Source: Sphingosinithalassobacter sp. CS137
Lineage (GTDB): Bacteria; Pseudomonadota; Alphaproteobacteria; Sphingomonadales; Sphingomonadaceae
Reading direction: 5' to 3'
DNA length: 64,000 bases
NCBI RefSeq assembly: GCF_014334115.1
Contig: NZ_CP060494.1
Coordinates: 248,001 to 312,000, forward strand
The notes beneath the pieces were generated by a model. It was not told the origin of the DNA. It saw only the letters and a list, made by a program, of their open reading frames with translations, and did no database searches. Below, piece by piece: positions 1 to 64,000 of the stretch (positions are counted from its first letter, which is position 1; each line of letters begins with the position of its first letter). The position numbers and the translations under genes are program-made.

Positions 1-1
1 A

Positions 2-316
2 GCGATCCAGCTCGCCGCGGCGCTCAATTCGCTGCGCGGGACCGGCGGCGGGCTCAACCCGCTGGGCGAGCTGCGTCAGGCGGCGGGGATCGATCGGCTG
101 CGAATCCTGGGCGCGGACGAAGTGAGCGGTCGCGGAACGGCACTGGCGGCGGGCCAGTATCTGACCGACGACATCTATGTCGAGATCATCACCGACGCGC
201 GCGGCTTCACCGCTACGCAGCTCGAAATCGCGCTCACCCGCGCGCTGAGCCTGCTTTCGCAGACCGGCTCGTTCGGAGGGTCGAGCGTCAGCCTCCGCTA
301 TTCGAAGGATTACTGA
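2..316 (+). CDS. tamB: TamB C-terminal end (translocation and assembly module), partial
   Basis: This is the last 104 codons of a gene that begins before the window. TamB is an inner-membrane-anchored periplasmic bridge that works with the outer-membrane protein TamA in lipid transport or outer-membrane protein assembly. The visible tail has the family's usual ending: a segment around AGQYLTDDIYVEIITDARG, then a strand-rich stretch closing in SLRYSKDY and the stop. It is in the same direction as the monooxygenase that follows after 55 bases. The rest of the beta-helical protein and the start are outside the window, so the family call rests on the C-terminal signature alone. Confidence 0.8.
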   Translation, partial: AIQLAAALNSLRGTGGGLNPLGELRQAAGIDRLRILGADEVSGRGTALAAGQYLTDDIYVEIITDARGFTATQLEIALTRALSLLSQTGSFGGSSVSLRYSKDY

Positions 317-371
317 TCGATCCGTTGCGATCTGCGACCGAAACTGGAATAGTCGTTCGCGGAGAGGGCGC

Positions 372-1883
<1,512 letters not shown>

Positions 1884-1913
1884 ACCCTCGGGCTGCCGGG
1901 CCGTTGTTCCGGC

Positions 1914-3878
<1,965 letters not shown>

Positions 3879-3893
3879 GCTGCGGCTCGTCCC

Positions 3894-4196
3894 CTAGTCC
3901 GAGCGCGGGATCGGCTTGGGTTCGCCTGCGTCTCCGCTGGTCAGATGCTGCGACTCTTCCTGTGCCTTGAGCGACCCGGAATCTCCGGCAACCGCCGGGC
4001 TGTCGGGATTCGACGGGGTGGCGGCCTGGTTCGTCCGAGTCGCGTCGGGCGCGCCTTCGGCCGCCGTCTGGCCGCCGAGGCCGCCGCCGCCGGGCTGATC
4101 GCGCGTTTCGTCGGTCATCACTCCGGCGGCACTGTCGCGGTCGCGTGCATCCTCGCCGATATCCTCGGGAGCGTTGTTGGGTCGGCTCGTCGGCAT
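3894..4196 (-). CDS. Small hydrophilic protein of unknown function
   Basis: A 100-residue protein with no recognised domain. It is rich in Asp, Glu, Gly, Pro, Ser and Asn and lacks hydrophobic segments and Cys, so it looks intrinsically disordered, like stress-linked hydrophilic proteins of soil alphaproteobacteria; that comparison is inference. A longer frame opens at 4286, but I chose the ATG at 4196 because AAGGAG lies eight bases upstream of it. It converges with the methyltransferase-esterase gene, the two stops being only 15 bases apart. Confidence 0.6.
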   Translation of the reverse strand: MPTSRPNNAPEDIGEDARDRDSAAGVMTDETRDQPGGGGLGGQTAAEGAPDATRTNQAATPSNPDSPAVAGDSGSLKAQEESQHLTSGDAGEPKPIPRSD

Positions 4197-4243
4197 GGGT
4201 CGATCTCCTTCACCCCTGCCAACGCATTGCGGCGCAAAGAGCT

Positions 4244-4699
4244 TCAGTCGGCCGGGCGCGATCGCAGCAGCGCCGACCGCAGGCATTCACACACCACTTC
4301 GTCGCGCTGATTGAGCATGCGGTGCTTCCAGGTGACGATGCCCTGGCCGGGGCGCGAGTTGGAAGGACGCATTTCCACTACTTCGCTCTCGGCGCGCAGC
4401 GTATCGCCGATGAAGACCGGCTTGGGCATCACGAGCTTGTCGTAGCCGAGATTGGCGACCAGCGTTCCCGCGGTGGTGTCGCCCACGGTGATCCCCACCA
4501 TCAGGCTGAAGGTGAAGGTGCCGTTGACGAGGATGCGGCCGAACTCGCTCGCCTTCGCCGCCTCGGCGTCGAGGTGCAGCGGCTGGCTGTTGTGGGTCAT
4601 GGTGGTGAACAGGAGATTGTCGGTTTCGGTCACCGTGCGGCGCAGATCATGGGCGATCACGTCGCCGACCTGCCATTCGTCGTAGAAGCGGCCCGCCAT
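4244..4699 (-). CDS. MaoC-like (R)-hydratase / dehydratase
   Basis: A 151-residue single hot-dog protein of the MaoC family, which hydrates or dehydrates acyl-CoA thioesters. The active-site region reads DNLLFTTMTHNSQPLHLD followed by GRILVNGTFTFSLMVG, matching the catalytic Asp/His hydratase-2 layout. The start ATG at 4699 overlaps the TGA of the upstream acetyltransferase by one base, indicating translational coupling; a GTG one codon earlier is also possible. It is the last gene of a three-gene minus-strand unit with the GNAT and the alpha-hydroxyacid oxidase, and lies downstream of leucine degradation genes, so an acyl-CoA substrate is likely. Confidence 0.85.
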   Translation of the reverse strand: MAGRFYDEWQVGDVIAHDLRRTVTETDNLLFTTMTHNSQPLHLDAEAAKASEFGRILVNGTFTFSLMVGITVGDTTAGTLVANLGYDKLVMPKPVFIGDTLRAESEVVEMRPSNSRPGQGIVTWKHRMLNQRDEVVCECLRSALLRSRPAD

Positions 4700-5163
4700 C
4701 ACTCATTCTCCCGAAGCTTCAGCTTGAATCCCTTGTGGCTCTGCTCCCAGCCGAGCCGCTCGTAGAAGCGATGCGCGTCGGTGCGGCTGTTCGACGAGGT
4801 GAGCTGCACCAGATAGCAGTCGCGCTCGCGGCAGCGCGCGACGGCCCAGTCGATCATCGCCGCGCCATAGCCGCGCCCACGGCAATGCTCGTCGATCCGC
4901 ACCGCCTCGATCTGCCCTCGCCATGCGCCGCGGAAAGAAAGACCGGGCAGGAAGCTGAGTTGCAGCGTGCCGATCACTGCGCCCTCCAGCTCGGCGACGA
5001 CGAGCAGCTGGTTCGGGTCGGCTTCGATCGCATCGAACGCGGCGGCGTAGCGCGGATCGTCGGGATCAGTCTCTCGGTCCGCGGGGATCGTGTCGGCGCG
5101 CAGCATCGCGAGGATCGCGTGCAGGTCGGCGCGGGTCGCGCGGCGGATCGCGAGTGTGCTCAT
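4699..5163 (-). CDS. GNAT-family N-acetyltransferase
   Basis: A 154-residue GCN5-related acetyltransferase. It carries the strand-4 segment [26 protein letters not shown], whose R-G-x-G-Y-G-A loop binds the pyrophosphate of acetyl-CoA, and ends with the usual [18 protein letters not shown] motif. The ATG overlaps the TGA of the oxidase gene (ATGA at 5160-5163), and its own stop overlaps the MaoC start, so the three genes form one operon. Substrate is unknown; similar short GNATs acetylate amino acids or small amines. Confidence 0.85.
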
Positions 5164-6326
5164 CGGCGGTCGGTCCGAATCGCGCCCGCCGCGCGCACGG
5201 CGGCGAGATCGGGCATGCCGTTCACCGCCATCAGCAGATCCGCCTCGGCGAGAACCGACTTGAGCACATGCGCCGCGCCCTCGGCGCCGCCGAGCGCGAG
5301 GCCGTAGCTATAGGGGCGGCCGATGCCGACCGCGGTCGCGCCGAGTGCAAGCGCCTTGACGACATCGGTGCCCGAGCGGATGCCGCTGTCGAACAGCACC
5401 GGAACGCTGCCCGCGCCTTCGACCACGCCCGGCAGCAGGTCGATCGCGGCGATGCCGCCGTTCGCCTGACGCCCGCCGTGGTTCGAGCAATAGATCGCGT
5501 CGATCCCGGCATCGGCGGCGCGGCGCGCGTCGTCGGGGTGGCAGATGCCCTTGAGGACGATCGGCAGCTTCGTGAGGCCGCGCAGCCATTCGAGGTCGTC
5601 CCAGGTCAGCACTTTGCCGAACAGTCCGGCCCAGAGCATCACCGCGGCGCGGATATCGTCGCGCGGGTCCTTGCCGAGCAGTTCGCGGAAGACCGGGTCG
5701 GTGAAATAGTTTTCCAGAACGTGGCCGCGCAGCTGCGGGAAGTTGGCGGTGTTGAGATCGCGCGGGCGCCAGCCGGTGACCCAGGTGTCGAGCGTGACGA
5801 CGAGCGCCTTGTAGCCGGCGGCTTCGGCGCGAGCGACGAGGCTTTCGGCGAGGCCGGGGTGCTTGGGCGTATAGAGCTGAAAGAAGGCGGGGGTGTCGCC
5901 GCATGCCTTCGCCACGTCCTCGAGCGAGTCGTTGGCGAGGGTGGAGGCGCACAGCGGCACGCCGGTTTCGGCCGAGGCATGCGCGGCGGCGAGGTCGCCG
6001 TGGCCGTCCTGCGTGCAGATGCCGGTGACACCGATCGGCGCCATGAAAATGGGCGAGGGGAGGGTGAGCCCGAACAGGTCCACCGAGAGGTCGCGGGTGG
6101 TGCAGTCGACCAGCATGCGCGGCACCATTCCCCAGTGGCGGAACGCGTCGGCGTTGGCATCCTGCGTATGTTCGTCGCCGCAGCCGCCCTGAACATAATC
6201 GAGCACCGAGCGGGGCATCGCGGCCTCGGCGCGCGCCTTCAGGCTGGCGAAATCGACCGGGAGTTTCGGGACGACGCCCGAGAGGCCGGCGAAATAAATC
6301 GCGTTCTGATAGTCGCCGTAGGGCAT
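5160..6326 (-). CDS. FMN-dependent alpha-hydroxy-acid oxidizing protein
   Basis: A 388-residue member of the FMN-linked alpha-hydroxyacid dehydrogenase/oxidase family (lactate dehydrogenase LldD, lactate monooxygenase, glycolate oxidase). Family marks are [39 protein letters not shown] with the FMN-contacting Lys, and [13 protein letters not shown] with the active-site His and Arg. The frame is open further upstream, but the ATG at 6326 is chosen because AAGGGAGAG sits just before it and the upstream codons are repeat DNA. It leads an operon with the GNAT and MaoC genes. A palindromic element begins 15 bases upstream of the start. Confidence 0.88.
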
Positions 6327-6340
6327 TTCGGTCTCTCCCT

Positions 6341-6496
6341 TCTCTCCCGATGGGGGAGAGGATACACGGGCTTGGCGGCTTTGCCGCCTAGCCGGGGTTG
6401 GAAAGGACGCGCCTGCGGCTTTCCCCTCACCAACTACGCCTAGGCGCCGCTCGCGCGGCACCAAGGCTTCGTATCCTCTCCCCGGCCGGGGAGAGG
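6341..6496. repeat. REPIN-like inverted pair of palindromes (family B)
   Basis: The gap between mccA and the hydroxyacid oxidase is almost entirely one imperfect inverted repeat. The left end has CTCTCCCGATGGGGGAGAG followed by GATAC. The right end has GTATC followed by CTCTCCCCGGCCGGGGAGAG, so each end is itself a palindrome and the two ends are inverted copies. The inner parts (CTTGGCGGC..GCCGCC..GTTGG and its inverted counterpart) also pair. Two inverted REP-like palindromes around a short centre is the REPIN layout. It abuts the Shine-Dalgarno of the oxidase gene. Confidence 0.7.
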
Positions 6497-6499
6497 AGC

Positions 6500-8437
6500 T
6501 TATGCGTCCCCGCCGCGCTCGACCCGCACCAGCAGTGTGCCTTCGGTGACCTGGCCGCCGGCTTCGACGGTGAGTTCCGCCACGGTGCCGTCGAACGGGG
6601 CGGTGAGGCTGTGCTCCATCTTCATCGCTTCGAGCGTGAGCAGTTTCTGTCCCGCGCCCACGCTGTCGCCCTGCGCGACGTCGAGCGCGATTACCTTGCC
6701 CGGCATCGGCGCGAGGATCGCGCCGTCGGAGGCGGCACCTGCGCCAGCGCCCTCCACCCGAGCATCGGTCAGGCGCCAGGTGGCCCCCTGAAGCGTCAGA
6801 TAGGTTTCGCCGTGCTGGTGATGGAGAAGGAGGAAGTTCGAGTCGTTCTCGGCCACGCGCGTGGAGAGATCGGCGACAAACACGTCGCCCCGATCGATGA
6901 AGCGCACCTGCTGTTGCGGCTGCGCATTCAGGCGGAACCCTGTCGGCGCCGGATAGGAGCCCAGCTGCGCGCGTGCGGCGATCGCAAGTGCCTTGGGCAG
7001 AGGTTCGACCGGGAAGATCACGTCTTCCTGATGGCGCTCGATGAAGCCGGTATCGACGTTTCCTGCGGTGAAATCCGGCTGGACGAGCAGCGCATGCAGG
7101 AAGGTGGCATTGGTGTGGATCGGCCAGATCTGCGCGTCTGCCGCCAAGTGAGCAAGGCCCGAGGCCGCATCCCGACGGGTGTCCGCATGGCAGATCAGCT
7201 TGGCGATCATCGGATCGTAGAAGGGGGAGATGCTATCCCCTTCCACCACGCCGGTTTCGATCCGAGGACGGCCGGGGGGCGTCCATTCTTCCGGTGCGCC
7301 GCCCGTCTCGGCACGAAAGCGCATCGTGCGAAGCGTTCGCGGGAGCGCGAAGCGATCGAGGCGGCCGATCGACGGCAGGAACCCCTTGACCGGGTCCTCG
7401 GCATAGAGCCGCGCCTCGATCGCCCAGCCGTTGATGCTAAGTTCGTCCTGACGTTTGGGCAGCTTCTCCCCGCTCGCCACGCGGAGCTGCCATTCGACCA
7501 GATCGACGCCGGTGATCTCCTCGGTCACCGGATGCTCGACCTGGAGCCGGGTGTTCATTTCCATGAACCAGATGCGGTCGGCGCGCAGGCCTTCGCTGGC
7601 GTCGGCGATGAACTCGATCGTGCCCGCGCCGACATAGTCGACTGCCTTGGCGGCGCGGACGGCGGCGGCGCAGATCGCTTCGCGGGTGTCGGGGTCCATC
7701 CCCGGCGCGGGGGCTTCCTCGATCACTTTCTGGTGGCGCCGCTGGAGCGAGCAGTCGCGTTCGAACAGGTGGACGATGTTGCCGTGGGTGTCGCCGAACA
7801 CCTGCACTTCGATGTGGCGCGGCGAGAGGATGTATTTTTCGATCAGCACGCGATCGTCGCCGAAGCTCGACGCTGCCTCGCGCTTGCAGCTGGCGAGCAT
7901 CTCCTGGAACTGCGCTGCATCATCGACGCGGCGCATGCCCTTCCCGCCGCCGCCCGCGACTGCCTTGATGAGCACCGGATAGCCGATCTTGTCGGCTTCG
8001 GCCTTGAGATGATCGGGGTCCTGGTTCTCGCCGAGATAGCCGGGCGTGGTCGGCACGCCCGCGTCCTGCATCAGCTTCTTGGCGGCGTCCTTCAGCCCCA
8101 TCGCGCGAATGCTCGAAGGCGTCGCTCCAACCCAGATCAGCCCGGCGTCGGTGACGGCCTGCGCGAAATCGGCGTTTTCGGAGAGGAAGCCATAGCCGGG
8201 ATGGATCGCCTCGGCGCCCGTTTTCTTCGCGGCGGCGATGATCTTCTCGCCGACGAGATAACTTCCGCGCGCGGGGCTGGGGCCGATGTGCACTGCCGCG
8301 TCGGCCTGGCGGACGTGCAGCGCCTGCGCATCCGCATCCGAATAGACGGCGACGGTGCGGATGCCCATCGCGCGCGCGGTGCGGATGATGCGGCAGGCGA
8401 TCTCGCCGCGATTGGCGATGAGCAGGGATTGGATCAT
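6500..8437 (-). CDS. mccA: Methylcrotonyl-CoA carboxylase biotin-containing (alpha) subunit
   Basis: A 645-residue biotin carboxylase/BCCP subunit. With the carboxyltransferase subunit it converts 3-methylcrotonyl-CoA to 3-methylglutaconyl-CoA in leucine breakdown. It starts [20 protein letters not shown] and has the ATP-grasp glycine loop [13 protein letters not shown] and the [19 protein letters not shown] segment. The C-terminal biotinyl domain holds [15 protein letters not shown], with the biotin Lys near residue 605. Length is typical. The ATG overlaps the stop of the DUF3088 gene (ATGA). Acetyl- or propionyl-CoA carboxylase subunits look alike; the choice of MCC rests on ivd and mccB in the same strand and cluster. 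Confidence 0.92.
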
Positions 8438-8742
8438 GGGTGCCGTTCCGGAAAGCCGTGGCGGGTGTGGAGCGCCGCCAGCAGGGGTTCGATTTCGTTG
8501 ACGAAGCCGCCCTCGGCGAAGGCGAGCGCGGGGAGGTTCTGGTGTTCCTCGCCGAGCGCGGCGATCACCGCCGGGCGCGGGCGTGGCCACTCGACGCGGA
8601 TCACCTCGAGCTTCGCGGCGCGATCGGGAAAGGTGGCGAGCAGCCCTTCCACGGTCATGCAATCCTTGCAGTAGAAGCTGCGGCCGGGGAGCGCGGGGTC
8701 GGGCGCTTCGACGGGCAGGAGGAAGAGGCGATCGCGGTTCAT
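8434..8742 (-). CDS. DUF3088-like small protein
   Basis: A 102-residue protein that I place in the DUF3088 family. It starts NRDRLFLLPVEAPDPALPG and has a CxxC pair in FYCKDCMTVEG, then an alternating strand/helix pattern recalling a thioredoxin-like fold. No function is established. It overlaps its neighbours by four bases on both sides (ATGA at 8434-8437 and 8739-8742), so it is translated with mccA and the NTF2-like gene. It is a regular passenger of the leucine cluster here, not a mobile addition. Confidence 0.7.
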   Translation of the reverse strand: MNRDRLFLLPVEAPDPALPGRSFYCKDCMTVEGLLATFPDRAAKLEVIRVEWPRPRPAVIAALGEEHQNLPALAFAEGGFVNEIEPLLAALHTRHGFPERHP

Positions 8743-9209
8743 TCTGCGGCCGGGCAGCCCTGAGTGCGCTGCGTCCAGGTGACGTTGAGCACGCGCCACG
8801 CGCCGTCCTTGCGGACGAGATCGAAGTGATTGGTGCCGCAATGCGAGGGCTTGCCGTCGAGCGTGAAGACATAGGGCGTCCACACCATCGCGATGTCGCC
8901 ATCGACATGCACGTGCGGATCGATGTTGCGCTCGATCGGGGTGCCGGGGATGCCGGGCAGGCGCTGCGCGAAACTGGCCCAGTCGCTGGTGACGATGCGC
9001 GGCGTGCCGCCGGGGGTGTGGACCGCGGCCGTGGCGTTGCCCTCGGGAAGCGTGACTGCGGTTAGCGCGGCGGGGTCTTTCGCGGTGAGTGCGGCGAACA
9101 TCGTGTCGATCGTCGCGAGCACGGCGGCGGAATCCTCGTCCGACGCATGCTGGGCGAGCGCGGGCGAGGCGAAGAGGAGGGCGGGGACGAGGAGGAGATG
9201 GCGCATCAT
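8739..9209 (-). CDS. Exported NTF2-like (SnoaL/calcium-kinase-association type) protein
   Basis: A 156-residue protein with a clear signal peptide, MRHLLLVPALLFASPALAQ, cleaved near residue 20. The mature part is a cone-shaped NTF2-like fold, seen in ATIDTMFAALTAKDPAALTAVTLPEG at its start and VWTPYVFTLDGKPSHCGTNHFDLVRKDGAWRVLNVTWT at its end. Such proteins are nuclear-transport-factor-like ligand binders, often of unknown substrate. AAGGAG at 9216-9225 on the minus strand positions the start at 9209; the second Met is equally possible. Its promoter side is occupied by the left arm of the DUF559 element. Confidence 0.75.
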   Translation of the reverse strand: MMRHLLLVPALLFASPALAQHASDEDSAAVLATIDTMFAALTAKDPAALTAVTLPEGNATAAVHTPGGTPRIVTSDWASFAQRLPGIPGTPIERNIDPHVHVDGDIAMVWTPYVFTLDGKPSHCGTNHFDLVRKDGAWRVLNVTWTQRTQGCPAAE

Positions 9210-9212
9210 CGG

Positions 9213-9698
9213 TCAGGCTCCTTGGGCGAGATCCTCCCCGGGACGGGGAGGGGGACCAGCCGCAGGCTGGTGGAGGGGGCGAGCCAGCAAGGCTGCGATC
9301 GATGCTGCCACGGCAGCAGGGTCGCGCAGCACCTCGGCGGCGGGATAGCGAAGGATGCGATAGCCGTTTTCGCAAAGGAAGGAGTCGCGGATTGCGTCAG
9401 ATCGGGTCCGTGTTCCGCGGTTATGTGCTTCACCATCGACTTCGACGATCAGCCGGTGCGCCACGCAGCAGAAGTCAGTGACGTACGGGCCGATCGGGTG
9501 TTGGCGGCGGAACTTCGCGCCGGTGCGTGCAGCGCGAAGATGCTCCCAGAGAAGCACCTCAGGAAGGGCGAGGGCGCGCCGCTGTCTGCGGGCGAGCGCG
9601 GTTTCAGGACGGATCGCGCGCGGCAGCCCCCCTCCACCACGCTTCGCGCGGTCCCCCTCCCCGTGCCGGGGAGGATCTTCGACGGCTTCCCCCCTCAC
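9213..9698 (-). CDS. DUF559 endonuclease-domain protein enclosed by inverted repeats
   Basis: A 161-codon frame. Residues 35-125 match DUF559, a PD-(D/E)XK-type nuclease domain related to very-short-patch-repair enzymes. It shows [27 protein letters not shown] with Asp75, [10 protein letters not shown] with Glu86-x-Asp88, and [23 protein letters not shown]. The first 25 and last 25 residues are translated from the two inverted repeat arms and are rich in Pro, Gly and Arg, so they are probably not part of the fold. The ATG at 9698 is formed by the Met-stop (ATGA) that ends mccB, so the true start is uncertain. The gene interrupts an operon whose other genes overlap, which suggests insertion. 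Confidence 0.75.
9229..9283 (+). repeat. Left arm of DUF559-flanking inverted repeat (family A)
   Basis: Contains GATCCTCCCCGGGACGGGGA followed by GGGGGACC, an inner palindrome CAGCCGCAGGCTG and TGGAGGGGGC. It is the inverted counterpart of the arm at 9625-9679 and overlaps the 3' end of the DUF559 frame. Confidence 0.8.
9625..9679 (-). repeat. Right arm of DUF559-flanking inverted repeat (family A)
   Basis: Read on the minus strand it begins GATCCTCCCCGGCACGGGGA, then GGGGGACC, an inner GCGCGAAGCGT segment and GGTGGAGGGGG, closely matching the left arm. It lies 15 bases past the mccB stop and is nearly identical to the right arm of the gene-less element at 12951-13080. Confidence 0.8.
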
Positions 9699-11335
9699 AT
9701 CCGGAAGACGCCGAAGCGGGGCGTCTCAGGGATGGGGGCATTCAGGCAGGCGGCGAAGGCGAGGCCGAGGACGTCGCGGGTCTGGGCGGGGTCGATGATG
9801 CCGTCGTCCCAGAGGCGGGCGGTCGCGTGCCAGGGGTTGCCTTCGTCTTCGTATTTCTGGCGGATCGGCGCCTTGAAGGCCTCGGCTTGCTCGTCGCTCC
9901 ACGAATCCGCATCGCGGTGGACGGTGGCGAGGACGCTCGCGGCCTGCTCGCCGCCCATCACGCTGATCCGGCTGTTGGGCCAGCTGAACAGGAAGCGCGG
10001 GCTGTAGGCGCGGCCCGCCATGCCGTAGTTGCCCGCGCCGAAGCTGCCGCCGATCAGGATCGTCACCTTGGGCACGCTGGCGGTGGCGACTGCGGTGACG
10101 AGCTTGGCGCCGTGCTTGGCGATGCCCTCTGCCTCGTACTTGCCGCCGACCATGAAGCCCGAGATGTTCTGGAGGAACAGCAGCGGAATGCGGCGCTGGC
10201 AGGCGAGTTCGATGAAATGCGCGCCCTTGACCGCGCTTTCGCTGAACAGGACGCCGTTGTTGGCGAGGATCGCGACAGGCATGCCCCAGATATGCGCGAA
10301 GCCGCAGACGAGGCTGGAGCCGTAGAGCGCCTTGAACTCGTGAAACTCGCTGCCGTCGACGAGCCGCGCGATGACTTCGTGGACGTCGTACGGCGCACGG
10401 ACGTCCTGGGGGATGATGCCGTAGAGTTCCGAGGGGTCGTACTTCGGTGGTCTTGGTTCTCGCCGTGCTCCGGCGGAGGCCGGAGCGTTGGCGGCCAGGG
10501 CTCCGGCCTGCGCCGGAGCACAGGCCATGCCGAGGTTCGAGACGATGTCGCGCACGATCGTCAGCGCATGCTCGTCATTCTCCGCGACATGGTCGACGAC
10601 GCCCGACTTGCGCCCGTGCAGGTCACCGCCGCCAAGATTCTCGGCGCTGATCTCTTCGCCCGTCGCGGCCTTCACCAGCGGCGGACCGGCGAGGAAGATC
10701 GTGCCTTGTTCGCGCACGATCACGCTTTCGTCGGACATGGCGGGGACATAGGCGCCGCCCGCGGTGCAGCTGCCCATCACGCAGGCGATCTGGGGGATGC
10801 CCAGCGCCGACATGTTCGCCTGGTTGAAGAAGATGCGGCCGAAATGGTCGCGGTCGGGGAAGACCTCGGCCTGGTGCGGCAGGTTCGCGCCGCCGCTGTC
10901 GACCAGATAGATGCAGGGCAGCCGGTTTTCCTGCGCGATCTCCTGCGCGCGAAGGTGCTTCTTCACCGTCATCGGATAATAGGTGCCGCCCTTCACCGTG
11001 GCGTCGTTGCACACGATCATGCACTGGCGGCCCGAGACGCGGCCGATGCCGGCGATCATTCCGGCGCCAGGCACCTCGTCGTCGTACATGCCGTTCGCGG
11101 CGAGCTGGCCGATCTCGAGGAACGGCGAGCCGGGATCGAGCAGCCGCTCGACGCGGTCGCGCGGGAGCAGCTTGCCGCGCGCGACATGCCGCTCCCTAGC
11201 ACGCTCCGATCCGCCGAGAGCGGCCTGAGCGACGTCGGCGCGAAGCTTCTGCGCCAGTGCCTGATTGTGCGCGGCATTCGCACGGAAGCCATCGCTGTCC
11301 CGCGACAGCTGGGAAGTGAGAGCGGGCGCGCTCAT
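9695..11335 (-). CDS. mccB: Methylcrotonyl-CoA carboxylase carboxyltransferase (beta) subunit
   Basis: A 546-residue carboxyltransferase that moves CO2 from biotin to 3-methylcrotonyl-CoA. Family marks are [99 protein letters not shown] and the usual C-terminus FGVFRM. It overlaps ivd by four bases (ATGA at 11332-11335). The linker between the two crotonase-like halves carries an extra Ala/Pro/Gly stretch, about residues 272-295, encoded by a palindromic repeat at 10467-10519. No frame is lost and the catalytic segments are intact, so the protein is probably active. Confidence 0.93.
10467..10519. repeat. In-frame double palindrome inside mccB
   Basis: Two hairpins in a row, GCTCCGGCGGAGGCCGGAGC at 10467-10486 and GCTCCGGCCTGCGCCGGAGC at 10500-10519, separated by 13 bases. 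On the coding strand they give an Ala/Pro/Gly-rich peptide containing PAQAG and PASAG. The composition differs from the flanking linker residues, which suggests a repeat that landed in a tolerant inter-domain linker. Confidence 0.75.
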
Positions 11336-12483
11336 GCGGCGCCTACGAGCTCGCGGCCGATCAGCATGCGGCGGATCTCGTTGGTGCCGGCGCCGATGTC
11401 GAGCAGCTTGGCGTCGCGGGCGAAGCGCTCGACCGGCCAGTCCTTGGTATAGCCGGCGCCGCCCAGCGCCTGGATCGCCTCGAGGCTGACCTTCACCGCG
11501 CTTTCGCTGGCGAGCAGGATCGCGCCCGCCGCGTCGAAGCGCGTGGTGCGGCCGGCGTCGCAATTCTTCGCGACCTGATAGACATAGGCGCGCGCCGAAT
11601 TGAGCGCGACATACATGTCGGCGATCTTGGCCTGGATCAGCTGAAAGCTGCCGATCGGCTTGCCGAACTGGCTGCGCTCGCGAACATAGGGGAGAACCAC
11701 GTCGAGGCACGCCTGCATGATGCCGAGCTGGATCCCGGCGAGCACGGTGCGCTCATAATCGAGCCCGCTCATCAGCACGCCGACGCCGCCGTTCACCGGG
11801 CCCATGACGTTCGCCTCGGGCACTTCGCAGTCGTTGAAGACGAGCTCGGCGGTGGGCGAGCCGCGCATGCCCATCTTGTCGATCTTCTGGCCGATCGAAA
11901 AGCCGGGCATGTCCTTTTCGATCAGGAAGGTGGTGATGCCGCGCGATCCCTCGCCGGTCTTGGCATAGACCACCAGCGTATCGGCATAGGCGGCGTTGGT
12001 GATCCAGAACTTCGTGCCGTTGAGCAGATATCCGGTATCGGTCTTTTCCGCGCGCAGCTTCATGCCGACGACGTCGGAACCCGCGTTCGTCTCCGACATG
12101 GCGAGGCTGCCGACATGCTCGCCCGAAATGAGCTTGGGCAGATATTTCGCCTTTTGCTCGTCGCTCGCCCAGCGGCGGATCTGATTGACGCAGAGGTTCG
12201 AATGCGCGCCGTAGCTCAGGCCGATCGACGCGGAGGCGCGGCTGACTTCCTCGACCGCGACGACATGCTCGAGATAGCCGAGGCCGAGACCGCCCCATTG
12301 TTCCTCGACGGTGATGCCGTGCAGGCCGAGCTCGCCCATCGCGGGCCAGAGCTCGCGCGGGAACCAGTCCTCAGCGTCGATCCGTGCGGCGAGCGGGGCG
12401 ATCTGGTCCTCGGCGAAGCGGCGGGTGCTCTCGCGGATCATGTCGGCGGTGTCGCCGAGGCCGAAGTCGAGGGTCGGTTGCAT
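11332..12483 (-). CDS. ivd: Isovaleryl-CoA dehydrogenase
   Basis: A 383-residue FAD-dependent acyl-CoA dehydrogenase that oxidises isovaleryl-CoA to 3-methylcrotonyl-CoA, the substrate of the downstream mccAB enzyme. Recognisable segments are [43 protein letters not shown] (substrate/FAD loop), [19 protein letters not shown] and [16 protein letters not shown], whose Glu is at the position typical of isovaleryl-CoA dehydrogenases. The C-terminus is [43 protein letters not shown] precedes the ATG at 12483. It is the first gene of the leucine unit ivd-mccB-(DUF559)-NTF2-DUF3088-mccA. Confidence 0.93.
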
Positions 12484-12590
12484 CGTCTCTCCTTGTGGCA
12501 GTGATTCTGCCCTTCTTTGAGTCTCTCTAACCGCTCCCGCCGCGCTTGTCGAAGGTCGATTTTCCGATTGGAGAATCGAGCGCCAACGCC

Positions 12591-12944
12591 TCAGCGCGTC
12601 ATGATGATCCCGTCCTCCACTGCGATCGGCCAGGGGGTGAGGCGCGAACCGGTGCACGGTCCGCCGAGGCAGCGGCCATCGTCGATCGCGAAGGTGGCGC
12701 CATGCCACGAGCAGAAGATGCGGTCGCCGGCGTCGGTCACATAGCGATCAAGTTGCTGCGCAAGCGGCAGGCCCTGGTGCGGGCAACGGTCGACATAGCC
12801 GTAGACCGACTCACCCTGCCGCACGATAAACCCGTGGAAGCGGCCCGCGCGCATTTCGAGGACATAGTTGCGTGCGCTGCCATCGGGGATGGCATCGAGC
12901 GGGCCGAGCGCGACTCCGGCCGGCGTGGCGGTGAGGCGCTCCAC
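12591..12944 (-). CDS. Rieske [2Fe-2S] protein
   Basis: A 117-residue single-domain Rieske ferredoxin. The cluster-binding boxes are both present: CPHQG (C-x-H) and CSWHGA (C-x2-H), with [23 protein letters not shown] after the second box, typical of ferredoxin components of oxygenases and NirD-like proteins. No oxygenase partner is adjacent; hmgA upstream does not need one, so the role is open. The start is a GTG at 12944. Only six bases separate it from a repeat element, whose GGGGAGGA lies at the right distance to act as the ribosome binding site. Confidence 0.82.
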
Positions 12945-12950
12945 TCAGTT

Positions 12951-13080
12951 CCTCCCCGCTTGCGGGGAGGGGGACCGGCCGCAGGCCGGTGGAGGGGGTT
13001 GGCGGCAGGCGGAGTGCTTGGGGCTAGCCCCCTCCACCATGCTGCGCATGGTCCCCCTCCCCGTGCCGGGGAGGATCTTC
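12951..13080. repeat. Gene-less REPIN-like element (family A)
   Basis: Two inverted arms of about 50 bases with a 26-base centre. The left arm is CCTCCCCGCTTGCGGGGAGG, then GGGACC, the palindrome GGCCGCAGGCC and GGTGGAGGGGG. The right arm is CCCCCTCCACCATGCTGCGC, then ATGGTCCCCCTCC and CCGTGCCGGGGAGGATCTTC. Both match the arms around the DUF559 gene. The element fills the hmgA-Rieske gap, its right end overlapping the hmgA stop codon. Confidence 0.8.
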
Positions 13081-14356
13081 ACGGCAGTCTTGCCTTGGGA
13101 AAGTCCTTCCACGCGGCGTCATAGTCCGGCTGCGCCGTATCGATCGCGAATTGCGTAGGGCGGTAGGGCCAGCAGCTTTCGACCATGAAGGCCATGGTGC
13201 CTTCGATCTTGTGCGGCTGGAGATCGGCGCTCGACGCGGCTTCCCAGCTCGCCTTGTCGGGGCCGTGGCCCGCCATCAGATTGTGGAGCGAGAGGCCGCC
13301 GGGCGCGAAGCCCTCTGCCTTGGCGTCATAGGCGCCGTGGATCAGGCCCATCGCCTCACTCATCACGTTGCGATGGAACCAAGGCGGACGGAAGGTGTCC
13401 TCCGCGACCATCCAGCGCGGCGGGAAGATCACGAAATCGGCGTTGGCGCGGCCGGGCACGTCGCTGGGCGAGGTGAGCACGGTGAAGATCGACGGATCGG
13501 GATGGTCGAAACTGACCGTGTTGATCGTGTTGAACCGCGACAGATCATAGCGCCAGGGCGCGAGACTGCCGTGCCACGCCACGACGTCGAGCGGGCTGTG
13601 GTCGAGCGTCATCGCCCAGAGGCTGCCGAGATATTTCTGGACCACTTCGGTCGGCTCGTCGCGGTCCTCGAACCAGGCGGCGGGGGTCTCGAAATCCCGC
13701 GGATTGGCCAGGCCATTGGCACCGATCGGGCCGAGATCGGGCAGGCGAAACAGGCTGCCGTGATTCTCGGCGACATAGCCGCGCGCTTCGCCGTCGGGAA
13801 GCAGCGCGCGGAACTTCACGCCGCGTGGGACGAGCGCGATCTGGCCGGGAGCGATGTCGATGCGGCCAAGCTCGGTGAGCAGGGTGAGGCGGCCCTGCTG
13901 CGGCAGGAACAGCAGTTCGCCGTCGGAATCGACGAATACGCGGCGGTCCATGTCCTTGTTGGCGGCATAGAGATGGACTGCGACGCCCTCCAGGTCCGCG
14001 GGGTCGCGGTTGGCGAGCATCGTCGTCATGCCGTCGATCAGGTCGGTCGGCGCGCTCGGACCTTCGAGCGGCGACCAGCGCAGGCGGTTCGGAGCAACCG
14101 GTCCGTCGACCGTGCCGGGGGCGAAGCGCTGCGCGCCTTCATAGCGCGTATAGGGCGGATGCTCTGCGGTGGGACGCAGGCGATAGAGCCAGCTGCGCCG
14201 GTTCTCGTGGCGCGGCGCGGTGAAGGCGCTGCCCGACAGCTGTTCGGCATAGAGGCCGAAGGGGGGCTTCTGCGGCGAATTGCGGCCTTCGGGCAGCGCG
14301 CCGGGCACCGCTTCGGTGCTGACGTGGTTGCCGAACCCGGGGAGATAGGAAGTCAT
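13079..14356 (-). CDS. hmgA: Homogentisate 1,2-dioxygenase
   Basis: A 425-residue non-haem Fe(II) ring-cleavage dioxygenase that opens homogentisate to maleylacetoacetate in tyrosine and phenylalanine catabolism. It starts [28 protein letters not shown], the family's strongly conserved opening. Near the C-terminus are [23 protein letters not shown] and [13 protein letters not shown], which hold the His/Glu iron ligands. Length matches the family. GAGG lies before the ATG. It follows hppD on the same strand, giving two consecutive steps of the pathway; maleylacetoacetate isomerase and fumarylacetoacetase genes are not in the window. Confidence 0.95.
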
Positions 14357-14390
14357 GCGGCCTCGTCCTAGTCACGTGCAGGAGAAGTCG

Positions 14391-14457
14391 GATGAGGGGA
14401 AAGCGCCGGCTTCCCCCTCATCCTCCTGCGGCCTTCCCTTCCTGTGGAGGAAGGGAA
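14391..14457. repeat. Tandem palindromes between hppD and hmgA
   Basis: Two hairpins: GATGAGGGGAA pairing with TTCCCCCTCATC (14391-14422), and TTCCCTTCCT pairing with AGGAAGGGAA (14434-14457). No T-run follows, so an RNA-processing or REP role fits better than simple termination. The remaining bases up to 14529 show no gene. Confidence 0.5.
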
Positions 14458-14529
14458 AACTTGGGGCCGGGTTATGTCCCGGCTCTCCCCTCCAAACTGT
14501 GCGTGCCCCGCATGCGCGGAGCGCGCGGC

Positions 14530-15585
14530 TCAGGCATCGACCTTGATCACGCCGCGGCGGATCTGGTCGAGCTCGATCGATTCGAACAGCGCCTGGAAAT
14601 TGCCGTTGCCGAAACCCTCGTTGCCCTTGCGCTGGATGATCTCGAAAAAGATCGGGCCGAACATATTCTCGGTGAAGATCTGGAGCAGGATGCCTTCTTC
14701 GGTCGAGCCGTCGATCAGGATGCGGTTCTTCTTCATCCGGTCGAGGTCTTCGCCGTGGTTCGGCACGCGCTTGTCGACCAGCTCGTAATAGGTCTCGATC
14801 GTGTCCTGCAGGCGCACGCCGCGCTCGCGCAGCTTCTCGACCGTTTCGTAGATGTCGTCCGTGGTCAGCGCGAGGTGCTGGATGCCTTCGCCCTTATACT
14901 CGCGGATGAACTCCTCGATCTGGCTGTTCTCGTCCTGGCTTTCGTTGAGCGGGATGCGGATCGCCTTGTCGGGCGCGATCATCGCCTGGCTGAACAGCCC
15001 GGTCGCCTTGCCCTTGATGTCGAAATATTTCTGCTCCTCGAAGTGGAAGAGCTTGGAATAGAATTCCGACCAGACGCGCATCTGTCCGCGGCGGACATTG
15101 TGGGTGAGGTGGTCGAGCATGTCGAGGCCGACGCCGTTCTTGCGCGCCTCTTCCTCCCAGCCGGGAACTTCGTTCCAGTCGGCGTAGAGGTCCGCATCGT
15201 CCTGGACGAGATAGAGATAGCTGCCGCCGATCCCCTCGATCGCGCAGCTGCCTTCGCCGAGCGCTCCGATCGTCTCGTCGACCGGCCTGGCGCCGTGATC
15301 GAGCGCGGCCTGACGCGCGCCCGCCGGATCGCCGACGCGGAACGCCATGCCGCTGGCGGACGGGCCGTGCGCCGCGCGGAATTCGGCGGCCTGGCCGGTC
15401 GGCTCGCGATTGAGGAGCAGGTTGATGCGCCCCTGGCGGAACCGGACGATGTCCTTGGTCGGGTGCGTCGCGGCGGGGACGAAGCCCAGGCGCCGGAAAT
15501 GATCCTCCATCGCCTGGGGATCGGGCGAGGTGAATTCGACGAACTCGAAGCCGTTGAGGCCGAGCGGATTGGTCTGGTCGGTCAT
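14530..15585 (-). CDS. hppD: 4-Hydroxyphenylpyruvate dioxygenase
   Basis: A 351-residue Fe(II) dioxygenase that turns 4-hydroxyphenylpyruvate into homogentisate, the substrate of hmgA downstream. Two vicinal-oxygen-chelate domains are present. The iron ligands are seen in DHLTHNVRRGQM (His), GIQHLALTTDDIY (His) and ILLQIFTENMFGPIFFEIIQRKG (Glu). The conserved C-terminal GNFQALFESIELDQIRRG is intact. The frame extends upstream, but the ATG at 15585 is chosen because AGGAGAGCGC precedes it. A 40-base palindrome overlapping a TTGACA-like -35 box lies 36 bases upstream, suggesting repressor control. Confidence 0.95.
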   Translation of the reverse strand: MTDQTNPLGLNGFEFVEFTSPDPQAMEDHFRRLGFVPAATHPTKDIVRFRQGRINLLLNREPTGQAAEFRAAHGPSASGMAFRVGDPAGARQAALDHGARPVDETIGALGEGSCAIEGIGGSYLYLVQDDADLYADWNEVPGWEEEARKNGVGLDMLDHLTHNVRRGQMRVWSEFYSKLFHFEEQKYFDIKGKATGLFSQAMIAPDKAIRIPLNESQDENSQIEEFIREYKGEGIQHLALTTDDIYETVEKLRERGVRLQDTIETYYELVDKRVPNHGEDLDRMKKNRILIDGSTEEGILLQIFTENMFGPIFFEIIQRKGNEGFGNGNFQALFESIELDQIRRGVIKVDA

Positions 15586-15620
15586 GCTGCGCTCTCCTGT
15601 TCGGGCCGGCGGATACCGTA

Positions 15621-15660
15621 GCGGCGCAACTAGTGTCAAATGATACCAGTTGCGCCGCTT
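15621..15660 (-). promoter_or_regulatory. Palindromic operator/promoter candidate for hppD
   Basis: A 40-base inverted repeat with outer arms AGCGGCGCAACT / AGTTGCGCCGCT and inner half-sites GTGTCA / GATAC; 17 of 20 positions pair. On the minus strand it contains TTGACA in the -35 position for hppD. No T-run follows it, so an operator is more likely than a terminator for the antiporter gene upstream. Confidence 0.55.
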
Positions 15661-15682
15661 CTCTTCAGGAGAACGCAGGTTC

Positions 15683-16642
15683 CTATCCGGAGGTCCCTGC
15701 CGCCGTGGCGACGACATAGCCGAGATAGCCGGCATAGCCCGCCAGGAGGAGACCGCCCGCGGCGCGGCCGTAGCGCAGCCGCAGGCCCAGGAGCAGCATC
15801 AGCAGCGCGGTTCCGAGCAGGATCGGCAGATCGCGCGTCAGCAGCTCGGGCGGAAGCGCTCCAGGGGCGACGAGCGCAGTCATGCCGCCGATGCCGAGCA
15901 GATTGTAGATGTTGGACCCGACGACATTGCCGAACGCGACTTCGCCATGGCGGCGCAGCGCGGCGATCACCGAAGTGACGAGTTCGGGCAGCGAGGTGCC
16001 GACCGCGACGATGGTGAGGCCGATCAGCGCCTCGGACATGCCGAGCCGCTCGGCCAGTTCGATCGCACCGCCGACGAGCAGATTGCCGCCGAGGACCAGC
16101 AACGCGAGTCCGCCGAGCACCAGGAGCGCGGCGCCCGCGCCACCGCGGCGTGCGGCGGGCGCATCGGCTTCCGCCGCTCCGGTTACGGGCGCCGCGGCCG
16201 CACGCTCGTTGCGATAGGCGAGGACGAGATAGCCGGCGAGCAGCCCGAGCAGCGCCACGCCCGCCAGCGTGCCGACCGGCCCCTGGAGGGCAAGGATGAA
16301 CAGCAGCGCTGTCGCGGCAAGCGCCATGATGCCGTCGCGGCCGAGAGAGGCGCGCGTGACTGCGAACGGCGCCAGTACTGCCGCGAGGCCGAGGATCAGG
16401 AGCGTGTTGGCGAGGTTCGACCCGACGACATTGCCCCAGGCGATGCCGGGCGAGCCGAGCAGGGCGGCCTCGATGCTGGTGACGAGTTCGGGCGTCGATG
16501 TGCCGAAGCCGACGACGACCAGCCCGACCACGAGCGGCGACAGGCGCGCGAGCGCAGCAAGACGCACTGCGCCGCGCACCAGCGCTTCGCCTCCGGCGAC
16601 GAGCAGCAGCAGCCCGCCCACGATCGATGCGAACAGGATCAT
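15683..16642 (-). CDS. Sodium/calcium exchanger-family (CaCA, YrbG-type) antiporter
   Basis: A 319-residue inner-membrane cation antiporter with about ten hydrophobic segments. The two inverted alpha-repeats that form the ion site are clear: GFGTSTPELVTSIEAALLGS..GNVVGSNLANTLLILG in the N-half and AVGTSLPELVTSVIAAL..GNVVGSNIYNLLGIGG in the C-half. The loop between the halves, around residues 150-165, is Ala-rich and variable. It is likely a Ca2+/H+ or Ca2+/Na+ exchanger; the exact ions are not shown by sequence. It is divergent from the alanyl-tRNA synthetase gene. Confidence 0.92.
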   Translation of the reverse strand: MILFASIVGGLLLLVAGGEALVRGAVRLAALARLSPLVVGLVVVGFGTSTPELVTSIEAALLGSPGIAWGNVVGSNLANTLLILGLAAVLAPFAVTRASLGRDGIMALAATALLFILALQGPVGTLAGVALLGLLAGYLVLAYRNERAAAAPVTGAAEADAPAARRGGAGAALLVLGGLALLVLGGNLLVGGAIELAERLGMSEALIGLTIVAVGTSLPELVTSVIAALRRHGEVAFGNVVGSNIYNLLGIGGMTALVAPGALPPELLTRDLPILLGTALLMLLLGLRLRYGRAAGGLLLAGYAGYLGYVVATAAGTSG

Positions 16643-17061
16643 GCGCGTGCGTTCCGAATGTGGATCATGTGAATTGGCATTGCCGACCTCCGTCGATGAA
16701 CATCATCGATCGAGCGCGCGTCGGCGAGGCTCGGAGGGGGAGGGTTCGGGGACCGGCCGAACCTGCACCGAGCGCGCTCGATGCGGCCGACATCACGATG
16801 CCATCGAATGGCGCCGCCAGAGGGGCCCGGTCCGCGCCGATCCAGATCGTGTAGCGCCGGCCGCTTGTCAACCGCCCCCGGTGCTGCGGCGGGCACGATG
16901 GCCGCGAACCGCTGTCGCAGCGTCCGATCGGACGAGGCGAGCGTATGCGCCCAGAGCTGGGCTTTCGCCGCTGCGGGAGAAAATTGGTGGATCACCGCCA
17001 TCACAGGCGATATCAGGGAGCGAACGCGCCAGGCAACCCACAAGGCTAGAAAAGTATCTCG
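16643..17061. other. 419-base divergent intergenic region, no confident gene
   Basis: This gap separates the antiporter from alaS. It should hold both promoters, but I see no strong consensus boxes. Short frames exist on both strands (for example minus 16665-16871) but have no recognisable domain or good ribosome site. A local inverted pair, CGAGCGCGC and GCGCGCTCG, spans 16711-16786. No T-box or other aminoacylation riboswitch is evident. Confidence 0.5.
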
Positions 17062-19662
17062 ATGATTCGCTCGATCAGCAGCCGTGAAGTAGTCAATACC
17101 TTCCTGAACTTCTTCGAGCAGAAGAAGCATTTGAGGATTCCGGGACATTCGGTGGTCCCTAACAACGATCCTTCGCTTCTGTTCATCAATTCCGGGATGG
17201 CGCCGCTCAAATCCTATTTTCTCGGAACCGAGCGCCCGCCGCAGCCCGAGCTCTGCGATATTCAGCGGTGCGTGCGCACCAACGACATCGAGGAAGTCGG
17301 CGACCGCCACCATCTGACCTTCTTCGAGATGATGGGCTCCTGGTCGATCGGCGGCTATTGGAAGGAAGAGGCGATCGCGCTCGCCTGGGAGCTGCTGACG
17401 AAGCACTTCGGCTTCCCGCCGGAATCGCTCTATGCGACCTATTATCGCGGCGATCCGGAACTCGGCATCCCGGGCGACGACGAGTCGGCCGGCATCTGGG
17501 AACGGGTCGGCATGGCGGCCGACCACATCATTCCGATGGGCGCGGACAATTTCTGGGGGCCGGCAGGCGAGTTCGGCCCGTGCGGCCCCTGTACCGAGGT
17601 GTTCTACGACACCGGCGACGCCTATGGCGAACGCTACGTGCCGGGCGGCCATTTCGACGACGTGAACCGCTATATCGAGATCTGGAACGCTGGCGTGTTC
17701 ATGCAGTACAACAAGCTGCCGAGCGGCCTCGAGCCGCTCGACATGCGCAGCGTGGACACCGGATCGGGCGTCGAGCGCATCCTGATGGCGCTGAACGGCG
17801 TCGAGACGGTGTACGAGACCGACCTGCTGAGCCCGCTGACGAGCTTTGCCTCGGCGCAGCTCGACCTGCCGACCTCGGACCGGTCGGTGCGGCTGATCTC
17901 CGATCACGTGCGCGCGGCGACGATGATCTTCGCCGATCGCGTGAAGCCCGCCGCCAGCGGCCCCGGCTATATTCCGCGCCGATTGGTGCGCCGCGCAGTC
18001 GCGGCGGCACGGCAGCGGGCGCCGGAATTCGACTTCGCCTCCATGGTGGAAATCGCGATCGATAATGCCGGCGAATGGAATCCGCACGTCGCCGAGCGGC
18101 GCGACGAGATCAAGGCGGTGTTCGCGCGCGAGCAGGAAGAATTCGAGGCGACGCTCACCGCAGGGCTGGGCAAGCTCGAGGACGCCTATGCCAAGGGCGA
18201 AGGGCATATCGACGGCGCCACTGCGTTCAAGCTGTTCGGCACCTATGGCCTGCCGGTCGACACGATCCGCGAATATGCCCTCACGCGCGGCGGCAGCTTC
18301 GACGAAGCCGGCTTCCAGGAAGCGTTCGCCGAGCATCAGGAACTGTCGCGCGCGCTGAAGGACAAGGAAACCGGCTCGGGTGTGGCCGCGGCGATGGAGC
18401 ACCTGCCGCAGACCGAATTCGTCGGGTACCGGCATCTGGAAGTCGACGGCAATGTGCTGGGCCTCTTCCGCGAGGAGGAGCGCGTCGAGTCCGCGCAGGC
18501 GGACGAGGAAATCGTGCTCGTGCTCGATCGGACGCCCTTCTACGCCGAGGGCGGCGGGCAGATCGGCGACCGCGGCGCGATCACGGCCGACGGCCTGCTC
18601 ATCGAAGTGCACGACGTGGTCCAGGGCTCGCCCGGCGTATTCGCGCATCAGTGCACCGTCCGTGACGGCAGCGTGCGCGAGGGTCAGCGCGTGCATCTCG
18701 CCGTCGACAGCCAGCATCGTCACCAGGTGCAGGGGAACCACAGCGCGACTCACCTGCTGCACGCAGCGCTTCGCAAGGTGCTCGGCACTAACGTCGGCCA
18801 GGCCGGATCGCGCGTCGACGGCGATCGGCTCCGCTTCGACTTCACCTATGGCGAAAAGCTGTCCGACGAGACGCTCGCGACGATCGAGGAGATGGTCAAC
18901 GACGCGATCCTCGCCAATCTGCCGCAGGTCGAGCGCAAGATGGGCTATGACGAGGCAGTCGAGGCGGGCGCGCTCGCGTTCTTCGGCGACAAATATGGCG
19001 CCGAGGTTCGCACGGTGACGTTCGGCGACGTTTCGATGGAGCTGTGCGGCGGCACCCATGTCGGCGCGACCGGAGAGATCGGCCCGTTCGTGATCCTCTC
19101 GGAAGGCAGCGTCGCGCGCGGTGTTCGCCGGATTCAGGCAGTGACCGGGCGTGCGGCCTATCGGCTGCTGCGCGATCACGACCGGCTGCTCCAGCGCGTC
19201 GCCGCCAAGCTCAACGCCAAGCCCGAGGAACTCGAAGGCCGGGTCGAGAAGCTGATGGCCAAGCGCGATGCCGTTCCGGCTGCAGGCGCCGCAGCCTCCG
19301 GGCCGAGCCCGGAGGCACTGGCGAGCCAGGCCGCTGCGCTGGCCGACGGCACCCCCGCGGTCATCGCCCGGATCGAGGCGCCCGCCGAGGCACTGCGCGG
19401 GCTGGCGCTCGACACGGCGCGGGCGATCGGCGGGGTCGTGGTGCTTGCTGTGACGGCGGAAGACCGCGCGAATGTGACGATCGCCGTGCACAATGATTGC
19501 GCTCCGCCCTGGCATGCCGGGCAAATGCTCAAGCGGCTGCTGCCGATCATCGACGGGCGGGGCGGCGGCAAGGATACGCTCGCGGCCGGCGCCGGGACGA
19601 ATGTGCCGAAGCTCGACGAGCTGCTTGCCGAGGCACGCGCGCTCGCGCCAGCGGCGGCCTGA
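17062..19662 (+). CDS. alaS: Alanyl-tRNA synthetase, divergent type
   Basis: An 866-residue class II AlaRS that charges tRNA-Ala. The catalytic core shows PNNDPSLLFINSGMAPLKSYFLG, RCVRTNDIEEVGDRHHLTFFEMMGSWSIGGYWKEEAI and the motif 3 region VDTGSGVERILMALNG. The editing domain is intact, with HSATH at residues 560-564 and CGGTH at 662-666. The C-terminal domain keeps the DGRGGGK-type glycine motif. The N-terminal wording (NDIEEVGD, FFEMMGSWSIGGYW) differs from the KHNDLENVG/FFEMLGNFSFGDYF pattern I expect for the main proteobacterial AlaRS, so this may be a second, acquired copy. The start lacks a strong ribosome site. Confidence 0.85.
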   Translation: MIRSISSREVVNTFLNFFEQKKHLRIPGHSVVPNNDPSLLFINSGMAPLKSYFLGTERPPQPELCDIQRCVRTNDIEEVGDRHHLTFFEMMGSWSIGGYWKEEAIALAWELLTKHFGFPPESLYATYYRGDPELGIPGDDESAGIWERVGMAADHIIPMGADNFWGPAGEFGPCGPCTEVFYDTGDAYGERYVPGGHFDDVNRYIEIWNAGVFMQYNKLPSGLEPLDMRSVDTGSGVERILMALNGVETVYETDLLSPLTSFASAQLDLPTSDRSVRLISDHVRAATMIFADRVKPAASGPGYIPRRLVRRAVAAARQRAPEFDFASMVEIAIDNAGEWNPHVAERRDEIKAVFAREQEEFEATLTAGLGKLEDAYAKGEGHIDGATAFKLFGTYGLPVDTIREYALTRGGSFDEAGFQEAFAEHQELSRALKDKETGSGVAAAMEHLPQTEFVGYRHLEVDGNVLGLFREEERVESAQADEEIVLVLDRTPFYAEGGGQIGDRGAITADGLLIEVHDVVQGSPGVFAHQCTVRDGSVREGQRVHLAVDSQHRHQVQGNHSATHLLHAALRKVLGTNVGQAGSRVDGDRLRFDFTYGEKLSDETLATIEEMVNDAILANLPQVERKMGYDEAVEAGALAFFGDKYGAEVRTVTFGDVSMELCGGTHVGATGEIGPFVILSEGSVARGVRRIQAVTGRAAYRLLRDHDRLLQRVAAKLNAKPEELEGRVEKLMAKRDAVPAAGAAASGPSPEALASQAAALADGTPAVIARIEAPAEALRGLALDTARAIGGVVVLAVTAEDRANVTIAVHNDCAPPWHAGQMLKRLLPIIDGRGGGKDTLAAGAGTNVPKLDELLAEARALAPAAA

Positions 19663-19680
19663 GGCACCTCGCGTGAGCTG

Positions 19681-19735
19681 ACGCAGACGGGCGGCTGCCG
19701 AACGGGCTCCGGCCCGCGCGGCACACCGCCTGCGT
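19681..19735. terminator. Long hairpin between convergent genes
   Basis: An outer stem ACGCAG/CTGCGT encloses pairing GGCGG/CCGCC and an inner stem CGGGC-TCCG-GCCCG. It sits between the stop of alaS and the stop of the minus-strand flavoprotein and could terminate both. There is no T-run on either side. Confidence 0.5.
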
Positions 19736-21382
19736 TCAGCCCTGCGCTGCCGCGCGTCCGGCAGCGCGGCCGCTGAAGAGGCAGCCGCCCAAGAAAGTGC
19801 CTTCGAGCGAGCGGTATCCGTGCACGCCGCCGCCGCCGAAACCGGCGGCTTCGCCCACCGCGAACAGGCCGGGTACGGGATTGCCGTCGGCGCCCAATAC
19901 CTGCGCGTCCAGATCGGTCTCCAGCCCGCCCAGCGTCTTGCGAGTGAGGATGTTCAGGCGAACCGCGATCAGCGGTCCTTCGCCGGGATCGAGGATGCGG
20001 CGAGGCCTGGCGGTGCGGAACAGCCGTTCGGTGCGGGCGCGGCGGGCATTGTGGATGCCCATCACCTGGAAGTCCTTGGAAAAATCATTCGCAAGCTCGC
20101 GATCGCGCGCGGCGATCGCCGTCTCGATCCGCGCAAGATCGAGCGGATGCGCGCCGGCGATGCGGTTTATGCCCGCGACCAGTGTCCTCAGATCGTCGGC
20201 GACGACGAAGTCCTCGCCGTGGCGCTTGAACGCCTCGACCGGACCCGGCGCGCTGCGGCCGACAGCGCGGCCCGCCACCTTGCGCCAGCTGCGCCCGGTG
20301 AGATCGGGATTCTGCTCCGAGCCCGAAAGCGCGAATTCCTTGCGGATGATCGACTGGTTGAGCACGAACCAGCTGTGCGGATTGCCGCCGCGCATCAGAT
20401 GCTCGAGCGTGCCGAGTGTATCGTAGCCGGGCAGGTACGGCGCGGGCAGCCGATCGCCGGCGGCATCGAACCACATCGACGAGGGCCCCGGCAGGATCCG
20501 GATGCCGTGGCCGTTCCAGATCGGGTCCCAGTTCCGGAGGCCCTCGACATAGTGCCACATGCGATCGGGATTGATCACCCGTCCGCCCGCCGCCTGCGTG
20601 ATCTCGATCATCCGCCCGTCGACATGCTCCGGCACGCCGCGCACCAGGAACTCGGGTGGCGTTCCGAGCCGATCGGGCCAGGCGCTTCGCACGCGCGCGA
20701 AATCGCCGCCGATGCCGCCCGAAGCGACGATCACCGACCCTGCGGAGAAGCTGAAATCGCCGGTCTCCACGCGCGAGCTGCCGGTGCCGCGCGGCGCGGC
20801 GCTCGGTTCAAGCACGCGGCCCGAGACGCCGGTGACGCGGCCGCCGCTCCGCTCGATCGCATCGACACGGTGGCGCCAGGCGAAGCGCAGCGTGCCCGCG
20901 CGCTCGGCCTCGCGCGCCAGCCTGGCGAAGGGCTCGACGACGCCCGGGCCGGTTCCCCAGGTGACGTGAAAACGCGGCACCGAATTGCCGTGGCCGGTGG
21001 CGCTGCCGTCGCCGCGCTCGGCCCAGCCGACGATCGGGAACAGCCGGTGCCCCTTGCTGCGGAGCCAGTCGCGCTTTTCGGTCGCCGCGAAGGTGACATA
21101 GGCCTCGGCCCATCGGCGCGGCCAATGATCCTCCTCGCGGTCGAAGCCGGCGGTTCCGATCCAGTCCTGCCATGCGAGATCCAGACTGTCGCGGATGCCC
21201 ATGCGGCGCTGCTCGGGGCTGTCGACCAGGAACAGCCCGCCCAGCGACCAGAATGCCTGTCCGCCGAGGTTCGCCTCGGGCTCCTGTTCGACCACGAGCA
21301 CGGTCGCGCCGCCAGCCACGACTTCGGTGGCGGCGACCAGCCCGGCAAGCCCCGCGCCCACCACGATCACGTCTGCGTCCAT
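19736..21382 (-). CDS. FAD-binding dehydrogenase (3-ketosteroid-delta-1-dehydrogenase-like)
   Basis: A 548-residue flavoprotein of the FAD_binding_2 / KstD-fumarate reductase superfamily. The N-terminal DADVIVVGAGLAGLVAATEV binds FAD. An internal VIVASGGIGGDFARVRSAWP and the C-terminal PGLFAVGEAAGFGGGGVHGYRSLEGTFLGGCLFSGRAAGR complete the fold. The length and the wording of the middle region fit the KstD-like FAD-binding dehydrogenase group more than succinate dehydrogenase. The ATG at 21382 is preceded by GGGGAGG. It is divergent from a TetR gene, with an operator-like palindrome 116 bases upstream of its start, so it is probably the regulator's target. Substrate is unknown. Confidence 0.83.
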   Translation of the reverse strand: MDADVIVVGAGLAGLVAATEVVAGGATVLVVEQEPEANLGGQAFWSLGGLFLVDSPEQRRMGIRDSLDLAWQDWIGTAGFDREEDHWPRRWAEAYVTFAATEKRDWLRSKGHRLFPIVGWAERGDGSATGHGNSVPRFHVTWGTGPGVVEPFARLAREAERAGTLRFAWRHRVDAIERSGGRVTGVSGRVLEPSAAPRGTGSSRVETGDFSFSAGSVIVASGGIGGDFARVRSAWPDRLGTPPEFLVRGVPEHVDGRMIEITQAAGGRVINPDRMWHYVEGLRNWDPIWNGHGIRILPGPSSMWFDAAGDRLPAPYLPGYDTLGTLEHLMRGGNPHSWFVLNQSIIRKEFALSGSEQNPDLTGRSWRKVAGRAVGRSAPGPVEAFKRHGEDFVVADDLRTLVAGINRIAGAHPLDLARIETAIAARDRELANDFSKDFQVMGIHNARRARTERLFRTARPRRILDPGEGPLIAVRLNILTRKTLGGLETDLDAQVLGADGNPVPGLFAVGEAAGFGGGGVHGYRSLEGTFLGGCLFSGRAAGRAAAQG

Positions 21383-21497
21383 TATTGCGCCTCCCCCTGC
21401 TCCATGCGCATCCGGGCCGAGGGGCATCGCCTCCAGCCGCTGGCGCGATCGACTATACCACCGTTCCGGCTCGCCTGCCTCTGCCCGTCGGCTTTAA

Positions 21498-21515
21498 CAT
21501 TGACATTGGTGTCAA
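21498..21515. promoter_or_regulatory. TetR-type operator candidate
   Basis: ATTGACA-TTGG-TGTCAAT, perfect 7-base arms with a 4-base spacer, in the space between the divergent flavoprotein and TetR genes. TTGACA within it could also serve as a -35 box. Size and symmetry fit a TetR dimer site. Confidence 0.6.
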
Positions 21516-21650
21516 TACACTTCGAGGCTGTCAATCGCGCGTGCGGCCCGAACGCCGGATCGGAAGTCCGCCGTCGGGCGTGGAGTTGCCTTGGCGCAGG
21601 CGGGGGCGCAGGAGGGGATTGATTTGCCTGATTGCTCGGAGATCCGTTCC

Positions 21651-22265
21651 ATGCCTCAGTCCTCGCCGCGGCCGAAGCGGCGCAAGCGCAGCGCCGAGGA
21701 AGCGCGCAGCGAGGCGCTCGATGCGGCGCGCGCGCTGCTGATCGAGCGCGGGCCGGCGGCGGTCACGCTGGCCAATGTCGGCCGGGCGATCGAGATGTCG
21801 CACACCAATGTGATCCATCATTTCGGCTCGGCGGCCGGGCTCCAGACGGCGCTGATGGAATATATGATCCGCGATCTGGCCGATGCGCTCGCCGATGCGG
21901 TGAGCGCGCTCCACGTCGATGCGGCGGCGCCGACCCGGCTGGTCGACCATGTGTTCGATGCGTTCGGCGAGGGCGGGGCGGGTCAGCTCGCCGCCTGGCT
22001 CGCGCTGAGCCGCGAGTTCGAGCATTTCGACCTGCTGCGCGATGCGGTGGTCGATCTGGTCGAGGCGGTGCGCGCGCGGCTGCCCGATGCCCCGGGCGAC
22101 GAGGAGCGCACGCGCGGGCTCGTCCTGCTCATCGCGATCTGCGCGTTCGGCGATGCGGTGATCGGGCCGCACCTGCGCCCGATGCTGGGACAGGGCGACG
22201 AAGCCACGCGCACCCTAGTCGCCCAGCTTCTTCCGCTGCTCGCGTCGCCTTCCGCCACGCGCTGA
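21651..22265 (+). CDS. TetR/AcrR-family transcriptional regulator
   Basis: A 204-residue repressor. An N-terminal basic tail (PRPKRRKRSAEEARSEAL) leads into the TetR helix-turn-helix: DAARALLIERGPAAVTLANVGRAIEMSHTNVIHHFGSAAGLQTALMEYM. The rest is the alpha-helical ligand domain with no recognised ligand. A TTG at 21591 would give a longer product, but the ATG at 21651 with GGAG ten bases upstream is preferred. It is divergent from the KstD-like flavoprotein gene and probably represses it and itself through the palindrome at 21498-21515. Confidence 0.88.
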   Translation: MPQSSPRPKRRKRSAEEARSEALDAARALLIERGPAAVTLANVGRAIEMSHTNVIHHFGSAAGLQTALMEYMIRDLADALADAVSALHVDAAAPTRLVDHVFDAFGEGGAGQLAAWLALSREFEHFDLLRDAVVDLVEAVRARLPDAPGDEERTRGLVLLIAICAFGDAVIGPHLRPMLGQGDEATRTLVAQLLPLLASPSATR

Positions 22266-22460
22266 GACGGGCACCGCTTCCAGCCCGGAGGCTGTGCGCC
22301 GGCGTGTCCGAATCCGCGAGTGGTGCAATTCGGCATGTCTTTAAAAAATGCTTAACGCCGATCAAGCGCGCTTCTTTTCGCGTTGTGCGGTGGCGGTGTC
22401 GAGCGTACCGCCGCACGTGGAGTCGCTCTGAGTCCGAGCGTCCGGCAGGGGGCAGAGAAA

Positions 22461-25400
22461 ATGCGTCGTATCGTTGTTGCGGCTCCGAACGGGGCTGTGC
22501 GCCCGATCCGTATGCGCGCGTTTGCCGCAGGACTTCTGCTTTCCGGAACCGCACTGACGGCGCCGCAAGTCGCGCGTGCTCAGGCGGTCATCGTTCACAA
22601 CGCCAATACCAGCTACAATGGCACGGTGACCGAAAACGCCGATGTCTATGTCGGCGACGGCACCTCCGGCACGCTGAACCTCGGCACCGGCGGCACCTAT
22701 ACCAACACCGGCACGATGCGGGTCGGCCATCGGCCGGGCGGCGACGGCACGATCAACGCGACGGGCGGATGGAATTCGAACGGCGACCTGATCATCGGGT
22801 CGGACGGCGGCACCGGAACCGTCAATCTGAACGGTGCCGCCGCGCTGCGCGTGGGCTTGACCGGCACAGGCAGCATCTATCTCTCCAGTGACACCACAGG
22901 GACCGGCCGACTGCGGATCGGCAGCGCAGCCAGCAGCGTCAGCGCCGGTTCGATCGTGTTCAGCAGCGCGACCAGCGTGCTGGAGTTCGCGCACGGCAGC
23001 ACGGCTCCATACGACTTCACGATCGGAATGGTCGGACTGTGGGACGCGGGCACGATCCTGCAGTCGAGCGGCATTACGCGACTTAGCGGAGACAGCAGCG
23101 GCTTCGGCGGTGTTGCCCGCGTCGTCGGCGGCACGCTGCTGCTGGACGGGTCGCTTGGCGGCGCGATCGACGTGCAGGGCGGGACGCTGGGTGGCGTCGG
23201 CTCCTCCGCCGGGTCCGTCACCGTCGCGGATGGGGCCAGGCTTTCCCCCGGCGGTGACGGGGCGGTCGGCACGCTCACGATGGGCGGCCTTTCGCTGTCC
23301 GGCGGCAGCATCCTGGCGTTCGACCTCGGCGCACCGCTGGAGATCGGCGGCACGACGAACGACCTGCTGGTCGTGAACGGCAACCTGACGCTCGACGGAA
23401 CGCTCGACATCACCAACACCGGGATGGGCGACGGCTTCGGCGGCGGTCTCTACCGGCTCATCAGCTATACCGGCGCGCTGAACGATCAGGGTCTGGCGCT
23501 CGGCGCACTTCCGACGGGAACCGACGCCTCCAAGCTCGAGATCCAGACCGCGGTGGCGGGGCAGGTGAACCTGTTCAACGGCGCTGCGCCGAACTACGCC
23601 TTCTGGGACGGCAACAACCCCGCGCTGCACGGCGATGGGGTGATCCAGGGCGGAAGCGGCACCTGGACCGCCGACTCGTCCGGCAACGCATGGACGAATT
23701 CGGGCGGCGTGGCGATCGGCGGCTTCAGCCCCAATCCCGGTCTGGCGATCTTCGCGGGTTCGGCCGGCACAGTCACCGTCGATACCAGCGCCGGCGCGAT
23801 CGGACTGACCGGAATGCAGTTCGCCACCGACGGTTATCGGCTGGAGGGCGGAACGCTCGATCTCGCGAGCACCCTGACCAACGTTCGTGTCGGCGACGGC
23901 ACCAGCGCCGGCAGCGGCTGGCGCGCGACGATCGACACGATTCTTGCCGGTTCGGGCGGGCTCGAGAAGAACGATCTCGGCACGCTCGTCCTCAGTGGCA
24001 TCAACAGCTATACCGGCGAAACGCGGATCAGCGCGGGGACGCTGGAGCTGCGCGGCGGCAGCGCCATCGCGGACGGCGGCGCCGTCACGCTCGGCAATGT
24101 GGGCAGTGCCCGGCTGCTCGTCCTCAATTCGGAGACGATCGGCGCGCTTTCCGGCGGCGGCACTTCGGGCGGCTATGTCGAGATCGCCGCGGGACAGCTG
24201 CTCACCACGGGGAACGGCACCAGCACCAGCTTCGGCGGGATCATTTCCGGCCCGGGCGCGCTCGCCAAGGCGGGAAGCGGCACGCTGACGCTAAGCGGGG
24301 CGAATACGTTCAGCGGCGGGACGGCGGTCCTGGCCGGGACGCTGATCGGCGGCGCGACCAATGCCTTCGGCAGCGGCGCAATGACGGTCGACGGCACGCT
24401 CGACATCGGCGGCTTCAACCAGCAAGTCGCTTCGCTGGCCGGATCGGGAACGGTGACCAACAATGGCACCGGCCGGACCCTGACGATCTCCGGATCGGAA
24501 TCGACGACCTTCTCCGGAACGATTCGGAACGGCAGCGGGGTGCTCGGCCTCGTCAAGGCCGGAAGCGGCACGCTGACGATCACCGGCGCCACGATTCACA
24601 GCGGTGCGTTCGCGATCAACGGCGGCAGTGTCGTGCTGGATGGCCTGATCAGCGGCACCGGCACCCTTGCAGTGGCGAACGGTGCCTCGTTCGGTGGCCT
24701 CGGTTCGACGACTCGGACGGTTAGTGTCACCTCGGGCGGCACGATTGCGCCGGGTGCGGCAGGCGTCGGGACGCTGACGGTCGGCGGGCTCAACATGAGC
24801 TCGGGATCGCGGATGGCATTTCAACTCGGCGCGCCCGGGGCGTCCGGCGCGAGCGATCGCATTCAGGTCAATGGCGTAGTCACGCTGAACGGCGCGGTCG
24901 TCGACGTGACCGATGCCGGCGGGTTCGGACCCGGCGTGTATCGCCTGATCGACTATACCGACTTCCTGGACGGTTCGGGCGCCATCTCGATCGGCAACAA
25001 ACCCGTCGGCACGGCGCTTTCGATCCAGACCGCGGTCGACTATCAGGTCAACCTGGTCAACTCGACTGGGCTGACGCTGCAATTCTGGGACGGCGGCGAT
25101 CCGGCGCTGTGGAACAACGGCGCGGTCAACGGCGGCAGCGGCACCTGGTCGAACAGCGGCGTTGGCTGGACCGACGCCAATGGTCTCGTCACCGCGCCGA
25201 TGCAGCCCGTCCCGGGCTTCGCGGTCTTCCAGGGCACGCCGGGCACGGTGACCCTGCAGTCGACGCCGCCTGCGAACTTCTGGGAGGACCCCACGCCGGT
25301 CCAGTTCACCGGAATGCAGTTCGCGTCGGACGGCTATAGCCTTGGCGGCGACATCGTTTATCTCAGCCCTGGCGACCGCATCTTTCGCGTGGGCGACGGC

Positions 25401-28400
25401 ACCAGCGCGGGTGCAGGCTACACCGCCACGATCAACTCGACGATCCAGGGTTTCGGCACGCTGGTGAAGACCGACCTGGGGACACTGGTGCTCACCCAGG
25501 CGAACCAGAACAGCGGCGGCGTCCGCATCGAGGCGGGCACGTTGCGCGTCTCCACCGGCGCGCTGGGCAGCGGCGCCGTCTCGATGACCGGCGGCGTTCT
25601 GGACTATGCCAGCGGTGCCGCGATCAGCAATGCGCTGAGCGGGACGCTGACGCTGAACCAGACCGGCGGCTCCGCGACTCAGTCGGGCGCGATCAGCAGC
25701 GGTTCACTCACCAAGACGGGTGATGGCACGCTGACGCTGTCGGGAAGCAATAATTATTCGGGCGACACCATCGTTCAGGCCGGTCGTCTCACCCTTGCCA
25801 ACGCCGGTGTGGCGTCGGCGCGAAGCAGCTTCACGATAGCGAGCGGCGCCACGCTCGCGCTGACCAGTTCAAGCCAGATCGGCGCGCTGTCCGGAGCGGG
25901 CACCGTGATTACCGGCGGAAACAATCTTGCGGTAGGAGGCAATAGCGCCGACGGAAGCTATTCGGGAAGCCTGACCGGTATCGGCGCGCTTCAGAAGCTG
26001 GGCTTGGGCACGCAGACCCTTACCGGCGCGAGCACCTATAGCGGCGGGACGGTGATCGCCGGCGGAACCCTGCAGATCGGCGATGGCGGCGCAACCGGTT
26101 CGATCACCGGTATCATCATCAACAACGGCAGGCTGCGCTACAATCGAACCGGCCTGCTCACCCAGTCGGATGTGATTTCGGGCATCGGTCGCGTGGAGGT
26201 TTCGGGCGGCATTCAGCTCACCCTCACCGCCACCAATAGCTATACCGGCGGCACGACCATCGACAACGGAAGCCAGCTGTGGATTTCCGGCACGAACGCC
26301 TGGATCGTCGGTGACGTGGTCAACAACGGCGTGTTCACCATCAGCCGCGCGGGGTCGAACACCTTCACCGGCACGATCTCCGGCTCGGGCGTGTTTCAGC
26401 AGGGCACGGGTGAGCTGATCCTCACGGCCGACAGCAGCTTCACGGGTCGCACGAACGTCGGCGGAACGCTGCGGCTCGGCGACGGCGGGACGACCGGATC
26501 GCTGGCGTCGGGCACGATCAACCTGATGTCGGGCGGCACGCTGATCGCCAACCGCTCCAACGATCTCGTGCTTTCGTCCGAGATCGCCGGCGCCGGCAGC
26601 TTGCAGCATGCCGGATCGGGCACGCTGGTCCTGACCGGCGCGGCATCGCATGGCGGCGGCACCGTGAGCAGCACGGGAACGCTGCAGATCGGCGATGGCG
26701 GGACCAGCGGGTCGATCCAGGGCGCGATCACCGCGGCCGGCGACATCGTGTTCAACCGGTCGGACGACCATGCCTTCACGGGCAGCATCGTCAGCGCGCA
26801 GAACGTGATCAAGCGCGGCGCCGGCACGCTGACGATGAACGGACTCTATTCGACCACCGTCATCGATTCGGGGACGTTGCGCCTCGTCGGATCGGGCGCG
26901 GGCGGATTCGAGACGCTGTACGTCAGCCCGGTCGTGAACAACGGCGCGCTGGTGTTCGATCGCTCGAACGCGACGGTGATGGACGGCGTCATTTCCGGCA
27001 GCGGCAGCGTGGAAGTGCGCGGCGGCCAGCTGGTGACGTTGCGCGGAGCGAACACCTATACCGGCGGAACCGTGATCACGAGCGGTCAGCTCGTACTCAA
27101 CACGGGCTCGGTTGTCGGCGATATCGTGAACCAGGACCGGTTGGTCTTTGCCAGTCCGGGAACGTTCAACGGAACGATTTCCGGGACGGGGACGGTCCGC
27201 ATCAGCGATGCGCTGACGATGACCGGTGCGCAGAGCTACACCGGCACCACCTATATCCACACCGGCAGCACGCTCGCGGTCCGCGGCTCGCTCGCATCCC
27301 GATCGATCGAGGTCGAGGGTACGCTGGTCGGCGAGGGCGCCGGCGACTTTACGGTGTCGGGCGCGATCAGCGGCCAGGGCGCCCTGCACAAGGCAGGCAC
27401 CGGCACGATGGTGCTGACCGGTGCGGTCCTGCTCGACGGCGGCGCGCAGATCACGGGCGGAACGCTTCAGATCGGCGACGGGGGCAGCACCGGATCGATT
27501 TCCGGAACGATCACCAACGACGGCGTGCTGGCATTCCATCGCGACGAATGGACGTTCGACAGCCGGGTCGTCGGGACGGGCGTGCTTCGCCAGATGGCCG
27601 GCAAGACGATCCTGACCAATCTCGTCCGGCCTGGCGGCGGCACGCAGATCCTTGCGGGCGGGACGCTCCAGGTCGGCAATGGCGGCACGATCGGTGCGCT
27701 CGAGAGCGATGTCCAGAACGATGGCGCGCTGGTGTTCGCACGGAGCGATTTCTTCAGCTTCTCCCATTCGGTAACGGGCAGCGGCAGCCTGACCCAGGCG
27801 GGGCCGGGCACGCTTCGTCTGCTCAACGACAACAGCTATACGGGCGGCACGACGATCGCTGGCGGCACGCTGCAGATCGGCAACGGTGGCACCATCGGCT
27901 CGATCGTCGGCAGCGTCGTGAACAATGGCGTGCTGGCCTTCCAGCGTTCGGACGATGTGACGTTCGGCGGGGCCATCAGCGGCACCGGATCGCTGCAGAA
28001 GCTGGGCACGAATGTGCTGACGCTGACGGGCGAGAACAGCTTCGCCGGGGGCACGACGATCCTCGGCGGCACGCTGCGGATCGGCAATGGCGGCACGACC
28101 GGCACGATCACGGGACCGATCGCCAACAGCGGCACGCTGACCTTCGAGCGTTCGGACACGTCGAGCTATGGCGGCACGATCAGCGGCGCCGGGAGGCTCG
28201 TCAAGGCGGGCGCAGGCACGCTGGTGCTGACCGGCGATGCGCTGCACAGCGGCGGCACCACGATCGCGGCGGGCATGCTGCAGGTCGGCGGAGGCGGCAC
28301 GACCGGCTCGATCGCGGCGGATGTCGTGACCAACGGCACGCTGGCGTTCAACCGCTCGGACCTGGTGACGTTCGGCGGCCCGATCAGCGGCACCGGGCAA

Positions 28401-31400
28401 CTCGTGCAGGCGGGCAGCGGCACGCTGGTGCTGACGGGCGCGGCGACGCACAGCGGCGGCACGACGGTTGCCGCGGGCACGCTCCGCGTAGGCGACGGCG
28501 CGACCGGCGGATCGCTGGCGGGCGACGTGGTCACCAACGGCACGCTCGTCTTCGACCGTTCCGACAGCCACAGCTTCACGGGTGCGATCAGCGGCACCGG
28601 TCAGCTGGTGCAGCAAGGCAGCGGGACGCTGGTGCTGGCGGGAGCCGCCACGCACAGCGGCGGCACCACGATCGCAAGCGGCACGCTGCGCGTGGGCAAC
28701 GGCGTGACCGGCTCGCTTGCGGGCGATGTGGTCAACGAGGGCGTGCTGGCGTTTCACCAGATGGGCGACGTCACTTTCGGTGGCACGATCAGCGGCACGG
28801 GCTCGCTTGAGAAGCTGGGCGCCAACACGCTGACGCTGACCGCCGATCACAGCTATGCCGGCGGCACGACGATCGCAGCGGGCATGCTGCGGATCGGCGA
28901 CGGCGGGACCAGCGGGTCGCTGGTCGGGGCCATCATCAACGACGGAACACTGACCTTCGACCGCTCGGATACGTCCAGCTTCGGCGGCACGATCAGCGGC
29001 AGCGGTCAGCTTGTGAAGGCGGGCGCGGGCGCGCTGCTGCTCACCGGTGACGCAACGCACAGTGGCGGCACGACGGTGTCGGCGGGCATGTTGCAGATCG
29101 GCGGCGGCGGCACGAGCGGGTCGCTCGCGGGCGATGTCGTGACCAACGGCACGCTGGCATTCAACCGTTCGGACTTCGTCACCTTCGGCGGAGCGATCAG
29201 CGGCAGCGGGCGGCTGGTCCAGGCGGGCAGCGGCACGCTCGTCCTGGCAGGTGCAGCGACGCACAGCGGCGGCACCACGGTCGCGAGCGGTACGCTGCGG
29301 ATCGGCGACGGCGGGACCGCGGGCTCGCTCGCCGGCGACGTGGTTAACAACGGGACTCTCGCGTTCGACCGCTCCGACATGTTCGGCTTCGCAGGCGCGA
29401 TCAGCGGCACCGGCTGGCTGGTGAAGACCGGCAGTGGCACGCTGGTGCTGACCGGTGGCGCGACGCACAGCGGCGGCACGAGCATCGCCTCGGGCGCGCT
29501 GCAGATCGGCAACGGTGGCACGAGCGGTTCGCTCGCCGGCAATGTCGTCACTGCGGGCACGCTGATCTTCAATCGCTCGGACGACGTCAGCCTCGCCGGA
29601 ACGATCAGCGGCACGGGCTCGCTGCAGAAGCTGGGCACCAACGTGCTGACGCTCACGGGCAACAACAGCTTCGCAGGCGGCACGACCATCGCGGGCGGCA
29701 CGCTGCGGATCGGCGACGGCGGCACGAGCGGCGCGATCATCGGTTCGGTCTCGAACAGCGGCACGCTGGTTTTCGATCGTTCGGACACGCTGCGCTACGG
29801 CGGCGCGATCAGCGGCGCCGGCCGGCTCGTCCATGCGGGCTCGGGTACGCTGGTGCTGACCGGCAGCGCGCGTCACGACGGCGGCACGACCGTTGCCGGC
29901 GGTACGCTCCAGATCGGCGACGGCGGCACGACCGGCGTGCTGATGGGCCCCGTCATCAACAGCGGAACGCTGGTGTTCAATCGGTCCGACACCACCGACT
30001 TCTCGGGGTCGATCAGCGGTACCGGGAGCCTGGTGCAGGCGGGCAGCGGCCTCCTGCTGCTCACCAGCAGCCACAGCTTCACGGGCGGAACGCGCGTCGA
30101 GGCGGGCGGACTGGCGCTTGCCGGGATTTCGCTTCAGGGCGATGTTTCCGTCGTCGGCGGGATGCTGGGCGGCGTCGGCTCGATCGCGGGCCGGGTCACG
30201 ATGGGCAACGGTACGCTTGCGGGCGGGCAGGGGCAGTTGCTCTCGATGGGCGCGCTTGCGCTCGACAGCCGTTCGACCGTTCACGTTGGGCTGGGCGCTC
30301 CGACGGGCGGCGGCGCGCTGTTCTCGGTCGCCGGCGACCTGACGCTCGACGGCACGCTCACTGTCACCGATCTCGGCGGCTTCGGCGCCGGGATCTATCG
30401 CCTGTTCGATTATGGCGGCACGCTCACCGACAACGGGTTCGCGTTCGGCACGCTTCCCGCGGGCATCGTCGCGGCGGATCTTTGGGTGCAGACCTCGACC
30501 GCCAATCGCGTGAACCTCGTCAGCACGGCGGGCGCGACGCTGAGCTTCTGGGACGGCAGCGCCGCCGCCAATGCGAATAACGGAGTCGTCGACGGCGGCG
30601 CCGGCACCTGGCGCGTGGATCTGCGCGGCTGGACCAGCGCGGATGGCAGCGTCAACGGCCGCTATTCGCCGAACCCGAGCTTCGCGATCTTCCAGGGAAC
30701 TGCCGGGGCAGTGACGGTGGACGGCAGCGGCGGCGCGATCGGCGTCACCGGCATGCAGTTCGCAGTCGATGGCTATAGCCTCTCGGGCGATACGATCACG
30801 CTTGCCGATCCGCAGTCGATCGTTCGGGTCGGCGACGGCAGCACCGCCGGCGCTGCCACGCGCGCGACGATCGCGAACGTGCTCGGTGGGGCCGGCGGGC
30901 TCGTCAAGAGCGATCTCGGCACGCTGATTCTTGCCGGTGCGAACAGCTATACCGGCGGAACGACCGTCTCGGGCGGTGTGCTGCAGATCGGCGATGGCGG
31001 CACGTCGGGCTCGATCATCGGCGATGTCGTGACCAACGCCACGCTGGCGTTCAATCGTTCGGACGCAGCGACTTTCGGCGGCGCAATCAGCGGCACCGGT
31101 ACGCTGGTGCAGGCCGGGAGCGGCACGCTGACGCTGACCGGCGCCGCGACTCACAGCGGCGGCACGACGATCGCGAGCGGCACGCTGCGGATCGGCAACG
31201 GCGGCATGACCGGCGCGCTCGCGGGCGATGTCGTGAACAACGGCACGCTGGTCTTCGACCGCGCCGGATCGGTCGCCTTCGGCGGCACCGTGTCGGGCAG
31301 CGGATCGCTCGTGCAGGCCGGGAGCGGCACGCTCGTCCTCTCGACGGCGCACAGCTACACCGGCGGCACGCGCATCGAGCGCGGTTCGCTGGTGCTTTCG

Positions 31401-34400
31401 GGCGGATCGCTCGCGGGCGACGTGACCGTGGGCGGCGGCGTCTTCGGCGGCAGCGGCAGCGTTGCCGGGCGCGTCTCGGTCGGAAACGCCACGCTATCGG
31501 CGATGCAGGGGCAGCCGCTGACGATGGGCGCGCTCACGCTTTCGGCCGGGTCGTTCGTCGACGTCGGGCTGGGCGCGCCGAGCGGTGCGGCGGTGTATCG
31601 CATCGGCGGCGACCTGACGCTCGACGGCACGCTGGGCGTGCTGGATCTCGGCGGCTTCGGCGGCGGCATCTACCGCCTGTTCGACTATGGCGGCACGCTG
31701 ACCAACAACGGGCTCGAGATCGGCGGCACGCCCACCGGCGTCGCGGCAACCGACCTGCGCGTGCAGACCGCGGTGGCCGGCCAGGTGAACCTCGTCAGCA
31801 CGACGGGCGTGACGCTCAGCTTCTGGGACGGCGCGGCAGCCGCCAACGTCGACAACGGAAGGATCGACGGCGGCACCGGCGTCTGGCGCGCCGACGGCCT
31901 TGGCTGGACCAACGCCGACGGCACGCTCAACGGTAGCTACAGCCCCAATCCGACCTTCGCCGTGTTCCAGGGCGCGGCAGGCGCAGTGACGGTGGACGGC
32001 AGCGCGGGCGCGATCGCCGTCACCGGCATGCAGTTCGCTGTGGACGGCTATACCGTCACCGGCGACGCCATCACGCTCGCCGACGCGCAGACGGTCGTCC
32101 GCGTCGGCGACGGCAGCGCGGCGGGGGCGGGCATTCGCGCCACGCTGGCGAACGCGCTGGTCGGCACCGGCGGACTCGCCAAGAGCGACCTCGGCACGCT
32201 GATCCTCACCGGCACCAACAGCTATTCGGGCGGGACGACGATCGGCAGCGGGACGCTGCAGATCGGCAACGGTGGAACCCTCGGCACGATCACGGGCGAC
32301 GTCGTTAACAACGCCACGCTCGCCTTCGACCGTTCGGATGCCTTCGTCTTCGGCGGTGCGATCAGCGGCACCGGCGCTCTGGTGAAGGCCGGCGGCGGCA
32401 CGCTGACCCTGACCGGAAGCGCGACCCATGGCGGCGGCACGACGGTCGCCGCGGGCACGCTGCGCGTCGGGGCCGGAGGGACCACGGGGTCGCTCGCGGG
32501 CAATGTGACCAACAACGGCACGCTCGCGTTCGATCGTTCCGACAGCCTGACCGTCGCCGGCAGCATCGCCGGCAGCGGTGCGCTGGTCCAGGCGGGCGGC
32601 GGCACGCTGGTGCTCACCGGAGTCGCGACCCACGGTGGCGGTACCACCATCTCCGCAGGCACGTTGCGGATCGGCAACGGCGGCACGACCGGCTCGATCG
32701 TGGGCAGCATCGCCAATGCCGGGGTGTTGGCGTTCGACCGCTCGGACGCGGCGACCTTCGCGGGCACGGTCACCGGCAGCGGGCGGGTCGTGCAGGCGGG
32801 CAGCGGCACGCTGCTGGTCACCGGCGCGCTGGCGCATGGCGGCGGCACGGCGATCACGCAGGGAACGCTCCAGCTCGGCACCGGCGGCAGCCTGTCGGGC
32901 GCGGTCGATCTGGCGGGAACGCTTGCCTTCGCACGTGCCGACGCGGTCGATTTTGCAGGCTCGATCAGCGGAGCCGGAACGCTTCGCCAGATCGGGGCGG
33001 GGGCGCTGACGCTCTCGGGCAACAGCAGCGGCTTCACCGGCGCGACTCTCGTGACCGCCGGCAGGCTCGCGGTGAACGGCGTGCTCGGCGCCAGCCAGTC
33101 GACGCTCGACGTGCAGGGCGGCGCCACGCTGGCCGGCACCGGAACGATCGGCGGGCGCGTGGCGCTGGCCGATGGCGCGACGCTGGCGGGCATCCAGGGG
33201 CAGACTCTCGCGATGGGGGCGCTTGCGCTGTCCTCGGGCTCGATCGTCGACGTGACGCTCGGCGGGTCCGGCACGCAGGCATTGTTCAGCGTCGCGGGCG
33301 ATCTGACGCTCGACGGCACGCTCAACGTCACCGATCTCGGCGGGTTCGGCGTCGGCGTCTACCGGCTGTTCGACTATGCCGGTGCGCTCACCGATCGTGG
33401 ACTGGCGATCGGCACGCTGCCGGGCGGCAGCTCGGCGGACGATGCCTATGTGCAGACTGCGGTCGCGAACCAGGTCAACCTCGTCAACAGTTCGGGCGTG
33501 ACGCTGCATTTCTGGGACGGCGGCGATGCCGCCAATGCCAACAACGGCAGCGTGGACGGCGGCTCGGGAAGCTGGTCGAACAGCGGCCGCAACTGGACCG
33601 GTGCCGACGGTCGCGTGAACAATGCCATGACGCCGCAACCCGGCTTCGCCATTTTCCAGGGCGCTGCCGGTACGGTGCGCATCGACGGCTCGGCAGGCGC
33701 GGTGATCGCGACCGGCATGCAGTTCGCGAGCGACGGCTATCGCCTTGCCGGCGACGCGCTGACGCTTTCGGGCGAGCGGGCGATCGTGCGGGTGGGTGAC
33801 GGCAGCGCGACGGGTGCGGGCTTCACCGCTACGATCGACGCCGCGATCGGCGGCAGCGCGGCGCTGGTGAAGACCGATCTGGGCACGCTCGTGCTTACCG
33901 GGGCCAACAGCTATACCGGCGGCACGATCGTTCAGGCGGGCACGCTGGTCGGCAACGCCGCCTCGATCCGCGGCGATATCGACACTGCGGGCACCGTCGT
34001 CTTCGATCAGGCGGGCGACGCCAGCTTCGGTGGAGCAATTTCCGGCAGTGGCACGCTGGTGAAGCAGGGCGCGGGCGCGCTCCGGCTCACCGGGACGAAC
34101 AGCGCCGACTGGTCGGTGCTGGCGGGCGATCTGGTGTCGACGAGCGCGCTGTTCACCGGCGATCTCGACATCGCGGCGAACGCGACGTTCACCTTCGATC
34201 AGGCGACCAATGGCGTCTATTCCGGGAGCATCACCGGAGCCGGCTCGATCCGGTTCCTCGGTGGCGGTGTGGTCCAGCTCACCGCGGCGTCGAGCGGCTT
34301 CCAGGGTCTGACGACGATCGGCGAAAGCGGCACGAGCACCATGCTGTCGGTCAACGGCACGCTCGGAGGACGGCTGTTCGTCGCCAGCGGCGGTACGCTG

Positions 34401-35825
34401 ATGGGCAACGGCACCATCGGCTCGACGACCGTTGAGGGCACGATCGCGCCGGGCAATTCGATCGGCGCGCTGCGCGTCGACGGCGATCTCGTGTTCGGCG
34501 CTTCCGGCACCTATCAGGTCGAGTTCAATCCGCTGGGGCAGGTCGACCGTGTCGACGTCACGGGAACGGCGACGCTGGGAGGAGCCCGGGTGGTCGCCAT
34601 CGGCAGCGGCGGGAACTACGCGCCGCAGACCGACTATACCATCCTCACCGCCCAGGGCGGCGTGCAGGGGACGTTCGGCGGCGTGACGAGCGATCTTGCC
34701 TTCCTCACCCCCGAGCTCCGCTATGCGGCGAACAGCGTGGTGCTGCGGATGCAGCGCAACGACGTGTCGTTCGACCGGGTGGCGCGCAGCTTCAACCAGC
34801 GGAGCACCGCCGTCGCGGTCGAGGATCTCGGCTTCGGCACGCCGCTGTACACGGCGGTCGCCAACCTCTCGGCGGAGGACGCGCGCGGGGCGTTCGATCA
34901 GCTGTCGGGCGAGGATCATGTCACGCTGCGCGGTGCGCTGGTCGAGGACAGCCGCTTCCTGCGCGACGCGTTCGCTGCGCGCGGGGCGATGGGCGGGGCC
35001 GTCGAAGGCGCCGCCATCTGGGGCCAGGTGCTGGGTTCGTGGCGAAGCGCCGAGGGCGATGGCAACGCTTCGGGATACGACCGCTCGGTCGAAGGACTGA
35101 TCGCGGGCGTCGAAGGCGCGCTGGGGGCCAACTGGCGCATCGGCGCCGCCGCCGGATACAGCACGACCGAGCTGCGGACCGACGCCGGAGCCGAGCAGCT
35201 GGTCGAGACGATGCATGTCGGCGGCTATGCGGCGGGCAGCTACGGCGGGTTCCATGCAACGCTCGGCGCCGGCTATGCCGCGCACGAGGTGAATGCGTCG
35301 CGCCGCGTCGCGTTCGGAGCGATCTCGGATACCGCCAATGCGGACCATGCGATGAGCACGGCGCAGCTGTTCGGCGAAATCGGCTACCAGCACGATTATG
35401 GTGGCTTTTCGCTCGAACCCTTTGCCGGGATCGCGCATGTCGCCCTCTCCGGTGCGGCACTTCAGGAGCGCGCAGAGCTCGTGGCGCTCCGCACGCGCAC
35501 CGATGGCTTCAGTGCCAGCTTCGGGACGATCGGCGTCCGCGCGTCGAGCGCCTTCGATGTCGGCAGCGTCGGCATGCATCTGGATGCCGCCGTCGCGACG
35601 CGGCATGTGCTGGGCGATCGAATCCCCTCGGCCGATTTCAGCTTCGGCAGTGGCCCCGCGTTCCGGGTCCGCGGGCTGGGCATCGAGCGCAGCCTGGCGA
35701 CGGCCAATCTGGGGATCGGCGTGGACGTCGGGCAGCGGACGAGCATCCGCCTGGCCTATGACGGCGCTTTCGGGAGCAGGAGCGAGGATCACGGCGTGCG
35801 CGCCGGGCTGACCGTTCAGTTCTGA
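22461..35825 (+). CDS. Giant autotransporter with passenger-associated beta-strand repeats
   Basis: One uninterrupted frame of 4454 codons, a type Va secreted surface protein. An N-terminal signal of about 41 residues ends near RAQA. The passenger is a predicted beta-helix made of PATR-type repeats with the core GGTT(I/V)..GTL(Q/R)IGDGGT.GS, SGTGSLVQAGSGTLVLTG. Five larger modules, each opening with FWDG and running to MQFA.DGY and RVGDGS, begin at 23601, 25083, 30546, 31821 and 33510. From about residue 4184 (WGQVLGSWRS) to the final Phe is the 12-strand autotransporter barrel. The ATG at 22461 is chosen over an upstream start at 22383 because it directly precedes the signal peptide. Likely role is adhesion or biofilm; that is inference from the family. 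Confidence 0.93.
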   Translation: MRRIVVAAPNGAVRPIRMRAFAAGLLLSGTALTAPQVARAQAVIVHNANTSYNGTVTENADVYVGDGTSGTLNLGTGGTYTNTGTMRVGHRPGGDGTINATGGWNSNGDLIIGSDGGTGTVNLNGAAALRVGLTGTGSIYLSSDTTGTGRLRIGSAASSVSAGSIVFSSATSVLEFAHGSTAPYDFTIGMVGLWDAGTILQSSGITRLSGDSSGFGGVARVVGGTLLLDGSLGGAIDVQGGTLGGVGSSAGSVTVADGARLSPGGDGAVGTLTMGGLSLSGGSILAFDLGAPLEIGGTTNDLLVVNGNLTLDGTLDITNTGMGDGFGGGLYRLISYTGALNDQGLALGALPTGTDASKLEIQTAVAGQVNLFNGAAPNYAFWDGNNPALHGDGVIQGGSGTWTADSSGNAWTNSGGVAIGGFSPNPGLAIFAGSAGTVTVDTSAGAIGLTGMQFATDGYRLEGGTLDLASTLTNVRVGDGTSAGSGWRATIDTILAGSGGLEKNDLGTLVLSGINSYTGETRISAGTLELRGGSAIADGGAVTLGNVGSARLLVLNSETIGALSGGGTSGGYVEIAAGQLLTTGNGTSTSFGGIISGPGALAKAGSGTLTLSGANTFSGGTAVLAGTLIGGATNAFGSGAMTVDGTLDIGGFNQQVASLAGSGTVTNNGTGRTLTISGSESTTFSGTIRNGSGVLGLVKAGSGTLTITGATIHSGAFAINGGSVVLDGLISGTGTLAVANGASFGGLGSTTRTVSVTSGGTIAPGAAGVGTLTVGGLNMSSGSRMAFQLGAPGASGASDRIQVNGVVTLNGAVVDVTDAGGFGPGVYRLIDYTDFLDGSGAISIGNKPVGTALSIQTAVDYQVNLVNSTGLTLQFWDGGDPALWNNGAVNGGSGTWSNSGVGWTDANGLVTAPMQPVPGFAVFQGTPGTVTLQSTPPANFWEDPTPVQFTGMQFASDGYSLGGDIVYLSPGDRIFRVGDGTSAGAGYTATINSTIQGFGTLVKTDLGTLVLTQANQNSGGVRIEAGTLRVSTGALGSGAVSMTGGVLDYASGAAISNALSGTLTLNQTGGSATQSGAISSGSLTKTGDGTLTLSGSNNYSGDTIVQAGRLTLANAGVASARSSFTIASGATLALTSSSQIGALSGAGTVITGGNNLAVGGNSADGSYSGSLTGIGALQKLGLGTQTLTGASTYSGGTVIAGGTLQIGDGGATGSITGIIINNGRLRYNRTGLLTQSDVISGIGRVEVSGGIQLTLTATNSYTGGTTIDNGSQLWISGTNAWIVGDVVNNGVFTISRAGSNTFTGTISGSGVFQQGTGELILTADSSFTGRTNVGGTLRLGDGGTTGSLASGTINLMSGGTLIANRSNDLVLSSEIAGAGSLQHAGSGTLVLTGAASHGGGTVSSTGTLQIGDGGTSGSIQGAITAAGDIVFNRSDDHAFTGSIVSAQNVIKRGAGTLTMNGLYSTTVIDSGTLRLVGSGAGGFETLYVSPVVNNGALVFDRSNATVMDGVISGSGSVEVRGGQLVTLRGANTYTGGTVITSGQLVLNTGSVVGDIVNQDRLVFASPGTFNGTISGTGTVRISDALTMTGAQSYTGTTYIHTGSTLAVRGSLASRSIEVEGTLVGEGAGDFTVSGAISGQGALHKAGTGTMVLTGAVLLDGGAQITGGTLQIGDGGSTGSISGTITNDGVLAFHRDEWTFDSRVVGTGVLRQMAGKTILTNLVRPGGGTQILAGGTLQVGNGGTIGALESDVQNDGALVFARSDFFSFSHSVTGSGSLTQAGPGTLRLLNDNSYTGGTTIAGGTLQIGNGGTIGSIVGSVVNNGVLAFQRSDDVTFGGAISGTGSLQKLGTNVLTLTGENSFAGGTTILGGTLRIGNGGTTGTITGPIANSGTLTFERSDTSSYGGTISGAGRLVKAGAGTLVLTGDALHSGGTTIAAGMLQVGGGGTTGSIAADVVTNGTLAFNRSDLVTFGGPISGTGQLVQAGSGTLVLTGAATHSGGTTVAAGTLRVGDGATGGSLAGDVVTNGTLVFDRSDSHSFTGAISGTGQLVQQGSGTLVLAGAATHSGGTTIASGTLRVGNGVTGSLAGDVVNEGVLAFHQMGDVTFGGTISGTGSLEKLGANTLTLTADHSYAGGTTIAAGMLRIGDGGTSGSLVGAIINDGTLTFDRSDTSSFGGTISGSGQLVKAGAGALLLTGDATHSGGTTVSAGMLQIGGGGTSGSLAGDVVTNGTLAFNRSDFVTFGGAISGSGRLVQAGSGTLVLAGAATHSGGTTVASGTLRIGDGGTAGSLAGDVVNNGTLAFDRSDMFGFAGAISGTGWLVKTGSGTLVLTGGATHSGGTSIASGALQIGNGGTSGSLAGNVVTAGTLIFNRSDDVSLAGTISGTGSLQKLGTNVLTLTGNNSFAGGTTIAGGTLRIGDGGTSGAIIGSVSNSGTLVFDRSDTLRYGGAISGAGRLVHAGSGTLVLTGSARHDGGTTVAGGTLQIGDGGTTGVLMGPVINSGTLVFNRSDTTDFSGSISGTGSLVQAGSGLLLLTSSHSFTGGTRVEAGGLALAGISLQGDVSVVGGMLGGVGSIAGRVTMGNGTLAGGQGQLLSMGALALDSRSTVHVGLGAPTGGGALFSVAGDLTLDGTLTVTDLGGFGAGIYRLFDYGGTLTDNGFAFGTLPAGIVAADLWVQTSTANRVNLVSTAGATLSFWDGSAAANANNGVVDGGAGTWRVDLRGWTSADGSVNGRYSPNPSFAIFQGTAGAVTVDGSGGAIGVTGMQFAVDGYSLSGDTITLADPQSIVRVGDGSTAGAATRATIANVLGGAGGLVKSDLGTLILAGANSYTGGTTVSGGVLQIGDGGTSGSIIGDVVTNATLAFNRSDAATFGGAISGTGTLVQAGSGTLTLTGAATHSGGTTIASGTLRIGNGGMTGALAGDVVNNGTLVFDRAGSVAFGGTVSGSGSLVQAGSGTLVLSTAHSYTGGTRIERGSLVLSGGSLAGDVTVGGGVFGGSGSVAGRVSVGNATLSAMQGQPLTMGALTLSAGSFVDVGLGAPSGAAVYRIGGDLTLDGTLGVLDLGGFGGGIYRLFDYGGTLTNNGLEIGGTPTGVAATDLRVQTAVAGQVNLVSTTGVTLSFWDGAAAANVDNGRIDGGTGVWRADGLGWTNADGTLNGSYSPNPTFAVFQGAAGAVTVDGSAGAIAVTGMQFAVDGYTVTGDAITLADAQTVVRVGDGSAAGAGIRATLANALVGTGGLAKSDLGTLILTGTNSYSGGTTIGSGTLQIGNGGTLGTITGDVVNNATLAFDRSDAFVFGGAISGTGALVKAGGGTLTLTGSATHGGGTTVAAGTLRVGAGGTTGSLAGNVTNNGTLAFDRSDSLTVAGSIAGSGALVQAGGGTLVLTGVATHGGGTTISAGTLRIGNGGTTGSIVGSIANAGVLAFDRSDAATFAGTVTGSGRVVQAGSGTLLVTGALAHGGGTAITQGTLQLGTGGSLSGAVDLAGTLAFARADAVDFAGSISGAGTLRQIGAGALTLSGNSSGFTGATLVTAGRLAVNGVLGASQSTLDVQGGATLAGTGTIGGRVALADGATLAGIQGQTLAMGALALSSGSIVDVTLGGSGTQALFSVAGDLTLDGTLNVTDLGGFGVGVYRLFDYAGALTDRGLAIGTLPGGSSADDAYVQTAVANQVNLVNSSGVTLHFWDGGDAANANNGSVDGGSGSWSNSGRNWTGADGRVNNAMTPQPGFAIFQGAAGTVRIDGSAGAVIATGMQFASDGYRLAGDALTLSGERAIVRVGDGSATGAGFTATIDAAIGGSAALVKTDLGTLVLTGANSYTGGTIVQAGTLVGNAASIRGDIDTAGTVVFDQAGDASFGGAISGSGTLVKQGAGALRLTGTNSADWSVLAGDLVSTSALFTGDLDIAANATFTFDQATNGVYSGSITGAGSIRFLGGGVVQLTAASSGFQGLTTIGESGTSTMLSVNGTLGGRLFVASGGTLMGNGTIGSTTVEGTIAPGNSIGALRVDGDLVFGASGTYQVEFNPLGQVDRVDVTGTATLGGARVVAIGSGGNYAPQTDYTILTAQGGVQGTFGGVTSDLAFLTPELRYAANSVVLRMQRNDVSFDRVARSFNQRSTAVAVEDLGFGTPLYTAVANLSAEDARGAFDQLSGEDHVTLRGALVEDSRFLRDAFAARGAMGGAVEGAAIWGQVLGSWRSAEGDGNASGYDRSVEGLIAGVEGALGANWRIGAAAGYSTTELRTDAGAEQLVETMHVGGYAAGSYGGFHATLGAGYAAHEVNASRRVAFGAISDTANADHAMSTAQLFGEIGYQHDYGGFSLEPFAGIAHVALSGAALQERAELVALRTRTDGFSASFGTIGVRASSAFDVGSVGMHLDAAVATRHVLGDRIPSADFSFGSGPAFRVRGLGIERSLATANLGIGVDVGQRTSIRLAYDGAFGSRSEDHGVRAGLTVQF
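27843..30083 (+). repeat. Eleven tandem 68-codon repeats in the autotransporter
   Basis: A head-to-tail run of 11 units: ten of 204 bases and one (starting near 28665) of 201 bases, 2241 bases in all. Each unit begins GGTT and ends in LTG followed by a short variable tag such as ATHS or NSFA. Units alternate between closely similar versions (for instance GTLVLTGAATHS and TNVLTLTGNNSFA types), so they are more alike than the degenerate units before 27843. Homologous exchange between units is likely. Confidence 0.85.
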
Positions 35826-35861
35826 CGCAAGGCTCTGCGATCCGCTCGCATTGATAGTTCC

Positions 35862-35910
35862 GCGTGCGGAAGGGGGGCGCCAGAGGCCTTGCTGCCCCCT
35901 TCGGCTTTGC
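35862..35910 (+). terminator. Terminator hairpin after the autotransporter
   Basis: A strong stem with GGAAGGGGGGC pairing with GCCCCCTTC, about 45 bases after the autotransporter stop. A weak T-run (CTTTG) follows the stem. Confidence 0.6.
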
Positions 35911-36325
35911 GCGCGCGAACAGCTGGACGCGCCGAACAACACGGCGGCCGAGGCGATCGCGGGCGGGAATTGCCGCGCCGAGGGTCGGATTTCAGGATGG
36001 GCATTGTACCTCAAGCACCCGAGCGCCGTCTGCTGGTCGGCCAGCCGCGGGCGGGGGCATGCCATTCGGTATCTCCGGCGAGAATGCGACTCTCCGAAAC
36101 GCCCACCCCACCCGAACGCAGGAAGGCTATCGCGCGAAATCGCGCTGCACGGGCCGGAACACAATCGATCCGAAGTCTTCCGCGGCAGTCTTGGAGGCGG
36201 CCGCCATCGGCGGCGTCACACCGGCGTGCGCGATCGAGCGGCTGCCCGTCGCAAAAGCGCCTGGAACCCAGGGCTTGGACCGATGCAGATGATTCGGGTG
36301 CAGAGCCTAGCTTGGAGAGGCAATC
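35911..36325. other. Gene-poor stretch before the tRNA-fragment repeat
   Basis: No frame here has a convincing domain or ribosome site. A plus-strand frame reads SAAVLEAAAIGGVTPACAIERL and a minus-strand frame reads AGVTPPMAAASKTAAEDFGSIVF near 36180-36290; either could be a decayed gene end, but neither can be assigned. Confidence 0.4.
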
Positions 36326-36342
36326 TGGTGACCCCTACGGGA
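36326..36342. repeat. Putative attachment site: 17-base copy of the tRNA-Glu 3' end
   Basis: TGGTGACCCCTACGGGA is identical to the 3' end of the minus-strand tRNA-Glu gene at 39009-39025, in the same orientation 2.68 kb away. A partial tRNA 3' end in direct repeat is the usual footprint of site-specific integration. The 2.7 kb between the copies contain the RHS toxin and immunity genes. Confidence 0.7.
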
Positions 36343-36505
36343 GTCAAGTCCTTTGCCTAATGCTTTGAAACACGCGAGAAATCTGCCCTTTCGGTGCAAG
36401 CGATACCATCAGAGATACCAGCAGATGTTTCGGATGCGATGAGCCGTTGCGAGATTGAAGAATGGCGAGTGAGGGGGCGCTAATCGCCGCCTTCGGGCGC
36501 GCCGA

Positions 36506-36676
36506 TCAGTTGTGCTCGCGGGGGGTCATGTACCTCGCTGCTCGTCTATTCCTCCCGAGCCGATAGCCGATCTCGCCATAATCGAGGTCGTCGATCCGAT
36601 GCAGCAGGAACACCGCGCGCGGCAACGTCTCCACGGTGTCGAGACGGCGGCGGAGTTCGTCCAGATCGTCTTCCAT
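36506..36676 (-). CDS. Mini sigma-factor region 4-like HTH protein
   Basis: A 56-residue protein. [39 protein letters not shown] closely follows the sigma-70 region 4 helix-turn-helix (LP..R.VFLL...D.L.Y.EIA..LG), but nothing resembling region 2 is present. The ATG at 36676 is chosen because AGGGAGAA precedes it; longer versions would run into GC-rich low-complexity DNA. It lies inside the islet bounded by the tRNA-Glu repeat. It may be a small DNA-binding regulator or the remnant of a larger sigma-like protein. Confidence 0.55.
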   Translation of the reverse strand: MEDDLDELRRRLDTVETLPRAVFLLHRIDDLDYGEIGYRLGRNRRAARYMTPREHN

Positions 36677-37123
36677 GTGGTTCTCCCTGCCTGCCCCCCC
36701 CCGTGCCTCGGACGGCGGGGTGGGCGGCAAGAGCGGACCGGCAGCCCCGCCGGCAGAGGCGGGGTGCACCCGCAGGGCCGTAACCTCGTGAAGGACCGGC
36801 GAAGCCGGTTGCGGCGCGCCGCGGCGGGGCTAAAGGGTAGCGACCGCCCGCACCGCTGGCCGAGGCCTCACGCCGGCGCGGGAACCGCGCCGACCGCATT
36901 GGCCGGGCAACGCCCGGTGGGAGCGGAGCGACCTGGCCCGCGCGTCAGCGCGGCCATGTCTCCATCGCAAAGCAGCTAAAGCGGCAAGAGATTCAAGCGC
37001 TTAGCACGCCCCTGGCACCAAAATAGCACCAGAGTCTCGCTCATGGTGCCACCTGTCTCCCTAAAAAACGATGTGCAGACAATGGCTTACCCCATAGGGG
37101 GAGCCATTCCCTTTATCTTGCTT
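36677..37123. other. 447-base intergenic region of the islet
   Basis: The first 300 bases are very GC-rich with several small hairpins, for example CCCCGCC-GGCAGA-GGCGGGG near 36752-36771. The last 120 bases are AT-richer. No gene with a credible start was found. The composition change near 36970-37050 may mark an old junction. Confidence 0.4.
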
Positions 37124-37684
37124 TCAAAGTTCAAGTGGAACCTTGTTCAGCAACTTGTCCGTAGATTCGGACCACTCTTTAAGCAGGTCTTGTACGGCAG
37201 GCCATCCACCAGAGGACTGTGCCTCTCGTAGCTTTATCAGCTTGTCCGATATCGCTCTCGATCCAAAACAACCCTCTGCCACGTCAAGAAATTCATTAGC
37301 CTGATCAAAATTACTGCTTCTGACAAGGCATATAAGTCTGGTCCAGTCTGCGTATTCCCCCTTGATTTTCTTAAAATCAAGATACGAAACTAGTTGAATC
37401 GCTTGCCTAATAGGAGAAATTATCCGTCGATATTCATTAAATATTCCATCGAGCGGCCCCTCAAACGTGCTTAAATCAGCAACTCGTTCTCCGAGAGTCA
37501 TGTGGAGAAAGGAAATCTCATCAAAAACAGGTAATATGAATGTCCAAATGTAGGTAGCCGATGGCGCCGCATCGATAGCGATTCCAGATAATATATCTTC
37601 GCTTCGCGCACCAATAAGGAAGTTTCCACTAGCGTGAAACCCAAATTTCTTCGACGCGCTCTTAATCTGCTTCTTGTCCAGCAT
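37124..37684 (-). CDS. Probable immunity protein for the RHS toxin
   Basis: A 186-residue protein of no recognised family, starting MLDKKQIKSASKKFGFHASG. It has no signal peptide or obvious membrane segment and ends in a charged helical stretch (QDLLKEWSESTDKLLNKV). Its DNA is clearly AT-richer than the surroundings, as is the 3' end of the RHS gene. It begins two bases after the RHS stop codon, the standard place for the immunity gene of a polymorphic toxin. The immunity role is inferred from that position and the shared composition, not from homology. Confidence 0.65.
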   Translation of the reverse strand: MLDKKQIKSASKKFGFHASGNFLIGARSEDILSGIAIDAAPSATYIWTFILPVFDEISFLHMTLGERVADLSTFEGPLDGIFNEYRRIISPIRQAIQLVSYLDFKKIKGEYADWTRLICLVRSSNFDQANEFLDVAEGCFGSRAISDKLIKLREAQSSGGWPAVQDLLKEWSESTDKLLNKVPLEL

Positions 37685-37686
37685 CT

Positions 37687-38802
37687 TTAACCTGCCCCCG
37701 GCGCTTCCACGAGGCCGCATACGCCTGTCCCGGTCGGAAGGTTCTTTCTATAGTTTTCAATCTCCGATGGAGTCGGAACTGCAAAACCACTCTTAAGTTC
37801 AACTACATAAGAGGGTGCATTTATGGGGCCGTACACTCCGTCTGCTCGAACTGACCCCGGCGTGCCATAAGGCACAACCAAGCCATCCTTATAGGAAACC
37901 TCTGCATTGTAGAGGCCGCCAGTCGCCTTAATAGTCGCTGCAAACTGCGCATGGATACGGCTTCCTCGTATCACGCTAAACGGGAAAATCGAATACATCG
38001 GACGGTAGGGATTGTCGGCAAAGGCAGTGTTGGCCGCCCGCCGGAATGTGCCGAAGCTAGCTTCCGATCCGCAATTGTCGAGCTGGCGCGGGTTATTTTG
38101 CTGCGCATCTTGCTCAATGCCAGTACCGAGCCCACCACCAGCTCTACCACCACCACCACCGCCATAACGATATCCGCCGCCCGTGCCATAGGTATAGTAT
38201 CCGGTGGATCCTCCCAGCCGCCAGCCATAGACACATATATCCGGCATGGCGTTCGAATTCTCTTGGCTCGAATCGCCTTGCTCTCGACATTCTTCCAACC
38301 CCAGCGGATCGGTCGCATTTACCGGATCGTTCCCGACATAGGCATACATATTCATGCCGTCGCCATATCCGATGGGGTCGGTCTGCAGGAACCTGCCGAG
38401 GCTGGGCGAGTACATGCGGGCCTTGTAATAGTAGAGGCCTGCTTCGGGAAGCCACGCCTGGCCGGTGTACTGGAACCGGCCGCTGTTCGCGCCGGGAATG
38501 CCGAACTCGTCGTAGCTGTTGATCCCGTTCGCGATCGGCACGCCGCTTGCGTTGGTGACCGCGATGATCGAGCCGCGCTCGTCGGGGACGAGGAACCGCC
38601 GGTCGGCCGTTCCCGCGCCTTCGTACCAGACGAGCGGATCGTCCATTCCCGGCGCTGATACATAGCGCTTCAGCAGCGTGCCCGCGCTGTCGTACTCGCC
38701 GGCGATCTCAACGCCGTCATACAGGAACCGCGTCTGAACAGTGCTGCCATAGCTCGTCAGGCGACCCAGCGGATCGTAGCTGAACGTCACGCCGTTCGAC
38801 AT
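37687..38802 (-). CDS. Truncated RHS-repeat protein with nuclease-like C-terminal toxin domain
   Basis: A 371-residue frame from the first Met. RHS sequence continues in frame upstream to about 38900 (GYDLRGNLTSSNTIGYGYNLDN), where it stops being recognisable; a TGA is at 38941-38943. Residues 95-170 are the RHS core, with YDEFG, YTGQAWLPEAGLYYYKARMY, GRFLQTDPIGYGDG.N.YAYVGNDPVNATDPLGL. After a Gly-rich hinge (205-228), residues 245-371 form the variable tip. Asp321 and Glu335-x-Lys337 (YVVELKSG) fit a PD-(D/E)XK nuclease. The large N-terminal RHS shell and any secretion signal are missing, so it may be an orphan tip kept as a recombination donor. Confidence 0.75.
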   Translation of the reverse strand: MSNGVTFSYDPLGRLTSYGSTVQTRFLYDGVEIAGEYDSAGTLLKRYVSAPGMDDPLVWYEGAGTADRRFLVPDERGSIIAVTNASGVPIANGINSYDEFGIPGANSGRFQYTGQAWLPEAGLYYYKARMYSPSLGRFLQTDPIGYGDGMNMYAYVGNDPVNATDPLGLEECREQGDSSQENSNAMPDICVYGWRLGGSTGYYTYGTGGGYRYGGGGGGRAGGGLGTGIEQDAQQNNPRQLDNCGSEASFGTFRRAANTAFADNPYRPMYSIFPFSVIRGSRIHAQFAATIKATGGLYNAEVSYKDGLVVPYGTPGSVRADGVYGPINAPSYVVELKSGFAVPTPSEIENYRKNLPTGTGVCGLVEAPGAG

Positions 38803-39008
38803 GCCGGTGAGCAGATTGTCGAGATTATAGCCGTAGCCGATGGTGTTCGAACTGGTGAGGTTCCCGCGCAGGTCATAGCCGATCGGACTCGCTCCGATCG
38901 CCGGCAGCCGCGCCGCGGGTCTCAGCCGCTTCGATCGCCGTCACTGGCGACGCGACGAGGGAAAACAGCCATCTACGGCATGTTCTGGGATGCCTTGGGA
39001 AGGCATTT

Positions 39009-39084
39009 TGGTGACCCCTACGGGACTCGAACCCGTGTTTTCGCCGTGAGAGGGCGACGTCCTAGACCGCTAGACGAAGGGGCC
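39009..39084 (-). tRNA. tRNA-Glu (anticodon CTC)
   Basis: A full cloverleaf on the minus strand. The acceptor stem is GGCCCCT/AGGGGTC with an encoded CCA, the anticodon loop CTCTCAC gives CTC (reads GAG), and the T-arm is ACGGG-TTCGAGT-CCCGT. The last 17 bases are copied at 36326-36342, marking it as an integration target. Confidence 0.95.
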
Positions 39085-39129
39085 GTGCTTGTGCGGAAGC
39101 GGGGCACTTAGTGGCGCCGGCCGCCCCCG

Positions 39130-39613
39130 TCAAGCGGGCGCACGCCGCAGGCCGAGCCAGCGGCGCGCCGCCGGCCAATGCCGCAACAGCGTCGCCTCGA
39201 TCAGCAGCACGAGCAGCAAGGTCGCGCCGAAGAGCGGCATCAGCAGCCCGAGCAGGCAGATTGCGGCGACGAGCAATGGTCCGTAGCGCGGTCGCGCGAC
39301 TTGGGGGCGGGGCGCCGAGCTTTCCTTCTGGACGCCGTCGCCACCACAGCACGAAGCTTGATAGCGACAGCGTGGCGAGGCCTAAGGCAGTGAGCGTGCC
39401 CAGCAACTGGTTCGCGCGCCCCGCGCTTTCGCGCGGACCGACGGCCTCGATCGTCTCGAAGCGATGTTCCAGCATCGCCTCGATCTGCGGCTTCCAGAGA
39501 TAGATCGTGCCGGTGACCGTCAGCCACAGCACGAACGGCATCGTCAGCAATCCGGCGTAGAAGTGCCACCGCCACACGGCGTTGTACCAGCCGGCCCCCG
39601 CCACGCGCGCCAT
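39130..39613 (-). pseudogene. PepSY-associated membrane protein, internally deleted and frameshifted
   Basis: The start is normal for PepSY transmembrane proteins: GWYNAVWRWHFYAGLLTMPFVLWLTVTGTIYLWKPQIEAMLEHRF, a membrane segment. After GPRES the sequence jumps to RANQLLGTLTALGLATLSLSSFVLWWRRRPEGKLGAPP, which belongs near the C-terminus of such proteins; about 250 or more residues are missing between. A frameshift in the C-rich tract near 39310 then breaks the frame. The true tail (LLGLLMPLFGATLLLVLLIEATLLRHW) continues in another frame to a TGA at 39130-39132. The ATG overlaps the TonB receptor's stop. Intact relatives act with TonB receptors in metal or siderophore reduction. Confidence 0.78.
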
Positions 39614-41613
39614 CAGAACGCCGCCCGCACGCCACCGAACACGGCGCGCCGCTCGACTGGGTAGAAGATCGCGTTCGCAGGCGAATAGGCGATCACCGCG
39701 CCGATATCGCCCACCTCGTCGCGGTCGGTGAGGTTGCGCGCGTCGAGGAACAGCGTCAGCCCTTCGCGCAGACGCGCTTCTGCGGTGAACCCGAGCAGCA
39801 CATAGCCATCGGGGCGGAAGCTGTTGGCATAGTCCGCAAAGGCTCCGCGCGGCAGCCACTCGACGCGCGGCGCGACGTGCAGCGCCTCGCTGCCCAGCAC
39901 GAGTTCACCGCGATAGAGATGCTCTGGGACCACGGGCAGGCGATTGTCGCCGAACTGCGGGTCGTCGCGGAACCGGAAGTCGTTGTACTGATAGACTTGC
40001 CGCAGCGTCGCCCAGCGCGCGAAGACGATGTCGAGCCCTGCCTCGATTCCCTGGTGGCGCGTGTCGCCTGCGTTGAACGTCGCTGCGGGAACGGCAGGCG
40101 GATTGACGTTGAACTGGAGCAGTTCGCCGTTGAGGTCCGCGCGATAGACGCTCACGTCGAAGGTGACGGGTCCGATCCTGCCGCGGCCGCCGATCTCCGC
40201 CGTCCATCCGCGCTGTGGATCGAGCGCGACGAAGCTGCCGGTCGGGATAGTCGGGCCGCTCTGCGCGAGCTCGCTATAGCCGGGCAGCTCGTGGCTGCGG
40301 CTGTAATTGGCGTAGAACTGCACATCCTGCGCGGGTTCGAACAACAGGCCCAGCTTGGGCGACAGCTCGTCGTAGCTGACCTCGTCGAACGCGGCGGCGG
40401 GGAAGACGAGCTCCTGCTCGCGCATGCCCGAGGTGAATACCGCGCCGGCGACCAGCGTAAGCCCGCTCATGGCCTCCAGGCGCGCCTCGGCATAGGCGTC
40501 GATCGTCCGCGCGGCGAGGTCTGCATCATAGGTGGGCGCACCGCGCCGGCCGGCGTTGTTGACGAAGCGCTTGGAATCCACCGTGCCGAAGCGCGCGCTC
40601 ACGCCCGCGGTGAGCCCCAGCGCGCCGAAGCGCTGGTCGAGCCGGGCATAGAGGCCCCAATCGGTGGATTTATAGTCGAGCACCTGGAAGATGGGATGAT
40701 CGAGCTGCTTGGCGTTGAGGAACATGCCCGCGTCAAGGTGTCCTTCGCCGATTTCGAAGCGCGTACGGTTCTGGAGGCGGATCGAGTCGATGTTGCGCCC
40801 CTGATCGCCTACGCTGTTGCCGGCGCGCGGCGTGTTGCGCACCGCCGTGTAGGTGAGCGCGCCCGGCAAATCCTGATCGAGCGATTGGGCACTTGCGTAG
40901 AAGCGAGTCTCGACGTCATCGGTCAGCCGGATGCCGACATTGCCGTTGAAGCGCAGGCCGCGCCGGTCGGCATGCACGCGATCTCCGTTTGACGTGTCGG
41001 CGGCGAGCGAGAGATAGGCGTCGCCGCGTGCATCTGCGAAGCCCACGCTGACGAGGCCGCGCAGCGTTTCGAAGCTGCCGCCGTCGATGCGGACGCGCCA
41101 ACCGTTCGCGCTGCGCCCGGTCGGCGTCACGCCATTGATCGCGCCGCCCAGCGTCGAGGCGCCGTAGCGCAGCGCATTGGCGCCGCGGAACACCTCGATG
41201 CGCTGGAGGATCGTGGGGTCGAGTTCCTGAAAGTCGCCATTGTCGTCGGCGAGGTTGATCGGCACGCCGTCCTGAAGCAGCGTGAGCCCGCGCATGTGAT
41301 AGCCGCGGCTGATGCCGGATCCGCGGATCGAAAGGCGCACTTCCTGGCCGAACCGCGGCTGCGCATAGACGCCCGGGGAAAAGGCGAGAGCCTCGCGCAG
41401 CGACACCGCGGCCTGATCGGCATAGTCGGTGGCGGGAACGACGTCGGCGCCGCCGGGGGTTTCCTGAACCTGCTGGATGGCGGCCTGAGTGATCTGCTCG
41501 GCCGAAACGATGATCTCCCGTTCGTCGGGAGTCCGGGGGCTCTGCTGGGCGGGTGCGGGTGCCGCGATGCCCAGCAGCGACGCGCCGCACAGGGCGCGGG
41601 CAATGGCGTGCAT
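39613..41613 (-). CDS. TonB-dependent outer-membrane receptor
   Basis: A 666-residue receptor. A signal peptide (MHAIARALCGASLLGIAAPAPAQ) is followed by a plug domain with PGVYAQPRFGQEVRLSIRGSGISRGYHMRGLTLLQDGVPIN and IEVFRGANALRYGASTLGGAING, then a 22-strand barrel ending in Phe. The start at 41613 is chosen for the AAGGAAT just upstream. It follows a DUF2946 gene and overlaps the broken PepSY gene. DUF2946-TonB receptor-PepSY clusters are usually tied to metal (often copper) or metallophore uptake; the ligand here is inferred only. Confidence 0.9.
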   Translation of the reverse strand: MHAIARALCGASLLGIAAPAPAQQSPRTPDEREIIVSAEQITQAAIQQVQETPGGADVVPATDYADQAAVSLREALAFSPGVYAQPRFGQEVRLSIRGSGISRGYHMRGLTLLQDGVPINLADDNGDFQELDPTILQRIEVFRGANALRYGASTLGGAINGVTPTGRSANGWRVRIDGGSFETLRGLVSVGFADARGDAYLSLAADTSNGDRVHADRRGLRFNGNVGIRLTDDVETRFYASAQSLDQDLPGALTYTAVRNTPRAGNSVGDQGRNIDSIRLQNRTRFEIGEGHLDAGMFLNAKQLDHPIFQVLDYKSTDWGLYARLDQRFGALGLTAGVSARFGTVDSKRFVNNAGRRGAPTYDADLAARTIDAYAEARLEAMSGLTLVAGAVFTSGMREQELVFPAAAFDEVSYDELSPKLGLLFEPAQDVQFYANYSRSHELPGYSELAQSGPTIPTGSFVALDPQRGWTAEIGGRGRIGPVTFDVSVYRADLNGELLQFNVNPPAVPAATFNAGDTRHQGIEAGLDIVFARWATLRQVYQYNDFRFRDDPQFGDNRLPVVPEHLYRGELVLGSEALHVAPRVEWLPRGAFADYANSFRPDGYVLLGFTAEARLREGLTLFLDARNLTDRDEVGDIGAVIAYSPANAIFYPVERRAVFGGVRAAF

Positions 41614-41670
41614 TGACTGAATTCCTTCGCATGACTGGAGCGCCGCGCGCGGACTGCGCACGGCAAGGGG

Positions 41671-42093
41671 TCAGGCGAAGGCGGGGGGACCGGTGGCGGG
41701 CGGGGGAGGGGCGGCGAGACCGCGGCCGGGCGCGGGGCCGGTCCGATCCGGGAAGGGGACGGCCCGATCAGCCGAGCGGGACGGGGCGCTTGCGGGCGGC
41801 GCCTGGGGCAGGCTGACCGCGAGCGCCATGCCGGCGAAGGCGCAGGTGGAATCGGCGCCTGCGTCGGGCGCCGGATCGCCCTCCGGCGCGGGCATTGCCG
41901 CTTCGAGCAGGGCCCGGGCCGAGTCGACCGCCGGGGCGCCGGGAAGCGCGTTGCAGAGCGCGATCCGGACCGTTCCGGCATGCGCCTGCGGCATCCATCC
42001 GGCGGGGATGGCGATCCGCACGAGCAGCGCGCAGGCGACGAGCGCCAGCACCAGCCGACCGCCAAAGCCCCCTTTGTTCCACACGCCGCGCAT
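41671..42093 (-). CDS. DUF2946-family protein
   Basis: A 140-residue protein with one N-terminal hydrophobic segment (RLVLALVACALLVRIAIPAGWMPQAHAG) and then TVRIALCNALPGA, the usual DUF2946 opening with its Cys. The tail is Ala/Pro-rich. Members are small, metal-linked envelope proteins encoded beside TonB receptors. The frame opens at 42138, but AAGGGG upstream favours the ATG at 42093. It is probably the first gene of the unit with the receptor and PepSY genes. Confidence 0.7.
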   Translation of the reverse strand: MRGVWNKGGFGGRLVLALVACALLVRIAIPAGWMPQAHAGTVRIALCNALPGAPAVDSARALLEAAMPAPEGDPAPDAGADSTCAFAGMALAVSLPQAPPASAPSRSADRAVPFPDRTGPAPGRGLAAPPPPATGPPAFA

Positions 42094-42158
42094 CTGGCCG
42101 GCCCCTTGGCGCCGATCCGTGCCGAACGCAAGCAGCATGGACCGGCGCCTGCGAGAGA

Positions 42159-43253
42159 TCAGCCGCAGGGCGTGGGCGAAACGCCCTGCCGGGTCTGGCG
42201 GATCGGCAGCATCCTTCCGTCATCGTCGTAGCGCAGCGGCTCGACCGCCACGGCGCGGCGGAATTCGGAGCCCGGCACGCCGTCGATCGTCAGCGTTCCA
42301 TCATGATAGAAGAAGTACCACTTGCCCCTGAACTCCTCGATCCCGGCATGGATGGTGAAGCTGTTCTCGGCCGCGCCGGTCAGCTCGCCGCGATAGGTCC
42401 AGGGGCCTTCCATCGACGGGGCGGTGGCATAGGAGATGTGCTCCGCGGTCTGCTCGCCTTCGACGAACGAGGCATAGGTCATGTAATAGAGGTCGCCGCG
42501 CTTGTGCAGCCACGGCCCCTCGAGGAAGTTGGTGAGATGCAGCTCGCGCGGCGGCCCGTCGAGCTCGATCATGTTGGGCTTGAGCTTCGCCAGATAGAGA
42601 TTGGAATTGCCCCAGGCCATCCAGGGCGTGCCGTCGTCGTCGATCAGCACGGTGGGATCGATGTCGCTCCAGGCGCGCCACGTTTCCGGATTGTCGCGCA
42701 CCAGCGCCGAGCCGCGCGCGTCGACGAAGGGGCCGGTGGGGCTGTCGCTCACGGCGACGCCGATCGCCTTGCCGGGATGGCTGTCGTCATGTTCGACGGT
42801 GACGTAGAAATAATATTTCCCGTCCTTCTCGACCATTTCGGCGGCCCATGCCTCGCCTTCGGCCCAGGCGAAGTCGGTGGGCTTCAGGATCGCGCCGTGA
42901 TCGGTCCAGTCGCGCATGTCGCTGGTCGAATAGGCGACCCATTCGTCGATCCGGAATCCCTCGTCGCCCTCGTCGTGCCCGGCATAGACATAGAGGCGGT
43001 CGCCGACGGCGAGCGGCGCCGGATCGGCAGTGAAGCGATTGCGGAAGATCGGATTGCACGCCCCCGACGGCGCGGCGGCGGCCGAAGCTGCCGGTGTTGC
43101 CGACGCGACGGGCGCCGCAGCGGTGGCGGCGTTCGGCCCGGCCGTGCTGGTGCACCCGGCAAGCGCCAGCGCCCCCGCGAGCAGGGCGGCGGCGGCTGCG
43201 CGGCGCGGCGCGGCCGGAACGGAGGCGAACGGCAGGACGGAACGATGCGACAC
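42159..43253 (-). CDS. Glycoside hydrolase family 43-type lipoprotein
   Basis: A 364-residue exported five-bladed beta-propeller glycosidase. An N-terminal lipobox, LAGALALAGC, is followed by an Ala/Pro-rich spacer. The catalytic domain starts NRFTADPAPLAVGDRLYVYAGHDEGDEG with the general base Asp in TADPAP. The pKa-modulating Asp is in WSDIDPTVLIDDDGTPWMAWG, and the acid Glu is likely in TNFLEGPWLHKRGDLYYMTY. The family acts on arabinose- or xylose-containing polysaccharides. The start is a GTG at 43253 with AAGGGAGAG eight bases upstream; a longer frame upstream is not needed. Confidence 0.88.
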   Translation of the reverse strand: MSHRSVLPFASVPAAPRRAAAAALLAGALALAGCTSTAGPNAATAAAPVASATPAASAAAAPSGACNPIFRNRFTADPAPLAVGDRLYVYAGHDEGDEGFRIDEWVAYSTSDMRDWTDHGAILKPTDFAWAEGEAWAAEMVEKDGKYYFYVTVEHDDSHPGKAIGVAVSDSPTGPFVDARGSALVRDNPETWRAWSDIDPTVLIDDDGTPWMAWGNSNLYLAKLKPNMIELDGPPRELHLTNFLEGPWLHKRGDLYYMTYASFVEGEQTAEHISYATAPSMEGPWTYRGELTGAAENSFTIHAGIEEFRGKWYFFYHDGTLTIDGVPGSEFRRAVAVEPLRYDDDGRMLPIRQTRQGVSPTPCG

Positions 43254-43442
43254 CAATGACTCTCCCTTGGTTGTGGCGCCTTCCCCGCGACGTGCGACGC
43301 GGGGGCCGGCGACCCGGCCCCCTAAGCACCGGCTCGGCCCGCGCGCGTCAAGAGCCGGCGGGGCCGATCGCGCGGCGCGCGGCGCTTCGCTTCGCAGTTT
43401 TCGCGTCGATCCTTTTCGAAAGTTGCCGGTGCCGGACATTTT

Positions 43443-44027
43443 CTAACAACCGCGCACGCGGGGCGGGGAAGGCCGGGAGGAGGTGGGCCGCGGCGGCACG
43501 GCGCGCGCGGCGTGCGCCCGGGGCTCGTGCGCCGCGCGGCCATAATGGTCGCGGAGCTGGACGCGCCAGTCGACCGGTTCGGACCAGTCGAACTCGGGCG
43601 CGTCGCGCTCGCGCCGCAGCGCGGGTGGAGCGGGCGCGGCATGCGCCCGGCGGGCGCGCAGCGCGGCGATCAGCAGCCGCTCGTTGACGCGCTCGCGCCA
43701 GCCGATGATGCGCCCGCGATACAGGACGGGCACCCGCTCGGGATCGGAGAGCGTGCCGAGCGCGGCGCCCAGCGCCTCGTCGCGCGCGCGATCGAGCGCG
43801 GCATCCCAGGCGGCGGCGAAGCCCTCCGCCCCCGGCCGCTCGCGCAGCTGATAGGCCGAGCGCGCCGACTTCCCCACCGACCGCGCCGCCCGCGCGACGA
43901 CGCCGCTGCGCGCCAGCGCGGCGACGAAGGCGATCTGACGCTCCGAAGTCCAGCCGCCCGCCGTCACCCGCGCGAGCGGGACGGGCGCGAAGAGGAGGAG
44001 GTCGTCGGGAGTGGCGGAACGGTACAT
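43443..44027 (-). CDS. HTH-containing protein of unknown function
   Basis: A 194-residue protein. Residues 20-65 read GGWTSERQIAFVAALARSGVVARAARSVGKSARSAYQLRERPGAEGFAAAWDAAL, a helix-turn-helix pattern that I have seen in hypothetical proteins of sphingomonads and which recalls terminase small subunits or recombinase-type DNA binders. VLYRGRIIGWRERVNERLLIAALRA follows. The C-terminal 60 residues are low-complexity Arg/Ala/Pro. The start is uncertain (44027 or 44081), and neither has a good ribosome site. Confidence 0.6.
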   Translation of the reverse strand: MYRSATPDDLLLFAPVPLARVTAGGWTSERQIAFVAALARSGVVARAARSVGKSARSAYQLRERPGAEGFAAAWDAALDRARDEALGAALGTLSDPERVPVLYRGRIIGWRERVNERLLIAALRARRAHAAPAPPALRRERDAPEFDWSEPVDWRVQLRDHYGRAAHEPRAHAARAVPPRPTSSRPSPPRVRGC

Positions 44028-44187
44028 AAGGGGAACATGGCAGATTTTAGGCGTGTAGGAAAGGGGCGGGTATGCGCCCAAATGTCAGTCATTCGCTGAG
44101 CCATCGGCTAGCCCCGGAAACTGCCATCCGTTCAGATGACGCCATGACTTAGTCCCGTGGAGAGGAAGCGCCAAAGTTGCATCTTCC

Positions 44188-44226
44188 TTTCACAATTTGA
44201 CTTTGTGAAACGGTAATGTATATAGA
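44188..44226 (+). promoter_or_regulatory. Operator-promoter of the TIM-barrel/Xre/RES operon
   Basis: A perfect inverted repeat TTTCACAA-TTTGACT-TTGTGAAA (44188-44210) contains a TTGACT -35 box (44197-44202). TATAGA at 44221-44226 lies 18 bases further on as a -10 box. The layout lets a DNA-binding antitoxin block RNA polymerase. Confidence 0.7.
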
Positions 44227-44252
44227 TCGTGTCGATTAGGAAAGGCTCGACT

Positions 44253-45542
44253 ATGGCTGCTACGCTTCACGTCCTCCGGCCGCAGACGCCGCCGCTCGCC
44301 GGCTTTCTCCGCCTCGGGCACACAGGCCACCGCAAGCTTGCTGAGCTTCACGCGGCCGGCCGCTTTCCTTTCAAGCGCGTGGTCGTCGATGCTGCACACT
44401 TCCTCGAACAGCGCGATCTGGTAAAGTCGCTGAAGGCGTCCGGCTGCGAAATCGTCATCGATCCGAACTTCGCCGAGATGGCGACGGCACGTTTCGGGTC
44501 GTCTGCGCTGCAGAAGCTCGGCTGGTCCAACGCGGACCGTCCTTGGCAGGACAGCGATTTCGGAACGCGCCGGAACTATGACGCAGCTCGCGCGATCGCG
44601 AAGTTCGCAATCGAAGCAGGCGTGCATGCGGTTCTTGCGCCGACCCACTTGATCGAGGCCAACCAGCAGAGTTGGCGGGCGGTTGATATGCGGATGTGCG
44701 AGGCACTTCGGCACGAGCTCGATCAGGCTGGGGGAAGAGAGATAGAGATTGACTATCAGCTTATCACGACCGCCGGGGTGCTGAAGGATGCTCCGCTGCG
44801 CGACAGCTTGGCGGCGGACATCGCCAGCCTGCCGATCTCGAATGTCTGGCTACGTGTCTCGGGCTTCGGTGCGACCGCGACAGGTTCAGGTACGCGCACT
44901 TTCGTCGAGACGGTGCGCGCTCTTCACACGATCGGCCGCCCTTTGATCGTTGATATGGCCGGCGGCTTTGCCGGTTTGGCGACGATGGCGTTTGGCGCTG
45001 TCGCGGGCATCAGTCATGGTGTGGGGCAGAAGGAAGGGTTCAAGGCGAGCGACTGGAGCAAGCCGCCTAGTGGCGGCGGCGGTGCCGGTGCCCGCACCTA
45101 TATTCCGGAGCTTGACCGCTACCTAAAGGAAGAGCAACTCGCCGCCATCTACGCGGCGCGTGGTGGTCGCTCGCGGTTTAGCTGTAACGACCAAGGTTGC
45201 TGCCCGGGCGGCGCCGAGGACATGTTCGAAAATTCGCACGCGCATTTCATCAATCAGCGCCACCGGCAGATCGAGGACATCTCTGGGACGCCGGAGCTTC
45301 GTCGGAGCGAGCAGTTTCTCCTGAAGCATCTCGATCCCGCCATCCGGTCGGCGCGTTTTGGTGCGAAGCTCAAGATCGAGGACGCGAAGGTGGCGAAAAC
45401 GGTGAATGCGGCGAAGGGTCGGATGATCCGTCTCCGCGATGCGCTCTCCGATCTTGATTCAAAAGGACAGCCTGATACCCGGTCGCGCGCCACCATCTTC
45501 AGGGGCGGATCAAAGGGCGTTAGCGCGGTTCTCGGACGATAA
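44253..45542 (+). CDS. Unrecognised TIM-barrel-like protein with Cys cluster, linked to Xre-RES toxin-antitoxin
   Basis: A 429-residue cytosolic protein I cannot name. Alternating strands and helices (RVVVDAAHF, CEIVIDPNF, HAVLAPTHLI, IDYQLITT, NVWLRVSGFG, PLIVDMAGG) suggest a TIM barrel with a Gly-rich loop at SKPPSGGGGAG. A late Cys/His group (SCNDQGCCPGG..ENSHAHF, residues 308-334) may bind zinc, as in tRNA-guanine transglycosylase-like enzymes; that likeness is weak inference. A charged helical tail follows. AGGAAAGG precedes the ATG at 44253. The antitoxin starts two bases after its stop, so the three genes are one operon. Confidence 0.65.
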   Translation: MAATLHVLRPQTPPLAGFLRLGHTGHRKLAELHAAGRFPFKRVVVDAAHFLEQRDLVKSLKASGCEIVIDPNFAEMATARFGSSALQKLGWSNADRPWQDSDFGTRRNYDAARAIAKFAIEAGVHAVLAPTHLIEANQQSWRAVDMRMCEALRHELDQAGGREIEIDYQLITTAGVLKDAPLRDSLAADIASLPISNVWLRVSGFGATATGSGTRTFVETVRALHTIGRPLIVDMAGGFAGLATMAFGAVAGISHGVGQKEGFKASDWSKPPSGGGGAGARTYIPELDRYLKEEQLAAIYAARGGRSRFSCNDQGCCPGGAEDMFENSHAHFINQRHRQIEDISGTPELRRSEQFLLKHLDPAIRSARFGAKLKIEDAKVAKTVNAAKGRMIRLRDALSDLDSKGQPDTRSRATIFRGGSKGVSAVLGR

Positions 45543-45544
45543 AT

Positions 45545-45883
45545 ATGGCAAGTGCAGTCGCTACAATCATCAATGACCTACGGGAGCGCGGAGGGCTGAA
45601 AGGCACTGACGTCGCGAACATCGCGGCCGTGTCCCCCGCCACGGTGTCGCGCTGGACCACGGGCACGTCGTTCCCGCAGCCTAAGACCCAGCTTCTGATC
45701 TCGGATCTTCGCTATGTCGTTGATCGGCTCGCCGACCTCTACGATCCCGAAGAGACGCGCCTCTGGCTCTACGCCAAGCATCGCTTGCTCAACGGTGAGC
45801 GCGCGATCGATCTCATCCACGGAGGTCGAGCGGATGAGGTGCTGGGTATCATCGAAGGGCTGAACGAAGGGACGTACAGCTAA
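45545..45883 (+). CDS. Xre/MbcA/ParS-type antitoxin
   Basis: A 112-residue protein. The N-terminal helix-turn-helix (LKGTDVANIAAVSPATVSRWTTGTSFPQPKTQLLISDL) is followed by the MbcA/ParS toxin-binding domain (LADLYDPEETRLWLYAKHRLLNGERAIDLIHGGRADEVLGIIEGLNEG). This pair is the standard antitoxin of RES-domain toxins. It is expected to block the toxin's active site and to bind the operator at 44188-44210. It sits two bases after the TIM-barrel-like gene and one base before the toxin frame. Confidence 0.9.
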   Translation: MASAVATIINDLRERGGLKGTDVANIAAVSPATVSRWTTGTSFPQPKTQLLISDLRYVVDRLADLYDPEETRLWLYAKHRLLNGERAIDLIHGGRADEVLGIIEGLNEGTYS

Positions 45884-45884
45884 G

Positions 45885-46436
45885 GTGATGGGCTCGCCGC
45901 GGGTGCATGACCGGGCGATCCTTGACGCCCTCGAGGCTACCGAAACGATAGCACTCACCTTGGACGTGTGGCGGATCACGCGGTCGGATCGCGATCCAAT
46001 CCGCGGTTCTGCGGCTTCGGGGCGGTGGAGCCCCGGTGGTACCATCGAAGTGCTCTACACGAGCCTTGAACGCGATGGCGCTCTTGCCGAGATCGGGTTT
46101 CGGCTCGGCCTCGAACCGGTCTGGCCAAGTCGCATCTCGCATCAGATCCACGAGATTAGGGCTCAGACTGAGCGGACCCTCCAGTTCGCGGACGTGCCGG
46201 CGCTCGCCGCATTCGGCATCGACACCGATCGCTATTCCACCTTTGATTATGACGCATGCCAGGCGCTTGCGGCGGCTGCGCACTTCATGGAGTTTGATGG
46301 GCTTCTAGTCCCGAGCGCTCGACATCGCTCCCAGAATCTCGTCGTGTTCATGGACCGCGGCGCGGCGACCTCGCTTGAAGTCCGCTCAACCGACGACGTG
46401 GACTGGGCAGCATGGCGACGCGCCAACAAACCTTAG
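45885..46436 (+). CDS. RES-domain toxin
   Basis: A 183-residue RES-domain protein. Characterised members degrade NAD+ (by phosphorolysis or hydrolysis) or ADP-ribosylate a target, which stops growth. Seen here are DVWRITRSDRDPIRGSAASGRWSPGG, with the conserved Arg and GRW segment, and LYTSLERDGALAEIGFRLG, with the Tyr/Ser and Glu typical of the active site. The frame can start at GTG 45885 or ATG 45888; no strong ribosome site separates them, and coupling to the antitoxin stop is likely. It ends the operon. Confidence 0.9.
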   Translation: MMGSPRVHDRAILDALEATETIALTLDVWRITRSDRDPIRGSAASGRWSPGGTIEVLYTSLERDGALAEIGFRLGLEPVWPSRISHQIHEIRAQTERTLQFADVPALAAFGIDTDRYSTFDYDACQALAAAAHFMEFDGLLVPSARHRSQNLVVFMDRGAATSLEVRSTDDVDWAAWRRANKP

Positions 46437-46721
46437 AACGGGCGCGACATCACGAGAAATCCAAAACGAAAGAGGCTGCCGGTCCCAATCGTGACGCTGG
46501 TATTGGTTGCGCCGCGGAGACGCGCTGTCAGGAAATTATATCGCTGCCAGCGCAGGCGGAGTGAGGACTTGATTCGCTCGAAGCCTTGGCTCCCCCGATG
46601 TCGCGGGTAATCTAGCATCACCATACCCAAGCTGCTGTCGAAGGCAGCTTTCCCATGCCGCCGGCCCGGAAGCTGAACGTCCGCCACCGGCCCAAAACCC
46701 GCCGACGCTCAAGTTGCGGAG
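46437..46721. other. 285-base intergenic region with a possible gene remnant
   Basis: A minus-strand frame of 84 codons (46433-46687) ends in NTSVTIGTGSLFRFGFLVMSRPF. Its alternating pattern and terminal Phe recall the last strands of an outer-membrane barrel. It overlaps the RES stop and lacks a good start, so I treat it as a remnant or a chance frame. Confidence 0.35.
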
Positions 46722-48311
46722 CTACGCCGCCACCTTCCGGCGCTGCGCCATTTCCTCGTTCAGCATCTCCGCCAGCAGGAACGCCAGCTCGAGCGACTGG
46801 CCGGCGTTGAGGCGGGGGTCGCAGTGGGTGTGGTAGCGGGCTTCGAGGTCGGCCTCGCTCACGTCGATCATGCCGCCGGTGCATTCGGTGACGTTCTGCC
46901 CGGTCATCTCGCAATGGATGCCGCCGGCGAAGGTGCCTTCGGCGCGGTGGACGGCGAAGAAGCCGCGGACTTCGTCGAGGATGCGGTCGAAGGGGCGGGT
47001 CTTGTAGCCGTTGGCGGCCTTGACGACGTTGCCGTGCATCGGATCGCAGCTCCAGACGACCGGATGCCCCTCGCGCTTCACCGCGCGGACGAGGGCGGGG
47101 AGGGCGGCCTCGATCCTGTCGTGCCCGTAGCGGGTGATGAGCGTCATCCGGCCGGGGGTGCGCGCGGGGTTGAGCGTGTCGAGCAGGCGCAGCAGCGCGT
47201 CGGGATCGAGGCTGGGGCCGCACTTCATCCCGATCGGGTTGCCGATGCCGCGCAGGAACTCGACATGCGCGCTGCCTTCGAACCGGGTGCGGTCGCCGAT
47301 CCAGAGCATGTGCGCGCTGGTATCGTACCATTGGCCGGTCAGGCTGTCCTGCCGCGTGAGCGCCTGTTCATAGGGGAGCAGCAGCGCTTCGTGGCTGGTG
47401 TAGAAATCGGTGGCGTTGAGCTGGGGCACGCGATCGGGATCGATGCCGCAGGCGGCCATGAACTCGAGCGATTCGCCGATGCGATCGGCGACGTCGGCGA
47501 AGCGCGCGGTCCACGGGCTCTTGCCCATGAAATCGAGCGTCCATTTATGGACCTGATGCAGATTGGCATAGCCGCCGGTGGCGAAGGCGCGCAGCAGGTT
47601 GAGCGTCGCCGCGGCCTGGCTGTAGCCCTGAATCATCCGCTCGGGATCGGGGATGCGCGCTTCGGGAGTGAAGGCGGCGCCGTTGACATTGTCGCCGCGA
47701 TAGCTGGGCAGCTCGACGCCGCCGATCGTCTCGGTGGGTGCCGAGCGGGGCTTGGCGAACTGGCCCGCCATGCGGCCGAGCTTCACCGTCGGCAGCTTCG
47801 AGGCGAAAGTGAGCACCACCGCCATCTGGAGGATGACGCGGAAGGTGTCGCGGATGTTGTTGGGGTGGAACTCGGCGAAGCTCTCGGCACAGTCGCCGCC
47901 CTGGAGCAGGAACGCCTTGCCCTCGGCCACGCGGGCGAGCTCCTCGGTGAGCATCCGCGCCTCGCCCGCAAAGACGAGCGGCGGGAAGGAGGCGAGCCGC
48001 GCCGTGGCGGCATCGAGCGCGGCGGGATCGGGATAGTCGGGGAGCTGGCGCGCCTCGGCGGACTTCCAGCTGTCGGGGGACCATTTGGCCATGGCGTCGT
48101 CTCCGGCACGATAGGGCAGGAACCAGTCGGCATGATGGGCGATGCCATTGGCGGCGATCTGATTGACGGCGGCGCCGGTGGCGCGCTTGCCATGCTCCTC
48201 CCAGCCCTGGACGGTGGAGCCGGGCGCACCATACCAGGCGCCGAAGGCGGCACGGGAAAGGCCGCGCTCTTCGCGGAACCTGCGGATCTTGTGGCCGGCG
48301 AGCGTCGTCAT
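46722..48311 (-). CDS. XRE-type HTH fused to class II DAHP synthase
   Basis: A 529-residue frame. Residues 1-62 are an XRE-like helix-turn-helix ([38 protein letters not shown]). From Met74 ([11 protein letters not shown], nt 48092) the protein is a type II 3-deoxy-D-arabino-heptulosonate-7-phosphate synthase, the first shikimate-pathway enzyme. Its marks are [50 protein letters not shown] and [16 protein letters not shown] lies eight bases before the internal ATG, so both a fusion and a stand-alone enzyme could be made from this gene. A palindrome ten bases upstream of the outer start suggests self-control by the HTH. Confidence 0.88.
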
Positions 48312-48320
48312 GCGACGCGG

Positions 48321-48339
48321 CTTACTCCGGGAGAGTAAG
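48321..48339 (-). promoter_or_regulatory. Palindrome at the start of the HTH-DAHP synthase gene
   Basis: CTTACTC-CGGGA-GAGTAAG, perfect 7-base arms, in the 52-base gap between the dehydrogenase stop and the DAHP synthase ATG. There is no T-run, so an operator is more likely than a terminator. Confidence 0.55.
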
Positions 48340-48363
48340 GGGCGTCAACTCAGATCGGGTAAT

Positions 48364-49299
48364 TCAATAGCCGGCAGCGAGATCGACGACGTTCTTCATC
48401 GGCTTTCCGGCGCGGAAGGCCTCAAGATTTTCGAGGAAGAGCGCGGCGGCGCGCTGGAACATGCGCGTCTGGCTGCGGCCCGAAAGGTGCATCGTCAGTA
48501 TCGCGTTGGGCGCCGACCAGAGCGGGTGCTCGGGCGGCAGCGGCTCGGGCGTGACCGTGTCGAGGAAAGCGCCGGCGATGCGCCGCTTGACCAGCGCCTC
48601 GACCAACGCGTCCTGATCGACCATGTCGCCGCGGGCGATGTTGACCAGCCAGGCGGAGGTCTTCATCGCCGCCAGCGCGTCAGCGCCGATCAGCGCCTGC
48701 GTCTCGCCGGTCGAGGGGGCGGCGAGGATCACCCAGTCATAGTCGCCGATGCGGGCGCGCCAGGCGTCGGGCGTGAGCGTGCCGTCGCGGCCCGAGCGCG
48801 TGACGCCGGTGACATCGACGCCGAACGCGGCGAGGCGATCGCCGATCATCCGGCCGATCGTGCCATAGCCGACGATCAGCGCGCGGGTGTCGTAGAGCTC
48901 GAGCTTGCCGGGCGCGTCGGTGGTCCATTCGCGGCGATCGGCGAGGCGGACGACTTCGTCGAAGCGCTTGGCGGCGGCGAGCACGCCGAGCACGGCATAT
49001 TCGGCGACCGCCTCGGCATTGATGCCGGTGCCGTTGGTGAGGATCGTGCCCTGCGCCTGCATCCGATCGAGATCGAACGGATCGACTCCGGCATAGAGAG
49101 TGAAGACCCATTGGAGCGCCTGGGCGCGGGCGAGCGTCTCGGCGGTGTAGCGCGAGCGCTGCATGTCGACCCAGGCGATGTCGGCATCGGCGATCGCTTC
49201 GCCGGCATCCTCGCGATCCTGGAACCAGTGGACCTGAAGGTCGGCCGGCAGGCGCGGCTCGAGCAGCGGGCGGGCGAGCGCGGGGAGAACGGCCTTCAT
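48364..49299 (-). CDS. D-isomer-specific 2-hydroxyacid dehydrogenase
   Basis: A 311-residue NAD(P)-dependent oxidoreductase that interconverts 2-oxo and D-2-hydroxy acids. The cofactor motif is ALIVGYGTIGRMIGDRLAAFG. The catalytic Arg is in WLVNIARGDMVDQDALVEAL, Glu in LDTVTPEPLPPEHPLW and His in AILTMHLSG; the HLSG replaces the usual H-x-S/A-G. The ATG overlaps the cysS stop (ATGA at 49296-49299), so the two are co-translated. Substrate is not predictable. Confidence 0.88.
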   Translation of the reverse strand: MKAVLPALARPLLEPRLPADLQVHWFQDREDAGEAIADADIAWVDMQRSRYTAETLARAQALQWVFTLYAGVDPFDLDRMQAQGTILTNGTGINAEAVAEYAVLGVLAAAKRFDEVVRLADRREWTTDAPGKLELYDTRALIVGYGTIGRMIGDRLAAFGVDVTGVTRSGRDGTLTPDAWRARIGDYDWVILAAPSTGETQALIGADALAAMKTSAWLVNIARGDMVDQDALVEALVKRRIAGAFLDTVTPEPLPPEHPLWSAPNAILTMHLSGRSQTRMFQRAAALFLENLEAFRAGKPMKNVVDLAAGY

Positions 49300-50732
49300 A
49301 GCTGCACCTTCCATTCCCAGCCGAGCGGGTCGCCGTCCATGACTTCGACGCCGGCGGCAGTGAGTTCGTCGCGGATCGCGTCGGAGCGAGCGAAGTCCCT
49401 TGCTGCGCGGGCGTCGCGGCGCTCGGCGAGCTTCGCTTCGATCGCCTCGGCGGCGAGCGCGGCATCGGCGGGGCGGACGCGCAGCGCCTCGCGGCTGAGC
49501 GTGCGCAGCTCGAGCCCGAGCACTGCGTCGAACGCGCTCAGGAGCGCGGCCTTGGCGCCCGCGGCGAGGCGCTTGTCGGCGAGCATCGTTTCGAGCAGCG
49601 GGAGTGCCTTGGGCGTGTTGAGATCGTCGGCGACCGCGGCGTCGAGCTGCGCGAGATAGTCGCTGCCGCGCTCCGCGTCCTCCTCCTGCGTTTCTGGCGG
49701 GATCGCTTTGCGCGCCGCCATCACCAGCCGCTTGAGCCGAGTGAGCGCGGCAAGCAGATTTTCCGGGCTGAACTCGAGCTCGCTGCGATAATGCGCACTG
49801 AGGCACATCAGCCGATAGGCGAGGGGATGCACGCCGCGATCGATCAGCGACTGAAGCGTGGCGATGCCGCCCTTCGACTTCGACATCTTGCCGCCGCGAT
49901 CGACGAGAAAATTATTGTGCATCCAGAAGCGGGCGCCGCTGTCGGCACAATCGCAAAAGGCCTGGTTCTGGGCGATTTCGTTGACGTGGTGGATCTCGCG
50001 ATGGTCGATTCCGCCGGTGTGGATGTCGAACGGGAAGCCGAGATACTGGCGGCTCATCACCGAACATTCCAAGTGCCAGCCCGGCGCCCCGCGGCCCCAG
50101 GGCGAATCCCACTCCATCTGGCGCGTCTCGCCGGGCGGCGTGCGGCGCCATATCGCGAAATCCTGGGGATGGCGCTTGCCCGCGACCGGATCGATGCGGC
50201 CTTCGCCGGCGTCGTCCTGACCGCCCGCGAGCCGCCCGTAGTGCGGCACGGTGGTGCTGTCGAAGTAGAGGCCGCTGTCGATCTGATAGCAGTGCCGCTC
50301 CGCGATCGACTGCCCGAATTCGATCATCCCGGCGACATGATCGGTCGCGGTCGGCATGTGCGTGGGGGGCACGATGTTGAGATCGGCGAGGTTGGACTTG
50401 AATACCCCGGTATAATGCGCCGCGATGTCCCAGGCGCTCATCGCCCGCGCCTTTGCCGCCGCCTCCATCTTGTCGTCCCCGGCGTCGGCATCGGAGGTGA
50501 GATGGCCGACATCGGTGATGTTGACGACATGGGTGACGGCATAGCCCTTCCAGCGCAGCATCCGGGCCAGCGTGTCGGTGAACACATAGGCGCGCAGATT
50601 GCCGAGGTGCGGATCGCTGTAGACGGTCGGTCCACAGGAGTAGATGCGGACGCCGCGCTCGGGATCGAGCGGAGCGAACGGCTCAAGGCGGCGGGAGAGG
50701 CTGTTGTGAAGCGTGATCGGCGTGCCGGACAT
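49296..50732 (-). CDS. cysS: Cysteinyl-tRNA synthetase
   Basis: A 478-residue class I synthetase that charges tRNA-Cys. YSCGPTVYSDPHLGNLRAYVFTDTL carries the first zinc Cys and the HIGH-type motif (HLGN). ECSVMSRQYLGFPFDIHTGGIDHREIHHVNEIAQ supplies the other zinc ligands, and GGKMSKSKGG is the KMSKS loop. The C-terminal DALR-like anticodon region ends WEWKVQL. Length is normal. A tRNA-Cys gene lies 2 kb away at 52680-52753. Confidence 0.96.
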   Translation of the reverse strand: MSGTPITLHNSLSRRLEPFAPLDPERGVRIYSCGPTVYSDPHLGNLRAYVFTDTLARMLRWKGYAVTHVVNITDVGHLTSDADAGDDKMEAAAKARAMSAWDIAAHYTGVFKSNLADLNIVPPTHMPTATDHVAGMIEFGQSIAERHCYQIDSGLYFDSTTVPHYGRLAGGQDDAGEGRIDPVAGKRHPQDFAIWRRTPPGETRQMEWDSPWGRGAPGWHLECSVMSRQYLGFPFDIHTGGIDHREIHHVNEIAQNQAFCDCADSGARFWMHNNFLVDRGGKMSKSKGGIATLQSLIDRGVHPLAYRLMCLSAHYRSELEFSPENLLAALTRLKRLVMAARKAIPPETQEEDAERGSDYLAQLDAAVADDLNTPKALPLLETMLADKRLAAGAKAALLSAFDAVLGLELRTLSREALRVRPADAALAAEAIEAKLAERRDARAARDFARSDAIRDELTAAGVEVMDGDPLGWEWKVQL

Positions 50733-50859
50733 GGCGGCGGCATTAGCGCGGACACCGCCGCGTCACAAATCGCATTCACAAGGCCAATCAATCTGCGCAT
50801 CCTTGCAAGAAAGCGAATCGGGGCGGGTGCTTTCCGGATCGGCGTCTGGAGAGTTGAGC

Positions 50860-51069
50860 ATGGACAATGTCGCGATTCTGGGCGGAGTCGCAGCGATCAT
50901 CGCGGCCGTGTTGCTGGTCCGCTACATACGGCGCCGGCGGGCGATGGAGCGCCGTGCGCGTCGGCGCAAGAGGCGCATCGCGCGCGAACACGCATGGAAT
51001 CGGGTGTTCGGACGACGGCCAAGACGGCTGACCCATCGACTGGCGGACGACCCGACCGCGGACCAATAG
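50860..51069 (+). CDS. Small basic single-pass membrane protein
   Basis: A 69-residue protein: one hydrophobic segment (VAILGGVAAIIAAVLLVRYI) followed by a strongly basic tail (RRRRAMERRARRRKRRIAREH). GGAGAG lies upstream of the ATG at 50860; the frame opens earlier but overlaps the cysS promoter region. No family recognised. The topology suggests an N-out/C-in inner-membrane protein with a cytoplasmic basic tail. Confidence 0.6.
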   Translation: MDNVAILGGVAAIIAAVLLVRYIRRRRAMERRARRRKRRIAREHAWNRVFGRRPRRLTHRLADDPTADQ

Positions 51070-51082
51070 GCCGGGCCGGGGG

Positions 51083-51367
51083 CTAGTCCTCGCCGAGCCC
51101 GGCGCGGACCATTGCCGACCAGATCTCGGCCGGATCGCTGCCTGCCGCCCGGCCGGCGGCGACCATTTCCGGAGTCGGTTCTCGCAGCGTGCGGAGCACT
51201 GCCTTGGCGCGCTCGACCTCCTGGTCCCAGCTCGCGTCGATCTGGCCGCTGACAGCCGCGGCGATGGCCGCGCCGCCGTTGGAAGTCTGGCCGTTGGGGC
51301 TGCGTGCCTCGGCGCAGATCACGCGGGCGACGCGCTCGATCGGCGAAGTGACGGAGATATCGGTCAT
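51083..51367 (-). CDS. Small conserved-looking protein of unknown function
   Basis: A 94-residue acidic, helical protein starting TDISVTSPIERVARVICAEARSPNG and ending EIWSAMVRAGLGED. No signal, membrane segment or known motif except a single Cys. It is convergent with the small membrane protein and lies downstream of the ZIP transporter on the same strand with a 71-base gap. The start at 51367 is the first ATG that gives this uniform composition. Confidence 0.55.
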   Translation of the reverse strand: MTDISVTSPIERVARVICAEARSPNGQTSNGGAAIAAAVSGQIDASWDQEVERAKAVLRTLREPTPEMVAAGRAAGSDPAEIWSAMVRAGLGED

Positions 51368-51438
51368 GAAGCTGGCTCCGGGTTCCTGTTCGGCACTGCA
51401 ACGCGCGGCCCGACGCGGCCGTTCCGAACGCGTACCGC

Positions 51439-52155
51439 TCAGCTGTTCAGCGCGTTCGAGGCGAACATCATCAGCGCGAAGCCGAGCGCGAAGCTGACGC
51501 TCGACCATTTGCGCGGCGGATCGGGCGCATCGCCTTCCGACAGCGTATCCTCGACCGTCGCAAGGAGCAGCACGCCGGCGATGAAGGCGAGGACGAGCGC
51601 CTGCGAGGAGCTGTCGCCGGTTTCCAGCCCGAGATAGCCGATCGCGGCGGCGACCGGCGCGACCACCGGAAGCGAAGCCATGGCGATCCAGCGCATCTTC
51701 TTGCCGGAGTTGCGCAGATTCGCGGCGGCGGCAAATCCGGTGGGAATATTCGCGACGACCTGGCTGGCGGCGAGCAGCGCGCCGAGACTGGCGGCGACCG
51801 ACGAGCCGGCGCCGGTAAGAAAGCCATCGGTGAAGAGATCCACGCCCACCGCGGCCACGACCATCATCGCACCCGTGCGCACGCTTGCCTGAAGATGTCC
51901 GACGAGCCTGGCAATGCCGATCGAAACGAGCGCGCCGACGAGAAAGGCGAGTCCGACGCTCCACCCGCGCGCGTCCATCAGCGCGCGCGGCATCAGTTCG
52001 ACCGCGACGATCGCGATGGCGATGCCAGCAGCGCCATGGAGCGCGACGCCGACGATCCAGCGCGCAGGCTTTGTCAGCAGCGCGATTCCACTGCCGATCG
52101 CGTTTCCGAGCCCCGGCAGCAGCGCCAGGGCGAGCACCGTCCAGAACTCACCCAT
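51439..52155 (-). CDS. ZIP-family metal transporter
   Basis: A 238-residue inner-membrane protein with eight predicted helices. The metal-site helices resemble ZIP transporters: GVALHGAAGIAIAIVAVELMPRAL in the N-half, VAAVGVDLFTDGFLTGAG for TM4 and ASQVVANIPTGFAAAANLR for TM5, with FIAGVLLLATVEDTLSEG later. The TM4 position that is usually His (HNFxDG) is Val-Asp here, so the metal preference may differ from classical Zn2+ importers. The gene is apparently monocistronic, or it leads the small downstream gene. Confidence 0.8.
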   Translation of the reverse strand: MGEFWTVLALALLPGLGNAIGSGIALLTKPARWIVGVALHGAAGIAIAIVAVELMPRALMDARGWSVGLAFLVGALVSIGIARLVGHLQASVRTGAMMVVAAVGVDLFTDGFLTGAGSSVAASLGALLAASQVVANIPTGFAAAANLRNSGKKMRWIAMASLPVVAPVAAAIGYLGLETGDSSSQALVLAFIAGVLLLATVEDTLSEGDAPDPPRKWSSVSFALGFALMMFASNALNS

Positions 52156-52213
52156 CGGCGGCTGAACGGGCGAGTTCCGGATCGGTTCTGTGCTTCGCTA
52201 AAAAGATCGCCAC

Positions 52214-52444
52214 TCAGGCGGCGATGGCATGCTGCCAGGCGGGCTTGCCGCTGGTACGGATCAGGCCGGTGCCGACAGTGCCCGTCGCCACGAGCGGCAC
52301 GGCAGTGGAGCAGTGTGCGCATTCGGCGGTCATGCGGCCGATGATCCACTGCGACCCGCCACAGCCGGGGCAGTGATTCGCCTCGTCGGGGCGATAGGCG
52401 ACGCGATACCCGGTGCGGGCCTGACGGATGCCAAAGTCGTACAT
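52214..52444 (-). CDS. Small zinc-ribbon protein
   Basis: A 76-residue protein with two Cys pairs, HCPGCGGSQWI and AECAHC, forming a likely zinc ribbon. It starts YDFGIRQARTGYRVAYRPDEAN, and the C-terminal part is hydrophobic-polar with no membrane helix. It is similar to short hypothetical proteins common in sphingomonads. No function is known. Confidence 0.6.
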   Translation of the reverse strand: MYDFGIRQARTGYRVAYRPDEANHCPGCGGSQWIIGRMTAECAHCSTAVPLVATGTVGTGLIRTSGKPAWQHAIAA

Positions 52445-52630
52445 CGTATGTCTCCCTGTAACCGGGGCAATGAACGAGCACGAATCAGAAATGGTTCCGT
52501 GAACAAATATTCAGAAAGTCAACAGGCGAGCGATGTGTCGTTTAAGCAACACGACAAGGCGAGTGGGCGATCCGCTCCTGCTTCCGGACAACGCCCGGGG
52601 CAGGCGCAGGTTTCGCGGCGCAATTAGGGA

Positions 52631-52647
52631 GCGCGCCGCCGGCGCGC
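52631..52647 (-). terminator. Hairpin downstream of tRNA-Cys
   Basis: GCGCGCC-GCC-GGCGCGC, perfect 7-base arms, 33 bases past the 3' end of tRNA-Cys. No T-run. The rest of 52445-52679 shows no gene. Confidence 0.45.
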
Positions 52648-52679
52648 GGGGGGCGTGCACGAATCGAAGGGGAAGAAGA

Positions 52680-52753
52680 TGGAGGCCCGAGCCGGAATCG
52701 AACCGGCGTATACGGATTTGCAGTCCGCTGCGTCACCACTCCGCCATCGGGCC
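52680..52753 (-). tRNA. tRNA-Cys (anticodon GCA)
   Basis: A cloverleaf on the minus strand. The acceptor stem is GGCCCGA/TCGGGCC with an encoded CCA, the anticodon arm CGGA-CTGCAAA-TCCG gives GCA, and the T-arm is GCCGG-TTCGATT-CCGGC. Confidence 0.95.
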
Positions 52754-52910
52754 CCAAGCCGCGGGAGATGCGCAGCACGCGTGTTGCCTGTCAACATCCA
52801 GCTTGCGAAAATCGCACGGCCGGTCGCTTGGCGGCGCCGCATCGCCGCGATACAAGCCCGCATCAGCAACAAGTGTATTGCATAGCTAATACGGTTATGC
52901 GACAGGGCGG

Positions 52911-53597
52911 ATGATGATGATGGTTTCTGCCGATACGCCGCAGCAGGGCGACGAGCGCTTCGCCAAGATGCGCCACGCGATGGTGGCGAGCCAGCTGCGC
53001 ACCAGCGCGGTCAACGACCCGCGCGTGGTCGAGGCGATGGCGCGGGTGCCGCGTGAACGCTATGTTCCCGAAAGCGTCCGGGCAGTCGCCTATCGCGACG
53101 GCCTCTTGCCGCTGACCGCGGGGCGGAAGCACAATTCGCCGCTTGCGACCGGGCGCCTGCTGACCGAGGCCGGCATCCGTCCCGACGACAAGGTTCTGCT
53201 GATCGGCGCTGCCGGGGGCTATACGGCCGCAGTGCTGGCGCTGCTCGCGCGAGCGGTGGTGGCGCTGGAGTCGGACGACGCGCTCGTCGCGCATGCCCGC
53301 GCCGCGCTTGCCGACGAACCCAGCGTCGAAATGGTGCAGGGCCCGCTCGAAGCTGGCTGGGCCGCGGGAGCGCCGTATGACGTGCTGCTGATCGACGGCG
53401 CGGTCGAGCAAGTGCCCGAGGCAGTGCTGGCGCAGCTGAAGCCGGGCGGGCGAGTCGCGACCGGGCTGGTCGATCGCGGCGTCACTCGGCTGGCCGCCGG
53501 CCGGCGCAGCGAGGGCGGCTTCGGCCTGACCGATTTCGCCGATTGCGAATGCGCGATTCTTCCGGGCTTCGACCGGCCCCGGCAATTCCGTTTCTAG
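52911..53597 (+). CDS. Protein-L-isoaspartate O-methyltransferase-like protein
   Basis: A 228-residue Pcm-family methyltransferase. Family signs are MRHAMVASQLRTSAVNDPRVVEAMARVPRERYVPE, the SAM loop VLLIGAAGGYTAAVLALLA and PYDVLLIDGAVEQVPEAVLAQLKPGGRVATG. The substrate-binding stretch of true Pcm (ISQP) is replaced by KHNSPLATG, so activity on isoaspartate is doubtful. It lies 14 bases before a tolC gene, a common pairing in this group. Four ATG codons in near succession at 52911-52922 leave the start uncertain by up to three residues. Confidence 0.82.
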   Translation: MMMMVSADTPQQGDERFAKMRHAMVASQLRTSAVNDPRVVEAMARVPRERYVPESVRAVAYRDGLLPLTAGRKHNSPLATGRLLTEAGIRPDDKVLLIGAAGGYTAAVLALLARAVVALESDDALVAHARAALADEPSVEMVQGPLEAGWAAGAPYDVLLIDGAVEQVPEAVLAQLKPGGRVATGLVDRGVTRLAAGRRSEGGFGLTDFADCECAILPGFDRPRQFRF

Positions 53598-53611
53598 GCA
53601 GAAGTAGAGCG

Positions 53612-55180
53612 ATGCGACTATCCAGATTCCTGCTCGGCACCGGCCTGGCTGCGCTTTCGGTGCCGGCGGCGGCGCAATCGGTGGCGCCGGTGACCCCCAT
53701 CCGGGAAGTCGTGCCGCAGGACGAGGCGACGACCACGCTGCGCAAGGCGATGACGCGCGCCTATAACACCAGCCCCGAACTGACCGGCGAGCGCGCCAAC
53801 CTGCGCGCGATCGACGAGAATGTGCCGATCGCGCGCGCAGGCGGGCTGCCGAGCCTGGATTCGACGGGCGGCGTGACCGAGAATGTGTTCGACAGCGGAT
53901 CGACGGCGGGCCCGGCGCGACAGGCATCGGTCGGCCTGGACCTTTCGGTGCCGATCTACAGCGGCGGTTCGGTGCGCAATTCGGTGCGTGCCGCCGAGAC
54001 TCGAGTGGAGGCAGGGCGCGCCAATCTGCGCGGCGTGGAGACCAATCTCTTCGTCGATGTGGTCGCCGCCTATCTCGACGTGATCCGCGACCAGGCGGTG
54101 GTGCGGCTGAACCTGCAGAATGTTCGCGTGCTCGAAGTGAACCTGCAGGCGACTCGCGACCGGTTCGAAGTCGGCGACCTCACCCGGACCGACGTCGCCC
54201 AGTCCGAGGCGCGACTGGCGCTGGCGCTGAGCCAGTTGCGCGCCGCCGAGGCCGAGCTGATCGCGAGCCGCGAGACCTATATCCGCGTGGTCGGCGCGCC
54301 TCCGGGCACGCTGGCATCGCCCCCGCCGCTGCCCGATCTGCCCGATTCGCCGCAGCGGGCAGTCGCCGTGGCGCTCGAAGAGAATCCGTCGCTCGACGCG
54401 GCGCGGAGCCTGCGCGAAGCGAGCGAATTCGATGTCGATGTCGCACAGGCCTCGCGGCGCCCCCGAGTCGCGATCGGGGTGGGGACGGATTATTACAGCT
54501 ATCTCGGATCGGTCGGCGGGCAGGCGGCGCTGGCGGGGTTCGACAATGACGGCTTCTCGACTTCGGCCGGAGTGCAGCTCTCGCTCCCGCTGTTCCAGGG
54601 CGGCCGCCCGGCGGCACAGGTGCGCCAGGCGCAGGCACGCGAATCGGCCGCGATCGAGCAAGTGACGCTGGCCGAGCGGACGATCGTGGCGCAGGCGCGA
54701 TCGGCCTTCGCCCGCTATCGCTCGGCACTGCGCGTGATCGAGGCGAGCCGCATCGCCGTGGAGGCGAGCCGGCTGTCGCTCGAAGGCGTGCGCGCCGAGA
54801 ATACCGTGGGCACGCGCACCATCCTCGACATCCTGAACGCCGAGCAGGAGCTGCTCAACGCGCAGGTGCAATATGTGACCGCCGAGCGCGACGCCTATGT
54901 CGCCGGTTTCACGCTGCTCGCGGTGATGGGCCGCGCCGAGGCGGAGGATCTGGGGCTCGACGGCGGCGCGCTGTATGACCCCACCGCCAATTACGAGCGG
55001 GTGCGCGGGCGCTGGAGCGACTGGGGCAGCGATCCCGATCCCGAGCCGGTGGCGACTTCCACCGTCGACACGGCGGCACAGACCCCCGAAGTGGCCGAAA
55101 CGCTCGATCCGCTGCTGCAGCGCCCCGTTGACAGCATGTACCCTTATCCCGCAGGTGAAGCGGCCGACCCGCCGAACTGA
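53612..55180 (+). CDS. tolC: TolC-family outer-membrane efflux channel
   Basis: A 522-residue outer-membrane factor for type I secretion or RND efflux. A signal peptide (LSRFLLGTGLAALSVPAAAQ) is followed by two OEP repeats. The first runs TLRKAMTRAYNTSPELTGERANLRAIDENVPIARAG..YSGGSVRNSVRAAETRVEAG; the second includes ENPSLDAARSLREASEFDVDVAQASRRPRVAIG..LPLFQGGRPAAQVRQAQAR and TRTILDILNAEQELLNAQVQYVTAERDAYVAGFTLLAVMG. The C-terminal 60 residues are an extra polar tail. GAAGTAGAG precedes the ATG. It is co-transcribed with the Pcm-like gene. Confidence 0.92.
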   Translation: MRLSRFLLGTGLAALSVPAAAQSVAPVTPIREVVPQDEATTTLRKAMTRAYNTSPELTGERANLRAIDENVPIARAGGLPSLDSTGGVTENVFDSGSTAGPARQASVGLDLSVPIYSGGSVRNSVRAAETRVEAGRANLRGVETNLFVDVVAAYLDVIRDQAVVRLNLQNVRVLEVNLQATRDRFEVGDLTRTDVAQSEARLALALSQLRAAEAELIASRETYIRVVGAPPGTLASPPPLPDLPDSPQRAVAVALEENPSLDAARSLREASEFDVDVAQASRRPRVAIGVGTDYYSYLGSVGGQAALAGFDNDGFSTSAGVQLSLPLFQGGRPAAQVRQAQARESAAIEQVTLAERTIVAQARSAFARYRSALRVIEASRIAVEASRLSLEGVRAENTVGTRTILDILNAEQELLNAQVQYVTAERDAYVAGFTLLAVMGRAEAEDLGLDGGALYDPTANYERVRGRWSDWGSDPDPEPVATSTVDTAAQTPEVAETLDPLLQRPVDSMYPYPAGEAADPPN

Positions 55181-55197
55181 GCGAAAGGGTGCTCGAT

Positions 55198-55710
55198 ATG
55201 GGAGATATCAGTACCGAACCGTCGATGGAGGAGATCCTGTCCTCCATCAAGCGCATCATCGCCGAAGAGGGCGAGGGTGGCGGCGGTACGCGTGCGCGCC
55301 GGACGCCCAAGGCGGCGCCCCCCTCCGAACGCCGCGACGACGACGAAGTGCTCGAACTCAACGAGCAGCTCGCCGCGCCGCCGCGGCCCGCGCGCAGCGA
55401 AGCACCCGCCCAGCCCGCGCCGCAGCAGGCGGACGCCGACGAGTCCGAGGGGATCGGCGATGTGGCGACCGCCGCGAGCGACCTGGAAACGATCGTCTCG
55501 CGCCGCGCGGCCGAGGCGAGCCGCGGTTCGCTGGAGGCATTGTCGCGGATGATCGTGAAGCCGCAGACGCCCGGCGGGGACACGCTGGAGGGCCTGGTGC
55601 GCGAGATGCTGCGCCCGATGCTCAGCGACTGGCTCGACGCGCATCTTCCCGCGATCGTCGAGAAGATGGTGGCGCGCGAAATCGCACGGATCACCGGCCG
55701 CGAAGGCTGA
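55198..55710 (+). CDS. PopZ-like (DUF2497) polar organizing protein
   Basis: A 170-residue acidic protein of the DUF2497/PopZ family, which in Caulobacter forms polar matrices that anchor chromosome origins. The short N-terminal helix [17 protein letters not shown] is present. A Pro/Glu/Asp-rich disordered middle (residues 25-90) follows. The C-terminal oligomerisation helices include [36 protein letters not shown]. The ATG at 55198 is preferred to GTG 55189 because AAAGGG then lies at the right distance. It sits between tolC and valS as in other alphaproteobacteria. Confidence 0.85.
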
Positions 55711-55762
55711 TCGCGCAGCCACAGACTTGTCTTGGCGAGCGCCCCGGCTATGTGCCGGTGCC

Positions 55763-58453
55763 ATGACCGACTTGCCCAAGACCTTCGACCCCGCGGAAAT
55801 CGAGCAGCGCTGGTATGCGCATTGGGAAGCGGAGGGGCTGTTCCGGCCCGACCGTCCCGACGCCGAACCCTGGACGCTGGTGAACCCGCCGCCGAACGTG
55901 ACGGGCAATCTGCACATCGGCCATGCGCTCGACAATACGCTGCAGGACATCCTCGTCCGCCACGCGCGGCTGACCGGCAAGGATGCGCGCTGGGTGGTGG
56001 GCATGGACCATGCCGGGATCGCGACGCAGATGGTGGTCGAGCGGCAACTCGGCGAACAGCAGCAGAAGCGCACCCACTTCACGCGCGAGGAATTCGTCGC
56101 GAAGGTTTGGGAATGGAAGGCGCAGAGCGGCGGCGCGATCACCGGGCAGCTGCGCCGGCTGGGCTGCTCGATGGACTGGGCGAACGAACGCTTCACCATG
56201 GACGAGGGCTTTTCGAAAGCCGTCCTCAAGGTGTTCGTCGACCTGTACGATCAGGGGCTGCTCTATCGCGACAAGAGGCTGGTCAACTGGGACCCGCATT
56301 TCCAAACCGCGATCAGCGACCTGGAAGTCGAGACGCGCGAGCAGAACGGCAAATTCTGGCACCTGCGCTATCCGCTGGCCGATGGCAGCGGACACGTTCG
56401 CGTCGCGACGACGCGGCCCGAGACGATGCTCGCCGACATGGCCGTGGCGGTGCATCCCGACGACGAACGCTACCGCGAGCTGATCGGCAGGCAGGTGAAG
56501 CTGCCGATCACCGGGCGGCTGATCCCGATCGTGGCGGACGCGCATGCCGATCCGGAGCTTGGTTCGGGCGCGGTGAAGATCACGCCCGGCCATGACTTCA
56601 ACGATTTCGAAGTCGGCAAGCGCGCCGGGATCAAGCCGGCGGAGATGCTCAACATGCTCGATGCCCGGGCGGCGATCTGCCAGACCGCCGACGGGCTGAT
56701 CCCGCAGGAGCTGATCGGGCTCGACCGGTTCGACGCGCGTGCGCGGATCGTCGAGCGGCTCGATGCCGAAGGGCTGTTCGAGAAGGTGGAGGATCGCGTG
56801 ATCGCGACTCCGCTCGGCGACCGTTCGGGCGCTGTGATCGAGCCGTGGCTGACCGACCAATGGTATGTCGACGCGGGCACGCTGGCGAAGCCGGCGATCG
56901 AGGCCGTGCGATCGGGCAAGACCAAGATCGTGCCGAAGGTTTGGGAAAAGACCTATTTCAACTGGATGGAGAACATCCAGCCCTGGTGCGTCAGCCGCCA
57001 GCTGTGGTGGGGCCACCGGATCCCGGCGTGGTACGGGCCGGACGGGAATGTGTTCGTCGCGGAAACCGAGGAAGCGGCACAGGCGCTGGCGGGCGCGGGC
57101 GTGCCGCTGACCCGCGATCCCGACGTGCTCGACACCTGGTTCTCCTCGGCGCTGTGGCCATTTGCGACGATGGGCTGGCCCGAGCCGGGCGAGTGGCAGC
57201 AGCGCTATCCCAACGACATCCTGATTTCCGGGTTCGACATCCTGTTCTTCTGGGATGCGCGGATGATGATGCAGGGCTTGCACTTCCTGGGAGAAGTGCC
57301 GTTCAAGACCCTGTATCTGCACGGGCTCGTCCGCGCCGCCGATGGCGCCAAGATGTCGAAATCGAAGGGCAATACGGTCGATCCGCTGGGGCTGATCGAC
57401 CGATACGGCGCCGATGCGCTGCGCTTCTTCATGGCGGCGATGGAAAGCCAGGGCCGCGACATCAAGATGGACGAGAAGCGGATCGAGGGATACCGCAACT
57501 TCGCCACCAAGCTGTGGAACGCGGCGCGTTTCGCTCAGGCGAACGGCATCGGCGCGAGCGCGACGATCGAGCCGCCCGCGGCCGAGCTGGCGGTCAACCG
57601 CTGGATCGTCGCCGAGACGGTGGCGACGGTGCAGGCGCTCGACCTGGCCATCGCCGACCTGCGCTTCGACGAGGCGGCGAACACGCTCTACCAGTTCGTG
57701 TGGAGCCGCTTCTGCGACTGGTACCTCGAGCTGATCAAGCCGGTGCTGCAGAGCGATGCGGCGCCGGGCAGCCTTTCCGGCGACGAGATGCGCGCCGCGG
57801 CGGGCGTGCAGGGGCCGGTGAAGGAGACGCGCGAGGTCGCGGGCTGGGTGCTCGACCAGACCCTGGTGATGCTCCACCCGTTCATGCCCTTCATCACCGA
57901 GGAATTGTGGCATGCGATGGGCGCGCGCGCCTATCCGCTGATCGTGGCGAAGTGGCCGATGCCCGATGCGCGCGCGCTCGACCCCGAGGCGCAGAAGGAG
58001 ATCGACTGGCTGATCCGGCTGGTGAGCGAGATCCGCGCGGCGCGCACCGAGCTGAACGTCCCCCCGGGCGCGCGGCTGCCGATGCACGTGCGCGACGCCG
58101 ATGCGACGACGCAGGCGCGGCTGGCGGGGCAGGCGGCGGCGCTCGCGCGGCTGGCGCGAGTCGACCGGAACGACACCGAAGCGGGCGCGGGCGGCGCGGT
58201 GCAGATCGTGGTCGACGAAGCGACCTATGTGCTGCCGCTGGAAGGCGTGATCGACCTCGGCACCGAGCGCGCGCGGCTCGCCAAGGCAGTCGCGGCGGCC
58301 GAGAAGGAACGCGATTCGCTGGCCGGGAGGCTGTCCAACCCGAGCTTCGTCGAGCGCGCCAAGCCCGAGGCAGTCGAGAAGGCGCGCGCCGATCACGCCG
58401 AGAAGGCAGCGGAAGCCGAGCGGCTGACGGCGGCGCTGAGCCGGCTGGGATAG
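55763..58453 (+). CDS. valS: Valyl-tRNA synthetase
   Basis: An 896-residue class I synthetase. [22 protein letters not shown] holds the HIGH motif and [19 protein letters not shown] the KMSKS loop. The editing domain includes [24 protein letters not shown] and [35 protein letters not shown] is conserved in ValRS. The end is the Val-specific coiled coil ([44 protein letters not shown]). Length is typical. The start at 55763 is chosen as the first ATG matching the family N-terminus. Confidence 0.97.
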
Positions 58454-58480
58454 CAATCAAGGGAGCGGCGGAGCGCGGCG

Positions 58481-59353
58481 CTAACGCGGCACCAGCACTT
58501 CGATCGCGCCGGGCACGACTTCGACAGTGACCGGCGTGCGCGCCAGCACTTCGCCGTCGAGCGAGATCGGCAGCGGCGGATCGGTGGCGATGCGCAGCGC
58601 GGTGCCGCGCACGGTGACTTCGTCCTCATGCGCGGCGGGCAAGGGGAGCAGCTTGCCCGCCCAGTTGAGGACGAGTCGCCGCCGCGCGCGGCCGCGCACC
58701 GCCTGGACGACGATCGCACCGTCATCGGCGTGCGCCGATTCGACCAGCTCGGTGCCGCCGTGGAAGCCGGTGTTCGCGATCCGCACTTCGACCGCGCGAA
58801 GGCGCTCCGAGACGCCGTCGCCTTCGACGCGCAGATCGAAGGGGCGGAAACGCGCGAAGCGGAGCGCGGCCCAGGCAAGATAGCCGGCGCGGCCGAACCA
58901 CCGCTTGAGCCCTTCGGGAACGCTGCCCGCGATCAGCGGCGAGAGGCCGATCGCGGCCATGCTGACGAAATGATGCGACTCGATCCGGCCGAGATCCACC
59001 CGGCGCCGCCGCCCCTCGACCGCGAGCCGCGCGGCAGCTTCGAGATCGAGCGGGACGCCGAGCCCGCGCGCGAAGCTGTTGGCCGTGCCGAGCGGCAGGA
59101 CCGCGAGCGGGATGCCCGTGCCCACCAGCAGCGGCGCCAGCCTGCTGATCGTGCCGTCGCCGCCGCCCAGGATCAGTAGATCGGGCGCGGCGGCGATCGC
59201 GGCTTCCATCGCGGGACCGAGCCGTGCCGGGTCGCTCACGGCGCGGGCGTTCACTTCGATCGGCAAGCGATCGAGCGCGGCCCGGATCAGCGGCCAGTCG
59301 CCGCGGCCGCGGCGCGAATGGGTGTTGACGATCAGTTCTGCGGAAAGCCCCAT
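58481..59353 (-). CDS. Diacylglycerol/sphingosine-kinase-type lipid kinase
   Basis: A 290-residue DAGK-catalytic-domain protein. LIVNTHSRRG opens the fold, and the nucleotide-binding LLILGGGDGTISRLAPLLVGTGIPLAVLPLGTANSFARGLG is fully conserved, as is SLDGEVLARTPVTVEVVPGAIEVLVP at the C-terminal beta domain. In a sphingolipid-making group this could act on diacylglycerol or sphingoid bases; sequence alone does not decide. It converges with valS, the stops being 27 bases apart, and is divergent from hemB. Confidence 0.87.
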   Translation of the reverse strand: MGLSAELIVNTHSRRGRGDWPLIRAALDRLPIEVNARAVSDPARLGPAMEAAIAAAPDLLILGGGDGTISRLAPLLVGTGIPLAVLPLGTANSFARGLGVPLDLEAAARLAVEGRRRRVDLGRIESHHFVSMAAIGLSPLIAGSVPEGLKRWFGRAGYLAWAALRFARFRPFDLRVEGDGVSERLRAVEVRIANTGFHGGTELVESAHADDGAIVVQAVRGRARRRLVLNWAGKLLPLPAAHEDEVTVRGTALRIATDPPLPISLDGEVLARTPVTVEVVPGAIEVLVPR

Positions 59354-59425
59354 GCGGCGTACAACGCTCCAACAGCCGAATGCGTGCCGCTTGCGTGGCT
59401 GCGATCGGCAGGATAGCGCGAGGCC

Positions 59426-60412
59426 ATGTCCAGCTATCCCGCGCTTCGCCTTCGTCGCACCCGTGCCGCCGACTGGAGCCGGCGGATGCACGCCGAGACG
59501 GTGCTGACGTCCGCGGACCTCATCTGGCCGCTGTTCGTGACGGCAGGGGAGAGCGAGGAGCCGATCGGCACGCTGCCGGGCGTGTCGCGCTGGCCGGTGG
59601 CAGGGATCGTCGAGCGGGCCCGCGAGGCGCGCGACCTGGGGATTCCCTGCGTCGCGCTGTTCCCCAACACGCCGCCCGAGCTGCGCAGCGACGACGGCGC
59701 CGAGGCGCTGAACCCGAACAATCTGATGTGCCGCGCGATCCGCGCGATCAAGGAGGCGGTGCCCGAAGTGGGGGTGCTGACCGACGTGGCGCTCGATCCC
59801 TATACCGCGCACGGCCACGACGGGCTGGTCGACGACAATGGCTATGTGGTGAACGACGCGACCGCCGAAGCGCTGGCGCGGCAGGCGCTGGTACAGGCCG
59901 CCGCCGGTGCCGACATCGTCGCGCCCTCGGATATGATGGACGGGCGCGTGGGCCGTATCCGCGAGGCGCTGGAGGCAGGCGGCTATGCCAATGTCCAGAT
60001 CATGGCCTATGCGGCCAAATATGCCAGCGGCTTCTATGGCCCGTTCCGCGAAGCGGTGGGCAGCAGCGGGCTGCTGAAGGGGGACAAGAAGACCTATCAG
60101 ATGGACCCGGCGAACGCCGAGGAGGCGCTGCGCGAAGTGGCGCTCGACCTCGCCGAAGGCGCCGACAGCGTGATGGTGAAGCCGGGGCTGCCGTATCTCG
60201 ACATCCTTCTGCGCGTGAAGAACGCGTTCGAAGTGCCTGTCTTCGCGTATCAAACCTCGGGCGAGTACGCGATGATCGAGGCCGCGGCGGCGACCGGCGC
60301 GGGCGAGCGCGACGTGCTGGTGCTCGAAACGCTGATGGCGTTCAAGCGCGCAGGCGCCTCGGGCGTGCTCAGCTATCACGCGGCACATGCGGCGCGGCTG
60401 CTGAACCGATGA
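59426..60412 (+). CDS. hemB: Delta-aminolevulinic acid dehydratase (porphobilinogen synthase)
   Basis: A 328-residue haem-pathway enzyme that condenses two 5-aminolevulinates into porphobilinogen. The Schiff-base lysine region DSVMVKPGLPYLDI and the second active-site lysine region YAAKYASGFYGPFREAVGS are present. DVALDPYTAHGHDGLV lacks the cysteines of the zinc site, so it is the Mg2+-type enzyme typical of alphaproteobacteria. Its stop overlaps the start of the next GNAT gene, beginning a run of overlapping genes. Confidence 0.95.
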   Translation: MSSYPALRLRRTRAADWSRRMHAETVLTSADLIWPLFVTAGESEEPIGTLPGVSRWPVAGIVERAREARDLGIPCVALFPNTPPELRSDDGAEALNPNNLMCRAIRAIKEAVPEVGVLTDVALDPYTAHGHDGLVDDNGYVVNDATAEALARQALVQAAAGADIVAPSDMMDGRVGRIREALEAGGYANVQIMAYAAKYASGFYGPFREAVGSSGLLKGDKKTYQMDPANAEEALREVALDLAEGADSVMVKPGLPYLDILLRVKNAFEVPVFAYQTSGEYAMIEAAAATGAGERDVLVLETLMAFKRAGASGVLSYHAAHAARLLNR

Positions 60413-60981
60413 CGCCGCACGCCGAAGCGGCGGACGTGGCGATCGCGACCGAGCGGCTGAACGTGCGGAGCTGGCGCGAGGCCGACCGCGCACCGTTTCA
60501 CGCGCTCAACAGCGATCCGCGGGTGATGGCGACGCTGGGGCCGGTGATGACGCGGGCGGAGAGCGACGCGCTGGTCGATCGGCTCGCCGCCGCCGAAGCG
60601 GCGCGGGGCTGCACCTTCTGGGCAGTCGAGCGGCGCGAGGACGGCGCGTTCCTGGGCTTTTGCGGCGTGCGCTGGAACGCGCAGGAGATCCCGATCCGCG
60701 GCATGCTGGAGATCGGCTGGCGGCTCGGCCATGCGCATTGGGGCAGCGGCTATGCCAGCGAGGCGGCTGCCGCGAGCCTCGACTGGGCGTGGCGCGAGAC
60801 CGAGGCGGCCTGCGTGGTCGCGATCACGTCGGAGACGAACACGCGCAGCCAGGCGGTGATGAAGCGGATCGGGATGGAGCGGCTCGCCGACGGCGACTTC
60901 GACCATCCTGCCGTACCGGCAGGCGACCGGCTGCGCCGCCATCTGATCTGCCGCATCGACCGGCCGGGGCGCGCGGCATGA
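60409..60981 (+). CDS. GNAT-family acetyltransferase (RimJ/RimL-type), copy 1
   Basis: A 190-residue acetyltransferase of the RimJ-like subgroup: IATERLNVRSWREADRAPFHALNSDPRVMATLGP, GMLEIGWRLGHAHWGSGYASEAAAASLDWAW and VVAITSETNTRSQAVMKRIGMERL. It overlaps hemB (ATGA) and the following gene (ATGA at 60978-60981). It is clearly paralogous to that gene, so a local duplication is likely. Substrates are probably small molecules or protein N-termini. Confidence 0.88.
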   Translation: MTPHAEAADVAIATERLNVRSWREADRAPFHALNSDPRVMATLGPVMTRAESDALVDRLAAAEAARGCTFWAVERREDGAFLGFCGVRWNAQEIPIRGMLEIGWRLGHAHWGSGYASEAAAASLDWAWRETEAACVVAITSETNTRSQAVMKRIGMERLADGDFDHPAVPAGDRLRRHLICRIDRPGRAA

Positions 60982-61547
60982 TCGCGACCGAGCGGCTGCT
61001 GCTGCGTCCGCCCGCGCCGGACGACCGGGCGGCGCTGCACGCGATGTGGGCCGATCCGCGCGTGATGGCCGAGCTGGGACCGCTGAAGTCGGCCGCAGAA
61101 AGCGACGCGACGATCGCGCGGCACCAGGGCTATCGCACGCCGCACGGCCTGGGCTTTTGGGTGACGGCGTTGCGCGAGACCGATCGGGCGATCGGCTTCT
61201 GCGGCCTCAAGCCGGGCGCCGAGGATACGCCGGCGGCAGGCGAGGTCGAGATCGGCTGGATGATCGCGGCCGAGCATTGGGGACATGGCTATGCCCGCGA
61301 GGCGGCGGAGGCGAGCCTTGGCTGGGCCTGGGCGAACACGCCCGCCGCGCGGGTGGTGGCGATCACTTCGGCGCGCAACGCCAAGAGCCGCGCGCTGATG
61401 CAGCGGCTGGGGATGGTGCATCTTCCCGAATGCGATTTCGGGCATCCGCTCTATCCGCCCGACGATCCGCTGCGCGCGAGCGTGCTCTATGCGATCGAGC
61501 GGCCCGCCGAGCGATCGGTTCATCCCGCGGCAAGCAAGCGCGGCTAG
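60978..61547 (+). CDS. GNAT-family acetyltransferase (RimJ/RimL-type), copy 2
   Basis: A 189-residue protein matching its upstream neighbour over most of its length: IATERLLLRPPAPDDRAALHAMWADPRVMAELGP, VEIGWMIAAEHWGHGYAREAAEASLGWAW and VVAITSARNAKSRALMQRLGM. The acetyl-CoA loop HGYAREAAEA is intact. The start ATG overlaps the previous stop. It is the third gene in the hemB run and lies 29 bases before the deleted spermidine-synthase-like gene. Confidence 0.88.
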   Translation: MIATERLLLRPPAPDDRAALHAMWADPRVMAELGPLKSAAESDATIARHQGYRTPHGLGFWVTALRETDRAIGFCGLKPGAEDTPAAGEVEIGWMIAAEHWGHGYAREAAEASLGWAWANTPAARVVAITSARNAKSRALMQRLGMVHLPECDFGHPLYPPDDPLRASVLYAIERPAERSVHPAASKRG

Positions 61548-61576
61548 AGGCTTTGGGACATTTGAAGGGGGAATCT

Positions 61577-62068
61577 GTGACCGAAGGCGACGGTGCGACT
61601 GCCCCCGCGCGCACGATGCGCTGGCCCTTCGTGGCGGCGATCCTGGCCGGATCGTTCCTGCTGTTCCTTGTCCAGCCGATGGTGGCGCGGATGGCGCTGC
61701 CCCGGCTGGGCGGCGCGCCCGCGGTGTGGAACTCGGCGATGCTCGTCTATCAGGCGCTGCTGCTGGGCGGCTATGCCTATGCCCACTGGCTGGGGCGCGT
61801 GCCGGTGCGGATGCAGGCGGCGCGGCTCGGCGGATGGCACGCCGCGCGGATCGTGTATGTGCCGAGCGCAGCGGAAATGGCCAAGCAAGCCACGGTTTCG
61901 GACTGGATCGCGCTGTCGAAGGATCCCGAGACGCTCGATCGGCTGACGATGGATTCGGCGCAATGGCAGCCGCTCGACCGCTATCCGGGATTCACGCCCT
62001 GGACCGACGATTTTGCGTCGATCCTCCCGCTGCTGCGTGCGTTCAACCCCGAGCTGAAGAACGACTGA
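61577..62068 (+). pseudogene. Spermidine-synthase-like membrane protein with large internal deletion
   Basis: A 163-codon frame that joins two ends of a much longer protein. Residues 1-77 are the first membrane segments (FVAAILAGSFLLFLVQPMVARMALPRLGGAPAVWNSAMLVYQALLLGGYAYAHWLG). From about residue 84 the text is the C-terminal tail (HAARIVYVPSAAEMAKQATVSDWIALSKDPETL, then FTPWTDDFASILPLLRAF). The remaining membrane helices and the SAM-binding synthase domain are gone, with the frame kept. The start is a GTG at 61577 with AGGGGGAA upstream. It is most likely non-functional as an enzyme. A misassembly should also be excluded. Confidence 0.72.
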
Positions 62069-62071
62069 GGC

Positions 62072-62569
62072 CTAGAGGCCCAGCGCGGCTTCGAGCGCAG
62101 CGATTCGCGCGCCCTGCGCCTGTGAGACTGGCTGTGCGGCTTCGATCGCGCCAGTGAGCGCCGGATAGGACGGCTGCCCCGCGACACCGCGCGCGATCGC
62201 GAGTTGCTCGAGCTCGACCAGAACATTGAGCGCCGGCGCGCGCAGCGTGTCGAGCGTGGCGAGCGCGGCCTGCGCATCGAGCCACGCATCGCTTCCCGGC
62301 GCCGTGCCGCGCGCGACCGCGATTCGCGCTTCGGCGGCCTGCGCCGCGGCCGCAAAGGCACGCTGCGCCTCGTCGAGCTCCGCGGCGAGCGCGGCGATGC
62401 GCGCGTCGAGCGCGGCGTCCGGCGTGGCCGGGGGAGCCGGTGCGGGAGACATGCCGGCCGCATCCTCCAGCTCCACCGCGCGCGGCAGCAGCGAGGGATA
62501 GCGATCGGATTCGGCGCTGCATCCCGCGGTGGCGAGCAGGACGACGAGCGGAAAAACGAAGCAGCGCAT
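62072..62569 (-). CDS. Small lipoprotein with coiled-coil-like helix
   Basis: A 165-residue protein with a lipoprotein signal (CFVFPLVVLLATAGC, lipobox near residue 17). A Pro/Ala linker is followed by a long Ala/Glu/Arg-rich helical region (ALDARIAALAAELDEAQRAFAAAAQAAEARIAVARG), probably a periplasmic coiled coil. No family recognised. It converges with the deleted spermidine-synthase-like gene, leaving three bases between stops. Confidence 0.65.
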   Translation of the reverse strand: MRCFVFPLVVLLATAGCSAESDRYPSLLPRAVELEDAAGMSPAPAPPATPDAALDARIAALAAELDEAQRAFAAAAQAAEARIAVARGTAPGSDAWLDAQAALATLDTLRAPALNVLVELEQLAIARGVAGQPSYPALTGAIEAAQPVSQAQGARIAALEAALGL

Positions 62570-62653
62570 GGATCAGGGTCTATGCGTCGTAAAAAGGCGA
62601 AGCAACGGGCTTGCGCTCTGCCGCGGACCTTTCTATGTCCCGCCCTCCAATGC

Positions 62654-62730
62654 GCGCCCGTAGCTCAGCTGGATAGAGCATCAGACTACGAATCTGAGGG
62701 TCGGACGTTCGAATCGTTCCGGGCGCGCCA
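62654..62730 (+). tRNA. tRNA-Arg (anticodon ACG)
   Basis: A cloverleaf with acceptor stem GCGCCCG/CGGGCGC, discriminator G and encoded CCA. The anticodon arm CAGA-CTACGAA-TCTG gives ACG. It is followed by DNA of lower GC, so it may mark an integration boundary. Confidence 0.95.
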
Positions 62731-62881
62731 ATTTTTCCAAGCCAATATAATAGTTTAGCGCTGCGCGCTTGGGTGGCCGCTGCTCGTCGCAGCACCGATA
62801 AGCAGACCGTGAGCAACTGCCCCGGCGCAGGCTCGCTATTCATGTCTTGGCGAGCCGATTCGGAACAAGTAAAGAACAGCC

Positions 62882-63832
62882 ATGTCCGCTGTTCCTGAGA
62901 CGCATCTCGGATGGGTTAGAAATCCTGAAGCGCTAGCCAAGCTGTCGCGCTCGAAACCAGATGCTTGCCAGAATCCAAATATCGTAGGGCGATACGATAT
63001 GACTCCCAAGGGAGGCCGAAAGAGCCATCCCAATGGACCTTGGGTTTGGTGCTGTCACTGTCAGGCGTCGACTCACTGGAACGGGTTTGTGGTCACTGAC
63101 GATGACGGCGCGCGTTTCTTGATTGGACAAGATTGTGGCGCGAAGCACTATGGGGGCGAGCGGTTTCGGGTTGCAACACGTCAGTTTGAGGACATCGAAC
63201 GCGCTCGATACATAGATTACCGACTTTCGGCGATTTCAGATCTGAGCGCCGCAGTGGACGGCGAGATTGCATTGCTCTTGGAATGCGAAGCGCTCAAGGT
63301 CATTGAAAGTAAGCGAGCTGAGATCAAAGCGGCTTGTCCGCAGGCGGTTGACCGACTGGTTACCTATGCTCGGTCTGGACTGTCATTGACCGCGCACGCA
63401 CGGGCGCGAGGAGTCAAAGGCGCAGGGTTCATCTCTAAAAATATTGGCCAGTTGGAGGGACCGGCACTGCTATTTACCGACGTTCGTTCGCGCTGCAGTG
63501 AATTGAAGGCTGCGATTGCGAATGCTGCAAAGGTTGTGCCTACTGAGTCCAGCTTGAAGGAGCGAACGTCTTCGGTAGATGCGGTCGAAAATGCGGCTCG
63601 GGACCTATTGAAAAGCGTTATTGCCCTGACGCAAGCGCATCGTTTTTTCCTTAAGCGAAATCAGCGACGGCTATCCCGATGGTCCGATGCTTGGGTTAGA
63701 TTTTTCTCCTTCAGCACGGACGCTGAGAACCTCTTAGTCAACGAAGTTGGAAAGGGAACACGATCCATTGCACCACTAGATCAACAGCGGTTTCCCAGTC
63801 TCGAGTCCTGTAAGGCGCTAATCGGAGAGTGA
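62882..63832 (+). CDS. Hypothetical protein with Cys/His cluster, lower GC
   Basis: A 316-residue protein without a recognised family. Residues 50-90 carry WVWCCHCQASTHWNGFVVTDDDG and FLIGQDCGAKHYGGERF, a plausible treble-clef zinc site. The rest is helical and basic (FEDIERARYIDYRLSAISDL, RFFLKRNQRRLSRW). Its codon use and lower GC differ from the genes before tRNA-Arg, which suggests acquired DNA. The start follows a weak AAAGA ribosome site. Phage or island origin is likely but unproven. Confidence 0.6.
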   Translation: MSAVPETHLGWVRNPEALAKLSRSKPDACQNPNIVGRYDMTPKGGRKSHPNGPWVWCCHCQASTHWNGFVVTDDDGARFLIGQDCGAKHYGGERFRVATRQFEDIERARYIDYRLSAISDLSAAVDGEIALLLECEALKVIESKRAEIKAACPQAVDRLVTYARSGLSLTAHARARGVKGAGFISKNIGQLEGPALLFTDVRSRCSELKAAIANAAKVVPTESSLKERTSSVDAVENAARDLLKSVIALTQAHRFFLKRNQRRLSRWSDAWVRFFSFSTDAENLLVNEVGKGTRSIAPLDQQRFPSLESCKALIGE

Positions 63833-63841
63833 AGCCATAGC

Positions 63842-63871
63842 AGCGCCCCGCACCTTTCGATGCAGGGCGCT
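63842..63871. terminator. Hairpin after the last plus-strand gene
   Basis: AGCGCCCCGCA pairs with TGCAGGGCGCT around CCTTTCGA, ten bases past the stop of the hypothetical gene. It could also serve a minus-strand gene ending just beyond it. No T-run. Confidence 0.5.
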
Positions 63872-63895
63872 GGCAGCGTCAGGACGGAGGAGACG

Positions 63896-64000
63896 TCAAT
63901 CCCCGCTGCTGGTTCCGATCGATTTACGAGGGTCGGTTGCCTTAACCTCGGCGCGAGCGGACACGTGAGCCGCGCGGACGCTGAGGCACGGCGCTGGCAC
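63896..64000 (-). CDS. Possible C-terminal end of a minus-strand gene, partial
   Basis: A minus-strand frame is open from the window edge to a TGA at 63896-63898, giving 34 codons that end KATDPRKSIGTSSGD. It is convergent with the preceding gene across the hairpin. Too short to assign, and it may be a chance frame. Confidence 0.25.
   Translation of the reverse strand: MPAPCLSVRAAHVSARAEVKATDPRKSIGTSSGD

Follow-up and report, generated by a model that had tools for sequence, protein, structure and literature searches.

Palindromic repeats serve as typing markers and influence mRNA stability and genome plasticity, and to our knowledge the only enzyme tied to them is the RAYT transposase. Two nucleases also bear on the locus described here: Vsr, which nicks one specific strand at T:G mismatches within a methylated motif, and the mobile-intron protein 3r3p, a related nuclease that itself spreads by break repair. 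According to the excerpted parts of two studies (PMC8049555, PMC8266576), RAYT genes stay mostly at fixed sites, their repeats lie scattered as inverted hairpin pairs, and more repeats accompany the gene. A full-text search of the open-licence literature returned no paper with DUF559 and REPIN together, and among the matches listed none, in the parts excerpted, ties DUF559 to REP-type repeats.

We analysed a 64-kb window (positions 248001-312000 of C1, the one contig of a 3,194,162-base genome, referred to here as G000 or the own genome) in which a DUF559 nuclease gene lies between inverted arms of a repeat family that we call family A. The features, in window coordinates, are as follows.

9213..9698, minus strand: DUF559 nuclease gene, 161 aa, GTG start (open reading frame list and PF04480 match, E 2.7e-28)
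9288..9602 (G000:C1:257288-257602), minus strand: DUF559 domain, from a profile search of the own genome
9229..9279, plus strand: left arm, family A, read from outside to inside, two tandem hairpins
9628..9678, minus strand: right arm, family A, read from outside to inside, two tandem hairpins
12947..13078, no strand assigned: gene-less REPIN-like element with family-A arms, 132 bp
12947..12998, plus strand: left arm of the gene-less element
13028..13078, minus strand: right arm of the gene-less element, nearly identical to the right arm of the gene copy

The PF04480 match covers residues 33-137 and reaches 98.5 bits against a curated cut-off of 20.6, which places the protein in DUF559. The two arms around the gene are 51 nt each, 86% complementary, with 348 nt between them. 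An earlier reading of the window, made from the sequence only, had described a gene between inverted arms, a reading frame whose start and end are both translated from arm DNA, and a gene-less element 3.3 kb away with a nearly identical right arm. All of this was borne out, the frame ends by the open reading frame itself.

Each arm of the gene copy folds into two tandem hairpins, and the gene-less element, when folded whole, gives one long hairpin. Across the loci scanned, the inner hairpin of family A occurs in 31 distinct versions; taking G-T as a pair, 166 of 172 cells are paired, so that the hairpin persists although its letters change. Swapping halves between family-A arms brought the paired fraction to 0.73 on average and to 0.83 at most. 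Such compensatory changes show selection on the hairpins. Selection of the arms as peptide was ruled out: 7 of 40 aligned homologues (counted by eye: P0020, P0026, P0062, P0102, P0114, P0115, and P0119) translate this arm DNA in a different frame, so it is the DNA that is kept. A known RNA family was likewise ruled out: window positions 5000-15000 yielded nothing in Rfam that reached the gathering threshold. The window arms, as read from their sequence, carry neither a GTAG nor a CGTC tag, which distinguishes them from the REP superfamilies so tagged.

The exact core of the arms, GGGGAGGGGGACC, occurs eight times in the 3.19-Mb genome, as four inverted pairs, and its reversed control occurs there zero times. 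Two of the four pairs hold DUF559 genes, namely the window gene downstream of mccB and a copy between glyQ and glyS, with an identical core-to-core span of 418 bp. The mccB-side copy is the gene-bearing member, and the element at 12947-13078 the gene-less member, of one small four-element family. REPINs have many copies per genome; here the copy number is low, at four elements, and in another genome, G005, it is high, at about 40 arm copies in 400 kb. All three DUF559 genes found in the own genome are enclosed by arms, two by family A and one by another family. Terminal inverted repeats surround the enzyme gene at the window locus, at the third own gene, and at most of the loci of the order described below. 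The third gene has arms of 40 nt that are 93% complementary and that recur in four further copies in a 400-kb sample of the own genome plus the window. It lies at L001:1442-1921 (G000:C1 about 488465-488944), between a YqeY-like gene and dnaG (names read from translations), and one extra arm follows behind it.

For a wider survey of enclosure, we scored arms as the best local alignment of the left flank against the reverse complement of the right flank, with a cut-off of 20 (the window element scores 34); arms present on one side only, as in E. coli, escape this two-sided test. DUF559 was found in 219 of 297 genomes of the order and in 97 of 289 genomes of the class. In the order, 55 of 73 top-scoring loci (our own 3, the 30 best-scoring, and 40 picked from a list, with flanks not seen beforehand) were enclosed, while none of 260 same-size shifted windows in these loci reached 20 (maximum 14.5). 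Flanks swapped between loci reached the cut-off in 74 of 431 cases, a value that is high because the arm families share a general form. Outside the order, 25 of 50 loci of the class, mostly best-scoring and including 20 list picks made without sight of the flanks, were enclosed, against 0 of 333 shifted windows. Among named loci the count was 44 of the best 80 of at least 538, many from metagenome bins, against 4 of 3560 shifted windows; the enclosed ones include some whose record titles read Chloroflexi, Desulfobacterales, or Gastranaerophilales, most of these being metagenome bins. At the level of the phylum it was 11 of the 26 top loci, mostly best-scoring matches, against 3 of 208. Accordingly, 18 of 73, 25 of 50, 36 of 80, and 15 of 26 loci fell below the cut-off in these four sets. 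Of 19 genes found at the mccB or the glyQ-glyS site, 18 were enclosed and the remaining one scored 18.5; two of the enclosed genes are own copies that also belong to the order set. One locus, L319, has its DUF559 gene between nearly perfect inverted arms of about 100 nt with a different, more complex design.

These percentages hold for high-scoring DUF559 only. From 34 genomes of the order, selected because their best match scored low (E 1.1e-25 to 5.4e-12), we took 30 of 36 matches. Of these lower-scoring loci 1 of 30 was enclosed, and 0 of the 27 with E above 1e-18; the sole enclosed one (E 5e-23) was among the three best-scoring of the set. That every DUF559 gene has arms is thereby ruled out, with 29 of 30 such loci lacking them. 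This lower-scoring, mostly single-copy, armless set (L147-L176, from several genera) may be a separate housekeeping subfamily. The sequence-only reading had expected frequent flanking by arms, which is what the high-scoring loci show, and had named a lack of arms around most DUF559 genes as grounds for giving it up; such a lack holds for the lower-scoring genes.

Gene-less copies of the same arms were numerous for some of these genes. In a G005 sample of 400 kb in 20 stretches, from which the queried gene loci were excluded, the arms of L063 had 38 copies and those of L065 had 40, forming 14 and 16 gene-less inverted pairs, respectively. The arms of the two loci are alike, so these counts overlap; the 14 pairs with lengths given measure 98-124 bp. 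In G113, the arms of L073 gave 15 copies and 5 inverted pairs in a 400-kb sample. The other nine of the 12 elements queried in the three genomes had 0-4 arm copies per 400-kb sample. The structure of a REPIN, an inverted hairpin pair with a short spacer, was thus seen in the window, in G005, and in G113.

Cross-searches at 42 bits gave, for G005 arms, 47 matches in G005, 3 in G113, and 8 in G033; for G113 arms, 13 in G113, 3 in G005, and 1 in G033; and for G033 arms, 3 in G033, 2 in G005, and 0 in G113. Own-genome arms had 8 matches in G005, 6 in G113, 3 in G033, and 5 in the 64-kb window. The match of arms to their home genome is therefore strong in G005 and G113 and weak in G033, and it is not exclusive. 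Around 44 named loci, copies of a locus's own arms occurred at 0.175 per 10 kb, compared with 0.027 in other loci, an enrichment that stems from 6 loci.

We then related repeat load to DUF559, counting the palindrome pattern CCYTCYCCN{0,8}GGRGARGG and taking as high-scoring a best E exponent of -20 or lower (E below 1e-19). Across the 297 genomes of the order, the mean number of palindromes was 0.95 with no DUF559 (78 genomes), 0.60 with low-scoring DUF559 only (58), and 19.9 with high-scoring DUF559 (161), and the reversed-pattern control gave 0.33, 0.38, and 0.43 in the same three groups. At least 10 palindromes were present in 78 genomes, 77 of which have high-scoring DUF559. Twelve of the 14 genera with both kinds of genome agree, and 0 of 1000 within-genus permutations reached the observed value. 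The same relation holds outside the order. In 123 other Alphaproteobacteria the median was 47.5 with high-scoring DUF559 (52), 0 with none (62), and 2 with low-scoring only (9), and in 221 genomes of other classes it was 39 (35), 0 (156), and 1 (30), respectively. Spearman correlation of load with DUF559 was 0.82 in the other Alphaproteobacteria (control 0.17) and 0.55 in the other classes (control -0.004).

Exceptions occur on both sides. Fewer than 5 palindromes were counted in 70 of the 161 high-scoring genomes of the order, where the pattern misses some arm families, and in 12 of 87 outside it; the own genome counts only 3 because the pattern misses arm families A and B. Part of the load consists of the arms themselves, so that after subtraction of 4 palindromes per DUF559 gene an excess remains in only 64 of the 161. 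Conversely, at least 10 palindromes, and up to 157, were found without high-scoring DUF559 in 1 genome of the order, 8 of the other Alphaproteobacteria, and 11 of the other classes. Four genomes (G758, G863, G925, and G1012) have 74-157 palindromes and no high-scoring DUF559, and may have lost the partner or use another enzyme. In the family f176, L312, L315, L316, and L322 belong to genomes with 18-225 palindromes and a high-scoring DUF559 gene without two-sided arms. A correlation of this kind is compatible with either direction of cause.

The shifted windows and the reversed-pattern controls rule out chance or composition as an explanation. They also bear on a passive association, in which REP-like repeats simply fall into intergenic gaps where DUF559 genes happen to be. 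Repeats are indeed common in these genomes, and in 6 of 30 relatives the glyQ-glyS gap is occupied by other DNA, some of which is repetitive. Yet this reading is opposed by every control that we ran, including the near-empty shifted windows, the single enclosed gene among 30 lower-scoring loci of the same order, and the within-genus permutations, and we regard it as very improbable.

The glyQ-glyS gap was examined in 30 genomes. It contains a DUF559 element in 3, a gene-less family-A-like element (by eye) in 2, and the other DNA just mentioned in 6; in 8 the two genes overlap and in 11 they are 2-23 bp apart. The empty sites anticipated by the sequence-only reading were therefore clear here and only partly so at the mccB-NTF2 site that it had named, where NTF2 starts about 24 bp behind mccB in 1 of 30 genomes (L139) and mccA starts within 53 bp in 3 of 30 (L120, L133, and L140). 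Downstream of mccB, a DUF559 gene is present in 16 of 30 genomes, 7 in the same orientation and 9 in the opposite one (a count in which one query, L013, was read in the wrong frame). The gap behind mccB (L117-L146) is a hotspot, with apparently gene-less or broken repeat elements in some of the other genomes. In L098, L105, and L106, the glyQ-glyS gap holds an unrelated, mutually similar 120-bp stretch with the hairpin GCTCCTGCGGAAGCAGGAGC or a close variant. In L112, whose glyQ-glyS gap is filled, CTGTGA can be made out by eye on either side, the picture expected of a target duplication.

Close protein pairs lie at the same genomic site in 45 of 50 cases (the pairs are not independent), and the 5 pairs at different sites still share arms (similarity 0.64-0.92). 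The more identical two proteins are, the more similar are their arms (Mantel, 0 of 500), and within a genome the two arms of one element are more alike than the best match between different elements (medians 34.2 versus 16, 22 pairs). The arms of the same-site gene L015 compared with those of L019 and L040 have similarities of 0.13 and 0.32, both arms having changed together.

In a tree of 41 hand-chosen domains, all 20 domains that have family-A arms fall into a single starred clade, and the window copy pairs as sister with the glyQ-glyS copy from the same genome (99/87). With groups set by genomic site, and in a test carried out after the tree was seen, a single clade for the 16 mccB-site copies was rejected (AU p 0.00013), and one for the 3 glyQ-glyS copies was not (AU p 0.061). 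A move or a conversion between the two own loci would explain that the mccB copies are not one clade and that the window copy takes this sister position. The gene thus keeps mostly to fixed sites, and it has moved or been overwritten at least once.

A rival reading is a minimal insertion sequence with the arms as terminal inverted repeats, DUF559 as the transposase, and the gene-less pairs as MITEs. A gene between inverted arms, the rejected mccB clade with copies in both orientations, and the clean empty glyQ-glyS sites all agree with it, although recombination between the arms could flip the gene and so account for the orientations. However, target-site duplications left no trace across 68 elements: the longest direct match averaged 3.24, against 3.28 after shuffling, and 207 of 300 shuffles reached the observed value. 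A classical insertion sequence was rejected on this ground. Nor did we see near-identical multicopy genes, the highest protein identity among the compared elements being 0.90, in a same-site pair, and the genes keep mostly to the same sites. Relatives of the window protein were found in 32 of 72,556 plasmid records, and each of them covered less than 80% of the protein. We consider the insertion-sequence reading improbable. In the phage collection, 1 of 50,697 records has a relative of the third own protein.

The earlier description of the locus as self-mobile is accordingly retained in part: the mccB copies do not form one clade, in keeping with it, while the fixed sites of close pairs and the missing target duplications speak against it. 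The latter two features are compatible with a RAYT-like system, because RAYTs behave likewise, and "REP-associated nuclease" fits better as a name than "self-mobile element".

The enzyme itself has D75, E86, D88, G89, H92, and D101 invariant in an alignment of 40 homologues, and the first three together with H92 are shared features with Vsr; it differs from Vsr in being tied to hairpin repeats. Among solved structures, profiles matched 3hrl, an endonuclease-like protein (E 1.8e-24), and 3r3p (E 3.4e-5). The likeness to the homing endonuclease of a mobile intron is limited to this profile match; no intron or intein was seen, and the DUF559 enzyme lies inside hairpin repeats. The single NCBIfam model matched was PRK09767, with a score below its cut-off; it is the model to which E. 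coli YcjD belongs. A defence system was rejected, the best PADLOC match, DpdF, being weak (E 0.013 and 0.0036). A RAYT as hidden partner was ruled out by the absence of any PF01797 (Y1_Tnp) match in the own genome; of 18 genomes tested, 14 had no match and 4 had one. At the protein level dN/dS was 0.07-0.19 in 7 of 12 pairs, dS being saturated in the other 5; the protein is under purifying selection.

In a reading of maintenance instead of spread, DUF559 would be a Vsr-like repair or hairpin-processing enzyme of the host, genomes with it would tolerate hairpin repeats or have mismatches in them corrected and would therefore accumulate repeats, and the arms around the gene would arise from local conversion. 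This agrees with the fixed sites, with the purifying selection, and with the arms of the two own family-A loci (SW 57.5), which are more alike than the 62% identity of their proteins would suggest. It also agrees with a Caulobacter DUF559 protein that, in the excerpted text of PMC12907096, methyltransferase-deficient cells require to respond to DNA damage, the only in-vivo DUF559 activity met in the open-licence literature, as far as the excerpts extend. By itself, however, maintenance leaves unexplained why the gene sits inside a repeat at many unrelated sites, why arms are mostly specific to their element, and why many gene-less pairs are cognate to single loci. We judge it unlikely, though clearly less so than an insertion sequence.

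We consider it fairly likely that a two-part replicator is at work here, similar to RAYT and REPIN and using an unrelated enzyme, and that the DUF559 gene is the part of it that encodes a protein. The observed base of this reading is enclosure in many taxa, cognate gene-less copies for some genes, co-variation of load, selection, and at least one change of site. The parallel that the sequence-only reading had drawn, with DUF559 standing to these repeats as RAYTs stand to REPINs, is strongly supported by enclosure, repeat load, and cognate pairs, and far beyond sphingomonads. As with RAYTs, the gene stays mostly at fixed sites, cognate hairpin repeats lie elsewhere in inverted pairs (numerous for 3 of the 12 elements queried), and repeats are more numerous in genomes that carry the gene. 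In contrast to RAYTs, the enzyme is a PF04480 protein and not a Y1/HUH transposase, the gene sits inside the arm pair, and several distinct DUF559-arm families occur in one genome; mobilisation by a RAYT, as for REPINs, finds no counterpart in an own genome devoid of PF01797 matches.

Mechanistically, the DUF559 protein would be a Vsr-like PD-(D/E)XK nuclease, and its cognate repeats hairpin-forming palindromes, both as scattered short inverted pairs of about 100-130 bp and as gene-enclosing arms. The nuclease may recognise the folded arm and nick or cut there or close by; copying or gene conversion that starts at this break would then duplicate and homogenise the repeats. The gene itself would move only rarely, carried between two arms. 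In this way the enzyme probably helps the hairpin repeats to persist or spread. If the replicator reading is true, it would assign a role to a widespread domain of unknown function and offer a further, independent example of a gene and a within-genome repeat population persisting together.

We also lean slightly toward a broader proposal, in which DUF559 forms a RAYT-independent second class of repeat-propagating enzymes in several phyla, each copy driving its own repeats, with E. coli YcjD (its repeat probably being box C) included, and which may explain how a large share of the bacterial palindromic repeats without a known partner arose. A second, unrelated enzyme family would, if real, explain in a testable way where many repeats of RAYT-free genomes come from, and the E. 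coli ycjD-repeat pair makes it directly testable in a laboratory strain. The annotation of ycjD in E. coli K-12 is DUF559, and the 3' end of the gene has an inverted pair (5217-5241 and 5396-5420 of L227, 80% complementary), one arm overlapping the gene. YcjD is thus a DUF559 protein with an adjoining arm pair whose arm is a repeat in E. coli genomes; unlike at the window locus, the pair is beside the gene and not around it. Box C was first described near fabI/envM, and from this together with length and copy number, the two properties compared, we take the ycjD-side arm to be probably box C. The excerpted table row for E. coli BoxC in PMC2267715 gives 56 and 32, taken as length and copy number. 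Our search with the arm that overlaps ycjD (E limit 10) returned 95,443 places, spread over 5,376 of 5,426 E. coli genomes; the median per genome is 19.
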